54,798 nt of DNA, taken from Lysobacterales bacterium (GTDB lineage: Bacteria > Pseudomonadota > Gammaproteobacteria > Xanthomonadales > SZUA-36). The notes under the pieces are model-generated. The model did not search any database. It was not told the DNA's origin and saw only the letters and a list, made by a program, of their open reading frames with translations. The stretch covers positions 1-54,798 of the forward strand of contig JABDPF010000050.1 of assembly GCA_013042915.1 (NCBI GenBank). Direction: 5' to 3'. A program made the translations under genes and the position numbers. Each line of letters opens with the position of its first letter. Positions within the stretch are counted from its first letter, which is position 1. This document shows positions 1 through 54,798 of this stretch, in pieces.

Positions 1-376
1 AATTGACTACCCCGGCGAACTGATCCCGGCCGTTGCCCACGCCATCGAAGCGCACAGTTTCAGCGCGAAAATCCCCTGCCGAACGATCGAAGCGCGCGTC
101 GTGCAGGATGCCGACCGTCTCGATGCCCTCGGCGCGATCGGTATCGCCCGGTGCATGCTGGTCGGCGGCAAACTCGGCCGCCCCCTGCTTGACCCGGACG
201 ATCCATTTTGCGATCACCGGGATCCGGATGACGGTGAGTTCACCCTGGACCATTTCTATACCAAGCTGCTCAAACTTCCCGCAACGATGCAAACCGAATC
301 CGGGCGCCGCGAGGCGCAGCGCAGGGCGGATATCATGCGTCGGTTTCTCGATGACCTGAGGTCAGAAGTGCTGTAA
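1..376 (+). CDS. HD-domain phosphohydrolase, YedJ-like (3' end only)
   Basis: The 5' part lies outside the window; the reading frame enters at base 2 and stops at 374-376. The visible 124 residues include QDADRLDALGAIGIAR, a C-terminal hallmark of the YedJ-type HD family, followed by DHFYTKLLKLPATMQTESG, which is also typical of that family. HD-family proteins are metal-dependent phosphohydrolases; this subgroup is poorly characterised and its substrate is not known to me. The HD motif itself would be upstream of the window. The gene converges on the nitrilase gene, with a repeat-bearing spacer between them. Confidence 0.8.
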   Translation, partial: IDYPGELIPAVAHAIEAHSFSAKIPCRTIEARVVQDADRLDALGAIGIARCMLVGGKLGRPLLDPDDPFCDHRDPDDGEFTLDHFYTKLLKLPATMQTESGRREAQRRADIMRRFLDDLRSEVL

Positions 377-697
377 GAGCAAACGGGAAACTGGCGTTTT
401 ACCACCGGCGGAAGTCGGGACAAGCCAGGGTTTGCGGAGGGTGCCTCCCTTGACGTGCTACCCGCGGGGATGATGGCAAACGCGGGGTTTCTTTCGGACG
501 CAGACCGTGACGCCGGCAAATTCGGAAACCAGGGAAGGCGTTGGGTGCCTCCTTCCAGGGGCTTCAGGTGTCTGGAACGCCTGAAGAGTGCCCACGGACG
601 GCTCGAACGTCCCCTGGAAGGAGGCGCCCGGCGCCTGCCCGGGTCGAGCAGTCCAGTTCGCCCGCCAGAAAATGCAGCCCGGGTAGGTAAAACACGA
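377..697. other. Convergent intergenic spacer with repeats, no gene
   Basis: This 321-bp stretch between two converging genes shows no credible coding sequence on either strand. It holds a small GGAGG-GTG-CCTCC hairpin at 436-448 and a long composite hairpin at 537-635, listed separately. The ten bases GGGTGCCTCC occur at 439-448 and again at 543-552, so the first site may be a degenerate partial copy of the second. A long plus-strand open frame covers the spacer but is the antisense of the downstream minus-strand genes. Confidence 0.7.
537..635. repeat. Composite long inverted repeat (copy A)
   Basis: Arms at 547-561 and 611-625 are perfect 15-bp reverse complements (GCCTCCTTCCAGGGG on the left). 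The pairing extends outward to 537-546 with 626-635; three of those pairs are G:U wobbles if the plus strand is the transcript. Inside is a second stem, CTTCAGG at 562-568 with CCTGAAG at 580-586, and a GGACG/CGTCC stem at 596-612. The arm core CCTCCTT-CA-GGGG is shared with the hairpin at 8549-8669. It sits between two gene 3' ends, so a role in transcript ends is plausible but not shown. Confidence 0.75.
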
Positions 698-1642
698 TTA
701 ATCCCTGAAGTCGACCGTCTTCTGGCGTTTACGGTTCACCTTCAACCGGGTTACGTCCGGTCGCGAATAATGCCCGGCGGGATCGAAGTTCTGGCGTTCT
801 CGAAGCACGGCGCCCAGGTCCAGTTCTACGTGGAACAACCCCTCGGCGCCAACCTGCGGCTCCAGAAGCCATTGTCCGTCGGGACCCGCGACGCAGGAAC
901 CGCCGTCCGCCAGCCACCCGGAAGCGGCCTCGCGAATGCGTTCGGCGTGCGGCACCGCCCCGGGAACGGCCTCTGCGTGCATCATGCCGCTTACCGAGAC
1001 GACCCACGAACGCGATTCCCTGGCGATAAAACGCGTGATGTCCTCGGTGTTTCGGCGGCTGCCCGGCCAGGCGGCTACATGCAGGTTTTCACCCTGTCCG
1101 TAGAGGGCCGCGCGCGGCAGGGGCATCCAGTTCTCCCAGCAGTTCAGTCCACCCACCGTGAAGTCATCCAGTGCATGCACCCGCAGCCCGTGGCCGTCGC
1201 CCGGCGACCACACCAGGCGTTCCTCGTAGGTGGGCATCAATTTGCGGTGCGCCGACTCGATGCGACCCTCAGGCGAAATGTAGACCAGGCAGGCATAAAG
1301 ACTGTAGCCGCCACGCTCGGCGCTGCGTTCGATCACGCCGGCGTAAATCGCGATGCCGCAATCGCGGGCGCAATGGCAAAGCCGGTTAAGGTCACCTGCG
1401 CCGAGGTCAATGGCGTTGGCCGCGTAATGTGCAAAGAGGTCTTTTTGAACGTCGCTGTCGAAAACCGCACCTTCGGTAAGCTCCGGCCAGAACGGGTAGC
1501 CCGGCAGGAGCGCCTCGCCGAACACGACGAGCCGCGCACCCTCGTCGGCGGCCCGGCGCACGTATTCGAGCATTTTCGCCAGGGTGGCATCACGGTCCAG
1601 CCAGACCGGGGCGATTTGGGCAAGTGCAACGTTCAAAGCCAT
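698..1642 (-). CDS. Nitrilase (carbon-nitrogen hydrolase)
   Basis: The 314-residue product hydrolyses a nitrile to a carboxylic acid and ammonia, as inferred from family. The catalytic triad is visible: Glu43 in VVFGEALLPGYP, Lys134 in HRKLMPTYEERLVW and Cys168 in GGLNCWENWMP. The GGLNCWENW context and the HVAAWP stretch are those of true nitrilases rather than amidases or carbamoylases. The ATG at 1640-1642 is preferred because AGGAAT lies just upstream; a TTG seven codons earlier also keeps the frame open. A REP-like hairpin lies in the 5' region and separates it from the deaminase gene. The substrate cannot be told from sequence. Confidence 0.88.
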   Translation of the reverse strand: MALNVALAQIAPVWLDRDATLAKMLEYVRRAADEGARLVVFGEALLPGYPFWPELTEGAVFDSDVQKDLFAHYAANAIDLGAGDLNRLCHCARDCGIAIYAGVIERSAERGGYSLYACLVYISPEGRIESAHRKLMPTYEERLVWSPGDGHGLRVHALDDFTVGGLNCWENWMPLPRAALYGQGENLHVAAWPGSRRNTEDITRFIARESRSWVVSVSGMMHAEAVPGAVPHAERIREAASGWLADGGSCVAGPDGQWLLEPQVGAEGLFHVELDLGAVLRERQNFDPAGHYSRPDVTRLKVNRKRQKTVDFRD

Positions 1643-1669
1643 GATGTGATTCCTATGCTTCAAAAAATT

Positions 1670-1725
1670 GTAGGAGCGACGCCAGTCGCGATTCTCTTAA
1701 ACTTCGCGACTGGCGTCGCTCCTAC
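1670..1725. repeat. REP-like inverted repeat
   Basis: Perfect 22-bp arms at 1670-1691 and 1704-1725 flank a 12-base loop; the arm begins GTAGGAGCGACGCCAGTCGC. GTAGGAGCGA-type arms are typical of extragenic palindromes in Xanthomonas/Pseudomonas-like genomes. The stop codon of the minus-strand deaminase (1722-1724) lies inside the right arm, so the element is transcribed at the 3' end of that message. A diverged relative is at 51674-51725. No RAYT transposase is present in this window. Confidence 0.85.
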
Positions 1726-2300
1726 GGGGATTCCGGATGATAGATTGTGCCGCCTGAATGGCCATAGTGCTCGAGAACGGCTGCCGCCTGTGCACGCAAC
1801 ACGTCTCCACGAGTCGCGATGCCTCGCCGCTGCAGTGCTTCGCACCAGTCCTCCGGCTTGTATCCTTCATCGAAGCCCGCCGCCTCGGCATCCTCGCGCC
1901 GAGCCCCCCAGGCGAGGCCCTGCACGCCGGACCACGGGACCGCCCCGTAACACATCGCACAGGGCTCACAGGAAGTGACCAGTTGCACAGCGCCGGCCGC
2001 ACCCAGGTCCCATCCGCCCAGGTTGGCCTGCGCCATGCTGATCGCCACCATCTCGGCGTGCGCCAGCGAGATGCAGGACCGGGTGACGGTGTTGACGCCC
2101 GCCCCGAGCAGCATCGAATCGGACTCACGAACGATGATGGCGCCAAACGGCCCGCCGCTACCCTGCGCGACGTTTTCACTCGACAGCGCGACCGCCAATG
2201 CCATGCGCTGTTCCACCGTCACCAGGGGATGCATCCAGTCTCGGACGAAGCGTTCCATCCAGTCGGGAAGTTCCAGCACCACACGATCGGTGTGTTTCAT
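1722..2300 (-). CDS. Nucleoside/base deaminase, CDA superfamily
   Basis: The 192-residue product has the zinc deaminase signature: His81-Ala-Glu83 (HAE) and the PCxxC motif with Cys114 and Cys117 in SCEPCAMCYGAV. It resembles the guanine-deaminase (GuaD)/nucleoside-deaminase group more than the tRNA adenosine deaminase TadA, because it has a longer N-terminus and a C-terminal extension. The ATG at 2298-2300 overlaps the rlmB stop as ATGA, which fixes the start and implies translational coupling. It is the last gene of the rnr-rlmB operon. The substrate (guanine, cytosine or another base) is an inference only. Confidence 0.82.
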   Translation of the reverse strand: MKHTDRVVLELPDWMERFVRDWMHPLVTVEQRMALAVALSSENVAQGSGGPFGAIIVRESDSMLLGAGVNTVTRSCISLAHAEMVAISMAQANLGGWDLGAAGAVQLVTSCEPCAMCYGAVPWSGVQGLAWGARREDAEAAGFDEGYKPEDWCEALQRRGIATRGDVLRAQAAAVLEHYGHSGGTIYHPESP

Positions 2301-3040
2301 AATTGCGACCTCTGCCGGTTGATTTCGAACAGGCAAACCGCGCTGGCAACCGAGACGTTCAGGCTGCTGACCGTCCCTTTCATCGGGATGCGAAGCCGAA
2401 AGTCACACAGCTCGCCCGTGAGTCGGCGCATCCCCCTGCCCTCGCTGCCCATGACCAGCGCGAGCGGGCCTGCGAGATCGGCCTGGTAGAGGTCCTGCTC
2501 AGCCCCGTCGGTCGTGCCCGCCAGCCACACGCCGTGCTGTTTCAGCCCGCGCAAAACGCGGGCCAGGTTGGTGGCTATCAGTATCGGCAGCACTTCCGCG
2601 GCGCCGGCGGCCGAGCGGCGCACCACGGGCGTTATGCCAACGGATCCGTCCTTGGGAAGGATCACGAAGTCCACGCCGGCAGCCTCGGCCGAACGCAGGC
2701 ATGCCCCGAGGTTATGGGGATCCTGGATTCCGTCGAGCACCAGCACCAGCGGCGGTTCACCCGCACGCTCGAGCAGATCTTCCAGGGCTTTCTCTCCATG
2801 GATGTTGCCGGGTTCGAATTCCGCCATCACGTCCTGGTGGCGCTGACCCGCCGCGTCGCGATCCAGATCCGCTCGCGGCCGGTGCTCGATACGAAGGCCG
2901 AGCCCGCGGGCTTGTTTTTCCAGCGCGTGAACCCGTGGATTGCGAGCCTCTGCGGCAACGATCAACAACCGGACCTGGCCGGCGGCACCGGCGAGCGCCG
3001 ACTCGACCGGGTGGATGCCGATCAGCAACTCCCTGCTCAT
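2297..3040 (-). CDS. rlmB: 23S rRNA (guanosine-2'-O-)-methyltransferase RlmB
   Basis: This SpoU-family enzyme 2'-O-methylates a guanosine of the peptidyl-transferase region of 23S rRNA (Gm2251 in E. coli). The 247 residues match the usual family length. The three SPOUT motifs are visible: DPHNLGACLRSAEA (Asn110, Arg116), MGSEGRGM (Glu200) and VSSLNVSVASA near residue 228. The N-terminal substrate-binding domain begins LLIGIHPVESAL. It overlaps rnr by four bases upstream and the deaminase by four bases downstream, so the three genes form one operon. rnr-rlmB adjacency is conserved in gammaproteobacteria. Confidence 0.95.
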   Translation of the reverse strand: MSRELLIGIHPVESALAGAAGQVRLLIVAAEARNPRVHALEKQARGLGLRIEHRPRADLDRDAAGQRHQDVMAEFEPGNIHGEKALEDLLERAGEPPLVLVLDGIQDPHNLGACLRSAEAAGVDFVILPKDGSVGITPVVRRSAAGAAEVLPILIATNLARVLRGLKQHGVWLAGTTDGAEQDLYQADLAGPLALVMGSEGRGMRRLTGELCDFRLRIPMKGTVSSLNVSVASAVCLFEINRQRSQL

Positions 3041-5193
3041 CTCACCAGTTCGAAGTCGATTTTTCGATCATCGACGTTCACCGCCATGACCTTGACACGG
3101 ACTTTTTGTGCCAACTGGAACTGCCGGCCGGTGCGCTCGCCGGTCAGGCGGTGCACCACGGGATCGAAGTGGTAATAATCATTCGGCAGCGAGGTGATGT
3201 GCACCAGTCCGCTCACGCGGTTGCGCTGCAACTCTACGAACAGGCCGAACGAAGTGACGCCGGTGACCTGCCCGTCGAACTCGTCGCCGATGTGTTGTTC
3301 CATGAAGTACGCTTTCAGGCGGTCGTTAACGTCGCGCTCGGCTTCTTCTGCGCGGCGGGACCGGTGCGAGCATTGTTCACACAGGCGACTCATCCGGTCC
3401 ATACCGAGGGGATACGCCCCTCTTTTTTTCTTGCTCACCACGTGATGAATCGCGCGGTGCACCAACAGGTCGGGGTAGCGGCGAATCGGCGAGGTGAAGT
3501 GCGCATAGGCCTCCAGCGCCAGCCCGAAATGACCCGAGTTACCCGGCTGGTAGGTCGCCAGGCTCTGGGCCCTCAACAGCACGGCCATGATCAGCGGACG
3601 ATCTTCGCGACCCTTGATCTGCTGCACCACGGTCTCGAAGTCGCGCGGCGTGGGACGACCCCGCCAAGGCACCTTGATGCCCAGGCCGCGGAGGAATTGA
3701 TCGAGCGATTCGAGCTTGTCCGGCGGCGGCGGCTCGTGCGCGCGGAACGGACCGGGTATCTGCTGGCGCAGCAACAGGCGAGCGGCCTCGACGTTGGCCG
3801 TAATCATGCACTCTTCGATCAGCTTATGCGCGTCGTTGCGTTCGTAGGGGCGGATATCGCTCACCGCGCCGCGCTCGTCGAAGCTGAACTGCACGTCGGT
3901 GCTTTCGAAATCAATCGCACCGCGCCGGGTACGGGCCTTGCGCAGGGCCCGGTACAGACCGTAGAGGTCTTTCAGCGAAGCCGAGACGTCTGCCGAGTTC
4001 TCGCGAATCTCGGGCTTGCCGCTGACGATCCACTCCCACACCTGCTCGTAAGTCAGCCTGGCCTGCGAGCGCATCACGGCCTTGTCGAATCGCGCCCGGG
4101 TCACCTTGCCGGCGTCGTTGATCGACATGTCGCACACGACGCAGAGGCGGTCTTCGTCGGGCCTCAGTGAGCACAGGCCGTTGGACAATGCCTCGGGCAG
4201 CATCGGAATAACCCGGCCAGGAAAATACACCGAGGTGGCGCGGCGCTCAGCCTCGTGCTCCAGCGCGCTGCCCGGCGTGACATAGGACGCCACGTCAGCG
4301 ATGGCCACCACCAAGCGCCATCCGTTTTTGCGGCGCTGGGCGTACACCGCGTCGTCGAAGTCGCGCGCGTCCGCGCCGTCGATGGTTACCAGGGGCAAGT
4401 CGCGCAGGTCACGCCGACCTTGTTTCATCTCCTCGGGGACCGAATCGCCGAAAGCCGCAGCCTCTTCCTCGACGCCCTCAGGCCATTCGTGCGGCAGGTC
4501 GAAGTTGCGAATCGCGATCTCGGTCGCCATGCCGGGGGCGCCGCTCTTGCCGAGTATTTCGACGATACGCCCCACCGGCGGCTTGCGTTCACGCGGTTGC
4601 TGCGTGATTTCAGCAACGACCACCTGGCCCGGCCGCGCGCCGGCCGTGTCCTGCAGCGGAATGAGAACATCCTGGTTGATGCGGTTGTCGTCGGGCACTA
4701 CCAGGGCGATTCCGCTTTCCTCCACGTAATGACCGACCACCCGGCTGTGGGCGCGCTCCAGAATTTCGTTGACCGCGCCCTCACGACGCCCGCGGGCATC
4801 GATGCCCACGACCGAGGCCAACACCCGGTCGCCGTGCAGCACCGTGCGCATCTGCCGCGGAGACAGATAGAGATCGCTTTCGCCATCGTCCGGCATCACG
4901 AAACCAAACCCGTCGGGGTGTGCCGAAATGCGACCCGCGATCAGGTCCATCTTCTTGGTCAGCCCATAAGCATTGCGGCGATTCTTGACCAACTGGCCGT
5001 CACGCTCCATGGCGATCAGGCGGCGACGGAGGATTTCTCGGCTGTCGCTGCTCTCGACGTTCAAACGCTGCACGATGTCCTTGCGTTGCAGGGGGCGTCC
5101 ATGCGATTCCAGAAGTCCAATAATCTCGTCGCGATCGGGCGCTTCGGCGTCGATCCGGTTGTTGCCCGAGCCTTTAGAGCCTTTGTTTTTCAT
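3037..5193 (-). CDS. rnr: Ribonuclease R, 3'-5' exoribonuclease
   Basis: RNase R degrades structured RNA and takes part in rRNA quality control. The 718 residues carry an N-terminal winged-helix region (about 20-80), cold-shock domains (ISAHPDGFGFVMPDDG around 90-103), the RNB catalytic domain with the acidic cluster TIDGADARDFDDAV (Asp272, Asp278, Asp280, Asp281) and a C-terminal S1 domain (GQVTGVTSFGLFVEL). The protein ends right after S1 at KIDFELVR and so lacks the long Lys-rich tail of the E. coli enzyme, which has about 813 residues. The ATG overlaps nothing upstream; GGAA lies about eight bases before it. It is the first gene of the rnr-rlmB-deaminase operon. Confidence 0.95.
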   Translation of the reverse strand: MKNKGSKGSGNNRIDAEAPDRDEIIGLLESHGRPLQRKDIVQRLNVESSDSREILRRRLIAMERDGQLVKNRRNAYGLTKKMDLIAGRISAHPDGFGFVMPDDGESDLYLSPRQMRTVLHGDRVLASVVGIDARGRREGAVNEILERAHSRVVGHYVEESGIALVVPDDNRINQDVLIPLQDTAGARPGQVVVAEITQQPRERKPPVGRIVEILGKSGAPGMATEIAIRNFDLPHEWPEGVEEEAAAFGDSVPEEMKQGRRDLRDLPLVTIDGADARDFDDAVYAQRRKNGWRLVVAIADVASYVTPGSALEHEAERRATSVYFPGRVIPMLPEALSNGLCSLRPDEDRLCVVCDMSINDAGKVTRARFDKAVMRSQARLTYEQVWEWIVSGKPEIRENSADVSASLKDLYGLYRALRKARTRRGAIDFESTDVQFSFDERGAVSDIRPYERNDAHKLIEECMITANVEAARLLLRQQIPGPFRAHEPPPPDKLESLDQFLRGLGIKVPWRGRPTPRDFETVVQQIKGREDRPLIMAVLLRAQSLATYQPGNSGHFGLALEAYAHFTSPIRRYPDLLVHRAIHHVVSKKKRGAYPLGMDRMSRLCEQCSHRSRRAEEAERDVNDRLKAYFMEQHIGDEFDGQVTGVTSFGLFVELQRNRVSGLVHITSLPNDYYHFDPVVHRLTGERTGRQFQLAQKVRVKVMAVNVDDRKIDFELVR

Positions 5194-5264
5194 TCGTTTT
5201 CCGCTTTAAATTCAATCGTGTGTTCAATCCATTATTGTACCGTCATCGGCCCGGCCCGTTTTGG

Positions 5265-5293
5265 TTGACTTAACCACGGCAAACCACTACAGT
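5265..5293 (+). promoter_or_regulatory. Sigma-70 promoter for tRNA-Leu
   Basis: TTGACT at 5265-5270 and TACAGT at 5288-5293 are separated by exactly 17 bases, a good sigma-70 match. It is followed by a GC-rich GCCCC stretch like the discriminator of stable-RNA promoters. The only plus-strand gene downstream is tRNA-Leu at 5373, giving a leader of roughly 70 bases. Confidence 0.65.
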
Positions 5294-5336
5294 ACGCCCC
5301 GATTTGCAGGTTCCCCCCTTTTCCTGTGAGTCACCC

Positions 5337-5371
5337 AAGGCGGAGGTTCCCCCTTTACCTCCGCCTTTTTT
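5337..5371 (+). terminator. Terminator-like hairpin in the tRNA-Leu leader
   Basis: AAGGCGGAGGT (5337-5347) pairs perfectly with ACCTCCGCCTT (5357-5367) around a nine-base loop and continues directly into a T-run ending at 5371. This has the form of an intrinsic terminator, yet it ends just two bases before the tRNA 5' end and lies downstream of the only promoter I can see. It may attenuate transcription, or simply be a structured 5' leader removed by RNase P. Confidence 0.6.
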
Positions 5372-5372
5372 A

Positions 5373-5460
<88 letters not shown>

Positions 5461-5508
5461 GTTTCCAAGAACGACAATACAGAAGAATAAGAATTGCAGT
5501 AATCGTCA

Positions 5509-5540
5509 ACGCGGCTCCGGGTTCGGAGCCGCGTTTTTTT
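5509..5540 (+). terminator. Intrinsic terminator of tRNA-Leu
   Basis: ACGCGGCTCCG (5509-5519) pairs with CGGAGCCGCGT (5524-5534) around a GGTT loop and runs into seven T residues (5534-5540). The stop codon of the converging phosphatase gene (5539-5541) overlaps the T-run, so the same stem is also the first structure downstream of that minus-strand message, though without a U-tract in that direction. Confidence 0.9.
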
Positions 5541-7176
5541 ATGGCTTGGCCTCACCCACGACTTCGCCCAGCACCTCGCCAACCGAACCGGACGGAGGCA
5601 ACACGCCCAGGTAGGCGCTCAGGGTCGGCGCCACATCGCGCGGCGCGACCGGGCGGTAAACCGACGTGCGCGGCACGCCCGGTCCCGAGAAGATCAGCGG
5701 TACGTGGGCATCCGCCGGGTAATGGCTGCCATGGGTCGCGGCGTCTCCTTGTGTGTCGTAGCCGAAAAACCAAAAAGGCTCGGCCACGACATACACGTCG
5801 CCTGAGCGTTGGGGGTGAAAGGCATGGGCGACCGAGCGGGCCAGCGCCGTGGCCGGCAGGTTGCCCTCCAGCAGGTCGGTTCGCGTGAAGGCCGCCCGAA
5901 CGCCGTCGAGTTTTACGACTTCGCGTGCCAGCGCCACCTCGGCATGGGTTCGGCTGATGCCGGCTCGGCGCAGCGCCTCGAGATCCAAAAACAGTGACGG
6001 GCGGCTGAATGCGGCAATCAGGCGCTCATCGGTCTCGAAGTATGTCGACAGAAGATCGTTGATCGGGCCCAGCATTTCGGCGGTGCCGATGCGACCGCCC
6101 ACGAAACCGTGCGTTCCGGAATACTCCGGCGTGGCCTGCACGCCATGATCGGAAGACAGGACAACCAGGGTATTTTGCAGGCCCACGGCCTGGTCCACGG
6201 AGGCCAACAAGGCCGCGATGACCCGGTCCAGCCGCAACAGGTTGTCCTCGGCCTCCAGGCTGTAAGGGCCGTAGGCGTGCCCGACGTAATCGGTAGCGGA
6301 GAAACTGACCGAAAGATAGTCGGTCGCCCCGCGCTGGCCGGGCTTTTCCGCCTCGATCAAGGCCTGGGTGAAGGAGAGCGTCAGTTCGTCCGCCCAGGGT
6401 GAGTAACGCAGGTCGGAGAAATAGCGCCCTGAGGTCGAGTCAGACATAACGTGGGGGAAGGTGATACCCAGCTCGCCCCGCGGGACTTCAAACGGCCGAT
6501 CATCGCGGTCGACCGCAGCGTAGGATTCATGGTCCGCCAAGAGGCTCCAGGTCTGGCCGGCGTAGGCCGCGGCCAGATCACGTTCGTTCCAGGCCTCCAC
6601 CCATTCGGGGTGCTCACGGTGATACCAGGTCGTGGTGGTGTAGCGCCCCGTTTGGGTCGAGTACCAGTAGGCCTTCCCGCCCCTGCCCGCCAGGATAATG
6701 GCGCCCCGATCCTTGGTCGATACACCGAACGAGCGAGACGCACCGCCGGTGGCCAGGATGAGTTCGTCCGAGAAAGTGCTGGACGTCAGGCGAAGTGGTG
6801 AGCGCCCGGTGCGGGTGGTTTCGTCGACGAACGGCGACTGCTCGTCCTGGAGGCAATTGACGTGCTCACTCCGTTCACGATCCCACCATGAATTGGACAC
6901 CATGCCGTGTTGTGTCGAGTTCCCACCGGTAGCCAGTGTCGCGTGGCCCACAGCCGTCATCGTATTGGCGTGTCGATAGCGCGCGTTGGCGTAGACCGTA
7001 CCGTGTTCGACCAGGTACTGGAAACCGCCCTCGCCGAATCGGTCGAAGTGGCGCCGGATCACGTCAGCACGCAGTTGGTCAACGGTGATTTGCAGCACGA
7101 GATCGGGTTTGTCGGCCTGCAAGGGCGATACAAGGAAAAAAAATAAAAATATTATTTTCAGATAGTTACTAGTCAT
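5539..7176 (-). CDS. PafA-like alkaline phosphatase family protein
   Basis: The 545-residue product is a predicted secreted metal-dependent phosphomonoesterase or phosphodiesterase of the alkaline phosphatase superfamily. An N-terminal signal peptide (hydrophobic IIFLFFFLVSPLQA, cleavage near residue 21) precedes the catalytic domain. Visible active-site elements are Asp33 in TVDQLRAD, nucleophile Thr74 in NTMTAVGHATLATG, the PafA-type Lys155-x-Arg157 in STKDRG, the metal ligands Asp296/His300 in SATDYVGHAYGP and Asp343-His344 in SSDHG, and a C-terminal His in THGSHYP. The KxR pair points to the phosphate-irrepressible PafA group, which lacks the Arg166 of E. coli PhoA. The 5' end is unusually AT-rich. 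Confidence 0.88.
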   Translation of the reverse strand: MTSNYLKIIFLFFFLVSPLQADKPDLVLQITVDQLRADVIRRHFDRFGEGGFQYLVEHGTVYANARYRHANTMTAVGHATLATGGNSTQHGMVSNSWWDRERSEHVNCLQDEQSPFVDETTRTGRSPLRLTSSTFSDELILATGGASRSFGVSTKDRGAIILAGRGGKAYWYSTQTGRYTTTTWYHREHPEWVEAWNERDLAAAYAGQTWSLLADHESYAAVDRDDRPFEVPRGELGITFPHVMSDSTSGRYFSDLRYSPWADELTLSFTQALIEAEKPGQRGATDYLSVSFSATDYVGHAYGPYSLEAEDNLLRLDRVIAALLASVDQAVGLQNTLVVLSSDHGVQATPEYSGTHGFVGGRIGTAEMLGPINDLLSTYFETDERLIAAFSRPSLFLDLEALRRAGISRTHAEVALAREVVKLDGVRAAFTRTDLLEGNLPATALARSVAHAFHPQRSGDVYVVAEPFWFFGYDTQGDAATHGSHYPADAHVPLIFSGPGVPRTSVYRPVAPRDVAPTLSAYLGVLPPSGSVGEVLGEVVGEAKP

Positions 7177-7329
7177 AATTAAAGTCGTTTAAACTTCCAG
7201 GGGCCGTCTCGGGCGACGCTTGCGACATGGTAACGCCTTTGCCGGAGATTCGCACCGTGCATTCGACCTTGCCTAGACCGCCGTCGAAGGGGAAAATTGG
7301 TGTTTTAACGACCTTCCGGATTTCTCATC

Positions 7330-8529
7330 ATGTTGGAAAAACTCACGGCCGTACCCGCCGACCCGATCCTCGGGATCATCGCCGCCCACGCCGCCGACAC
7401 CAACCCCCTCAAGATCGACCTTGGGATCGGTGTCTACAAGGACGAGAGCGGCAATACGCCCATCCTGCGCAGCGTGAAGAAGGCCGAGCGTATCCTCGCA
7501 AACCGGGAAACCACGAAAACTTACCTCGGCCCGCCGGGCGTCCCGGGATTCAACTCGGCCATCACCCGCTTGATTTACGGGGACGAGAGTTCCGCGCTGC
7601 GCGAGGACCGGGTGCGCACCATCCAGACTCCCGGAGGAACCGGCGCCCTGCGGGTCGGCGCGGACCTGATCAATGCCACCCGGCCGGGTTGTAAGATCTG
7701 GGTCAGCGACCCCACCTGGGCCAATCACATTCCCGTGTTCGAAGCCGCCGGGCTCGATATTCAGGTTTACCCCTACTTCGACAAGGAGAGCAGCAGCCTG
7801 CGATTCGACGACATGATGATGGCACTGGAACAGCCTGGCCCCGGAGACGTGGTGCTGTTCCATGCCTGCTGCCACAATCCCTGCGGTGTGAGCCCGGAGC
7901 CAGAGCAATGGCAGGCCATCAGCGACCTGGCCACGGTCCGGGGGTTCACGCCGATGGTCGACATGGCCTACCAGGGGTTCGAGCGCGGCCTCGACGAAGA
8001 CGCGCTGTCGGTGAGGTTGTTCGCGGAGAAATGCCCCGAGGTGATCGTGGCGAGTTCCTGCTCCAAGAATTTCGCCGTGTACCGCGAACGCACGGGCGCG
8101 CTGTCGGTGGTTTGCACCAGCACCCGGAACGCCGACGACGTGGTGACTGTCATCAATTCCCTGACGCGGCAAAACTACTCGATGCCGCCGACGCACGGCC
8201 CGGCAACCGTCGACATCATCCTTCATTCGGAAGAGCTTTCCGCGCTGTGGCGGCAGGAAGTTTCCGACATGCGCGATCGAATCAACGGCCTGCGCAGCAA
8301 GCTGGTGGAGAAAATCGCAGCGGCCGGCATCGAGAAAGACTTTTCCTTCCTCGAACGCCAGTCCGGCATGTTTTCTTTCATGGGCTTGAGCGTGGAACAG
8401 GTGCGAAGGCTGCGCGAGGAATATTCGATATACACGGTGGACTCCGCCCGGGTGAACATCGCTTCATTCAACGCGAAAAATATCGATTATTTCGTCGAGG
8501 CGCTGAAGGACGTACTGGAAGGGGCTTGA
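7330..8529 (+). CDS. Class I aromatic/aspartate aminotransferase (TyrB/AspC-like)
   Basis: The 399-residue PLP enzyme transfers amino groups between dicarboxylic or aromatic amino acids and 2-oxo acids. The PLP lysine is Lys246 in SSCSKNFAVYRERTG; the cofactor region HNPCGVSP and the N-terminal DLGIGVYKDE are those of the TyrB/AspC subfamily. Its length equals the E. coli enzymes. Sequence alone does not separate tyrosine from aspartate preference. It is divergent from the phosphatase gene and convergent with the sulfur operon. No clear Shine-Dalgarno is seen before the ATG; GGA lies about ten bases upstream. Confidence 0.93.
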   Translation: MLEKLTAVPADPILGIIAAHAADTNPLKIDLGIGVYKDESGNTPILRSVKKAERILANRETTKTYLGPPGVPGFNSAITRLIYGDESSALREDRVRTIQTPGGTGALRVGADLINATRPGCKIWVSDPTWANHIPVFEAAGLDIQVYPYFDKESSSLRFDDMMMALEQPGPGDVVLFHACCHNPCGVSPEPEQWQAISDLATVRGFTPMVDMAYQGFERGLDEDALSVRLFAEKCPEVIVASSCSKNFAVYRERTGALSVVCTSTRNADDVVTVINSLTRQNYSMPPTHGPATVDIILHSEELSALWRQEVSDMRDRINGLRSKLVEKIAAAGIEKDFSFLERQSGMFSFMGLSVEQVRRLREEYSIYTVDSARVNIASFNAKNIDYFVEALKDVLEGA

Positions 8530-8548
8530 CCGAAACGGGTTTTAACCC

Positions 8549-8669
8549 GGCCGAGCGGACCCACCCCTCCTTGCATGGGGCGCTCCCTTGCGGGTACGTC
8601 CCTGTATCGCTTGTCTGAATACGTCCTGTATTCATACACCCCTGCAAGGAGGGGTGGGTCCGCTCGGCC
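8549..8669. repeat. Composite long inverted repeat (copy B)
   Basis: Perfect 27-bp arms at 8549-8575 and 8643-8669 enclose 67 bases. Inside are two small hairpins with a shared loop: GTAC-GTCCCT-GTAT (8594-8607) and GAATAC-GTCCT-GTATTC (8617-8633). The inner arm CCTCCTTGCATGGGG matches CCTCCTTCCAGGGG of copy A (537-635), and TGTCTGAATACG resembles TGTCTGGAACG in A. As with copy A, it lies between two convergent genes, here the aminotransferase and YeeE-rhodanese genes. A small stem ACGGGTT/AACCCG precedes it at about 8536. No coding frame in the spacer is credible. Confidence 0.85.
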
Positions 8670-8756
8670 TGGTCTTGGGTCGTGTCTTGTGGGCGCCCCT
8701 TGGGGCCGACACGCATACGTTGAATGGGTCGGCCCAAAGAGACCTCCTACACGCGG

Positions 8757-9986
8757 TCAGCCGCAACCCCCGCCGGTCGGGGCGCGCTTGAGTTCCAGTT
8801 TTACTTTCGGCGTGAACTCGGCCTCGTCATGGGGCACCGGTTCGGAAGCCGGATGGCGGGCGCCGATCGCCAGGTCGAAACGGAACGCGGGTTCGTCCGC
8901 GGAGCGGTTCATCACGTAGCGGTCACGGACGAAGTGTTCGTCGCCGAAGCTGCGAATCCAGCCGTTGACGCCACCTTCGAGTATATAGACGTTGGGCAGG
9001 CTTTCCGCCCGTAGGACTTTCCAAGCCTCGGTGGCGCGTTGCTCGTCGTTGCTCATCGTGACGAACACCGTATTGCCAGGCTCCTGCATCAGCTTTTCGG
9101 ACATGGCTTCCAGGTCCCGCAGGGACGCGTGCCGCGCGTCGTGGATGTGGAACAGGTTGTAATGCGCCTCCTCGCGGACATCCAGCATAACGGTCTTGAT
9201 GCGCGAATCGTGCACCAGGCCCAACAACTCGGCCGGTTCGATCTGCACCATCCGCTGTTCCAGCAGGGCGCCCTGCTCTTCCGCGATCATGTCCCACCGA
9301 TCCGCGTTTGAAGGCTGTCCCAGCACCAGCACGGCCACGGCCAGTGCGGTAAGCGCGCCCGCCGCCGGCAGTGCGCGGCGCGGTGCCTTCCGGGCGGTCT
9401 CGCCCCCCACGGCGGCCTCGACTTTTTCCGCCCCCCAGAACAGCATCAACGCGATCACGACCACCGCCAGCACGACAGTTCCGTAGCTGACGCTGAACAG
9501 TTCGGGCAGCGTGAAGCGCCCCATGAACGAACTCTCGAAGAACACCGCGAACTGGCTGACCGTTTCGCCGAACAGGAAAATGCCAACCAGGACGCCCAGC
9601 ACGAAGAACACGCCATCGACTTTGCCGGTCGCCATTGCCACCAGCGACGTGCCGGGACAGAATCCTCCGACGATAAATCCGACGCCCATGATCAGCCCGC
9701 CGACGATACCCGGCCACAGATAGGTCGGCGGCACCCAGATGAGGTTGTAATCGAGCAGGCCGAGCGCCGAGGTGAGAAAGATCAGGGTCATCGCCACGAT
9801 AATGGCCGTGAACATGACTTTGAACACCGTGAGATCCTTGAAATAGAACTGCGCCGCCAGTTTTTTTGAGTTGCCGAATCCGGCCGATTCCAACGTCGCG
9901 CCAAAGGCTATGCCCACCAGCAGGTACACGAAGTAAGCGCCGTATTGACCCAGCAGCTCCGTCAGTGGAAGGGGAAATATTGTCAT
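8757..9986 (-). CDS. YeeE/YedE sulfur transporter fused to a Cys-less rhodanese with GGGCG tail
   Basis: The 409 residues begin with a YeeE/YedE channel: about six membrane helices and the conserved Cys110 in GGFCPGTS, where family members handle thiosulfate. Lys/Arg-rich loops (NSKKLAAQFYFK, and ARKAPRR before helix six) predict that both ends face the periplasm. A rhodanese-like domain spans about 245-345, but its active-site loop reads VTMSNDEQRAT, so the catalytic Cys is missing. The protein ends PTGGGCG, and Cys110 and Cys408 are its only cysteines. A Gly-rich Cys tail recalls the SoxY carrier arm; that role is inference. It is the last gene of the operon, 47 bases after the short YeeE gene. 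Confidence 0.88.
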   Translation of the reverse strand: MTIFPLPLTELLGQYGAYFVYLLVGIAFGATLESAGFGNSKKLAAQFYFKDLTVFKVMFTAIIVAMTLIFLTSALGLLDYNLIWVPPTYLWPGIVGGLIMGVGFIVGGFCPGTSLVAMATGKVDGVFFVLGVLVGIFLFGETVSQFAVFFESSFMGRFTLPELFSVSYGTVVLAVVVIALMLFWGAEKVEAAVGGETARKAPRRALPAAGALTALAVAVLVLGQPSNADRWDMIAEEQGALLEQRMVQIEPAELLGLVHDSRIKTVMLDVREEAHYNLFHIHDARHASLRDLEAMSEKLMQEPGNTVFVTMSNDEQRATEAWKVLRAESLPNVYILEGGVNGWIRSFGDEHFVRDRYVMNRSADEPAFRFDLAIGARHPASEPVPHDEAEFTPKVKLELKRAPTGGGCG

Positions 9987-10033
9987 TGTCTGAGGGCCTC
10001 CTTCGATGCCCTTTCAATTGGTTTTTTCAGGCT

Positions 10034-10552
10034 CTAGTTCCAGAAGCGCCGCAGGAAATACGCCAGCGCATAAGCGCCGGCGAATACCGCGAACATGAAC
10101 GCCCAACTGCCCACCGACAGGACCGCGCCGCCCGACAGCGCCTGCCCGGAGGTGCAGCCGCGGGCCAGGCGCGCGCCGTAGCCCATCAGGATGCCGCCGA
10201 GAAAGGCCATGATCCAACGGGTGCGGTGACTGATCCGGGGTCCCTTGTTGGTCTCGACGCGCATGCGCCGCCCATAGAGGCCCGAGATCACGCCGCCCAG
10301 AAAGGTTCCGGCCGTCAGGTACACGATCCAGCTGTCGAGCGGGTTCGTGTTACCGCCGGCCATCTTCAGCAGATAGGGCACCTGGTCGATGTGTTCCGGC
10401 GCCACGAAGTTCTGGCCGTAGACCAGCAGCCGGTTGAGACCGCCCGAGGCGCCCAGCCCGGTGCCGGTGATGAAAAAGGCCAGGAACAGCACGATGCCCA
10501 GCAGTGCACCGGCCAGGTAGGGATTGATATAAGGTCTTGCCCGCTCAGACAT
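10034..10552 (-). CDS. Short YeeE/YedE family membrane protein
   Basis: The 172-residue membrane protein has about four hydrophobic helices and the motif ARGCTSGQALSGGA, whose Cys133 (the only cysteine) corresponds to the conserved sulfur-handling cysteine of the YeeE/YedE family. Half-length members like this often come as a pair with a second YeeE protein and may form a transporter together; the larger partner is the next gene. Its ATG overlaps the 3' end of the cytochrome gene by eight bases, which implies co-translation. The transported species, most likely thiosulfate or another small sulfur anion, is inferred from the family and the operon. Confidence 0.87.
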   Translation of the reverse strand: MSERARPYINPYLAGALLGIVLFLAFFITGTGLGASGGLNRLLVYGQNFVAPEHIDQVPYLLKMAGGNTNPLDSWIVYLTAGTFLGGVISGLYGRRMRVETNKGPRISHRTRWIMAFLGGILMGYGARLARGCTSGQALSGGAVLSVGSWAFMFAVFAGAYALAYFLRRFWN

Positions 10553-12800
10553 GGGCCTTCTCCTCGACCGAACCAGGATTCGATCCGTTGTGTATTTCGA
10601 CGTCTTCCCAACCGGTCACCATCGCCTTGATCCCGGACAAGGGGGTCTCGCCGGTGGTGGTCAGGTAGACGTGCATCACGATGAACGCCGCAAAGGCCCA
10701 CGCCAGGAAGGTGTGCAAGGGTCCCAGCAGCGGTAAGCCGCCAAGCGCCTCGCCCAGTGCCGGCCAGTACTGCATGCCCCAGATCAGGAACCCGGTCACC
10801 ACCTGCGCCGGCAGCAGGATATTGATGATTGCCAGGTAGGTGACCTGCTGCAGCGGGTTGAGCCGGTTCTGCCGGGTTTTTTCGATCGGGTGCTCCTGGC
10901 CGGCGAAGATACCACGGCTATAGAACATCGCCTGTTCAAAGGCCCGCGCAAAGAAACTATCCGGGTCCGGGAAGAACCGTTTGATGGTCCCGCTGGCCAC
11001 CGTGTAGAACAGCGCGAGTGCGGCGTTGATCAGCAGGATGAAGCCCAGGACATTGTGCACCTGAACCACGTACGCGAAGCTGAACATGCCGAACAGATGC
11101 GGCTTGTGAATGATCAGGCCGGTGACAATCAGCATCATTATGGTGCCGGCCTGCAGCCAGTGCCAGATACGGTCGTACGCGTCGTACATCCTGACCGGGC
11201 GCGTCGGCCGGTCCGGCGAACCCCAGCGACGACGTGCCAGGAAGCGAAGGAAGCCGTGCACGCTGACGCCTAACAGGACGCCAAAGAACATCAGCAGCCC
11301 CGCCAGGTCGACCAGCGGAATACCGTCCAGGCCCAGCACATAAAAGCCGGCCTCGTGGGTGGACGGCAGATAGGCAATGCCACCGCCGTTGACGCGTTGG
11401 ATATGGCCGGTCTGGGCAATGCCTGATTCGGGGGCCCACGCGGGCAGCAAGCCTCCCGGCGCGTTGCCGGACAGGGCGAATGACGCGGCCAGAATGGAAT
11501 CCTCGCCGTGGCAACTGCGGCAGTCGCGCGTGGCCCAGCGGCCGTTGACGACCCCGTGACTGACCGGGTATGGCGTGACCTCACCGGCCAGCTGAACGTT
11601 CGGGTAACCGGCGGCTTCCAAATGCCGGCGGACCACGTCCCGAGCATCGCCGATTTCCAGGCCGGCGGACACCTCGGGATGCAGGCCACCGTCCGGGTAA
11701 AGCACTTCCGCGAGGCGTTCGGGCGGGATTCGTTCGGCCGGGTCACCGGCCGTCCAGAACCAACTGCTGACCAGGTTGAATGGCGCCAGTTTGGCTTCTC
11801 CACCGACGTTTTTCCGAACCAGCATGACCGGGCGGAATCCGTGAATCAGGCTGTCGGCGCGCGCCGGGTCCCCCTCCACGTCGCGAAATTCCCGCTGCGG
11901 ATGGCCCTGTGGGCTGACCAAGGTCCAGTCCACGGCCTGCAGCGCCGGGCCGTAAAGTTCGGGTACGTGGCAGGATTCGCAGGCAAGCGATGCGAAATGG
12001 CGGCGCTTGTACGGCAGCCACTGGTGCACGGCCGTCGCCTCGTGGCACGACTCGCAGCGACGCATGCTGTTTTCGCTCTCAAACGCGCCCAGGCCGTGTC
12101 GAGAGGCGCCCTTGGCCAATTGATGCAGCGGGCGCTGCAGGTAGTCGGCGTGGGTCAGGCGGCGCGGCTCAAAGGCCAGGTGATCCGGGCGGCTTTCCTC
12201 GCGTTGGCGGTAATACACCGGGTTGTTCAGGGAGTAATGGCAGTTGACGCAGTTCACGACCCGGTCGGCGTGCACGTCGAACGGCCGGACGAGCTCGTTC
12301 TTTCCCTTGATGTTGAGGCCGCTCTGGGAAATTCGCTGGGCGGAAAAAATCTGTCCGGTGCGATCCGTCATGCTGAAATCGACCGGGTGCGGATCGACCG
12401 TCAGGGGAACGTCCAGGCGGTTGCTGACCACTTCGTGGCAGCTCGCGCAGTTGCGGTCCATGGGCTTGTGGATGTCCATCACGCCGGCAGCCAGGCTGCC
12501 GTCCGTTTCGAACAGTCCGGCCTGCCAGACCTCCGGCGCCTCGAAATCGCTGTGGCATCGCAGGCACGGAATTTCCTGATTCTCGAACACCCCCGCCGCA
12601 GCGTGGTCGCTGGAATCCCGAATGAACTCCGTGTCGTGGCAGGCGCCGCAAGTCCGCATGCTGGACATCGGCTTGCCGCTCTCCCGCACCAGCACGCCGT
12701 CTGCATCGACGATCGCGAACGCCGGGTGAAAGGTGTTGGCGGCGAACACCGTCTGCGCCGCGAGGATCCCGACAAGCATCAGGAACAGGCGTGGTTTCAT
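10545..12800 (-). CDS. Heptaheme cytochrome c fused to cytochrome b561-type membrane domain
   Basis: The 751-residue fusion has a signal peptide (cleavage near VFA-A at 20), then seven CXXCH heme-c sites with first Cys at 51, 79, 118, 184, 249, 274 and 427. A membrane section follows: one helix near 497-515, then a Ni/Fe-hydrogenase-type cytochrome b domain from about 540 with candidate heme-b histidines His547 (RIWHWL), His582 (QVHNVLG), His696 and His710. The architecture implies electron transfer between the quinone pool and the periplasm in one chain. It overlaps the octaheme gene upstream (four bases) and the YeeE gene downstream (eight bases). Direction of electron flow is not decided by sequence. 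Confidence 0.88.
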   Translation of the reverse strand: MKPRLFLMLVGILAAQTVFAANTFHPAFAIVDADGVLVRESGKPMSSMRTCGACHDTEFIRDSSDHAAAGVFENQEIPCLRCHSDFEAPEVWQAGLFETDGSLAAGVMDIHKPMDRNCASCHEVVSNRLDVPLTVDPHPVDFSMTDRTGQIFSAQRISQSGLNIKGKNELVRPFDVHADRVVNCVNCHYSLNNPVYYRQREESRPDHLAFEPRRLTHADYLQRPLHQLAKGASRHGLGAFESENSMRRCESCHEATAVHQWLPYKRRHFASLACESCHVPELYGPALQAVDWTLVSPQGHPQREFRDVEGDPARADSLIHGFRPVMLVRKNVGGEAKLAPFNLVSSWFWTAGDPAERIPPERLAEVLYPDGGLHPEVSAGLEIGDARDVVRRHLEAAGYPNVQLAGEVTPYPVSHGVVNGRWATRDCRSCHGEDSILAASFALSGNAPGGLLPAWAPESGIAQTGHIQRVNGGGIAYLPSTHEAGFYVLGLDGIPLVDLAGLLMFFGVLLGVSVHGFLRFLARRRWGSPDRPTRPVRMYDAYDRIWHWLQAGTIMMLIVTGLIIHKPHLFGMFSFAYVVQVHNVLGFILLINAALALFYTVASGTIKRFFPDPDSFFARAFEQAMFYSRGIFAGQEHPIEKTRQNRLNPLQQVTYLAIINILLPAQVVTGFLIWGMQYWPALGEALGGLPLLGPLHTFLAWAFAAFIVMHVYLTTTGETPLSGIKAMVTGWEDVEIHNGSNPGSVEEKAHV

Positions 12801-14278
12801 CGGCCTGCCTCCTGAGTGGAAAGTGCCCGGTGATGCAGCAGAGCCTCGCGGCTACCCCATTTCATCGGATCGCCCGGGTAGCCGATGGCCACCCAGTCGA
12901 TACAGCCCCGCTCGCAATGGCAGGACTTGCACTGCAGTGCGTCTTCCTTGGGCGCCACCATGTGGGTTTGCGGCCAATACATCGAGGTGGACGCGAAGCC
13001 GTATGCGCCGCTGTACTCCATGCCGGTGATTTCCGAACCCAATCGTAACGCCTGGTCCCAGTCGAACTCGCGCCAGAACCCGCCTTGGCCCGCCGTGACA
13101 GGCTGCATCAGGTAGTTGTATTCGACATCGTAGGGCTGCACCGCCAGGTGCACTTTGAAGGGCCAGATCTTGGCGTCGGGGTCCCGGATGTCACCCTTAG
13201 GGTGGTTCAACGGGGTAATCGGTCCGTCGGTGACCGGGTCACCCAACAGGTACCGCTCGGCCAGGCCGTTGTACCAGATAAACTCGGGCTTCAGGCTTTT
13301 TTCGTAGATAAAGCTGCCCTTGATTTTCAGGTACTCGTGGGTGTCTTCCTCGCGATCGGCGTCTCCCGCTGTTGACCAGTCCCAATGCGTCTTGGTGGCC
13401 TGGTGAACGGCCACTTCTGGAATATGGCAGGTCTGGCAGGCCACCGTGTCGGTGTGGGCGTTGATGCGCTGGTCGGCATGCAGTTTGGGGCTGTGGCAAT
13501 CGGTGCAGGCAATCTGGTTTTCGTTGTCGACGCTGACCGAAATCGAGCGACCGCCAATCACGTGGTCCTCGGTTCGATGGCAGTCGATACACTGGAAGTC
13601 GTAGCGCCCCATGTGCACATCGACGTGTTCCTCCGGGTAATACAGGCTCTCGTCGAGATCGCCGTGCTTGACGGCGTTACCGCCGCCACCGCGGAAATGG
13701 CAGCTACCGCAATTCTCGCGGGTCGGCAGCCCGACGCTTTTCGCCGCGGCCACCAGGTCCACGCCCTCGACCGGCAAGCCCATCTTGCCCTTGCGATAAC
13801 CCCCGCTGTGGTCATGGCAGGCCAGGCAGTCCACATTGGCCGTGTTCTCGAAATCGAAGGTCTCGTCTTCCCAGCCATATCCGGCATGGCACGATGTGCA
13901 ACTTTCCCAGTTGCCCTGGATGCCGATGCAGAAGTTGTTGATGGCGTTCTTCTTTCCGACCGACACGGCCTCCGCGCGCCCTTCCATCTCTACCGGCCCG
14001 GACTCCCAGCGCCAGTGGGCGGTGTGGATCACCTGTTCGGCTGAATCCTCGTGACACGCCAGGCAGGCCGCGGTGACCTGCTGGCCCGTCTCGAAAGGAC
14101 CCTCAAGCAGGCTCGAATGATCAACCGGCGCCGCGCGGCGCGGCACGCCATCCCACGGACTATCGGGAATCTGCCCGGCGACGGTGTCGTCGATCTGGGT
14201 GAAATACCAGATCGGAATGGCCACCAGCGCCAGGATGAAAACGAGGCCTGCGATCCAGCCTGTTTGCCTGTATTTCAT
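12797..14278 (-). CDS. otr: Octaheme tetrathionate reductase-type cytochrome c (OTR family)
   Basis: The 493-residue periplasmic cytochrome is anchored by one N-terminal helix (about 8-27). Eight CXXCH sites begin at Cys72, 127, 151, 190, 230, 258, 281 and 450. The stretch GKKNAINNFC before the second heme holds the lysines expected to supply the unusual axial Lys ligand of the active-site heme in this family. The Shewanella homologue reduces tetrathionate and also nitrite and hydroxylamine in vitro, so the physiological substrate here is open. Three extra cysteines (117, 455, 459) lie near hemes 2 and 8. It is the first gene of the operon, with a CRP-like promoter upstream. Confidence 0.9.
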   Translation of the reverse strand: MKYRQTGWIAGLVFILALVAIPIWYFTQIDDTVAGQIPDSPWDGVPRRAAPVDHSSLLEGPFETGQQVTAACLACHEDSAEQVIHTAHWRWESGPVEMEGRAEAVSVGKKNAINNFCIGIQGNWESCTSCHAGYGWEDETFDFENTANVDCLACHDHSGGYRKGKMGLPVEGVDLVAAAKSVGLPTRENCGSCHFRGGGGNAVKHGDLDESLYYPEEHVDVHMGRYDFQCIDCHRTEDHVIGGRSISVSVDNENQIACTDCHSPKLHADQRINAHTDTVACQTCHIPEVAVHQATKTHWDWSTAGDADREEDTHEYLKIKGSFIYEKSLKPEFIWYNGLAERYLLGDPVTDGPITPLNHPKGDIRDPDAKIWPFKVHLAVQPYDVEYNYLMQPVTAGQGGFWREFDWDQALRLGSEITGMEYSGAYGFASTSMYWPQTHMVAPKEDALQCKSCHCERGCIDWVAIGYPGDPMKWGSREALLHHRALSTQEAGR

Positions 14279-14324
14279 GACGAATTCATTAAGCCCTAAT
14301 TAAACAGGACTTAATTTTAGCTTT

Positions 14325-14375
14325 TGCTAAATTAGTAGAACATTAATAGCGGATATATATGTGACTCAGGTCACG
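14325..14375 (-). promoter_or_regulatory. CRP-type promoter of the sulfur operon
   Basis: TGTGA-N6-TCACG at 14360-14375 matches the CRP consensus. On the minus strand, TACTAA (positions 14337-14332) is a candidate -10 that would start transcription near 14325, placing the CRP-like centre about 42 bases upstream, the spacing of class II activation. A small palindrome TTTTAGC-TTTT-GCTAAAT (14315-14332) covers the predicted start and could be an operator. No good Shine-Dalgarno is seen before the ATG at 14278. Confidence 0.5.
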
Positions 14376-14411
14376 TCAAGGGGTCTTAGCAGGTGGCGCA
14401 GAGTTCAAACC

Positions 14412-14436
14412 CGGCCGTGCAGCGGCAGCACGGCCG
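14412..14436 (-). terminator. Hairpin downstream of purA, possible terminator
   Basis: CGGCCGTGC (14412-14420) pairs with GCACGGCCG (14428-14436). On the minus strand it follows the purA stop by about 47 bases and is succeeded by GGGTTTG, so the U-tract is poor. It separates the purA superoperon from the promoter of the octaheme cytochrome operon. Confidence 0.45.
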
Positions 14437-14482
14437 AGTTCAGGCTATCTGTTCGGTTTCCCCCGACATGTCCCAGGGCGTG

Positions 14483-15983
<1,501 letters not shown>

Positions 15984-16001
15984 GCCGTTATCCCTGCCCG
16001 G

Positions 16002-16865
16002 TCAGTCTTTGGACGCTTCGGTGCTGAAATAGTCGAAAAATTCCGACGAGGGGTCCAGCACCATCACGTCGCTACCCGCGCCGAAGGCGTTGTCGTACGC
16101 CTGCAGGCTGCGATAGAACGAGTAGAACTCTTCGTCGCGGCCATATGCGTCGGCGTAGATCTCGGTAGAACGCGCGTCGCCCGCGCCTCGAATCTTCTGG
16201 CCATCGCGCTCGGCTTCGGCCAATATCACCTGGGCTTGGCGGTCGGCGTTAGCACGAATGCGCTCGGCTTCCTCGCGGCCTTCGAATCGATAAAGGTTGG
16301 CCTCTTTTTGACGGTCTGCAGCCATGCGGCGGTGAACCGACTCGCGCACGTCATCGGGCAGTTCGATCGCCTTGATGCGAACATCCACGACCTCGATACC
16401 GAGTTCCGCAGAGGCGACGTTGGCCTCGCGGGTGATGTCTTGCATGGTCGATACGCGCTGCTCCGAAATGACCTGCACCAGGGTTCGCGCGGCGATCTGG
16501 TTTCGGATACGGTCTTTGACGATACTGTCCAAGCGGGCCAGGGCGACGCGTTCGTTGCCCTGCGTCGCAGTGTAGAACCGGGCCGGATCGGTGATATGCC
16601 ATTTCACGAAGGAGTCCACAGCAACGAATTTCTGCTCGGAGGTGAGCATCTTCTCCGCAATCGTGTCCAGCGTGAGCAGCCGGTTATCGTACTTGCGCAC
16701 GTTATTGACGAAGGGCAGCTTGAAGTGCAAGCCCGGCTCGTAATCGGCCTTGACGATGCGACCCAACTGGAACTTGATGGCGTAGTCGGTCTCCTTGACG
16801 ATAAAGGTGCTCGACAAGCCGAGGATGGCCAGCAAGACGACCAGGATGATGATGATGCGGTTCAT
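16002..16865 (-). CDS. hflC: FtsH protease modulator HflC
   Basis: The 287-residue SPFH/band-7 protein has a single N-terminal helix (IIIILVVLLAILGLSS), a periplasmic SPFH domain and a coiled-coil rich in Ala, Glu and Arg around 190-240 (EGREEAERIRANADRQ). With HflK it forms the large cage around FtsH in the inner membrane and tempers its proteolysis. The start overlaps hflK by four bases. The canonical neighbours hflK upstream and the DUF2065 gene downstream support the assignment. Confidence 0.95.
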   Translation of the reverse strand: MNRIIIILVVLLAILGLSSTFIVKETDYAIKFQLGRIVKADYEPGLHFKLPFVNNVRKYDNRLLTLDTIAEKMLTSEQKFVAVDSFVKWHITDPARFYTATQGNERVALARLDSIVKDRIRNQIAARTLVQVISEQRVSTMQDITREANVASAELGIEVVDVRIKAIELPDDVRESVHRRMAADRQKEANLYRFEGREEAERIRANADRQAQVILAEAERDGQKIRGAGDARSTEIYADAYGRDEEFYSFYRSLQAYDNAFGAGSDVMVLDPSSEFFDYFSTEASKD

Positions 16866-17992
16866 TGGCGGCCCTCCCTTCTGGCGGAGCGGGCAGGCGG
16901 TGTGGAATCGACCCCCTGGCGGGTTTCCGGCGTGACCACCGGCGGCATGTTGCGGGAACCGCCCTGCCCCCCGGTGATCTGGTCAAGCGGCAGGTACAAA
17001 ACATTGCCGCTGCTTTCAGTGTCGAGCAGTACCTTTTTGTTACGCGAAAGAACGTTTTCGAGCGTCTGCAGGTACAAACGCTTGCGCGTCACCCCGGGCG
17101 CTTTTTCGTACTCCCCGAGCAGCAGGGTAAAGCGTTCGGCCTCACCCTGCGACAGCGCGATGGTGGTCTGCCGATACGCTTCGGCTTCCTGCGTGATTCG
17201 CGCGGCCTTGCCTCGCGCCTCGGGCACCACGCTGTTGGCGTGAACACGCGCTTCTTCGATAAATCGCTCCTTGTCCTCGCGGGCACGGATCACGTCCGAA
17301 TAAGCTTCACGGACCGGGGCCGGCACGTTGACGTCCTCGAGGTTAAATTGGTTGATCTGCACACCCGCCTGGTAGCGGTCCAGAGTTTCCTGAAGCACAC
17401 GCTGGGTTTCGATCCGGATCGCCTCGCGTTGTATACCCTCGAGGATCGCGTCGAGACGGTTGGTGCCCACCGCTTCACGCAGGGCGCTTTCTGCCGCGTG
17501 CTTGACCGTGATTTCGGGGCCGCGCACTTCGAACAGGAAATCCTGTGCATTGGATACCTGGTACTGCACCTTGTAGAGAAATTCGACCAGGTTCTCGTCC
17601 TCGGTCAACATGTGTCCACGGTCTTCCAGGGATCGCACGTTGCGCACGTTGATCTTGGTCATCGACTCGACCGGCCGCGGCAGGGTGAAATTGATACCCG
17701 GCGGCAGGGTGCGGTTGTACGCGCCAAATCGCAGCACGACACCCTGCTCGGCTTCGTCCACGATATGGACGGAATCGTAGGCAACCCACAACACGAGAGC
17801 GACAATTGCGATGCCCAGCACGCCTCCACTGCCGTTGCTGGACTTGCGGTTTTGACGGTTGCCGCCACCGCCTCCAAAGATGCGGTTGATCTTGCGGTTC
17901 AGGTTCCGGAACACCTCGTCGAGGTCGGGCGGCTGGTCGCCCCCCGAGTTCCACGGATCCTTGTCACCCTTACCGGGCTCTTTCCAGGGCAT
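16862..17992 (-). CDS. hflK: FtsH protease modulator HflK
   Basis: The 376-residue partner of HflC starts MPWKEPGKGDKDPWNSGG and has a Gly-rich cytosolic stretch (IFGGGGGNRQN), one transmembrane helix around 53-70, an SPFH domain (EQGVVLRFGAYNRTLPPGINF) and a C-terminal coiled coil followed by a Pro/Gly/Arg-rich tail. The order hflX-hflK-hflC is as in E. coli. It lies 27 bases downstream of hflX and overlaps hflC by four bases. Confidence 0.95.
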   Translation of the reverse strand: MPWKEPGKGDKDPWNSGGDQPPDLDEVFRNLNRKINRIFGGGGGNRQNRKSSNGSGGVLGIAIVALVLWVAYDSVHIVDEAEQGVVLRFGAYNRTLPPGINFTLPRPVESMTKINVRNVRSLEDRGHMLTEDENLVEFLYKVQYQVSNAQDFLFEVRGPEITVKHAAESALREAVGTNRLDAILEGIQREAIRIETQRVLQETLDRYQAGVQINQFNLEDVNVPAPVREAYSDVIRAREDKERFIEEARVHANSVVPEARGKAARITQEAEAYRQTTIALSQGEAERFTLLLGEYEKAPGVTRKRLYLQTLENVLSRNKKVLLDTESSGNVLYLPLDQITGGQGGSRNMPPVVTPETRQGVDSTPPARSARREGRQ

Positions 17993-18019
17993 GTGTATCT
18001 CCTGTCAATGTCTAATGTG

Positions 18020-19351
18020 CTAGCTGAGGTTCTGACCGGCACGTTTCAAGTCCGGCTCATGATCTTTGAGTAGTTGACGGCGAATCAGTTCGCCCGGTTC
18101 ACCTTGCAGGCGACCCAGGCGCTCGGCGGTTTCGCGTGGTACATCCAAGTGCAACATCCAATGGCCATTCTGCGCGATTCGCTCTTCGCTGACCACACCC
18201 AGTTCGAACAATTGGGCGCGCAGCGCGCCGAAACGACCGGGCAATTCGATCCAGCGCTCAACGCGTTCGGCCGCCAGCAAACTGCTGATCGCCTCGAGCA
18301 GGTCCTCGACGCCTTCGCCCGTTTGCGCGGAGATGAACACGCCCACCGGCTTGCCGTCCTCATCGCGCTGAACCCGCGCGGCCTGCTCGCTGCGGTCGAT
18401 TTTGTTGAATATGCGGATCGATGGAATCTGGTGCGCATCGATGGACTCCAACACCGATTCGACGTCGTGCTGACGCTCGACCCGGTACGGGTCGGAAATG
18501 TCGACCACGTGCAGCAACAAGTCGGCCTCGCGCGCCTCCTGCAGCGTGGCGCGGAAGGCGGCGATCAATTCGTGCGGCAGGTCGCTGACAAATCCGACCG
18601 TGTCGGCCATCAGCACGTCCCCGCAGTGCATACCGCGGATTTTTCGCACGGTGGGATCGAGCGTCGCGAACAGCAGGTCCTCCGCCCCGACCGTAGCGCC
18701 GGTCAGGCGGTTGAACAATGTGGATTTACCCGCGTTGGTGTAACCCACCAGCGCGACGACCGGGGCCCGCGACCGTTTGCGCTGCCGGCGGCTCTGCTCT
18801 CGTTGCCTGGCCACCTTTTCGAGCCGGGTGCGCAACTGCCTTATGCGCTGCCCGATGAGGCGCCGGTCGGTTTCCAGCTGGGTTTCGCCCGGGCCGCGCA
18901 AGCCGATACCGCCCTTCTGGCGTTCGAGATGCGTCCAGCCGCGCACCAGGCGGGTCGATAAATGGCGAAGTTGCGCCAGTTCAACCTGGAGTTTGCCTTC
19001 ATAAGATTGGGCGCGCTGGGCAAAAATATCGAGGATCAGCGTCGCGCGGTCGAGCACGCGGCACGAGCACGCTTTCTCAATATTACGTTCCTGGACGGCG
19101 CTCAGCGACTGGCTGACCAGCACCAGGTCGGCACCGGTCTCCTCCACGGTTGCGGCGAGCTCTTCGATTTTTCCGCTGCCCACGTAATAGCGGGCTTCGG
19201 GTTTGTCGCGTGGAGCAGCCACCACGCCCACCACGTCGGCCCCGGCCGATCGGGCCAGTTCCTGGAATTCATCGAGGGCATCCGGGCCGGTTAGCCGGAA
19301 TTCGGGATGCAGGATGAGGGCGCGGTCGCCGCGCTCGGCTCTATCGATCAA
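18020..19351 (-). CDS. hflX: Ribosome-associated GTPase HflX
   Basis: HflX binds the 50S subunit and can split stalled 70S ribosomes under stress. The 443 residues include the N-terminal HflX domain with the Gly-rich GGIGLRGPGETQLE (147-160) and a basic coiled region, then the G domain: G1 GYTNAGKST (203-211), the switch region DLLFATLDPT, G3 DTVGF (250-254) and G4 NKID near 315. It follows hfq by 28 bases, the conserved arrangement. Confidence 0.95.
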   Translation of the reverse strand: MIDRAERGDRALILHPEFRLTGPDALDEFQELARSAGADVVGVVAAPRDKPEARYYVGSGKIEELAATVEETGADLVLVSQSLSAVQERNIEKACSCRVLDRATLILDIFAQRAQSYEGKLQVELAQLRHLSTRLVRGWTHLERQKGGIGLRGPGETQLETDRRLIGQRIRQLRTRLEKVARQREQSRRQRKRSRAPVVALVGYTNAGKSTLFNRLTGATVGAEDLLFATLDPTVRKIRGMHCGDVLMADTVGFVSDLPHELIAAFRATLQEAREADLLLHVVDISDPYRVERQHDVESVLESIDAHQIPSIRIFNKIDRSEQAARVQRDEDGKPVGVFISAQTGEGVEDLLEAISSLLAAERVERWIELPGRFGALRAQLFELGVVSEERIAQNGHWMLHLDVPRETAERLGRLQGEPGELIRRQLLKDHEPDLKRAGQNLS

Positions 19352-19379
19352 GCGAGGCCAACCTTACGGAGCTCCGGGA

Positions 19380-19610
19380 TCAGCTTTCATCCTCTTCGAA
19401 GACCCGCACGTTGCGCGCCGGCACCACGGTGGAAATGGCGTGCTTGTAAATCATCTGGCTGACCGAATTCTTTAGCAGCACGACAAATTGATCGAAGGAT
19501 TCGATCTGTCCCTGCAGCTTGATGCCGTTAACCAGGTAAATTGATACGGGTACGCGCTCGCGGCGCAATGCGTTCAGGAAGGGTTCTTGTAATGACTGAC
19601 CTTTGGACAT
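19380..19610 (-). CDS. hfq: RNA chaperone Hfq
   Basis: Hfq is a hexameric Sm-like protein that pairs small RNAs with target messages. The 76 residues hold Sm1 ([20 protein letters not shown]) and the Sm2 motif [10 protein letters not shown]. The C-terminal tail is very short compared with the 102-residue E. coli protein, as in Pseudomonas. The start has GGAGAG just upstream. It lies between miaA and hflX as in most gammaproteobacteria. Confidence 0.97.
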
Positions 19611-19686
19611 GTCCGCTCTCCGGGGTTATTGCCGCTTATTACAATTCTGTTATCGCGGTTTCTGTTAGGTAGGTTCTCGGAACGGT

Positions 19687-20622
19687 TTATTCAAGGAATT
19701 CGCGCACTTTTTCAAACACCTGATTCTGCGCGCCTTCCTCGGTCGGATCATACCACAGTGCGTCGCTCTCTCGCCTCAACCAGGTCAACTGCCGCTTGGC
19801 CAGTTGGCGTGTCGCGGCGATGGCCTTGTCTCTCATTTCGCCCGGCCCGTACTCACCGGCCAGAAAGCCCCAGGCCTGGCGATAGCCGACACAGCGCATG
19901 GACGGCAACTCCGGATACAGATCCCCCCTCTCGAGGAGTCCCTGCATTTCTTCCAGGAAGCCCTCCTGCATCATGATGTCGAATCGCTGTTCAATCCTTT
20001 CGTGCAGCACGCTTCTGGGCTGCGGGCAGGCAACGAGTCGCAGCACGTCGTAATCGAGGGCGGGCGATCCCTGCTCGGCCTGCAAGGCGCTGATCGCTTG
20101 GCCGGTCAGTTCGATGACCTCGAGCGCACGCTGGATTCGCTGCGGATCGTTGGGGTGTATCCGCGCTGCCGCCAGCGGGTCACGCTCGGCAAGGCGACCG
20201 TGCATGGCGGGCCAGCCCACCCGGGCTGCCTCGGTTTCGAGCCGGGTGCGCACCTCGTCATCGGCAGCCGGAAGCTTTGCCAGGCCTTCGACCAGGGCGC
20301 GAAAATACAGCATCGTGCCACCGGCGAGCAGGGGCACCCTGCCCTGCGCCGTGATGTGCGCCATCTCGATGAGAGCATCCTCGCGGAATTCGGCCGCCGA
20401 GTAGCTCTCGCGGGGATCACGGATGTCTATCAGGGCGTGCGGAGCGGCAGCCAGGGTGGCTGCATCCGGCTTGGCGGTGCCGATATCCATGCCGCGGTAG
20501 ACCAGCGCCGAGTCGACGCTGATGATGTCGACCGGAAACGTTCGGTGTAAGTCGATGGCCAGGGCCGTTTTGCCCGAGGCCGTCGGCCCCATCAGGAAGA
20601 TGGCGCGGGGCCTGGTGTTCAT
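19687..20622 (-). CDS. miaA: tRNA dimethylallyltransferase MiaA
   Basis: MiaA adds a dimethylallyl group to A37 of tRNAs reading codons that start with U. The 311-residue protein has the P-loop GPTASGKT at 12-19, the [16 protein letters not shown] substrate motif and the [10 protein letters not shown] motif. The ATG at 20620-20622 is chosen because it overlaps the mutL stop as ATGA and begins [14 protein letters not shown]; the frame is open 24 codons further upstream but only inside mutL. The next gene is hfq, 76 bases downstream. Confidence 0.95.
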
Positions 20623-22409
20623 CGCCCGCGCAAAAACAGCCGGTCCAGGGTGCCCATGTCCAGTTGCACCCAGGTGGGCCGCCCGTGGTTGCAATGGCCC
20701 GACCGTTCGGTTCGTTCCATGTCCCGCAGCAGCGCGTTCATTTCGGGAAGCGTGAGTTGCCGGTTGGCGCGCACCGAACCATGACAGGCCATGGTGGACA
20801 GAATCTCATTCGTTTCGGTTTCAACACGCCGGCTGCTGTCCGCGCTGGCCAGGTCGGACAGCACATCGCGCAGCAAACCCGCCGCATCGGAACGCGCCAG
20901 GAGAGCCGGCACTTCTCGGATCACCGCGCTCTCCGGGCCGCTGCGATCGACGCAAAGGCCCAGGGCGGCGAGCTCGTCCACGCGCTGCTCGGCCAGTTCG
21001 GCCTCCGCCTCGCTGAGCTGAACCTCCACCGGCACCAGCAGGCGCTGGCCGCGAATACCGCCGTCATCGTAACGCGCCTTCAGTTGCTCGTAGGTGATGC
21101 GCTCGTGCGCCGCGTGCATGTCGGTCAAGACCAGGCCGTGCGCGTTCTGGGACAGAATGTACACACCGTGCAGTTGCGCGAGCGCGAAACCCAGCGGCGG
21201 GACCTCCTCCGCATTTTCAGCCCCGTCTTCGTCCGGTGAAGACGCGGGAAGCGATTGCGGACTGCCAAGCACCCGGGCGTACATGCCGATCTGTTCACTG
21301 ACCGGCAGCGACATGCCGGACTGGGTGGAATGCCCTCCTGACAAGGCACCCGGGTAGGATGGCCCGGGCGATGCGCCCTCGATCAGGCCGGCGCCGGGCC
21401 GCGGTGCACCGGACCCGGCGTCCGCCAGGGCCCGGTGCAGGGTGGAATAAAGAAAGTCGTGCACGGTGCGTGCTTCGCGGAAACGGACCTCGCTTTTCTG
21501 TGGATGGACGTTCACGTCCACCCCCTCCGGCGGTAATTCCAGGTACAGCACGAAGGCCGGGTGGCGACCGTGGTACAGCACATCCTGGAAGGCCGAGCGC
21601 ACGGCGTGCGCCACCACGCGGTCGCGAATGGCGCGACCATTGACGAAGAAAAACTGACGATCTGCCCGGGCCCGGTTGTAGCGGGGCTCTGCGACCCAGC
21701 CACGCAGTCTCAGCCCGCCGCGCTCCTCGTCGAGCGCCACGGCGTGCTCAAGAAACTCTTTGCCCATCACCCGGCCCAGACGTGTTGCCCGGCCCGCATC
21801 GTCCGGCGCGGGCGCAAGCGCGCTGACCGTGCGACCGTTGTGCTCCAGTTCGAATCCGACGTCAAACCGCGCCAACGCAAAACGCCTTAGCAACTGGTCA
21901 ACGTGGTTGAACTCGGTTCGCTCTGCGCGCAGGAACTTGCGTCGGGCCGGCACGTTGTAAAACAAATCCTCCACGGCCACCCGCGTGCCCGCTTGCACCG
22001 CGTCCGGCTCGGCCTCGGAAATTGCACCACGGCGGACCTTGACTCTCCAGCCGTGTTCCGCCCCCGCCCCGCAGGAGGCGAGGTCCATCCGGGCGACCGA
22101 GGCGATACTCGGCAGGGCCTCGCCCCTGAATCCCATCGTGGCCACTTTTTCCAGGTCGTCGAGGCTGGCGATCTTGGACGTCGCGTGACGTTGCAGAGCG
22201 AGTGCGAGTTCGTCGCGTCCCATCCCCTGTCCGTCGTCGCTCACCCGGATGGATTGCCGGCCGCCACGGGCCAGCGAGACCTTTACGTGCCGGGCCCCGG
22301 CGTCGAGGCTGTTCTCGACGAGTTCCTTGACGACCGACGAAGGCCGCTCCACGACTTCGCCTGCTGCAATCTGGTTGACGAGGTGGTCCGGAAGGGGCTT
22401 GATGGGCAT
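20619..22409 (-). CDS. mutL: DNA mismatch repair protein MutL, endonuclease type
   Basis: MutL links mismatch recognition by MutS to strand incision. The 596 residues have the GHKL ATPase domain ([33 protein letters not shown]) and a C-terminal dimerisation domain. The latter carries [12 protein letters not shown], which fits the nuclease pattern DQHA-x2-E-x4-E apart from Met for Gln, and CNHGRP near the end. It is therefore probably an intrinsic endonuclease rather than a MutH-dependent MutL. The ATG at 22407-22409 is selected since conserved sequence starts at [10 protein letters not shown]; the frame extends 40 codons upstream without conservation. Confidence 0.94.
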
Positions 22410-22477
22410 CCGCGTAGGATAAGACGCGCCCTGAGTGCAGGCAAGGAAACATGCGGGGCTTGTCTTCGAACGGGACC

Positions 22478-22532
22478 GCGCCGAAGGGACATCCTGTCCC
22501 GTCGGCGCTCGATTGGCCGTCCGGGCCAATCG
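22478..22532. repeat. Paired hairpins with TCC-type loops
   Basis: Two adjacent stem-loops lie between the prolyl oligopeptidase stop and mutL. The first pairs GCGCCGA (22478-22484) with TCGGCGC (22502-22508) and GGGACA with TGTCCC around a TCC loop. The second pairs CGATTGGCC (22510-22518) with GGCCAATCG (22524-22532) around GTCCG. Loops of the form (A/G)TCC also occur in both inner hairpins of the repeat at 8549-8669. They could end the peptidase transcript, but no U-tract follows in either direction. Confidence 0.7.
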
Positions 22533-22560
22533 TCCCTATGCGCTCCGAATACTCAGCGGC

Positions 22561-24708
22561 TCACTCCGAAAGCTGGTCCCACAGGTAGCTGTAGATCAGG
22601 GCCTCGTTGCGCGCGGCCTGGGTATTGTCGGAGGCGCCGGCGTGTCCGCCCACGGTGTTTTCGAAATACAGCAGGTCGTGGCCCATCTCGGCCATCCGGG
22701 CGACCATCTTGCGGGCGTGTGCCGGGTGAACACGGTCGTCTCGGGTCGAGGTCGTGAAAAACGCCTTTGGGTATTTCGCCTGCGGATCGAGGTTGTGATA
22801 GGGGGAATAGGCCTTGATGAATTCCCAGTCATCCGTATCCGGATCACCGTATTCGGCCATCCAGGACGCGCCGGCCAGCAGCTGGTTGAAACGCTTCATG
22901 TCCAGCAGCGGCACCTGCACGACAACAGCGCCCCACAAATCCGGCCTTTGGGTCAGCATCACGCCGGTCAACAGGCCACCGTTGGAACCGCCCCGAATGC
23001 CCAGGTGCCCGGGTCGGGTCACCTTGCCGCGAACCAGGTCCTCACCCACCGCGATGAAGTCATCGTAAGAACGTTGCTTGTTCTCCTTCTGGGCCGCCTG
23101 GTGCCAGGCCGGGCCGTACTCACCACCGCCGCGAATGTTCGCAACCACGTAAGCGCCACCGCGTGCCAGCCAGCTGTGGCCCACCGTGGCGCTGTAGGAC
23201 GGCGTGCGGCTGATCTGATACCCGCCGTAGCCGTACATCAGTGTCGGCGTGCTGCCGTCGGCCACGAACCCTTTTGGCAAGACCAGGAAATACGGCACCC
23301 TTGTACCGTCCTTGCTCTCAACGAAGTGCTGCTGCACGTCCATGCCGTCGGCATCGAAAAATTCGGGAAGGGACTGCTTCGCAACCACGGTCTTGCCCCC
23401 GTCCGGGCTGTGGTAAAGCGTGTCCGGGCGCAGAAAACTCTCGTAGTTGAAGAAGAAATCGTTGGTCTCGTCGGACGCCGCCACAAGGGCGATCGAGCCG
23501 TTCGCCTCCGTCTCGATCTTTTCGCCTGTCCACTTGCCGTCCACCCATTCGAACCGCATCAGGCGGCTGACCACGTCGTCGAGCAAATTCAGGATCAGGT
23601 AGTCGCGAGTGCTGCCGACACCCGCCCGGGACAGAAAAACGGTCGCCGAGGGCTCGAAGACCACCTGGAACTCGCGGGCGCCCGCCATGAAGCGATTGAA
23701 ATCGACGGACAGCAGTGAGCCCTGCAGGAACGTCTTGCCCGCTACATCCCAGTCGGAACGGAGGCTGACGAGCATCTGTCCTTTGTGAACACCGCGAAAC
23801 ACCGCGTCATCCGGAATCTCGATGCGCCGACGCTCACCGCCGTCATCGAGCAAGAAACTGTGTCTCGTGAAAAAGCCCGGCGTTCGGTAGGCAATATCGT
23901 AAGGCACGTCGCCATCCCAGGTCCGGTACGCACCCGCGGACACGTCGGTCGTCTCTCCTTCGAACACCACGGGCGCGTTTTCGACTGCTTCACCGCGCCG
24001 CCACAGACGCGACAGGCGCGGATAGCCCGATTCCGTCAGGCTGCCGTCGCCAAAATCGGTCCCCACGAACACGGTGTTCTCGTCCAACCAGCTGAGCGAA
24101 CTCTTGGCTTCCGGCAGATAAAAACCGTCCGCAACGAAGTCGCCCGCTTCGACATCGAATTCCCGCACGACCGTCGCGTCCGCTCCGCCCCGGGAGAGAT
24201 TGACCAGGCACAGACGATACTCCGGGCGCAGACAACTGGAGCCCTTCCAGACCCAGTCCTCGCCTTCGGCTTCGGCCAGCGCGTCGATGTCGAGAAGTAT
24301 TTCCCATTCCGCCGATCTCGCCAGGTAGCGCTCGAGCGTCATCCGCCGCCACAAACCACGCGTGTGGTCCGCGTCCTTCCAGAAATTGAATACATGCCCG
24401 CCACGCAGACCCGGACGCGGGATGCGCTCGTCCGAGTTGTAGATTTCCAGGTTGCGTTCGAACAGCGGTTGGAAGGGAGGCAGGGCCTCGAGGTACCCCA
24501 ATGAAGCCGTATTCTGGTCTTCCACCCAGGACAGGGCCCGCTCGCCCTCGACCTCTTCCAGCCAGAGGTACGGGTCCTCGGCGAGGGCCGGTGGCGACGG
24601 TTCGACCTCGGATTCCGCCAGGATTTCAGCCTCCCCGGCATTCGGGGCTTCGTTGCTGCATGCCGTCATCGTTAACAGTGCGGCGGCCAGAGCGAGTAAT
24701 TTCCACAT
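22561..24708 (-). CDS. Prolyl oligopeptidase family protease (S9A), lipoprotein
   Basis: The 715-residue serine peptidase is predicted to cleave short proline-containing peptides. The signal sequence ends in a lipobox (LLTMTAC, Cys17), so it should be a periplasmic or outer-membrane lipoprotein. An N-terminal beta-propeller is followed by the alpha/beta-hydrolase domain with nucleophile Ser575 in GGSNGG, acid in STRDDRVHP (657/658) and His689 in GGHAGA; YGYGGYQ and ANIRGGGEYG are family hallmarks. It is the last gene of the gdhB-nadK cluster on the minus strand, 28 bases after the kinase-like gene. Confidence 0.93.
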   Translation of the reverse strand: MWKLLALAAALLTMTACSNEAPNAGEAEILAESEVEPSPPALAEDPYLWLEEVEGERALSWVEDQNTASLGYLEALPPFQPLFERNLEIYNSDERIPRPGLRGGHVFNFWKDADHTRGLWRRMTLERYLARSAEWEILLDIDALAEAEGEDWVWKGSSCLRPEYRLCLVNLSRGGADATVVREFDVEAGDFVADGFYLPEAKSSLSWLDENTVFVGTDFGDGSLTESGYPRLSRLWRRGEAVENAPVVFEGETTDVSAGAYRTWDGDVPYDIAYRTPGFFTRHSFLLDDGGERRRIEIPDDAVFRGVHKGQMLVSLRSDWDVAGKTFLQGSLLSVDFNRFMAGAREFQVVFEPSATVFLSRAGVGSTRDYLILNLLDDVVSRLMRFEWVDGKWTGEKIETEANGSIALVAASDETNDFFFNYESFLRPDTLYHSPDGGKTVVAKQSLPEFFDADGMDVQQHFVESKDGTRVPYFLVLPKGFVADGSTPTLMYGYGGYQISRTPSYSATVGHSWLARGGAYVVANIRGGGEYGPAWHQAAQKENKQRSYDDFIAVGEDLVRGKVTRPGHLGIRGGSNGGLLTGVMLTQRPDLWGAVVVQVPLLDMKRFNQLLAGASWMAEYGDPDTDDWEFIKAYSPYHNLDPQAKYPKAFFTTSTRDDRVHPAHARKMVARMAEMGHDLLYFENTVGGHAGASDNTQAARNEALIYSYLWDQLSE

Positions 24709-24736
24709 CGGTCAATCTTCCTTCGTCGGTTCATTC

Positions 24737-25630
24737 TCAAAGAGCCAGTCGGGCCAGGATACGCTCACATTGCGCGTAGTACCCCGAGCCGAACAGGTTC
24801 AGGTGATTCAGCAGATGGTACAACTGGTAAATGGGCTGCCGCGCCTCGTACCCGTCCCGGAGCGGCCATTCATCGGTATAAGCCGAGTAGAATTCAGGCG
24901 GAAACCCTCCGAACAAACGGGTCATGGCCAGGTCGGCCTCGCGATGCCCGTAGTAGGCTGCCGGGTCGATCAGACAGGCATGGCCGTTTTCGTCCGCCAG
25001 GTAATTGCCGCTCCACAGGTCGCCATGCAGCAGGCTGGACGGCTCGATGGCCTGTTCGAGTTGATCCCGGATCCGGGCCGCGCCACGTTCGAGCCATTCC
25101 AGCAAATCCGCACCATGACCTCGACGTTGCGCAAGCCGGGCCTGGAATCGCAAGCGGCGCTCCAAAAAAAAATCCGGCCAGTCTCCGCCGTCTCCGACCC
25201 CGGCCTGTTCTTGCGTCCATGGGCCGCTGACCGGCTGGTTGAGTTGGGCCGTGGCGCCAATGTAGTTGTCGTGCGCAAAACCGCAGGCCGGGCCGCGGTG
25301 GCGGTGCAAACGGGCGAAATTACGCCCGAATGACGCGAAGAAGTCGGGGCGCTGAGGCGCCGATTCAACGTACTCCAGGACCAGCGCGCCAGGTTCCACG
25401 GCCAGCACCTCAGGAACTCGGATGGCGCCGGCGGATGCCAGGGCGGACAGCCCTTCGGCCTCGCGCTCGAACAAGTCGACGGCTTGGCTTGCTCGCTTGA
25501 CAAACACCCGGCTGCCATCCTCGAATTCGGCGATTCGGGCATCGGCGATGCAGCCACCCCCCACGGAGTTCATTGCCGTGGGCGGTCCCCTCTCCAAGCG
25601 GTCGAGAATCGCGGGATAGTCCACGTGCAT
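24737..25630 (-). CDS. Fructosamine kinase family protein
   Basis: The 297-residue protein has a kinase-like fold of the FN3K/APH type. Visible features are the ATP-binding lysine in VFVKRAS (Lys45), the catalytic loop LLHGDLWSGN (His202, Asp204) and the metal-binding Asp222 in LIDPAAYYGHREADLAM. Bacterial members phosphorylate protein-bound ketosamines, a deglycation repair step; the true substrate here is unknown. Its ATG shares one base with the stop of the phosphatase gene upstream (TGATG). FN3K-like kinases are often found next to low-molecular-weight tyrosine phosphatases, as here. Confidence 0.9.
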   Translation of the reverse strand: MHVDYPAILDRLERGPPTAMNSVGGGCIADARIAEFEDGSRVFVKRASQAVDLFEREAEGLSALASAGAIRVPEVLAVEPGALVLEYVESAPQRPDFFASFGRNFARLHRHRGPACGFAHDNYIGATAQLNQPVSGPWTQEQAGVGDGGDWPDFFLERRLRFQARLAQRRGHGADLLEWLERGAARIRDQLEQAIEPSSLLHGDLWSGNYLADENGHACLIDPAAYYGHREADLAMTRLFGGFPPEFYSAYTDEWPLRDGYEARQPIYQLYHLLNHLNLFGSGYYAQCERILARLAL

Positions 25631-26091
25631 CAGTCCCCGTCAAGCTCCTCCAGCAGGATGCTGCAGGCGTCCTCGAGGATGTTCAGAACATTTTCGAAAC
25701 CGTCCGAGCCACCGTAATACGGATCGGGCACCTCGTCGATGCGGTGGCGCCGGCAATAGTCGGTCATGCGCACCACTCGGGCGCCCTGCCCGGTGTCCCG
25801 CTCGGCCACGTCCCGGTAATTGGCCTCGTCCATCGTCACGATCAGGTCGAAGTCGCCGAAGTCCCCGGCCACCACGCGTCGCGCCCGGCTATCCAGCGAG
25901 TAGCCGCGGCGCGATGCCGCCTGGCGCATCCGGCTGTCGGCCGGCTCCCCCGCGTGGTAGCCGATGGTCCCGGCCGAGTCGATTTTGAAACGATCGTCGG
26001 CGCCGGCGTTCTCCACCAGCTTTCGGAATACGCCCTCGGCGGCGGGTGAACGGCAGATATTGCCCATACACACGAAGAGAACTCGTTTCAT
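25630..26091 (-). CDS. Low-molecular-weight protein-tyrosine phosphatase
   Basis: The 153-residue cytosolic enzyme dephosphorylates phosphotyrosine or low-molecular-weight phospho-compounds. The P-loop CMGNICRS at Cys8-Arg14 and the general acid Asp123 in DPYYGG are intact. Its one-base overlap with the fructosamine-kinase-like gene suggests the two act together, possibly in repair of glycated or phosphorylated products; that link is inferred from context. nadK lies eight bases upstream. Confidence 0.93.
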   Translation of the reverse strand: MKRVLFVCMGNICRSPAAEGVFRKLVENAGADDRFKIDSAGTIGYHAGEPADSRMRQAASRRGYSLDSRARRVVAGDFGDFDLIVTMDEANYRDVAERDTGQGARVVRMTDYCRRHRIDEVPDPYYGGSDGFENVLNILEDACSILLEELDGD

Positions 26092-26099
26092 CGGGCCGC

Positions 26100-26867
26100 C
26101 TACAAAAACTGCTCGTCGAGAATGCGCTGCTCCAGCGAGTGATCGGGGTCAAACATCAACTTCAGCGCAGTTTCCTTGTCCTCGAAAACATCCACGCTGA
26201 TGACGTTGCGGATCTCCTGGGCATCGGCCGTGGCGGCCACGGGGCGCTTGTAGTAATCCAGGATTTCAAAACGAATACGCACCGAAGACGGCAGCACCGC
26301 ACCACGCCATCGGCGGGGGCGGAAAGGCGAGATCGGCGTCAACGCCAGGGCGTCGGTGCCCAGCGGCAGGATCGGGCCCTGCACCGACAGGTTGTAAGCC
26401 GAACTACCGGCCGCCGTTGCTACCAGCACGCCGTCGCACACCAGGTCTTCGACCTTGACGAGGTCGTTGACCAGGATTCGGATATGGGCTGCCTGGTTGA
26501 CTTGCCGCAAGAGCGCCACCTCGTTGATCGCCAACGCCTGCGACTCGCCGCCCCCCTCGGTGGCGGCGATCATGCGCAGGGGGTTGAGCTCGACCCGGTT
26601 GGCCTCGCGCAGTCGCTCGTACAGGTCGTCCTCTCGAAAACGGTTCATCAGGAATCCGACTTCGCCGAGCTTCATGCCGTATACCGGCAGGTCGGCAGGT
26701 AGATGTCGGTGCAGCGTGCGCAGCATGAAGCCGTCGCCGCCGAGGGCGACGATGACATTCGCTTCCTCGATCACAGACTGCCCGTAACGGGACCGCAGGA
26801 CGTCGGCCTTGGCCTCGGCGCCGTCAGCCTGGCTGGCGACGAAGTGGATGGCGGGCTCGGTTTTCAT
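26100..26867 (-). CDS. nadK: NAD kinase
   Basis: NAD kinase makes NADP from NAD. The 255-residue protein has the phosphate-binding GGDG at 43-46, the Asn115-Glu116 pair in AINEVALL and CDGVLVATAAGSSAY. The last motif departs from the usual TPxGSTAY (Pro to Ala, Thr to Ser), which is noted as odd. Length and the stretches ALTPISPFRPRRWRGA and LFDPDH-like FDPDHSLEQRILDEQF resemble the short Xanthomonas-type enzyme rather than the 292-residue E. coli one. It overlaps gdhB by four bases, pairing an NAD-consuming kinase with an NAD-dependent dehydrogenase. Confidence 0.92.
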   Translation of the reverse strand: MKTEPAIHFVASQADGAEAKADVLRSRYGQSVIEEANVIVALGGDGFMLRTLHRHLPADLPVYGMKLGEVGFLMNRFREDDLYERLREANRVELNPLRMIAATEGGGESQALAINEVALLRQVNQAAHIRILVNDLVKVEDLVCDGVLVATAAGSSAYNLSVQGPILPLGTDALALTPISPFRPRRWRGAVLPSSVRIRFEILDYYKRPVAATADAQEIRNVISVDVFEDKETALKLMFDPDHSLEQRILDEQFL

Positions 26868-29800
26868 TTGGCATCTTCCACTGCTGGCTCCTCGGCGGCC
26901 TGGCCCAGGGCCCGGACCGCTACGGATAGGGTAGCGAAGTCCATCTCACCCTGGTTTTTCATCCGTGTGAGCATTGTACGTAGTTCATGGACCCGGGCGC
27001 CATGGGCATCCAACCAGGCACCGACCGGGTTTTTCTTGCGCCCGTGAGCAACCAGAACCTGCTGAACCAGCAGATTGTGGTTGTGCAGCAACTCATCGCG
27101 CAGGCTGGCCCGCGACATGGCGTGCCACGGTCCCTTGACCTCGAGCGCCTCGATATGGCGCCTGATCCAGTCCAGTTCTACTTGCTTACCCAGGGCGAAG
27201 GTAATGCGGGCCACCCGTTCGACGTCGGTGCGGCGTCGCGCCGCGGTCTCGACGACGTCGAGCGCCGGGAACAAATGCCGCAGCAAAGCCACGCGTGCCG
27301 CCAGTTTTCGGCTGAATCCGCCCTCGACGAATCGCTCGGCGCAGGCCTTCAGGTCAGCGCGGGCCTCCTCGTCCAGGTTGTCGCGAACGGTTTTTTCCAT
27401 TGCCCGCACGCCGGGCGCCAGGCGACGCACCCTGCGACCTATGTCGAGTTCACGCCCTGGCAGGTTGAGTAGCCAACGGCCCGACTGGCGCAGCAGTTCC
27501 CACATGGTCAACAAGGCCTCGACCTGGAGCGCACTGTCGACGCGGTTGTCGAGGCGCTCTACCGCGCGCCAGAAATCACGCGCGGCGAACACTTCCCGGG
27601 CGATGGTGTAGGCGCGTGCGACCTCACCGGAATCGGCCCCGGTGTCCTCCTTCATGCGCATTACGAACGAGGCGCCCATGCGGTTGACCAGGGAGTTGGT
27701 GACCTGGGTGGCGATGATTTCACGTTTCAGGCGATGACTCTTCACGTAAGGCGCGTACTGTTCCCGGATCGGTTCTGGAAAGTAGTCGACCGCCTCGTCG
27801 GAAAGCCAGGCGTCCTCCGGAACATCGGAATCCAGCAACTGCTGGTAGAGCGTGATCTTGCTGTAAGAAAGGAGCACCGCCAATTCGGGGCGGGTCATTC
27901 CCTCGCCGCGTTCGCGTCGCTCGGCCAATTCCTCTTCACTGGGAAGATACTCCAGCCCACGGTCTAACTGGCCGAGGTCTTCGAGCACATTGATGAAGTG
28001 GCCAAGCGTGCCCATCCTGACCGGGGAGAACGCCTTCATCACGGAGATAGCCTGGGTCTGAAGATAGGTGTTACGCAACACCTGGCCTGCGACCTCGTCG
28101 CTCATGTCCGCCAGCAGCGCCTTGCGCGCCTTGGAATCGAGCTTGCCGTCCTCCCTGACCTGGTTGAGCAGGATCTTGATATTTACTTCGTGGTCAGAGG
28201 TGTCGACACCGGCCGAATTGTCAATGAAATCCGTGTTTACCCGGCCGCCGTTCTGAGCGTACTCGATGCGACCGAGCTGCGTCATGCCGAGATTGCCGCC
28301 TTCGCCCACCGACTTGCAGCGCAATTCCCTGCCGTCCACGCGCACCGCGTTGTTCGAAAGATCGCCGACGTCCGCATGGCTCTCGGTGCTGGCCTTGACA
28401 TAGGTCCCGATGCCGCCGTTCCACAACAGATCCACCTCGGACGTGAGCAAGGCCTTGATCAAATCGTTGGGCGCGATCTCCTGGGCCTCGATGCCTAGCC
28501 ACTGCGCGACCTCCCGGCTTACCGGAACGGTCTTCTCGTTGCGGGAGAACACGCCGCCACCTCGGGAAATCAGGCCGCGGTCGTAGTCCATCCAGCTGGA
28601 GCGCGGCTTGCGGAACAGTCGGCGCCGCTCGGCGTAGGAGGTCTTTTCGTCCGGGTTCGGATCGAGAAAAATATGTACGTGGTTGAACGCCGCCTTCAGA
28701 CGGATATGTCGCGACAGCAGCATGCCGTTGCCGAACACATCGCCGCTCATGTCGCCGATGCCGACCACCGTGAACGCTTCCTTTTGCGTGTTGACACCCA
28801 TCTCGCGGAAATGGCGCTTGACCGCCTCCCAGGCGCCGCGCGCGGTGATCCCCATCGCCTTGTGGTCGTAACCGACGGACCCACCCGACGCGAACGCATC
28901 GCCCAGCCAGTGGCCGTGTTTGGCCGCCACCGCGTTGGCGGTATCGGAGAAGGTGGCCGTGCCCTTGTCCGCAGCCACGACCAGGTAGGGATCGTCGCCG
29001 TCACGCCGCACGACGGCGTCTGGCGGCAGCACTATTTCTTTATCCAGATTATCGGTAATATCAAGCAACGCATTGATAAACTTCGTATAACAGTAAACTC
29101 CTTCTTCAAAAAACGCCTCGCGGCCGCCCACTTTCGGGGGCTGCTTCACGACGAAGCCTCCCTTGGCGCCGACCGGAACGATCATCGTGTTCTTGACGTT
29201 CTGCGCTTTCATCAGGCCGAGCACCTCGGTGCGGAAATCCTCGCGCCGGTCCGACCAGCGAAGACCACCCCTTGCGATCATGCCGCCACGCAGATGGACT
29301 CCTTCGAACCGGGGTGAGTACACCCAGATTTCGCGGAACGGTCGTGGGCGCGGCAATTCGGGCAACGCAGCAGATTCGATTTTAAAGGCGATGTACTCAC
29401 GCGGCTCGCCTTCCTCTGATCGCTGGAAGTAGCTCGTGCGCAGCGTGGCGTCGATGACCTCGTAAAATGCGAACAGGATTCGATCCTCGTCCAGGCTGGC
29501 GACGAATTGCAGTCCGCGTTCGAACAGGTTTCGAGCGGCCTCTGTCTGCCCTGCCCGCCGTCCCGTGCGCGCCCTGATGAATTCGTCGAGGTAATCACCC
29601 AGCGCGGGATCAGACTGGCACTCGTTCTCGAAAATCGGGCGAAGCAAGCTTTCCAGGTCTTGCCGGGCCCGCTTTCGATCGCCCTGGCTCTCGTCATCGC
29701 GACCCGGATCGAACAGCGCCTCGAACAGTTCAACAAGGATCCTCGACAGGCCCGGATGGCGCGTCATCGAATCCGCCATGTAGGTAGCGGAAAAGGGGAT

Positions 29801-31831
29801 GTTGGCCTGCTGCAGGAACTTTGCATAAGCACGAAGCACCGCAACCTGCCGCCAACTCATCTGAGAGTTCAGCACCAGGCGGTTGAAACCGTCGTTCTCC
29901 GCCTCACCCTCGAGCGTGCGGCGGAAGGCGTCTTGGAAGCGCTCTCGAACGACTTCGGATTCGATTTCACCGCCCTGGGCGGGCTGCATGTCGAAATCCT
30001 GTATCCAGACCGACTGGTCCTTCGAGAGCTTCAGTTCGTAGGGCCTCTCGTTGACCAGGTGCAGGCCCAGGTTCTCCAGAACCGGGAGGACGTCATAGAG
30101 AGGGACCGGCCGCCCGGCCCGGAACAGCTTGAATCGAATGATACCGCCGCGTGGCTCGCGCGGCCGGTACAGGCTCATCCTCAAGGCCTCACCGCCTGCG
30201 ACGGCACTTACATTGGCCACGTCGAACGCAGCCACCCAGGGTGCAACGTCTTCCTTGTACGCTTCGGGGAAGGCGTCGCCAAATTGCTCGAGCCACTCTC
30301 GCCCGGTCTCCTCACCGAAGCGCTCGGCCAGGGTGGCGCCGAGTTCATCGGTCCAGGATCGGACGGCGGCGGCAATTTCCTCTTCCAGCGCGGAAACGTC
30401 GAATTCGATCGCTTCGCCCAACCGGGGCCTGATGAGCACCTGCAGTCTCGCCAGGCTGGATTCCGCGACCCGGACGTTGTAATCGATCCGCTCGGCCTTC
30501 AGTGCCTTGGCGAGGATGCCCTGTATCTTTTCCCGATTTTCGGTGTTGAAGCGCTCCCTGGGGAGGTACGCCAGGCAAGAGTAGAAGCGGCCGTAACGCT
30601 CTTTGCGAATGAACAGCCGCACCAGTTTTCGTTCCTGCAGGTTGAGAACACCCTCGGCTATTTCACGCAGTTGAGGCGTGCTGGCCTGGTAGAGGTCGTC
30701 GCGCGGCAGGGTCTGCAGGATGTGCATCATCGATTTGTAATCGTGGCTGTCTTGCACCAGGCCGGAAGCATCCATGATGTTGCGGGCCCTAACGCGCACC
30801 ATCGGGGTCGACATCACCCCCTGCGTGTAAGCGCGCGAAGTGAACAGCCCGAGGATCCGGCGTTCCCCTGTCGTGCGCCCCTGATCGTCGATTTTAAGCA
30901 CGCCGATATAGTCCATGTAACCGGGGCGGTGCACCGTGGACCGGGTATTGGTCTTGGTGACGATCACCGGCCGTTTCTGGCTGCGCCTGCGCGCGGCCGG
31001 TGCCAGGCTGTCCAGGGTGCGAACGTCGGGTGACTTGCTTTCGTCCCGAAGGATGCCCAGCCCGCTTCCGCGAACGCGTCGGACCGTGGTCGACGATCCC
31101 TCACCGACGAGTTCGTAGTCACGAATACCCAGCAGCACGAAGTGATCTTCCAGTAGCCAGTGCACGAACCGTTGACACTCCTCCATCCACTCGGCATCAA
31201 CCCCGGGCGCCCATTCCGGCATCGCCACCACGGTCTCGGCCACGGTCTGCTCCATGGCTTTCCAATCGGCGACAACCCGGTGCACGCCGTCCATCGCGTC
31301 CGCCAGGCGGTCGCGGATCTTCGTCAGCTCGGAATCCCCCACTCGACTGTCAAGGTGCAACTGCATGACGGATTCGGGCTGACCCTTTTCGGAGTTTGCC
31401 GGGTAGATGCGCGTTATCTGCCCCGCATCGTCACGTTCGACGCGGATCAGCGGATGGACTACCTGCTCGATGCCCATGCCGAGCTCCGACAGCGCAAGTA
31501 CTGCCGAATCCACCAGGAACGGCTTGTCGTCATTGACCAGCTCCGCGACGCTACGCCCCCCGTCCCAGCCGTGTTCGTCAAGCGAAGGGTTGAAGACCCG
31601 AACCGAAAGCTGTCCGGGCTGGCGATGGCGCATGAAGGCCGTTTGCCCCGCCAGCAACGCTGCCAGGTGTTCGGGCGAACTGTCAGCGAGCTCCTGGTAG
31701 GGAACACGGTCGAAAACCTGCTCGACGAAGGCTTTGAAAACCGCCGCCTGACGTTTGCCGAGGCGTGTCTGAAAACGTGACCAGATCTGCTGGACGAGGT
31801 CTGTCTTCCGTGCGTCGTTTGCCGTTTTCAT
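26864..31831 (-). CDS. gdhB: NAD-specific glutamate dehydrogenase, large (about 180 kDa) type
   Basis: The 1655-residue enzyme oxidatively deaminates glutamate to 2-oxoglutarate and ammonia with NAD. Length and sequence fit the large GDH-180 class found in Pseudomonas and other proteobacteria. The long N-terminal half, expected to be ACT-like and regulatory, is followed by the central catalytic core with RGGLRWSDRREDFRTEVLGLMKAQ, VPVGAKGGFV and GIGDMSGDVFGNGMLLS, and then the C-terminal helical domain. It starts the minus-strand cluster gdhB-nadK-phosphatase-kinase-peptidase, with four-base overlap to nadK. A TATAAT element lies about 45 bases upstream of the ATG. Confidence 0.95.
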   Translation of the reverse strand: MKTANDARKTDLVQQIWSRFQTRLGKRQAAVFKAFVEQVFDRVPYQELADSSPEHLAALLAGQTAFMRHRQPGQLSVRVFNPSLDEHGWDGGRSVAELVNDDKPFLVDSAVLALSELGMGIEQVVHPLIRVERDDAGQITRIYPANSEKGQPESVMQLHLDSRVGDSELTKIRDRLADAMDGVHRVVADWKAMEQTVAETVVAMPEWAPGVDAEWMEECQRFVHWLLEDHFVLLGIRDYELVGEGSSTTVRRVRGSGLGILRDESKSPDVRTLDSLAPAARRRSQKRPVIVTKTNTRSTVHRPGYMDYIGVLKIDDQGRTTGERRILGLFTSRAYTQGVMSTPMVRVRARNIMDASGLVQDSHDYKSMMHILQTLPRDDLYQASTPQLREIAEGVLNLQERKLVRLFIRKERYGRFYSCLAYLPRERFNTENREKIQGILAKALKAERIDYNVRVAESSLARLQVLIRPRLGEAIEFDVSALEEEIAAAVRSWTDELGATLAERFGEETGREWLEQFGDAFPEAYKEDVAPWVAAFDVANVSAVAGGEALRMSLYRPREPRGGIIRFKLFRAGRPVPLYDVLPVLENLGLHLVNERPYELKLSKDQSVWIQDFDMQPAQGGEIESEVVRERFQDAFRRTLEGEAENDGFNRLVLNSQMSWRQVAVLRAYAKFLQQANIPFSATYMADSMTRHPGLSRILVELFEALFDPGRDDESQGDRKRARQDLESLLRPIFENECQSDPALGDYLDEFIRARTGRRAGQTEAARNLFERGLQFVASLDEDRILFAFYEVIDATLRTSYFQRSEEGEPREYIAFKIESAALPELPRPRPFREIWVYSPRFEGVHLRGGMIARGGLRWSDRREDFRTEVLGLMKAQNVKNTMIVPVGAKGGFVVKQPPKVGGREAFFEEGVYCYTKFINALLDITDNLDKEIVLPPDAVVRRDGDDPYLVVAADKGTATFSDTANAVAAKHGHWLGDAFASGGSVGYDHKAMGITARGAWEAVKRHFREMGVNTQKEAFTVVGIGDMSGDVFGNGMLLSRHIRLKAAFNHVHIFLDPNPDEKTSYAERRRLFRKPRSSWMDYDRGLISRGGGVFSRNEKTVPVSREVAQWLGIEAQEIAPNDLIKALLTSEVDLLWNGGIGTYVKASTESHADVGDLSNNAVRVDGRELRCKSVGEGGNLGMTQLGRIEYAQNGGRVNTDFIDNSAGVDTSDHEVNIKILLNQVREDGKLDSKARKALLADMSDEVAGQVLRNTYLQTQAISVMKAFSPVRMGTLGHFINVLEDLGQLDRGLEYLPSEEELAERRERGEGMTRPELAVLLSYSKITLYQQLLDSDVPEDAWLSDEAVDYFPEPIREQYAPYVKSHRLKREIIATQVTNSLVNRMGASFVMRMKEDTGADSGEVARAYTIAREVFAARDFWRAVERLDNRVDSALQVEALLTMWELLRQSGRWLLNLPGRELDIGRRVRRLAPGVRAMEKTVRDNLDEEARADLKACAERFVEGGFSRKLAARVALLRHLFPALDVVETAARRRTDVERVARITFALGKQVELDWIRRHIEALEVKGPWHAMSRASLRDELLHNHNLLVQQVLVAHGRKKNPVGAWLDAHGARVHELRTMLTRMKNQGEMDFATLSVAVRALGQAAEEPAVEDAK

Positions 31832-31875
31832 TATGGTGTACCCACCCGCTTTGCCTGTAAGATGACCGGGAACGA

Positions 31876-31903
31876 ATTATAGCCGCGAACGGGAATTTAT
31901 TCC
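31876..31903 (-). promoter_or_regulatory. Putative gdhB promoter region
   Basis: On the minus strand a perfect TATAAT (31881-31876) lies about 45 bases before the gdhB ATG. No convincing -35 is seen at the right distance. Instead a near-palindrome GGAATAAATTCC (31892-31903) covers that position, which could be an activator or repressor site. The strand assignment follows from the gdhB start; the ArsR-like gene uses a different element downstream. Confidence 0.4.
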
Positions 31904-31942
31904 TTTCGCAGCCTCCCATGAGACCGCCGAGCGCCGCGTTTC

Positions 31943-31996
31943 TTGACCGGCACGGGCTCAGGCGATAAGCTTTACGTATCTCTTGATCAAGATATA
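31943..31996 (+). promoter_or_regulatory. Promoter and palindromic operator of the ArsR-methyltransferase gene
   Basis: TTGACC (31943-31948) and TAAGCT (31966-31971) are 17 bases apart, predicting a start near 31978. TCTTGATCAAGA at 31981-31992 is a perfect 12-base palindrome, extended imperfectly to 31977-31996, and is followed by ATAAAGATATG. A palindrome covering the start site of a gene for an ArsR-family protein suggests autorepression, and because metH is downstream the site may control both genes. Confidence 0.55.
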
Positions 31997-32025
31997 AAGA
32001 TATGTCCCCTGATTCCGGCGGTACG

Positions 32026-32961
32026 ATGGACCTGCAGGCCGCGACCCAGCACCTGCGCCTGCTTTCCGACCCCACTCGCGTTCGGCTATTGCTGCTGCTG
32101 GACCGTGAAGAATTCAGCGTGGCCGAGTTGGCCGCAATCACGCAACTCGCCCAACCGCGCGTCTCAACACACCTCGCCCGCCTCAAAGAGGCCGGGCTGG
32201 TCGCCGATCGCCGCGACGGGGTGTTTGTGTATTATCGAATCGCTCGGCAGGATGCCGACGGTGCACTCGCTTCGTTGTGGCGACTGTTGCGGAAAAACAC
32301 GCAAGACCCCCTCGTGCAGCAGGACCTGGACCGGGTGCTGCAGGTGCTCAATCGGCGCAGCGGCAAAGGCACCTGGGCCGACAGCGTGGCTGGCGTGATG
32401 GAACGACACTATTCACCGGGGCGGACCTGGGAGGCCACGGCACGCGGCATGGTGCATCTGATTGACCCGGGCAGCGTTCTCGACATCGCCTCGGGAGACG
32501 GTGTACTCGCCGAATTGCTCGCGCCGCGGGCTGACAGCATCGTGTGCCTCGACATCAGCCGGCGGGTGGCGGATGCCGGGCGCAAACGCCTGGCCGGCTT
32601 TACCAACGTCAGTTTCGAAGTAGGCGACATGCACCAACTGCCGCTCGAAGACGCGCAGTTCGATACCGTACTGTTGATGCACGCACTGACTTACACCCCG
32701 GATCCCGAACGTGTTTTTGACGAAGTCAACCGGGTATTGAAGCCCGGCGGTCGCCTGTTGGCCGTCACGCTGGAGCAGCACCGCCACGAAAAAGCGGTTG
32801 AGCCCTTCAATCACGTCAATCTGGGATTCAGCCGTCGGCAATTGGAATCGCTGGCCACCAAAGCCGGGCTGGACGTGCTCGCCTGCACCGTTTCCGCCGT
32901 CGAGAAACGCAGCCCCAACTTCTCGGTTTTGGCCATTTCCGCGGTCAAACCGATTCACTGA
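32026..32961 (+). CDS. ArsR-family regulator fused to SAM-dependent methyltransferase (SahR-like)
   Basis: The 311-residue protein joins an N-terminal ArsR winged helix (about 1-75; [31 protein letters not shown]) to a class I methyltransferase domain with the SAM-binding motif VLDIASGDG near 150. This architecture next to metH matches the SahR family, which senses S-adenosylhomocysteine and represses methionine-cycle genes. The ATG at 32026 is preferred because homology begins at [18 protein letters not shown] and GGCGGT precedes it; an ATG eight codons earlier (32002) is possible but follows the operator directly without a Shine-Dalgarno. No metalloid-binding Cys motif is seen. Confidence 0.85.
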
Positions 32962-33014
32962 TACGCCGGCCGGGCACACCACCCGGATCGCAAGCACTGG
33001 AAGCCACTGCAGCC

Positions 33015-36713
<3,699 letters not shown>

Positions 36714-36728
36714 GGCGTATTGGCTCGC

Positions 36729-37277
36729 TTACCAGAGCAGGTCGTCGGGGACAGGGAATTCTGCGTCTTCGGGCTCTTCGCCGACCAGGTCGATGACGTG
36801 TTCGGGGTCGATTTTTACGACTGCCTGGATGTGTTCGGGCGCGAGCACGTGGTAGCCACCGGTAAGGTAAACGAGGCCCAGGCTACCTTCGCCCAGGGCT
36901 TTGTGCTGGTCGGGCGTGACGTACACTTTCCGGATGCGGCCGCGGAACATGAAATTGCGAGCCACCTCCGCATCGTCGCGATTCAGCCGGTTGGGCTTGA
37001 CGATGGCCCGGATGGCCTTGTTGATCTCGCGGCGCTTTCGATCTTCTTCCTGCTTCCGCGCCCGGGCCTGCGCGGCGCTGCGCTTTTCTTCCCGTGCCCG
37101 CAGCGCCCAGGCCTCGTTGAGCGACAGTTCCCGGTCCTTCTTGCCTTGCTGTGAGGAAGCCGAGCGGTTACCGGCTTCGCGGCGCTTCGCCTTGCCGGGG
37201 GGGGTCTTCCTTGCGCCGGCCTTGCGCCCTTTGGCCAACCCCAGCTGGCGAAGCTGGTCCTGAAGTGAATCAGCCAT
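36729..37277 (-). CDS. DUF2058 nucleoid/RNA-associated protein (YaiL-like)
   Basis: The 182-residue protein has a highly basic, coiled N-terminal half (KRREAGNRSASSQQGKKDREL, then REEKRSAAQARARKQEEDRKRRE) and a compact C-terminal part (VYVTPDQHKALGEGSLGLVYLTGGYHVL), the layout of DUF2058/YaiL. The function is not established. The stop lies only 15 bases from the metH stop on the other strand, leaving no room for a normal terminator. The next gene upstream on the same strand encodes UDP-glucose dehydrogenase. Confidence 0.85.
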   Translation of the reverse strand: MADSLQDQLRQLGLAKGRKAGARKTPPGKAKRREAGNRSASSQQGKKDRELSLNEAWALRAREEKRSAAQARARKQEEDRKRREINKAIRAIVKPNRLNRDDAEVARNFMFRGRIRKVYVTPDQHKALGEGSLGLVYLTGGYHVLAPEHIQAVVKIDPEHVIDLVGEEPEDAEFPVPDDLLW

Positions 37278-37283
37278 GGTCGA

Positions 37284-38606
37284 TCAGGGTCTGCCGATTG
37301 AGTAATACGAAAACCCGCGCTTACGCATGACGGCAGGCGGCCAGATATTGCGGGCATCGATCACGACGGCATGGGCCATTTCGCGGGCAAGCCGCTCGAA
37401 ATCGGGCGACCAGTACTGTTTCCACTCGGTCACCAGGACCAGGGCATCGGCATCGGCGGCCGCCTCGTAAGGATCTTCCGCCATGGTGAAACCCGTCCGG
37501 CCGGCAAACCGGCGTCTGGCCTCATCTCCTGCCTCCGGGTCGTGCGCCACGACTCGAGCACCCGCCTGCAAGGCCTCTTCGATCAGGTCAATGCTCGGGG
37601 CTTCGCGCATGTCATCCGTGTCGGGTTTGAACGATAGGCCCCAGACCGCCACGTTTCGCCCCTCCAGTTTGCCGCCGAAGTGACGGGACAGCAAAGAGAA
37701 CGGCACCTTTTTCTGACGCGCGTTCACGGCCTCCACGGCCTGCAGGAGCTCGGCCTCGTAGCCTGCGCTGCGCGCCGTGTGTTCGAGGGCGCGTACGTCC
37801 TTGGGAAAACAGGACCCGCCATAGCCCGGACCCGGGTATATAAACGAGTAACCGATGCGGGGGTCGGAGCCGATCCCTTTTCGAATTTGCTCGATGTCGG
37901 CGCCGACCCTCGCCGCGACATTGGAAAGCTCGTTCATCAGGCTGATCTTGGTTGCCAGCATGGTATTGGCCGCGTACTTCGTCAGCTCCGATGAGCGCAC
38001 GTCCATGCACAAGAGCTTCTCATGGTTGCGGTTGAACGGCGCGTACAGCTCCCGAAGCAGGGATTCGGCTTCCGCGTTGTCCACGCCAATCACGATGCGA
38101 TCCGGCTTCATGAAGTCGCCGATGGCGGCGCCTTCCTTTAGAAACTCCGGGTTGGAAGCCACCGAGAAGGCATGAGAAACACCGCGCAAATCCAGTCGAT
38201 CACGAATCGTGTCGCGGACAGTCTCGCAGGTACCCACGGGAACGGTGGACTTAACCACCACGAGAAGGGGTTTATCGAGGCAATCGCCGACCTCGGCGGC
38301 CACCGCCAGCACGTGGCTGAGGTCGGCCGAGCCGTCTTCTTCCGGCGGCGTACCGACCGCGATGAACAACACCTGGCAATGCGCAACCGCGGCCTTGATA
38401 TCGGTCGAAAACTCGAGCCGCCCCTCGTCCATGTTGCGCCGGATCATCGGCTCGAGGCCGGGTTCGAAAATAGGAACCTCGCCTCTGCGCAAACCGTCCA
38501 CGCGCTGCCGGTCAATGTCCATGCACAGCACGTGGTGGCCGACGTCGGAAAGGCCAGCACCGCTGACCAGTCCGACGTAGCCGCTTCCTACGATAGAAAT
38601 TCGCAT
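37284..38606 (-). CDS. ugd: UDP-glucose 6-dehydrogenase
   Basis: The enzyme oxidises UDP-glucose to UDP-glucuronate with two NAD, supplying precursors for exopolysaccharide or modified LPS. The 440 residues show the N-terminal dinucleotide fold (ISIVGSGYVGLVSG), the central helix and the catalytic Cys266 in GPGYGGSCFPKD, followed by the C-terminal UDP-binding domain (WGLSFKPDTDDMREAPS). The gene stands alone among sugar genes, lying six bases before the DUF2058 gene and 12 bases after the FKBP gene. Confidence 0.95.
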   Translation of the reverse strand: MRISIVGSGYVGLVSGAGLSDVGHHVLCMDIDRQRVDGLRRGEVPIFEPGLEPMIRRNMDEGRLEFSTDIKAAVAHCQVLFIAVGTPPEEDGSADLSHVLAVAAEVGDCLDKPLLVVVKSTVPVGTCETVRDTIRDRLDLRGVSHAFSVASNPEFLKEGAAIGDFMKPDRIVIGVDNAEAESLLRELYAPFNRNHEKLLCMDVRSSELTKYAANTMLATKISLMNELSNVAARVGADIEQIRKGIGSDPRIGYSFIYPGPGYGGSCFPKDVRALEHTARSAGYEAELLQAVEAVNARQKKVPFSLLSRHFGGKLEGRNVAVWGLSFKPDTDDMREAPSIDLIEEALQAGARVVAHDPEAGDEARRRFAGRTGFTMAEDPYEAAADADALVLVTEWKQYWSPDFERLAREMAHAVVIDARNIWPPAVMRKRGFSYYSIGRP

Positions 38607-38618
38607 GGTGCTTGAGCC

Positions 38619-39302
38619 CTACTGGATGCCGAGTAACTCTACCTCGAAAATCAACGTGGCGTTGGGACCGATCGACGGTGGCCCGTTCGGACCGTAAGCC
38701 AGGCTGGATGGGATGAAGAACTTGTACTTGCTGCCGACCGGCATCAATTGCAGGCCCTCGGTCCAACCGGGGATGACCTGGTTCAGACCGAACGTGGCTT
38801 CCTGGTTGCGTGAATAGGAGCTGTCGAATTCCGTGCCGTCAAGCAAGGTGCCGCGGTAATGAACCGTGACCGTGTCGGTAGCTGCCGGCTTCGGGCCCTC
38901 GCCTTGCGACAGCACTTCGTACTGCAAGCCGGAATCGGTGACGCTAACGCCTTCGCGCTGTGCATTTTCCAGCAGGAACTTGTCGCCGTCGGCCGCATTC
39001 TTGGCCGCCACGCCCGCCTGGGCCGCCTCGGCCTCGGCACGCCGAGCCGCGACGTATTCGTTCCGAATGGCTGCGGCTTCTTCCATCGTCAGGGACAGCT
39101 CTCCGCCAGTGTAAGCGGCGCGAAGGGCCTCGGTCAGGCTGTCGATATCGATTTCCGCGCCGCCCTGCTTGAGCTGGTTACCGATTTCCATGCCGAAAAC
39201 GTAGCCCAGTTTCTGCGCTTCGGTTTCGAGATCGGCGGCCAGCGCGGGGCCGGCAAAAATGAGTGCCGCGGCCAGCACGCCTTTCTTGATGGTGTTGCTC
39301 AT
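38619..39302 (-). CDS. FKBP-type peptidyl-prolyl isomerase, exported
   Basis: The 227-residue protein has a signal peptide ([17 protein letters not shown], cleavage near residue 21), an N-terminal helical dimerisation region and a C-terminal FKBP domain ([64 protein letters not shown]). It resembles FkpA/Mip periplasmic foldases. The ATG at 39300-39302 is supported by AAGGAG nine to ten bases upstream; the frame continues 27 codons further but without conservation. The gene is divergent from the symporter gene. Confidence 0.93.
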
Positions 39303-39510
39303 TGTGTATTGCTCCTTGGTTACGAACGAAACGCAGCCCGTACGGCTGCAATCCTTAATGGTGAACCGGTAATTGTCCTTCAATCGCCTCCGAGTCGCAA
39401 CGAAGACCGAGGGTCACAGCAAGGGACTGACTTCAACCCCGGGTTTTCCGGCTACTCTAGCCCCCAGATTTCGGATACTCTGACCCCGGTTAACTGGGGA
39501 AGGTTCGGTT

Positions 39511-40896
39511 TTGAGCGGCATCGTCATCACGTTGGTGATCTACCAGGTCCTGATGCTGGGCATCGGCTGGTGGGCCAGTCGGCGCAACGCCGACAGCACC
39601 GATTTTTATCTCGGCGGCCGCAACCTGGGCGGCGCGGTCGCGGCGCTCAGCGCATCGGCCAGTTCGTCGTCGGCCTGGAGCCTGCTGGGCGTCAGTGGCG
39701 CCGCATTCGCCTGGGGTCTTCCGGCGCTGTGGCTGATCCCCGCCACGGTGCTCGGTTTCTGCATCAACTGGTACCTGGTCGCCCCCAGGCTCTCCCGGCA
39801 GAGCCGCGACAGCGGCGCGATCACGCTGACCGAGTTCCTTGCAGGACCGCCGGGCGATCCGGCGCGACGAACCATCATGCGCCTGGGTGCCCTGATCATC
39901 CTGTTCTGTTTCACGTTTTACATTGCCGCGCAATTCCAGGCCGCAGGCAAAACGTTCGCCAGCGTGCTGGGCGTCGACCCCATACTGGCCATCGTGATTG
40001 GCGCCGCGGTCGTACTTGTCTATGTCTGGCTCGGAGGGTTTTGGGCGGCGAGCGTGACCGACAGCGTGCAGGGCTTGCTGATGGCGCTCAGCGCCCTGCT
40101 GCTCCCGCTACTCGCCCTGGCGGCAGTCGGGGGGCCGGGCGAGCTGATCGCCTCGCTGTCGACCGGCGCGGACATCAGCTGGACCGGGCAGTCGACGCTT
40201 CCCGCCGCCATTGGGTTCGTGTTCGGCCTGTTCGGTATTGGTCTTGGCTATCCCGGCCAACCCCACGTGGTCAATCGCTTCATGGCGATTCGTGATGCAG
40301 CCGCCCTGAGGCGCGGCCGGCGCATTGCGATTGCCTGGGCCCTGGTGATTTATACCGGGATGGTCACCCTGGGTTGGTGCGGCCGGTTGCTGGTGGCCGA
40401 CCTCGGAGACGGCGAACAGGTGTTGTTCGTTCTCGCCACCCTGTTGTTGCCCGCGCTCGCGGCGGGCGTGATGGTCTCGGCCATCCTGTCCGCCATCATG
40501 TCGACTGCCGACAGCCAGCTGCTGGTGGCGGCCTCGAGTGTCAGCCACGATTGGCGCGACGGTCGTGGCGATGCCCGCGGTGTGACCCAGGCGCGCTGGG
40601 TTGTATTCATCATCGGCCTGCTGGCGATCGCCCTGGCGGTGTTCTTCCCGGACGACATTTTCAGCCGTGTCCTGTTTGCCTGGCAGGCCCTGGCCGCCGC
40701 GTTCGGCCCCCTCCTCGTGGTCACGCTGTGGCGGGGGCGCGTGGCACCGGCCTGGCGTGTCGCCGCGTTGTCCTGCGGATTCGCGTTGACCGTGGTCCTC
40801 AGCTGGACCGTCGAATCTCCCGGAGACTGGATCGAACGATTGCTGCCTCTCCTGGCTGCCCTGCTGCTGTCCTGGCTGGGCGCTCGGAAACATTGA
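39511..40896 (+). CDS. Sodium:solute symporter (SSS/PutP-like)
   Basis: The 461-residue membrane protein has about 12-13 hydrophobic helices. DFYLGGRNLGG near residues 31-41 and the GLPALWLIPATVLGF and STADSQLLVAASS motifs identify the sodium:solute symporter family, closest to proline permease PutP. The substrate (proline or another amino acid) is not certain. The start is TTG at 39511, preceded by GGGGAAGG at 39496-39503; no ATG fits the conserved N-terminus. The ribosome site lies partly in a palindrome, CCCC-G-GTTAAC-T-GGGG (39484-39499). Confidence 0.85.
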   Translation: MSGIVITLVIYQVLMLGIGWWASRRNADSTDFYLGGRNLGGAVAALSASASSSSAWSLLGVSGAAFAWGLPALWLIPATVLGFCINWYLVAPRLSRQSRDSGAITLTEFLAGPPGDPARRTIMRLGALIILFCFTFYIAAQFQAAGKTFASVLGVDPILAIVIGAAVVLVYVWLGGFWAASVTDSVQGLLMALSALLLPLLALAAVGGPGELIASLSTGADISWTGQSTLPAAIGFVFGLFGIGLGYPGQPHVVNRFMAIRDAAALRRGRRIAIAWALVIYTGMVTLGWCGRLLVADLGDGEQVLFVLATLLLPALAAGVMVSAILSAIMSTADSQLLVAASSVSHDWRDGRGDARGVTQARWVVFIIGLLAIALAVFFPDDIFSRVLFAWQALAAAFGPLLVVTLWRGRVAPAWRVAALSCGFALTVVLSWTVESPGDWIERLLPLLAALLLSWLGARKH

Positions 40897-40920
40897 TTTC
40901 ATGTTTTTCGACCCGGACAC

Positions 40921-40967
40921 TTGCATAATGCGGTTTTGGTGTTATACTTCACTACAACACTGCATAA
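40921..40967 (+). promoter_or_regulatory. Promoter and candidate GntR operator of the ABC exporter operon
   Basis: TTGCAT (40921-40926) and TATACT (40943-40948) are 16 bases apart. GTGTT (40939-40943) and AACAC (40956-40960) form an inverted repeat with 12 bases between them that overlaps the -10, a position typical of repressor sites. TGCATAA occurs twice, at 40922-40928 and 40961-40967. The downstream YtrA-type GntR protein is the obvious candidate to bind here. Confidence 0.6.
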
Positions 40968-40996
40968 CTCGATGGGTCTCTTCAAGGCAATAGACG

Positions 40997-41245
40997 ATGT
41001 TAAGACTGACACGCATAAACCGAATGAGGGTTTCCAACCGCCTGGCCGCGCTGGCCGCGTTCCTGCTTGTCGCCGCCAGTCTCGCAACCGGCATGGACCG
41101 GTCGAGCGAGCGCCCCGTTGAGGCGGGAGCATCGGTCGCGGCCCGTTCTGCGCCGGCTCTGGACCGGGCACAGACCAACGAGCTCGGGTCGGTAAAGGCC
41201 AACAAGGGATTCAAGGTGCGCCTGTACCTGTTCCGGCGCAACTGA
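40997..41245 (+). CDS. Small predicted secreted protein, unknown
   Basis: The 82-residue protein is not one I recognise. It has a basic start and a hydrophobic segment (RLAALAAFLLVAASLATG, about 15-32) that looks like a signal peptide or anchor, then an Ala/Glu/Arg-rich region and a basic end (KVRLYLFRRN). AAGG precedes the ATG by about nine bases. It is the first gene after the promoter at 40921, and the GntR gene begins 12 bases after its stop, so it is probably co-transcribed with the exporter and could be its substrate or an accessory part. An alternative start is the ATG at 41024. Confidence 0.6.
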   Translation: MLRLTRINRMRVSNRLAALAAFLLVAASLATGMDRSSERPVEAGASVAARSAPALDRAQTNELGSVKANKGFKVRLYLFRRN

Positions 41246-41256
41246 TACCCCAGCCC

Positions 41257-41622
41257 ATGTCTACCCACTGGAATGACAGCCAGCCGATCTACTGGCAACT
41301 CAAGGACCGCACGATTGCGATGATCCTCGACGGAACGCTCGAGGAAGGCGAAGCCCTGCCCTCGGTGCGCACCGTGGCAGCGGAATTCCAGCTCAATCCC
41401 ATCACCGTCTCCAAGTCGTACCAGGCGCTGGTAGACGAAGGCCTGGTGGAGAAGCGGCGTGGACTGGGCATGTTTGTGTGCGAAGGCGCGCGCAAACAAT
41501 TGTTGTCCTCCGAGCGGGCACGATTCCTGGAAGAGGAATGGCCGGCCACGATCAACCGGATTGAGCAGCTGGGCCTCGACCCTCAAAAGTTACTCGATCC
41601 GCTCAAGAAGAAAGAGAGCTGA
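41257..41622 (+). CDS. GntR-family regulator, YtrA subfamily
   Basis: The 121-residue protein has an N-terminal GntR winged helix (QPIYWQLKDRTIAMILDGTLEEGEALPSVRTVAAEF, NPITVSKSYQALVDEGLVEKRRG) and only a short C-terminal dimerisation helix, the mark of YtrA-type regulators, which usually control an adjacent ABC exporter. The ABC ATPase gene follows four bases after its stop. It probably represses its own operon through the inverted repeat at 40939-40960. Confidence 0.93.
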   Translation: MSTHWNDSQPIYWQLKDRTIAMILDGTLEEGEALPSVRTVAAEFQLNPITVSKSYQALVDEGLVEKRRGLGMFVCEGARKQLLSSERARFLEEEWPATINRIEQLGLDPQKLLDPLKKKES

Positions 41623-41626
41623 GTCG

Positions 41627-42484
41627 ATGAACCCCATCATTTCCGCCCGCGGGCTGACCAAGCGTTATGGACGTACCCTGGCGGTCGATCACATCGACCT
41701 CGAAATCCCGCCGGGCCGCATTGTCGGACTGATCGGCCCCAACGGCGCCGGCAAGACCACGGCCCTGAAGGCGATCCTGGGCCTTGCGACCTACGACGGC
41801 GAGCTGTCGGTGCTGGGCAAAAACCCGTCCAGCCAGCGCGCGGCCCTGATGGAGGATGTTTGTTTCATCGCTGACGTCGCGGTGCTACCCCGCTGGATCC
41901 GGGTCGACCAATTAATCGAGATCACCGAAAAACTCCATCCCGGCTTCAACCGCAAGCGCTGCATGGAGTCCCTCGCCCAGACCAAGGTCACGACGGGTCA
42001 GAAGGTGAAGCAGTTGTCCAAGGGCATGGTGGCGCAACTCCACCTGGCCCTGGTCATGGCGATCGATGCCAAGCTGCTGGTGCTCGACGAACCCACGCTG
42101 GGCCTCGACATCATTTACCGCAAGGAGTTCTACACCAACCTGCTGACCGACTATTTCGACGAGGACCGCACCATCCTGATCACCACCCACCAGGTTGAGG
42201 AAGTCGAACACATCCTGACCGACCTGGTGTTCATCCAGGAGGGAAAAATTGCGCTCGAGGCCACCATGGAAGTTGTCCAGGAACGTTACGTCGAACTGAT
42301 GGCGAAGCCGGAAAAGGCGCTCGAGGCGCGGGCACTGCATCCGCTTTACGAGCGGGAACTATTCGGACGCCATATCTTCCTCTACGAGAACGTGGACCGG
42401 CAGACGCTGCAAGGCCTGGGCGAACTGCACACCCCCAGCGTGGCCGACCTGTTCGTCGCGACGATGAAAAGGGGTGTCTCATGA
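41627..42484 (+). CDS. ABC transporter ATP-binding protein
   Basis: The 285-residue ATPase has Walker A GPNGAGKTT (37-45), Walker B LLVLDEP (150-156) and the H-loop in ITTHQVEEVEH. The signature motif reads LSKGM (130-134) instead of LSGGQ, a variant common in YtrB-like exporters regulated by GntR proteins. The ATG at 41627 begins MNPIISARGLTKRYG. It overlaps the permease gene by four bases, and together they should form an ABC-2 type exporter of unknown substrate, perhaps a peptide or antimicrobial. Confidence 0.94.
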   Translation: MNPIISARGLTKRYGRTLAVDHIDLEIPPGRIVGLIGPNGAGKTTALKAILGLATYDGELSVLGKNPSSQRAALMEDVCFIADVAVLPRWIRVDQLIEITEKLHPGFNRKRCMESLAQTKVTTGQKVKQLSKGMVAQLHLALVMAIDAKLLVLDEPTLGLDIIYRKEFYTNLLTDYFDEDRTILITTHQVEEVEHILTDLVFIQEGKIALEATMEVVQERYVELMAKPEKALEARALHPLYERELFGRHIFLYENVDRQTLQGLGELHTPSVADLFVATMKRGVS

Positions 42485-43428
42485 AACGACTGCTGGCCCT
42501 GGTTGAACGGGAATACTGGGAACACAAGGGCGCCCTGCGCACCACACCCCTGGTCATCGGAGGCATTTACATCGCGCTGCTGCTGATGTCGATATTTACG
42601 ACCGCCCACGTCGACAACGAGTTGTACACCTTCAAGGAAGCCGTGCGCCTGGCCGGGGAGCAGTCTCCCGAGATACGCGCCATCGTCGTCGAACAGGCGT
42701 TGCTGGGCAGCTCCGTGCTGTTCACCATAACGATGTCCTTCGTGGTGTTTTTCTACCTCCTCGGCGCGCTGTACGACGACCGCAAGGACCGCAGCATCCT
42801 GTTCTGGAAATCCCTGCCGGCCAGCGACTTGTTGACGATCGCCTCGAAACTGCTGACCGCCATGGTGCTCGCGCCGTTCGCGTTCCTCGTGACGCTGATC
42901 CTGACCCAGGTCCTGATGGCCATTATCGGCTCCGTCATGGTGCTGAGCGTGGACGGCAACCCCTGGACCCTGTTCCTCAGCCTGGCCAACCCGTTCAAGG
43001 CCTGGGCGCTGATCGGCGCCTCCTGGCTGGCGGCGGCCATCTGGGCGCTGCCAATGTACGGCTGGCTTTTGCTGGTGTCCTCCTTCGCCCCAAGGGTGCC
43101 GCTGCTGTTCGCACTGCTGCCGCCCCTGGTTATCTCGGTACTGCAGGGCTGGATCGAGTTTTTGCGCACGTTTACGCTTGAAAACAACCTCAGCAGCGTG
43201 ATCAAGGACTGGATGTTCAACACGCCCGCGATCCTGACCGCTGAAGTCGGGGAAGGCGAAGCCGGCGTGGCGCTCGGCGTGCCGCTGACCGGTGATTTCG
43301 ACCACGCCGTCACCCTGGCCAACATGCTCGACCGCCTGCTCTCGCTGCAGATGCTGGTCGGTCTGGTTCTGGCCGCGGTGTTCCTGGCCGTAACGCTGCT
43401 GCTTCGCCGCCGGGCGACCGAGAGCTGA
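42481..43428 (+). CDS. ABC-2 type transporter permease
   Basis: The 315-residue membrane protein has about six helices: an N-terminal one after MKRLLALVEREYWEHKGALR, a long extracytoplasmic loop (VDNELYTFKEAVRLAGEQSPEIR), then helices including SVLFTITMSFVVFFYLLGALY and the C-terminal MLVGLVLAAVFLAVTLLL. The YDDRKDRSILFWKSLPASDLLT stretch is typical of ABC-2 permeases. Its ATG overlaps the ATPase stop. It ends the operon; a short hairpin lies 20 bases downstream. Confidence 0.9.
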   Translation: MKRLLALVEREYWEHKGALRTTPLVIGGIYIALLLMSIFTTAHVDNELYTFKEAVRLAGEQSPEIRAIVVEQALLGSSVLFTITMSFVVFFYLLGALYDDRKDRSILFWKSLPASDLLTIASKLLTAMVLAPFAFLVTLILTQVLMAIIGSVMVLSVDGNPWTLFLSLANPFKAWALIGASWLAAAIWALPMYGWLLLVSSFAPRVPLLFALLPPLVISVLQGWIEFLRTFTLENNLSSVIKDWMFNTPAILTAEVGEGEAGVALGVPLTGDFDHAVTLANMLDRLLSLQMLVGLVLAAVFLAVTLLLRRRATES

Positions 43429-43448
43429 GTTGGGCAAGCGAAAGACCC

Positions 43449-46061
<2,613 letters not shown>

Positions 46062-46065
<4 letters not shown>

Positions 46066-47477
46066 AGCGCCTTTCGTTGATGGACATGGCCTTTTTCGTG
46101 GCCGAATCCGAAGACAGCCCAAAGCACGTGGCCGGCCTGATGCTGTGCCAGAAACCCAAGGGTTGCGCCGACGATTACGTCGAACGACTGATCGAAGACG
46201 CCTGTCGGGAGGACTGGATCTCAGAGCCATTCGACCAGGTGATCCACTTCTTTGGCCCGCTCGGGCCTTACTGGGACCGCTGCCGCGCATTCTCATTCGA
46301 CAATCACGTGTTCTACCACCACGAGGGACGCGCGATTTCCTGGAACCAGGCCATGGAGAAGGCGGCCTTGCTGCACGAGCCAATGCTGGACCGGTCGCGC
46401 CCCCTGTGGGAGTTCCACCTGATCGACGGTATCCGGGGCCGCCGCTTTGCGCTTTACCTGAAATTGCACCATGCCTACGCCGATGGCATGACGATGACCT
46501 CCTGGATGGACCAGGGACTGGCCACCTCCGCGGACGACGACTCCTTCACGCCGCCCTGGGCCATCAACCCGCGCAAACGCCGTTCCCGGCGCCGCGAAAA
46601 TGCGCCGCGCCGCCCGTCACTGCCGCGCCCTTCCCAGGTCCTGTGCGGTCTCGCCGGGATGGCAAAACAGCAGCTGCGCTCGGGGGGTGGCATGCTCAAA
46701 CTGACGGCCCAGCAAGCCATCGAAAGAGCCGGCCTGACCCAAGACGCCGTTGCCCTGATGTTCAGCACGCCTCCCGACACGCCGATGACCGGCAGCGCAC
46801 AACCCGGCCGCAGCGTGGCGACCGCCGGCGTTCCGATGTCCCGCGTTTTCCGCCTGTGCGACGCAACCTGCTCGACACTCAACCACGTGGCGCTTGCCTG
46901 CATCGACGGCGCCATCCATGACTACCTCGCCCGGCGGGACATCCACCTCGAACACCCGCTCTCCGTCCAGATGCCGGTCAACCTGCGCGATGCCGATGCA
47001 GGCCAGGGCGGAGGCGGAAACCGAATTGGAATTACCCTGGTCGATCTCGCGCAACCGGGGCTCTCACCCTACCGCCGTTTGCGCGAAATTGGATTCAAGC
47101 TCCATAACGTCAAGTACCAGGTTTCCGGAATTCCGGCGGTGGCGTTCGAGCAGTTCACCTTCCTGGCCGGCGGCGCCAGCGAGGCCATCAACAAGCTGGG
47201 ACTGACGGACAGCCTGCCGACCAACGGTCACGCGGTCGTTTCCAACCTGCCGGGGCCAAAGGAAACTCGCTATCTGCGGGGCAGCCTGGTGGAACGGATG
47301 TACCCCATCAGCACGCTCTCGCCCGGTCTTCGGCTCAATATCACGATGTTCAGCTACGACGGCATCCTGCACTTCGGTCTGGTGGCGACGCGCGACCTCG
47401 ACGAACTCCAGTCACTGGCCGACGGTATCGTGGAACAGTTCCGCGATCTCGAGAAGGCGATTCGCCAACGCCGTTGA
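46062..47477 (+). CDS. Wax ester synthase/diacylglycerol acyltransferase family protein
   Basis: The 471-residue enzyme of the WS/DGAT family would transfer acyl-CoA groups to long-chain alcohols or diacylglycerol to make storage lipids. The catalytic HHxxxDG motif is intact as HHAYADG (His136-His137, Asp141). The N-terminus MKRLSLMDMAFF and the C-terminal SNLPGPKETRYLRG stretch fit the family. A basic, Pro-rich linker (RKRRSRRRENAPRRPSLPRP) separates the two halves. It is translationally coupled to the hydroxylase gene, an odd functional neighbour. Substrate choice is unknown. Confidence 0.92.
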
Positions 47478-47489
47478 AAAAAATACGCC

Positions 47490-47528
47490 CGGGGGCCATG
47501 TTCCGTTAAACGGCCCACGGTTCCCCCG
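47490..47528. other. Hairpin downstream of the acyltransferase gene
   Basis: CGGGGG (47490-47495) pairs with CCCCCG (47523-47528), and within it CCGTT (47503-47507) pairs with AACGG (47509-47513). There is no T-run afterwards. It lies 13 bases after the acyltransferase stop and about 50 bases before a TATACT element (47580-47585) that may be the sucA -10, so it could mark the end of one unit and the start of the next. Confidence 0.4.
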
Positions 47529-47611
47529 AGCCGCAGATGGCAGAAGGGAAGCGAAACTCCTTTCAAGCCACCGCTGGGTTATACTAAGCGCCTTTTTTTG
47601 AACGGGAAACG

Positions 47612-50434
47612 GTGTCTCGAAACATGACACGAAAAAGCCTGGAAGAACTGCGCGATTCATCACACCTGTCCGGCGGCAACGCCGCATGGATCGAGGCCTG
47701 GTACGAGGATTGGTTGCAGGACCCGTCCAGTGTCCCAGATGCCTGGGCCAAAACCTTCGAAGAACTCGCCGAAGGGGCCGACCCCGGACGGGCGCATCTC
47801 GGGGTCCAGGAAGCATTCAGAGAACTCGGCAAACGGCCTGCCCTGCCGTGCGACGACACCGCCTACTCCGAGCGCAAAGAAGCCGCCGTCGTCAAGCTGA
47901 TCACCGCTTACCGCATCCGGGGGCACGAGGCCGCCAACCTGGACCCGCTGGGACTGCCCCATCACGAACCCGTTCCGGACCTCGAGCCGGAATTCCACGG
48001 GCTAGACTCGGCCGACATGGACCGGGAATTCGATACCGGCGCGCTGTTCGCGCCGGACCGGATGAAGCTGCGGGACATCATTGACCTCTGTCAGAATGTG
48101 TACAGCGGCAGCATCGGTATCGAGGCCATCCACATCACCGACACGGCCAAGCGCCGCTGGCTGCAGGAGCGCCTGGAAACCGGCGGCGGTGCCTACGCGG
48201 TAAACGATGAGGAGCGCGTCCGCATACTGGGCCTGCTGACCGCTGCCGAAGGCCTGGAAAAATACCTCCACACCCGCTACGTGGGGCAAAAGCGCTTCTC
48301 GCTGGAAGGCGGCGACAGCCTGATTTCCCTGCTGCACGAAACCATGATTCACTCCGGCGCGAACGGAGTTCAGGAGGTCGTCATCGGCATGGCCCATCGT
48401 GGGCGCCTGAACGTGCTGGTCAATATCCTCGGCAAGTCGCCGGCGATGTTGTTCGACGAGTTCGAGGGCAAGCGCAAACACGATGATCCCCTGCGCTCGG
48501 GTGACGTCAAGTACCACTTGGGTTACGCCTCGGACATGCAGACCCCGGGCGGACCGCTGCACATGGCGCTGGCCTTCAACCCGTCTCACCTCGAGATCGT
48601 GGACCCGGTCGTGATCGGTTCGGCAAGGGCACGCCAGGTGCGCCGCCAGGACGACAACCACGACGAGGTCATGCCGATCTTGATCCACGGCGACGCCGCC
48701 TTCGCCGGCCAGGGCGTCGTCATGGAATTGTTCCAGATGTCCGAAACGCGCGGTTTTGGCGTCGGGGGCACGCTGCACATCGTCGTCAACAACCAGGTGG
48801 GTTTCACGACGAGCAACCCGCAAGACATGCGCTCGACCCTGTACTGCACGACGGTGGCGAAAATGGTGCACGCGCCGATCTTCCACGTGAACGGCGACGA
48901 CCCGGAAGCCGTGCACCACGTGATGAAGATCGCCTGCGACTTTCGCAAACGGTACAAGCGTGACGTCGTGATCGACCTGGTCTGCTACCGCCGGCACGGC
49001 CACAACGAAGCCGACGAACCGGCCGCTACCCAGCCGCGGATGTACCGCAAGATCCGCGGCATGCCGACCCCCCGCCGCAAGTACGCCGACCAGCTGATCG
49101 AACGCGGCTTGATGGACGAGGCCAAAGTCCAGGGGATGATGGATACCTACCGCGAGAAGCTCGATCACGGCGAACAGGTGGCCGACGTCGATACCGAACC
49201 GCGCTCCAACCAGTTCGCGGCCGCCTGGCACGACTACGACCACATCGACGAGCCCTGGGACAAGGACACCTCGGTTCCGCTGGAACGCATCCGCAGCCTT
49301 TCGGAAAAGCTGACCACCCTGCCCGACGGCTTCACCTTGCACAACCGCGTAAAGCGCATCATCGAAGACCGCAAGAAGATGGCGGCTGGAGAGATCCCGA
49401 TGGACTGGGGTTTTGCAGAGACCCTGGCCTACGCCACCCTGATCGAGGAAGGCACCAAGCTGCGACTGGTCGGCCAGGACTCGGGCCGCGGTACGTTTTT
49501 CCATCGCCACGCCGTGCTCCACGACCAGAAAGACGGCGGCGATTACCTGCCGCTCGACACGATCAACCCCGACGTTTCAGTCTCGGTGATCGACTCGCTG
49601 TTGTCGGAGGAGGCTGTACTGGGCTTCGAGTATGGCTACGCCACGGCGGCGCCCGAGACCCTGGCCGTCTGGGAAGCCCAATTCGGCGATTTTGCCAATG
49701 GCGCCCAGGTCGTGATCGATCAGTTCATCACCTCCGGCGAAGCCAAGTGGGGCCGCTTATGCGGGCTCACCCTGCTCCTGCCCCATGGGTACGAGGGCCA
49801 AGGCCCGGAGCACTCCAGCGCACGGCTCGAGCGGTTCATGCAGCTGTCCGCCAACCACAACATCCAGGTTTGCGTGCCCTCGACCCCGGCTCAGATGTTC
49901 CATCTGCTTCGCCGCCAGGTGAAACAGCCGACGCGTAAACCGCTGATCGTGATGACACCCAAGAGCCTGCTGCGCAGCAAGGCGGCGACCTCGGTTCTGA
50001 AGGTCCTTTCGGAAGGCCATTTCCAACGCGTGATCGGCGATCGCGGCCCTGGAGAGCCTGAGGAGATCACGCGCGTGATCTTCTGCGCCGGCAAGATCTA
50101 CTACGACCTGGCGGAAAAACGAGATTCGAAAAACATTCGGTCCGTAGCCGTCATGCGCGCCGAGCAGCTATACCCTTTCCCGGAGGAGGAACTTCGCGGT
50201 TTCGTCAACGAATTTCCCAACGCCACCGAGGTCGTGTGGTGCCAGGAGGAACCCAAGAACCAGGGCGCGTGGTACCAGATCCGCCATCATCTGCAGGCCT
50301 GCATCTCGGACCAGCACGAACTCGACTACGTCGGGCGGCCCCACGCCGCGTCGCCAGCCGCCGGTTCTCACGTGGTTCACACGCAGGAACAGCAACAGCT
50401 CGTGACCGAAGCCATCCTGCCTTCTGACGATTAA
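47612..50434 (+). CDS. sucA: 2-oxoglutarate dehydrogenase E1 component
   Basis: The thiamine-diphosphate E1 subunit decarboxylates 2-oxoglutarate in the TCA cycle. The 940 residues include the N-terminal E2-binding stretch (SSHLSGGNAAWIEAWYEDWLQDP), the GMAHRGRLNVLVNILGK motif, the ThDP-binding GDAAFAGQGVVMELFQMS and VNNQVGFTT, and the conserved C-terminal QEEPKNQGAWYQIR. The listed start is a GTG with GGGAAA just upstream; an ATG four codons later (47624) is equally plausible. A TATACT about 30 bases upstream suggests a promoter. It is first of the sucA-sucB-lpd cluster. Confidence 0.96.
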   Translation: MSRNMTRKSLEELRDSSHLSGGNAAWIEAWYEDWLQDPSSVPDAWAKTFEELAEGADPGRAHLGVQEAFRELGKRPALPCDDTAYSERKEAAVVKLITAYRIRGHEAANLDPLGLPHHEPVPDLEPEFHGLDSADMDREFDTGALFAPDRMKLRDIIDLCQNVYSGSIGIEAIHITDTAKRRWLQERLETGGGAYAVNDEERVRILGLLTAAEGLEKYLHTRYVGQKRFSLEGGDSLISLLHETMIHSGANGVQEVVIGMAHRGRLNVLVNILGKSPAMLFDEFEGKRKHDDPLRSGDVKYHLGYASDMQTPGGPLHMALAFNPSHLEIVDPVVIGSARARQVRRQDDNHDEVMPILIHGDAAFAGQGVVMELFQMSETRGFGVGGTLHIVVNNQVGFTTSNPQDMRSTLYCTTVAKMVHAPIFHVNGDDPEAVHHVMKIACDFRKRYKRDVVIDLVCYRRHGHNEADEPAATQPRMYRKIRGMPTPRRKYADQLIERGLMDEAKVQGMMDTYREKLDHGEQVADVDTEPRSNQFAAAWHDYDHIDEPWDKDTSVPLERIRSLSEKLTTLPDGFTLHNRVKRIIEDRKKMAAGEIPMDWGFAETLAYATLIEEGTKLRLVGQDSGRGTFFHRHAVLHDQKDGGDYLPLDTINPDVSVSVIDSLLSEEAVLGFEYGYATAAPETLAVWEAQFGDFANGAQVVIDQFITSGEAKWGRLCGLTLLLPHGYEGQGPEHSSARLERFMQLSANHNIQVCVPSTPAQMFHLLRRQVKQPTRKPLIVMTPKSLLRSKAATSVLKVLSEGHFQRVIGDRGPGEPEEITRVIFCAGKIYYDLAEKRDSKNIRSVAVMRAEQLYPFPEEELRGFVNEFPNATEVVWCQEEPKNQGAWYQIRHHLQACISDQHELDYVGRPHAASPAAGSHVVHTQEQQQLVTEAILPSDD

Positions 50435-50455
50435 ATATCAAATGGAATCAATACG

Positions 50456-51658
50456 ATGACGATTGAAGTTAAAGTACCGGTTTTGCCGGAATCGGTTGAA
50501 GACGCCACCATCTCGGCCTGGCACAAGAAGGCTGGCGACAGCGTTCGAAGAGACGAAAACCTCGTCGACCTGGAAACCGACAAGGTCGTGCTGGAGGTGC
50601 CCGCCCCCGTCGACGGAAAAATTGTCGAACTCAAAGCGGAGGAGGGCGACACCGTGCACAGCGACGACTTGATCGCGGTGATCGAGGAAGGCGAGGTGCA
50701 GGACGAAGAAGCCGGCGCGGCAGCCGACGATGACGAGAGCGGCACGCGCGAGGAAGCGTCCGAACCCGGCGAGGAACAGGCCGTCGAAAAAGCCGGCAGC
50801 CCCGCTGCAGAGGACAACGCCGGCGAGGCGCGGCTCAGCCCGTCTGCCCGCCGCGTAGCCGGCCAGGAACAGGTCGATCCATCGGCTGTCGAGGGCACCG
50901 GCCGCGGAGGGCGCGTGACCAAGCCCGACGTGATGAATTTCCTGCAGGGCGGCGGATCTCGGCGGGAGGAACGGGTCAAGATGACCCGCCTGCGCTCGCG
51001 CATCGCCGAGCGCATGAAAGAGGCTCAGAACACCGCGGCCATACTGACCACGTTCCAGGAGGTCGATCTGAAGACGGTCATGGATCTGCGCCGCAAGCAC
51101 CAGGAGGAGTTCACGAAAGCCCACGGCATCAAGCTGGGTTTGATGTCCTTCTTCGTGAAAGCCTGCACCGATGCGCTACGCAAGTTCCCCGTGGTCAATG
51201 CCTCCATCGAGGACGACGAGATCGTCTACCACAACTACCAGGACATCGGCATCGCGGTGTCAACCGAGCGCGGACTGATGGTTCCTATCATTCGCAACGC
51301 GGAGAACCTGGGTCTGGCGGAGCTCGAAATGGCCATTGCGGAGTTCGCCACCAAGGCACGTGAGGGCACCATCACCCTGGAGGATCTGCAGGGCGGCACG
51401 TTTTCGATCACCAACGGAGGCGTATTCGGCTCGCTGATGTCCACGCCCCTGCTGAACCCACCGCAAAGCGCGATCCTCGGCATGCATACGATCAAGGAAC
51501 GCCCGGTCGTGGTCGACGGCGAAATCGTTGCGCGGCCGATGATGTACCTGGCCATGAGCTACGATCACCGGATCATCGACGGCAAGGACTCCGTGCAGTT
51601 CCTGGTGGCGGTCAAGAATGCGCTGGAAGACCCGGCGCGCCTGCTGCTGGGACTGTAA
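50456..51658 (+). CDS. sucB: Dihydrolipoyl succinyltransferase, E2 of 2-oxoglutarate dehydrogenase
   Basis: E2 passes the succinyl group to CoA. The 400 residues hold one lipoyl domain (lipoyl Lys43 in [14 protein letters not shown]), an acidic Glu/Ala-rich linker (about 80-122), the peripheral-subunit binding domain ([31 protein letters not shown]) and the catalytic domain with His371 and Asp375 in [14 protein letters not shown]. Gap to sucA is 21 bases; the lpd gene follows after a REP-like element. Confidence 0.96.
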
Positions 51659-51673
51659 CTACACCTATCACTC

Positions 51674-51725
51674 AGGAGCGACCCAGGTCGCGCTTGATTG
51701 TGCACGAGCGACTCGCGTCGCTCTT
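51674..51725. repeat. REP-like imperfect inverted repeat between sucB and lpd
   Basis: GAGCGAC (51676-51682) pairs with GTCGCTC (51717-51723) and GTCGC (51687-51691) with GCGAC (51708-51712), with mismatches between. The AGGAGCGAC arm matches the arm of the perfect element at 1670-1725, so the two are relatives. It lies inside the operon, 16 bases after the sucB stop, where a stable hairpin could protect or trim the upstream message. Confidence 0.7.
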
Positions 51726-51747
51726 GCACTTTGCGAGGAACTGAAAT

Positions 51748-53175
51748 ATGAGCGAAAAATACGACGTGATCGTCATCGGCGGAGGTCCGGGAGGCTACGT
51801 CGCGGCCATCCGCGCCGCGCAACTGGGGCTGAAGACGGCCTGCGTGGACAGCTACAGCGGCAAAGACGGTAAAGCCGCGCCCGGCGGCACCTGCCTGAAC
51901 GTCGGCTGCATTCCCTCCAAGGCGCTGCTCGACTCGAGCAAGCACTATCACCATATCGAAAAGGAATACGCCGAGCACGGCATCCGGGCCAATGGCGTCT
52001 CGATCGATATCGAGGCCATGCTCAAACGCAAGGACGGCGTCGTCAAAAAGCTGACCGGCGGCGTGACCCAGTTGCTGAAAGCCAACAAGGTGGACTTTTA
52101 CCACGGCAAAGGCACGCTGGGTGCCGGACGCGAGGTCAGCGTGGCACCGTCCGATGATGGCGACGAGGTCAAGCTGTCGGCCGACAACGTCATCCTGGCC
52201 TCGGGCTCGGTCCCGATCGAAATCCCCAACGTGGCGTTTGACGGCAAATACATCGTCGATAATGTCGGCGCGCTCGATTTCGAGGCCGTTCCCGAGAAAC
52301 TGGGCGTCATCGGCGCCGGCGTCATCGGGCTCGAACTCGGCTCGGTATGGAATAGGCTCGGCTCGGAGGTCACGCTGCTTGAAGCGCTGCCCGACTTCCT
52401 GGCCCTGACCGACCGGGATATCGCCAAGCAGTCGCTCCGGATATTCAAACGACAGGGCCTCGATATCCGGCTGGAAACGCGCGTCAAGAGCGCTGAAGTA
52501 AAGAACGAGCAGGTGGAAGTCGTCGTCGAGGTCGAAAATGAGGACCACAGCCTGTCCTTTGACCGCTTGCTGGTCAGCGTGGGCCGAAAAGCCAACACCG
52601 AAGGCCTGCTCTTGGAAGACTCCGGCGTCAGGCTGGATGACCAGGGCCGTATCGACGTCGACGAAAAATCCCGCACCAGCGTAGATGGCGTGTGGGCCAT
52701 AGGAGACTGCGTGCGCGGCCCGATGCTGGCGCACAAGGCATCCGAAGAAGGCGTGGCCGTCGCCGAATTGATTGCCGGGCAGTTCGCCGAGATTCACTTC
52801 GACACCGTTCCCTGGGTCGTGTACACGGACCCGGAAATTGCCTGGGTGGGCAAAACGGAGCAGCAACTGGAAGAGGAAGGCATACCCTACTCCGTCGGCA
52901 GCTTCCCGTTCGCCGCGAACGGGCGCGCGCTGGCGGGCGGACACGGAGACGGCATGGTCAAGATGCTGGCGCACGAGGAAACCGACCAGTTGCTTGGAGT
53001 GCACATCGTGGGCTCCAATGCCTCCGAACTGATCGGCGAGTGCGTGGTGACGATGGAATTCCAGGGCTGCAGCGAAGATCTGGCCCGCATCGTCCACGCC
53101 CATCCCACACTCTCCGAAGCCATCCACGAAGCGGCGCTCCATCTCGACGGCCGCGCCATCCATCGAGCCAACTGA
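51748..53175 (+). CDS. lpdA: Dihydrolipoyl dehydrogenase (E3)
   Basis: This FAD enzyme reoxidises dihydrolipoamide with NAD for 2-oxoacid dehydrogenase complexes. The 475 residues show FAD-binding VIVIGGGPGGYVAA, the redox disulfide Cys49/Cys54 in GGTCLNVGCIPSK, the NAD-binding GVIGAGVIGLELG and the C-terminal His452-Glu457 pair in HAHPTLSEAIHEA. GAGGAA precedes the ATG. Its position after sucA-sucB makes it the E3 of that complex, possibly shared with pyruvate dehydrogenase. Confidence 0.96.
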   Translation: MSEKYDVIVIGGGPGGYVAAIRAAQLGLKTACVDSYSGKDGKAAPGGTCLNVGCIPSKALLDSSKHYHHIEKEYAEHGIRANGVSIDIEAMLKRKDGVVKKLTGGVTQLLKANKVDFYHGKGTLGAGREVSVAPSDDGDEVKLSADNVILASGSVPIEIPNVAFDGKYIVDNVGALDFEAVPEKLGVIGAGVIGLELGSVWNRLGSEVTLLEALPDFLALTDRDIAKQSLRIFKRQGLDIRLETRVKSAEVKNEQVEVVVEVENEDHSLSFDRLLVSVGRKANTEGLLLEDSGVRLDDQGRIDVDEKSRTSVDGVWAIGDCVRGPMLAHKASEEGVAVAELIAGQFAEIHFDTVPWVVYTDPEIAWVGKTEQQLEEEGIPYSVGSFPFAANGRALAGGHGDGMVKMLAHEETDQLLGVHIVGSNASELIGECVVTMEFQGCSEDLARIVHAHPTLSEAIHEAALHLDGRAIHRAN

Positions 53176-53184
53176 GGTAACGCC

Positions 53185-54198
53185 ATGAGCACCGTACCGG
53201 ACCTTTTCAGGGCTTTCAGAATCCGAAACGACGAGGAAGGCTACCGCTCGGCTGTCGAGGAGACGTCTCTGGCTGAACTCAGCGACGGCAACGTCACCAT
53301 CCGGGTTGGTTGGTCAGGTATCAACTACAAGGACGCCCTGGCCGCCACCGGCAAGGGCAAAATTCTGAGGCGGTTCCCGCTGACCGGCGGCATCGACGTC
53401 GCCGGAACCGTGGTGGAATCCGGCAGCGATGCGTTCCAGCCCGGCGACCGTGTTCTGGCCAACGGCAGCGGGCTGTCCGAGACCCGCGACGGTGGCTACA
53501 GCGAATACCTGCGCCTGCCCGATTCCATCCTTGTTCCATTGGCGGAGGGCCTGAGCATGCGCGAGGCCATGGGCATCGGCACCGCCGGATTCTCCGCTGC
53601 CATGAGCCTGTACCGCATGGAACAGAATGGGCAGCGTCCGGAGATGGGGCCGATCGTTGTCACCGGTGCCTCCGGCGGCCTGGGCGCAATCGCAATCGAC
53701 CTTCTGACCAAGGCGGGCTACGAGGCGCACGCCATTACGGGCAAAGTCGAGACCTTCGACTGGCTGGAGCGGATTGGAGCCCGGCAATGCATCTCGCGCC
53801 ACGACCTCCATTGGGGCCAACGCCCGTTGGAAACGGCCCGCTGGGCGGGATGTATCGACACCGTAGGCGGTGACATGCTGGGAGGGCTGACACGCGTCAT
53901 CGAGCCCTGGGGCAACATCGCCTGCTGCGGCATGGCCGGCGGCCACGGGCTGAATACGACCGTGTTTCCGTTGATCCTGCGAGGCGTCAGCCTGCTTGGG
54001 GTCAGCTCCACCAATTGCGACATCGAAACGCGCCGACTCCTTTGGGATCGCCTGGCCAACGAATGGAAGCCGCCTCATCTGGACGAAATCATCGAGAACG
54101 AGGTTGCGTTGGACGAGATGCGGCCCTTGTTCGAGAGGCTCATAGACGGTGGCGCCAGGGGCCGTTCGGTCGTCCGCATCGACCCTTCGGCGGAGTGA
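53185..54198 (+). CDS. acuI: MDR-type oxidoreductase, acryloyl-CoA reductase AcuI/YhdH family
   Basis: The 337-residue medium-chain reductase has the YhdH/AcuI features GWSGINYKDALAATGKGKILRRFPLTGGIDVAGTV, the nucleotide-binding VVTGASGGLGAIAIDLL and GTAGFSAAMSL; it lacks zinc ligands. AcuI reduces acryloyl-CoA with NADPH, notably in DMSP and 3-hydroxypropionate metabolism, though YhdH proteins are widespread and may detoxify acrylate more generally. GAGGTAA lies before the ATG. It is nine bases after lpd, so probably co-transcribed. Confidence 0.85.
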   Translation: MSTVPDLFRAFRIRNDEEGYRSAVEETSLAELSDGNVTIRVGWSGINYKDALAATGKGKILRRFPLTGGIDVAGTVVESGSDAFQPGDRVLANGSGLSETRDGGYSEYLRLPDSILVPLAEGLSMREAMGIGTAGFSAAMSLYRMEQNGQRPEMGPIVVTGASGGLGAIAIDLLTKAGYEAHAITGKVETFDWLERIGARQCISRHDLHWGQRPLETARWAGCIDTVGGDMLGGLTRVIEPWGNIACCGMAGGHGLNTTVFPLILRGVSLLGVSSTNCDIETRRLLWDRLANEWKPPHLDEIIENEVALDEMRPLFERLIDGGARGRSVVRIDPSAE

Positions 54199-54199
54199 A

Positions 54200-54229
54200 T
54201 TGCCGCTGAGAGTCGTTTTACGGCATAAT
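54200..54229 (+). promoter_or_regulatory. Putative promoter of the receiver gene
   Basis: TTGCCG (54200-54205) and CATAAT (54224-54229) are 18 bases apart, a plausible sigma-70 promoter about 40 bases before the receiver ATG. It begins immediately after the stop codon of the reductase gene. Confidence 0.45.
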
Positions 54230-54272
54230 AACGGCTCATGGATGTACTTAACCGCAGGGAGCGGAGTCCCTC

Positions 54273-54638
54273 ATGGCTAAAATCCTGATTGTCGACGACT
54301 CACCCGTCCAGCTGTTTCAGCTGCGCCGGCTCGTGGAGCAAAGCGGCCACCAGGCCGTTGTCGCCGAATCCGGCGAACAGGCGCTGGAGCTTGCGGCCGA
54401 CCACTCACCTGCCGTCATCCTGATGGACATCGTCATGCCGGGCATGAGCGGGTACACCGCCACGCGGCGCCTGGGTAAAAGGCGCTCCACCCAACACATC
54501 CCCGTTATCTTCGTTACCTCGCGCGACAGCGAGGCCGACCGCACCTGGGGGCTTCGCCAGGGAGCGCGCGAATACGTCACCAAGCCGGTAAACCCCAACA
54601 TCCTGCTGACCGCGATTTCCGAGGCGGTCGCTGCGTAA
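54273..54638 (+). CDS. pilH: Single-domain response regulator, PilH-like
   Basis: The 121-residue protein is a lone CheY-type receiver: acidic pocket Asp8-Asp9, phosphorylation site Asp52 in ILMDIVMPGMSG, Thr82 and Lys104 in YVTKPVNP. The N-terminus AKILIVDDSPVQLFQLRRLVEQ resembles PilH of the twitching-motility Chp system, but no pilG, pilI or pilJ gene is in view, so the assignment to pili is tentative. GGAG lies eight bases before the ATG. Confidence 0.75.
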   Translation: MAKILIVDDSPVQLFQLRRLVEQSGHQAVVAESGEQALELAADHSPAVILMDIVMPGMSGYTATRRLGKRRSTQHIPVIFVTSRDSEADRTWGLRQGAREYVTKPVNPNILLTAISEAVAA

Positions 54639-54742
54639 GACCGGAGTAAGAGTCGCCCGACCAGGCTGCTCCCGTGTTTTAATCTTGTTTTTAACCCATT
54701 CGGGTACCATGTTTTCCGAAACCCCAGCGAGGATTGGCAGGC

Positions 54743-54798
54743 ATGGCGATAGCAATCGGAGACCGGATCCCTTCCGCGACCGTCGGCGTGATGAAAAA
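54743..54798 (+). CDS. Peroxiredoxin, Prx5-like (5' end only)
   Basis: Only 18 codons are inside the window: MAIAIGDRIPSATVGVMK. This start resembles the N-terminus of Prx5-type AhpC/TSA peroxiredoxins (x-IxVGDxIPxxTL). GAGGA lies 11 bases upstream of the ATG, supporting a real start. The active-site Cys would lie beyond the window, so the call rests on a short match. Confidence 0.5.
   Translation, partial: MAIAIGDRIPSATVGVMK

Follow-up and report, generated by a model that had tools for sequence, protein, structure and literature searches.

What substrate would an OTR-type octaheme cytochrome c serve when its gene is embedded among genes for a cytochrome b fusion and for YeeE-family transport proteins? 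OTR, octaheme tetrathionate reductase, is an orphan enzyme, known since 2004. The window analysed here, a stretch of 54,798 nucleotides from a Lysobacterales bacterium, carries such a set on its minus strand: an OTR-type octaheme cytochrome c (P0001; 12797..14278, a 493 aa open reading frame), a heptaheme/cytochrome b fusion (P0002; 10545..12800, 751 aa), a PmpA-like C-terminal YeeE half (P0003; 10034..10552, 172 aa), and a PmpB-like N-terminal YeeE half with a rhodanese domain (P0004; 8757..9986, 409 aa). The layout described in the initial annotation, with overlaps of 4 and 8 bases and a gap of 47 bases between the two YeeE-half genes (9987..10033), is reproduced exactly from the reading-frame coordinates. 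Its heme counts, eight CXXCH motifs in the OTR and seven in the fusion, likewise hold, and profile matches bear out its families (TIGR04315 for the OTR, PF01292 for the b domain, PF04143 for both YeeE genes, and PF00581 for the rhodanese).

The neighborhood comparison by which that annotation proposed to judge the operon returned the same four genes repeatedly. Among 80 loci, the fusion-gene relatives kept from 116, 70 carry the full set with order and strand unchanged, some of them cut at contig ends; of the remaining ten, nine sit where their contig stops, leaving one true exception. (The two locus sets, L072–L091 and L092–L171, share several contigs.) Recurrence in 70 of 80 loci puts the arrangement beyond chance, and gene order marks the four as a single conserved unit. 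The carriers, Vibrio gelatinilyticus and Parasulfuritortus cantonensis among them, belong to two phyla, Chloroflexota and Pseudomonadota, and a comparison of operon OTRs longer than 430 aa (without L148) with five hand-picked other OTRs indicates that the gene order outlasted at least two exchanges between these phyla. The L148 OTR was considered as a broken gene and this was rejected, as its reading frame runs into a stretch of unread bases. A search of viral contigs with P0001 gave no match. As the initial annotation anticipated, no characterized system of the same composition was found in the full text of the open-licence literature, and the four-gene set is apparently undescribed.

The two YeeE genes had been read as paired channels. 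Their membership in PF04143, and with it a sulfur-type transport role, stands, but the notion of two separate channels was rejected, because the genes match complementary halves of the profile: P0003 covers positions 176–309 of 310 and P0004 positions 8–188. Judged from these alignments, P0003 and the N-terminal part of P0004 look like one split YeeE transporter. P0003 was aligned to residues 239–329 of the TsuA chain with pore cysteine on pore cysteine; C110 of P0004 (conserved in 75 of 75 rows) and C133 of P0003 (76 of 77) match Cys91 and Cys293 of TsuA. A precedent is PmpAB, described in PMC11582611 as a half-size YeeE pair of N and C halves with one conserved cysteine each. The present pair has the same makeup, two proteins with N and C halves and one conserved cysteine apiece; it differs from PmpAB and TsuA in that its N-half carries an extra transmembrane helix, a rhodanese domain, and a GGCG arm. 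The dedicated TsuA models were not reached, either by P0003 (36 bits against NF052577, cut-off 400; 30 bits against NF041049, cut-off 645) or by P0004 (18 bits against NF052577, same cut-off), and a Foldseek search with the P0004 model returned rhodanese-fold chains and no TsuA among the best 50 matches.

P0004 proceeds from its YeeE half through the extra helix and the rhodanese domain into a flexible tail ending in GGGCG. The annotation of this gene as a YeeE-rhodanese is borne out by PF04143 and PF00581, but the domain lacks the catalytic cysteine: the residue is missing from the loop in all 73 sequences with residues there, the window's own included (two rows without residues at the loop were left out), and the loop mostly reads SNDE. 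P0004 as an active rhodanese was accordingly rejected. What the annotation overlooked is the arm. A cysteine stands in the last six residues of 69 of 70 complete orthologs, within a glycine-rich tail of the GGCG type (four rows open at the 3′ end were left out); C408 is present in 70 of 70 rows, and only the C110 and C408 columns hold cysteine in most rows of the alignment. In the predicted structure, the final 8 residues are disordered. The charges of the loops are for the most part those expected of a periplasmic arm, and the rhodanese domain and arm are probably on that side, although the segment after the last transmembrane helix contains many K and R residues as well (mean 3.9, versus 4.7 D and E), which counts against it. 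A C-terminal GGCG(G) cysteine arm is common to P0004 and the SoxY of SoxYZ. Since P0004 has no match to the SoxY profile PF13501 at E 0.01 and is not a SoxY homolog, the resemblance is an analogy; in contrast to SoxY, the arm shows no detectable sequence homology, is anchored on a transporter half, and has a rhodanese in place of SoxZ.

The presumptive partner of this arm is a full OTR. P0001 scores 561 bits against TIGR04315 (cut-off 375), spanning profile positions 2–440 of 440, and matches PDB 1sp3 at E 1.8e-146. Its C117, N114, and K204 align to Cys64, Asn61, and Lys153 of 1SP3; C117 is kept in 70 of 70 alignment rows, and all three residues in 19 of 19 rows of a smaller alignment. With the second CXXCH (the C127 motif), K204, and the neighboring C117 in place, the catalytic heme 2 site appears complete; the lysine is the heme 2 ligand in OTR, according to PMC11024163. 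The eight CXXCH motifs, the three residues, and the full-length family match are thus shared with the known OTR. The operon enzyme differs by its partners, a heptaheme-b fusion and a split YeeE, by an N-terminal membrane anchor without a C-terminal transmembrane helix (hydropathy), and by its place in the OTR tree, where operon OTRs form their own clade (every third of 68 operon sequences with >430 aa and >6 CH, without L148, beside 56 other OTRs with >430 aa and at least seven CXXCH). The Shewanella oneidensis OTR, by comparison, interacts with the soluble cytochrome STC (PMC4484225).

The fusion provides a plausible route to the membrane. It consists of an N-terminal signal-like segment, a heptaheme OTR-like domain, a transmembrane helix, and a PhsC/HydC-type cytochrome b, which scores 87 bits against PF01292 (cut-off 30); among family models, that of PhsC (NF011582) matches the membrane part best, at 132.7 bits, under the cut-off of 204. 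The quinone-linked-family cytochrome b and periplasmic hemes of the initial annotation are supported. The b domain may work like PhsC and differs from it by the fused heme domain and by having no molybdoenzyme among the four genes. In three MAFFT modes the seven hemes align to OTR hemes 1 and 3–8, and catalytic heme 2 and its lysine site are absent from the MAFFT alignment in 30 of 30 sequences. Profile comparison of this domain with OTR by hhalign gave a probability of 98.8 unmasked and, with CXXCH masked, a non-significant 1.3 (E 0.039), so the homology is largely based on heme motifs. A Foldseek search with the fusion model (pLDDT 69, its heme domain of low confidence and modeled without hemes) matched only the cytochrome b domain at low E. 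The heptaheme domain looks like an OTR-like domain without the catalytic heme and, because that heme is missing, it is likely a wire rather than another enzyme. CbcL-type proteins likewise join a multiheme c domain to a quinone-linked b domain; CbcL has nine hemes and serves Fe(III) reduction, and no YeeE or OTR partner is known for it. A parallel in heme content is MmcA of Methanosarcina, portrayed in PMC11024163 as an OTR relative with seven hemes that also has no heme 2 and acts as an electron conduit. MmcA is archaeal and lies in an operon with Rnf, whereas the heptaheme domain here is fused to cytochrome b and scores 30 bits against the MmcA model TIGR04314, under its cut-off of 250.

The reading that we prefer, to which we give roughly an even chance of being right, is that the four genes encode an inner-membrane redox system for protein-bound sulfur, running from arm to OTR, through the hemes, to the quinone pool. 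The four proteins may form a complex. A sulfur unit, either sulfane sulfur or a thiosulfonate group, would be loaded onto and held by the C-terminal cysteine of the periplasmic GGCG arm, which would shuttle it among three sites: the opening of the split YeeE channel (C110, C133), the cysteine-less rhodanese pocket, and heme 2 with C117 of the OTR. The OTR would exchange electrons with the quinone pool via the heptaheme domain and cytochrome b, some fifteen hemes in all. Tetrathionate is a candidate substrate. Some other OTR loci, which the initial annotation did not cover, have comparable parts: SoxY, SoxZ, and a triple rhodanese (L203) or SoxY and a rhodanese (L201) stand beside the OTR, a YeeE and a triple rhodanese follow an OTR-b gene (L178), and at six loci proteins of ~182 aa with Gly-Cys tails, two of which were checked and are DUF302, lie directly upstream; in lucinid symbionts soxY-S3 adjoins otr (PMC11237559). 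Against this, SoxY or such tails border the OTR at just 8 of the 56 other OTR loci. We mildly favor reduction over oxidation: under anoxia, quinol would reduce the arm-bound sulfur, and sulfide or thiosulfate would be released.

The regulatory regions bear on this direction. FNR/ANR-like boxes with at most one mismatch precede 8 of 15 proteobacterial operons, against 0.23 expected from shuffled sequence, and 0 of 42 non-proteobacterial (Chloroflexota) operons, a count that left out operons with <200 bases upstream or an OTR match starting after residue 20. Because of these boxes, anaerobic control of the proteobacterial operons is suggested. The eight box-bearing operons come mostly from related Lysobacterales MAGs. 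In the window the best FNR-type match has 4 mismatches; a CRP/FNR-like palindrome at 14360..14375, which precedes the OTR start by 81 bases, is a candidate regulator site (CRP-type match with 1 mismatch, shuffle p 0.009). It lies near the place of the FNR-like boxes in homologous operons. Promoter-like matches in the operon region number 2, versus 1.3 in shuffled sequence. The idea that all operons share one conserved site upstream was rejected, given an ArsR-type gene near 42 of 80 loci, mostly directly upstream, and the lack of boxes in the 42 Chloroflexota operons.

The strongest rival, unlikely though far from negligible, runs the same machine in reverse: the OTR would oxidize arm-bound sulfane sulfur in the manner of SoxCD, sending up to six electrons through the heptaheme domain and cytochrome b to the quinone pool. 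The anaerobic expression suggested by the boxes speaks against it, though denitrifying sulfur oxidizers would fit too. Neighboring genes offer several pointers toward oxidation. SoxY is a neighbor of the OTR at L201 and, together with SoxZ, at L203. At L088/L144 the operon lies downstream of a PF02872 5′-nucleotidase-family gene, which we take to be SoxB-like, and of DUF6691, PF04143-half, and DsrE genes, with SoxY on the same contig. SQR-family genes occur near 5 operons and DsrE2- and DsrC-family genes near 4 (one representative each identified), few as these are. Parasulfuritortus cantonensis, which oxidizes sulfur, carries the four-gene operon. Among the carriers tested, SoxY was found in 6 of 9 from Pseudomonadota and 0 of 14 from Chloroflexota, the latter a point against oxidation; in that test its model matched 7 of 24 genomes, and neither SoxY nor DsrA was found in the window's own genome, where controls of the same search were also without match. 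The S. oneidensis OTR is credited with oxidation of thiosulfate to tetrathionate (PMC6548844); OTR is treated as a reductase in PMC4484225 and PMC11024163.

Improbable is a role in bringing in sulfur to be assimilated or built into Fe-S clusters, where YeeE and arm would import sulfane sulfur and the hemes would do no more than return the arm cysteine to its earlier redox state. This reading draws on genes near some of the 80 operons, those in Chloroflexota that we read as SufC-like (13), SufT-like (14), and SufR-like (14), and those near the L141 operon that we read as Isc-like, but the Suf neighbors may stem from common descent, a 15-heme chain would be costly for such a role, and no TusA or TsuB is found among the four genes. 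The set holds no cytoplasmic sulfur partner, an observation that weighs against a protein-bound sulfur system as well. Slightly less credible still is that the OTR acts on nitrite, hydroxylamine, or NO, with the YeeE-rhodanese part a sensor or unrelated. The S. oneidensis enzyme does reduce nitrite and hydroxylamine (PMC4484225), and the FNR-like boxes are compatible with nitrogen respiration; yet the YeeE halves and arm accompany the fusion gene in 70 of 80 loci, with a single genuine exception, sulfur carriers occur at some related OTR loci, and no nitrogen gene was recognized by eye among the 45 flank clusters listed, 18 representatives of which were printed in full and some of these searched. 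Selenium, or another oxyanion, in place of sulfur is very improbable, since the YedE-family selenium matches (P0003 to NF033796, 45 bits; P0004 to TIGR04112, 24 bits) fall far under the cut-offs of 350 and 200, even with an SQR of the selenoprotein-subtype model near the L106 operon and an OTR-family selenoprotein listed in PMC13188914.

Returning to arm-bound sulfur as the substrate, we tentatively suggest, at somewhat below even likelihood, a pathway that would join Sox and Dsr as a further route for redox chemistry on protein-bound sulfur, where a transporter-anchored GGCG arm serves a multiheme enzyme, the OTR family acts on carrier-bound sulfur (on SoxYZ, Gly-Cys-tailed DUF302-type proteins, or the YeeE-rhodanese arm), and an OTR-like sister domain that had lost heme 2 became a wire to the quinone pool. 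Three features lend themselves to single-residue tests, namely the arm cysteine, heme 2, and the split channel, and the four-gene set would give OTR a testable job. If the substrate of OTR is indeed sulfur on a protein arm, annotations would change, and a sulfur redox step would become visible in the Chloroflexota carriers.

The four genes occupy exactly the positions given in the initial annotation, all on the minus strand of the window: an OTR-type octaheme cytochrome c (OTR, octaheme tetrathionate reductase; P0001, 12797-14278), a heptaheme-cytochrome b fusion (P0002, 10545-12800), a short YeeE (P0003, 10034-10552) and a YeeE-rhodanese (P0004, 8757-9986); the overlaps of 4 and 8 bases and the 47-base gap are likewise confirmed. 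P0001 scores 561 bits against TIGR04315 (cut-off 375) and matches PDB 1SP3 at E 1.8e-146. The operon is flanked upstream by the housekeeping genes purA, hflC and hflK, read from sequence, and downstream by an aromatic aminotransferase identified by family search; the window is an entire contig of a 2.69 Mb genome with 96% completeness. Elsewhere in the window, a PafA-like alkaline phosphatase (5539-7176) reaches 437 bits, below its family cut-off of 650, and an apparent ArsR-type regulator domain, by sequence reading, forms the start of a larger protein that immediately precedes a metH-like gene (32002-32961).

The suggestion that these genes form a recurring cluster is borne out by their neighbourhoods. 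Scanning with the fusion alignment yielded 116 relatives, of which 80 were kept (judged by record title, 60 Chloroflexota and 20 Pseudomonadota, with carriers including Vibrio gelatinilyticus and Parasulfuritortus cantonensis). In 70 of the 80 loci all four genes share one strand and one order, some of these loci being incomplete where a contig stops or bases are unread. Nine of the remaining ten run off a contig end, and locus L105 is the one true exception. Within the order, P0001 finds a match at E 1e-20 or better in 29 of 299 genomes; among the neighbourhoods of the best 20 of the 29, a set overlapping with the 80 loci, 13 hold all four genes, six are interrupted where contigs stop, and in L091 an OTR, 46-49% identical, occurs without the other three. 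A P0004 profile run against 398 genomes from the phylum recovers three full-length proteins, from the window and genomes G909 and G912, and three short PmpB-like proteins besides; G909 and G912 carry all four genes, with P0004 tails GGCA and GGCG, respectively. A tree built from 69 operon OTRs together with five others requires two changes for the Pseudomonadota within the bootstrap range obtained, and places one Pseudomonadota clade well inside the Chloroflexota, which indicates that the unit has crossed between phyla on two or more occasions. Anaerolineae bins are reported to contain OTR as such (PMC7887784), and a full-text search limited to open-licence PMC papers found none describing the four-gene composition.

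The initial annotation envisaged paired YeeE channels; two YeeE genes are indeed present, but their sequences look like those of two halves of one transporter. Of the 310 positions of PF04143, P0004 covers 8-188 and P0003 covers 176-309, and both halves align to TsuA chains, with a profile match also obtained. This organization parallels PmpAB, for which PmpB is described as the N half with the equivalent of TsuA Cys91, PmpA as the C half with the equivalent of Cys293, and a heterodimer is proposed (PMC11582611); the matching cysteines here are C110 (75/75 rows) and C133 (76/77 rows). With the P0004 model as query, Foldseek returned rhodanese chains only among the matches listed.

P0004 ends in GGGCG, a C-terminal cysteine tail that we term the arm. 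Among the 70 orthologs whose 3′ end is complete, 69 have a cysteine in the final six residues, nearly all with GGCG; variants include GGGCGG (L114) and GGCS (L143), and L150 is the exception. A simple test for Gly-rich Cys tails itself catches 52 of the P0004 type and only four other ORFs of the operon loci (2937 ORFs of at least 100 aa in all). In the P0004 model (mean pLDDT 78), membrane helices and an additional one spanning 205-222 are followed by a rhodanese fold (residues 247-355) and a loose C-terminal tail, with pLDDT under 50 for the final eight residues. The rhodanese and tail are predicted to be periplasmic, a topology that loop charges mostly fit: loop 195-206 averages 3.7 K+R and loops 1-9 and 75-89 average 0.03, although the stretch that follows the last helix, and should lie outside, also averages 3.9 K+R, with 4.7 D+E. 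The rhodanese loop is conserved, yet a cysteine occurs there in none of the 73 sequences with residues at that position. The arm resembles the C-terminal arm of SoxY; since P0004 gave no match to SoxY, this likeness is one of design and not of demonstrated descent.

The heptaheme domain of P0002 likely corresponds to OTR hemes 1 and 3-8, to which its seven CXXCH motifs align in three MAFFT modes. Heme 2 is missing from 30/30 fusion sequences, where gaps stand in place of its Cys and Asn, and the Lys, described as the OTR heme 2 ligand (PMC11024163), is not conserved. Heme 1 went uncounted in three rows of this mapping, and some sequences use CX3CH; the first motif is CX3CH (as SCGGACH) rather than CX2CH in a subclade of L101, L103, L099 and relatives. 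The mapping leans on motifs, because the profiles agree unmasked (probability 98.8, E 1.1e-16) and, with heme motifs masked, do not (1.3, E 0.039, same register). The C-terminal transmembrane helix of OTRs with a separate cytochrome b has its match in the helix that precedes the b domain; at a hydropathy cut-off, such a C-terminal helix is found in 0/68 operon OTRs versus 35/56 others. MmcA, described as a heptaheme OTR relative lacking heme 2 and serving as a conduit, provides a published precedent for such a wire.

Comparable parts recur outside the operon, in 56 other OTR loci. A cytochrome b relative adjoins OTR in 37 (manual count) and a carrier-like tail protein in eight. Six of these (L174, L175, L180, L181, L183 and L187) encode, directly upstream of OTR, a protein of about 182 aa with a GGC or SGC tail, assigned to DUF302 as checked in L175 and L181 only, that looks like another carrier arm; these proteins (e.g., L181:774-1319:+) combine a hydrophobic N-terminal segment with a Gly-rich tail, and precede OTR-cytochrome b genes. 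SoxY adjoins OTR in L201 and L203, with tails GACG and GGCG, respectively; each locus has a triple-rhodanese gene upstream, and soxY-S3 and soxZ are reported beside otr in lucinid symbionts (PMC11237559). SoxY, OTR and triple rhodanese stand side by side at L203:7481-11769, with SoxZ too, and at L201:8573-11829; in L203, OTR and cytochrome b form a single fusion protein of 736 aa. At L178:9242-14469, genes for OTR, cytochrome b, a c-type cytochrome, YeeE and triple rhodanese follow one another: parts resembling those of the operon, in a different arrangement. The eight tail loci, L178 and L053 form one ten-row clade in a quick tree, and the tail test caught five other, apparently spurious ORFs among 2017. 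The tail is absent from 48/56 loci, several of them short contigs, and these include a 19-row OTR clade nearly all with cytochrome b, which counts against the generality of carrier-tail pairing.

Upstream regions bear on the direction of the chemistry. An FNR/ANR-type box, allowing one mismatch, is present in the 250 bases that precede OTR in 8/15 proteobacterial operons (300 shuffles: mean 0.23, maximum 2), 0/42 other operons and 7/55 other OTR genes; the eight belong mostly to MAGs of related Lysobacterales or gammaproteobacteria and are thus not independent. The window has CGTGACCTGAGTCACA 81 bases upstream, which is a CRP/FNR-like palindrome but makes a poor FNR box. An ArsR-type gene with a conserved Cys, its family checked on one, lies near the operon in 42/80 loci, 43 of 45 copies being upstream on the same strand (median 7 bases), and may sense reactive sulfur. 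One such regulator, with one conserved Cys and of a type mostly directly upstream of the operon, is L130:4062-4418.

Oxidation as the working direction draws support from SQR-family genes near five operons, DsrE2- and DsrC-family genes near four, the single operon (L088/L144) that has SoxY and a SoxB-like gene in its vicinity, and a published attribution of thiosulfate oxidation to OTR (PMC6548844). SoxY occurs in only 6 of 23 operon genomes tested (6/9 Pseudomonadota and 0/14 Chloroflexota, some incomplete; a 24th genome, G350, with other OTRs, falls outside this count), so Sox appears dispensable, within the limits set by the incompleteness of part of this set. Near one operon, L106:18004-19236 encodes a type III sulfide:quinone reductase (selenoprotein-subtype model NF049943, 650 bits), and an OTR-family selenoprotein has been listed (PMC13188914).

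Our preference for reduction rests on the FNR-like regulation and on reductase activities that have been attributed to OTR, an enzyme family in which Cys64, Asn61 and Asp150 are presumably functional residues. Sulfur would be relayed among the YeeE pore cysteines, the arm cysteine, and C117 and heme 2 of the operon OTR, and an electron relay would connect OTR, the heptaheme wire, cytochrome b and quinone.
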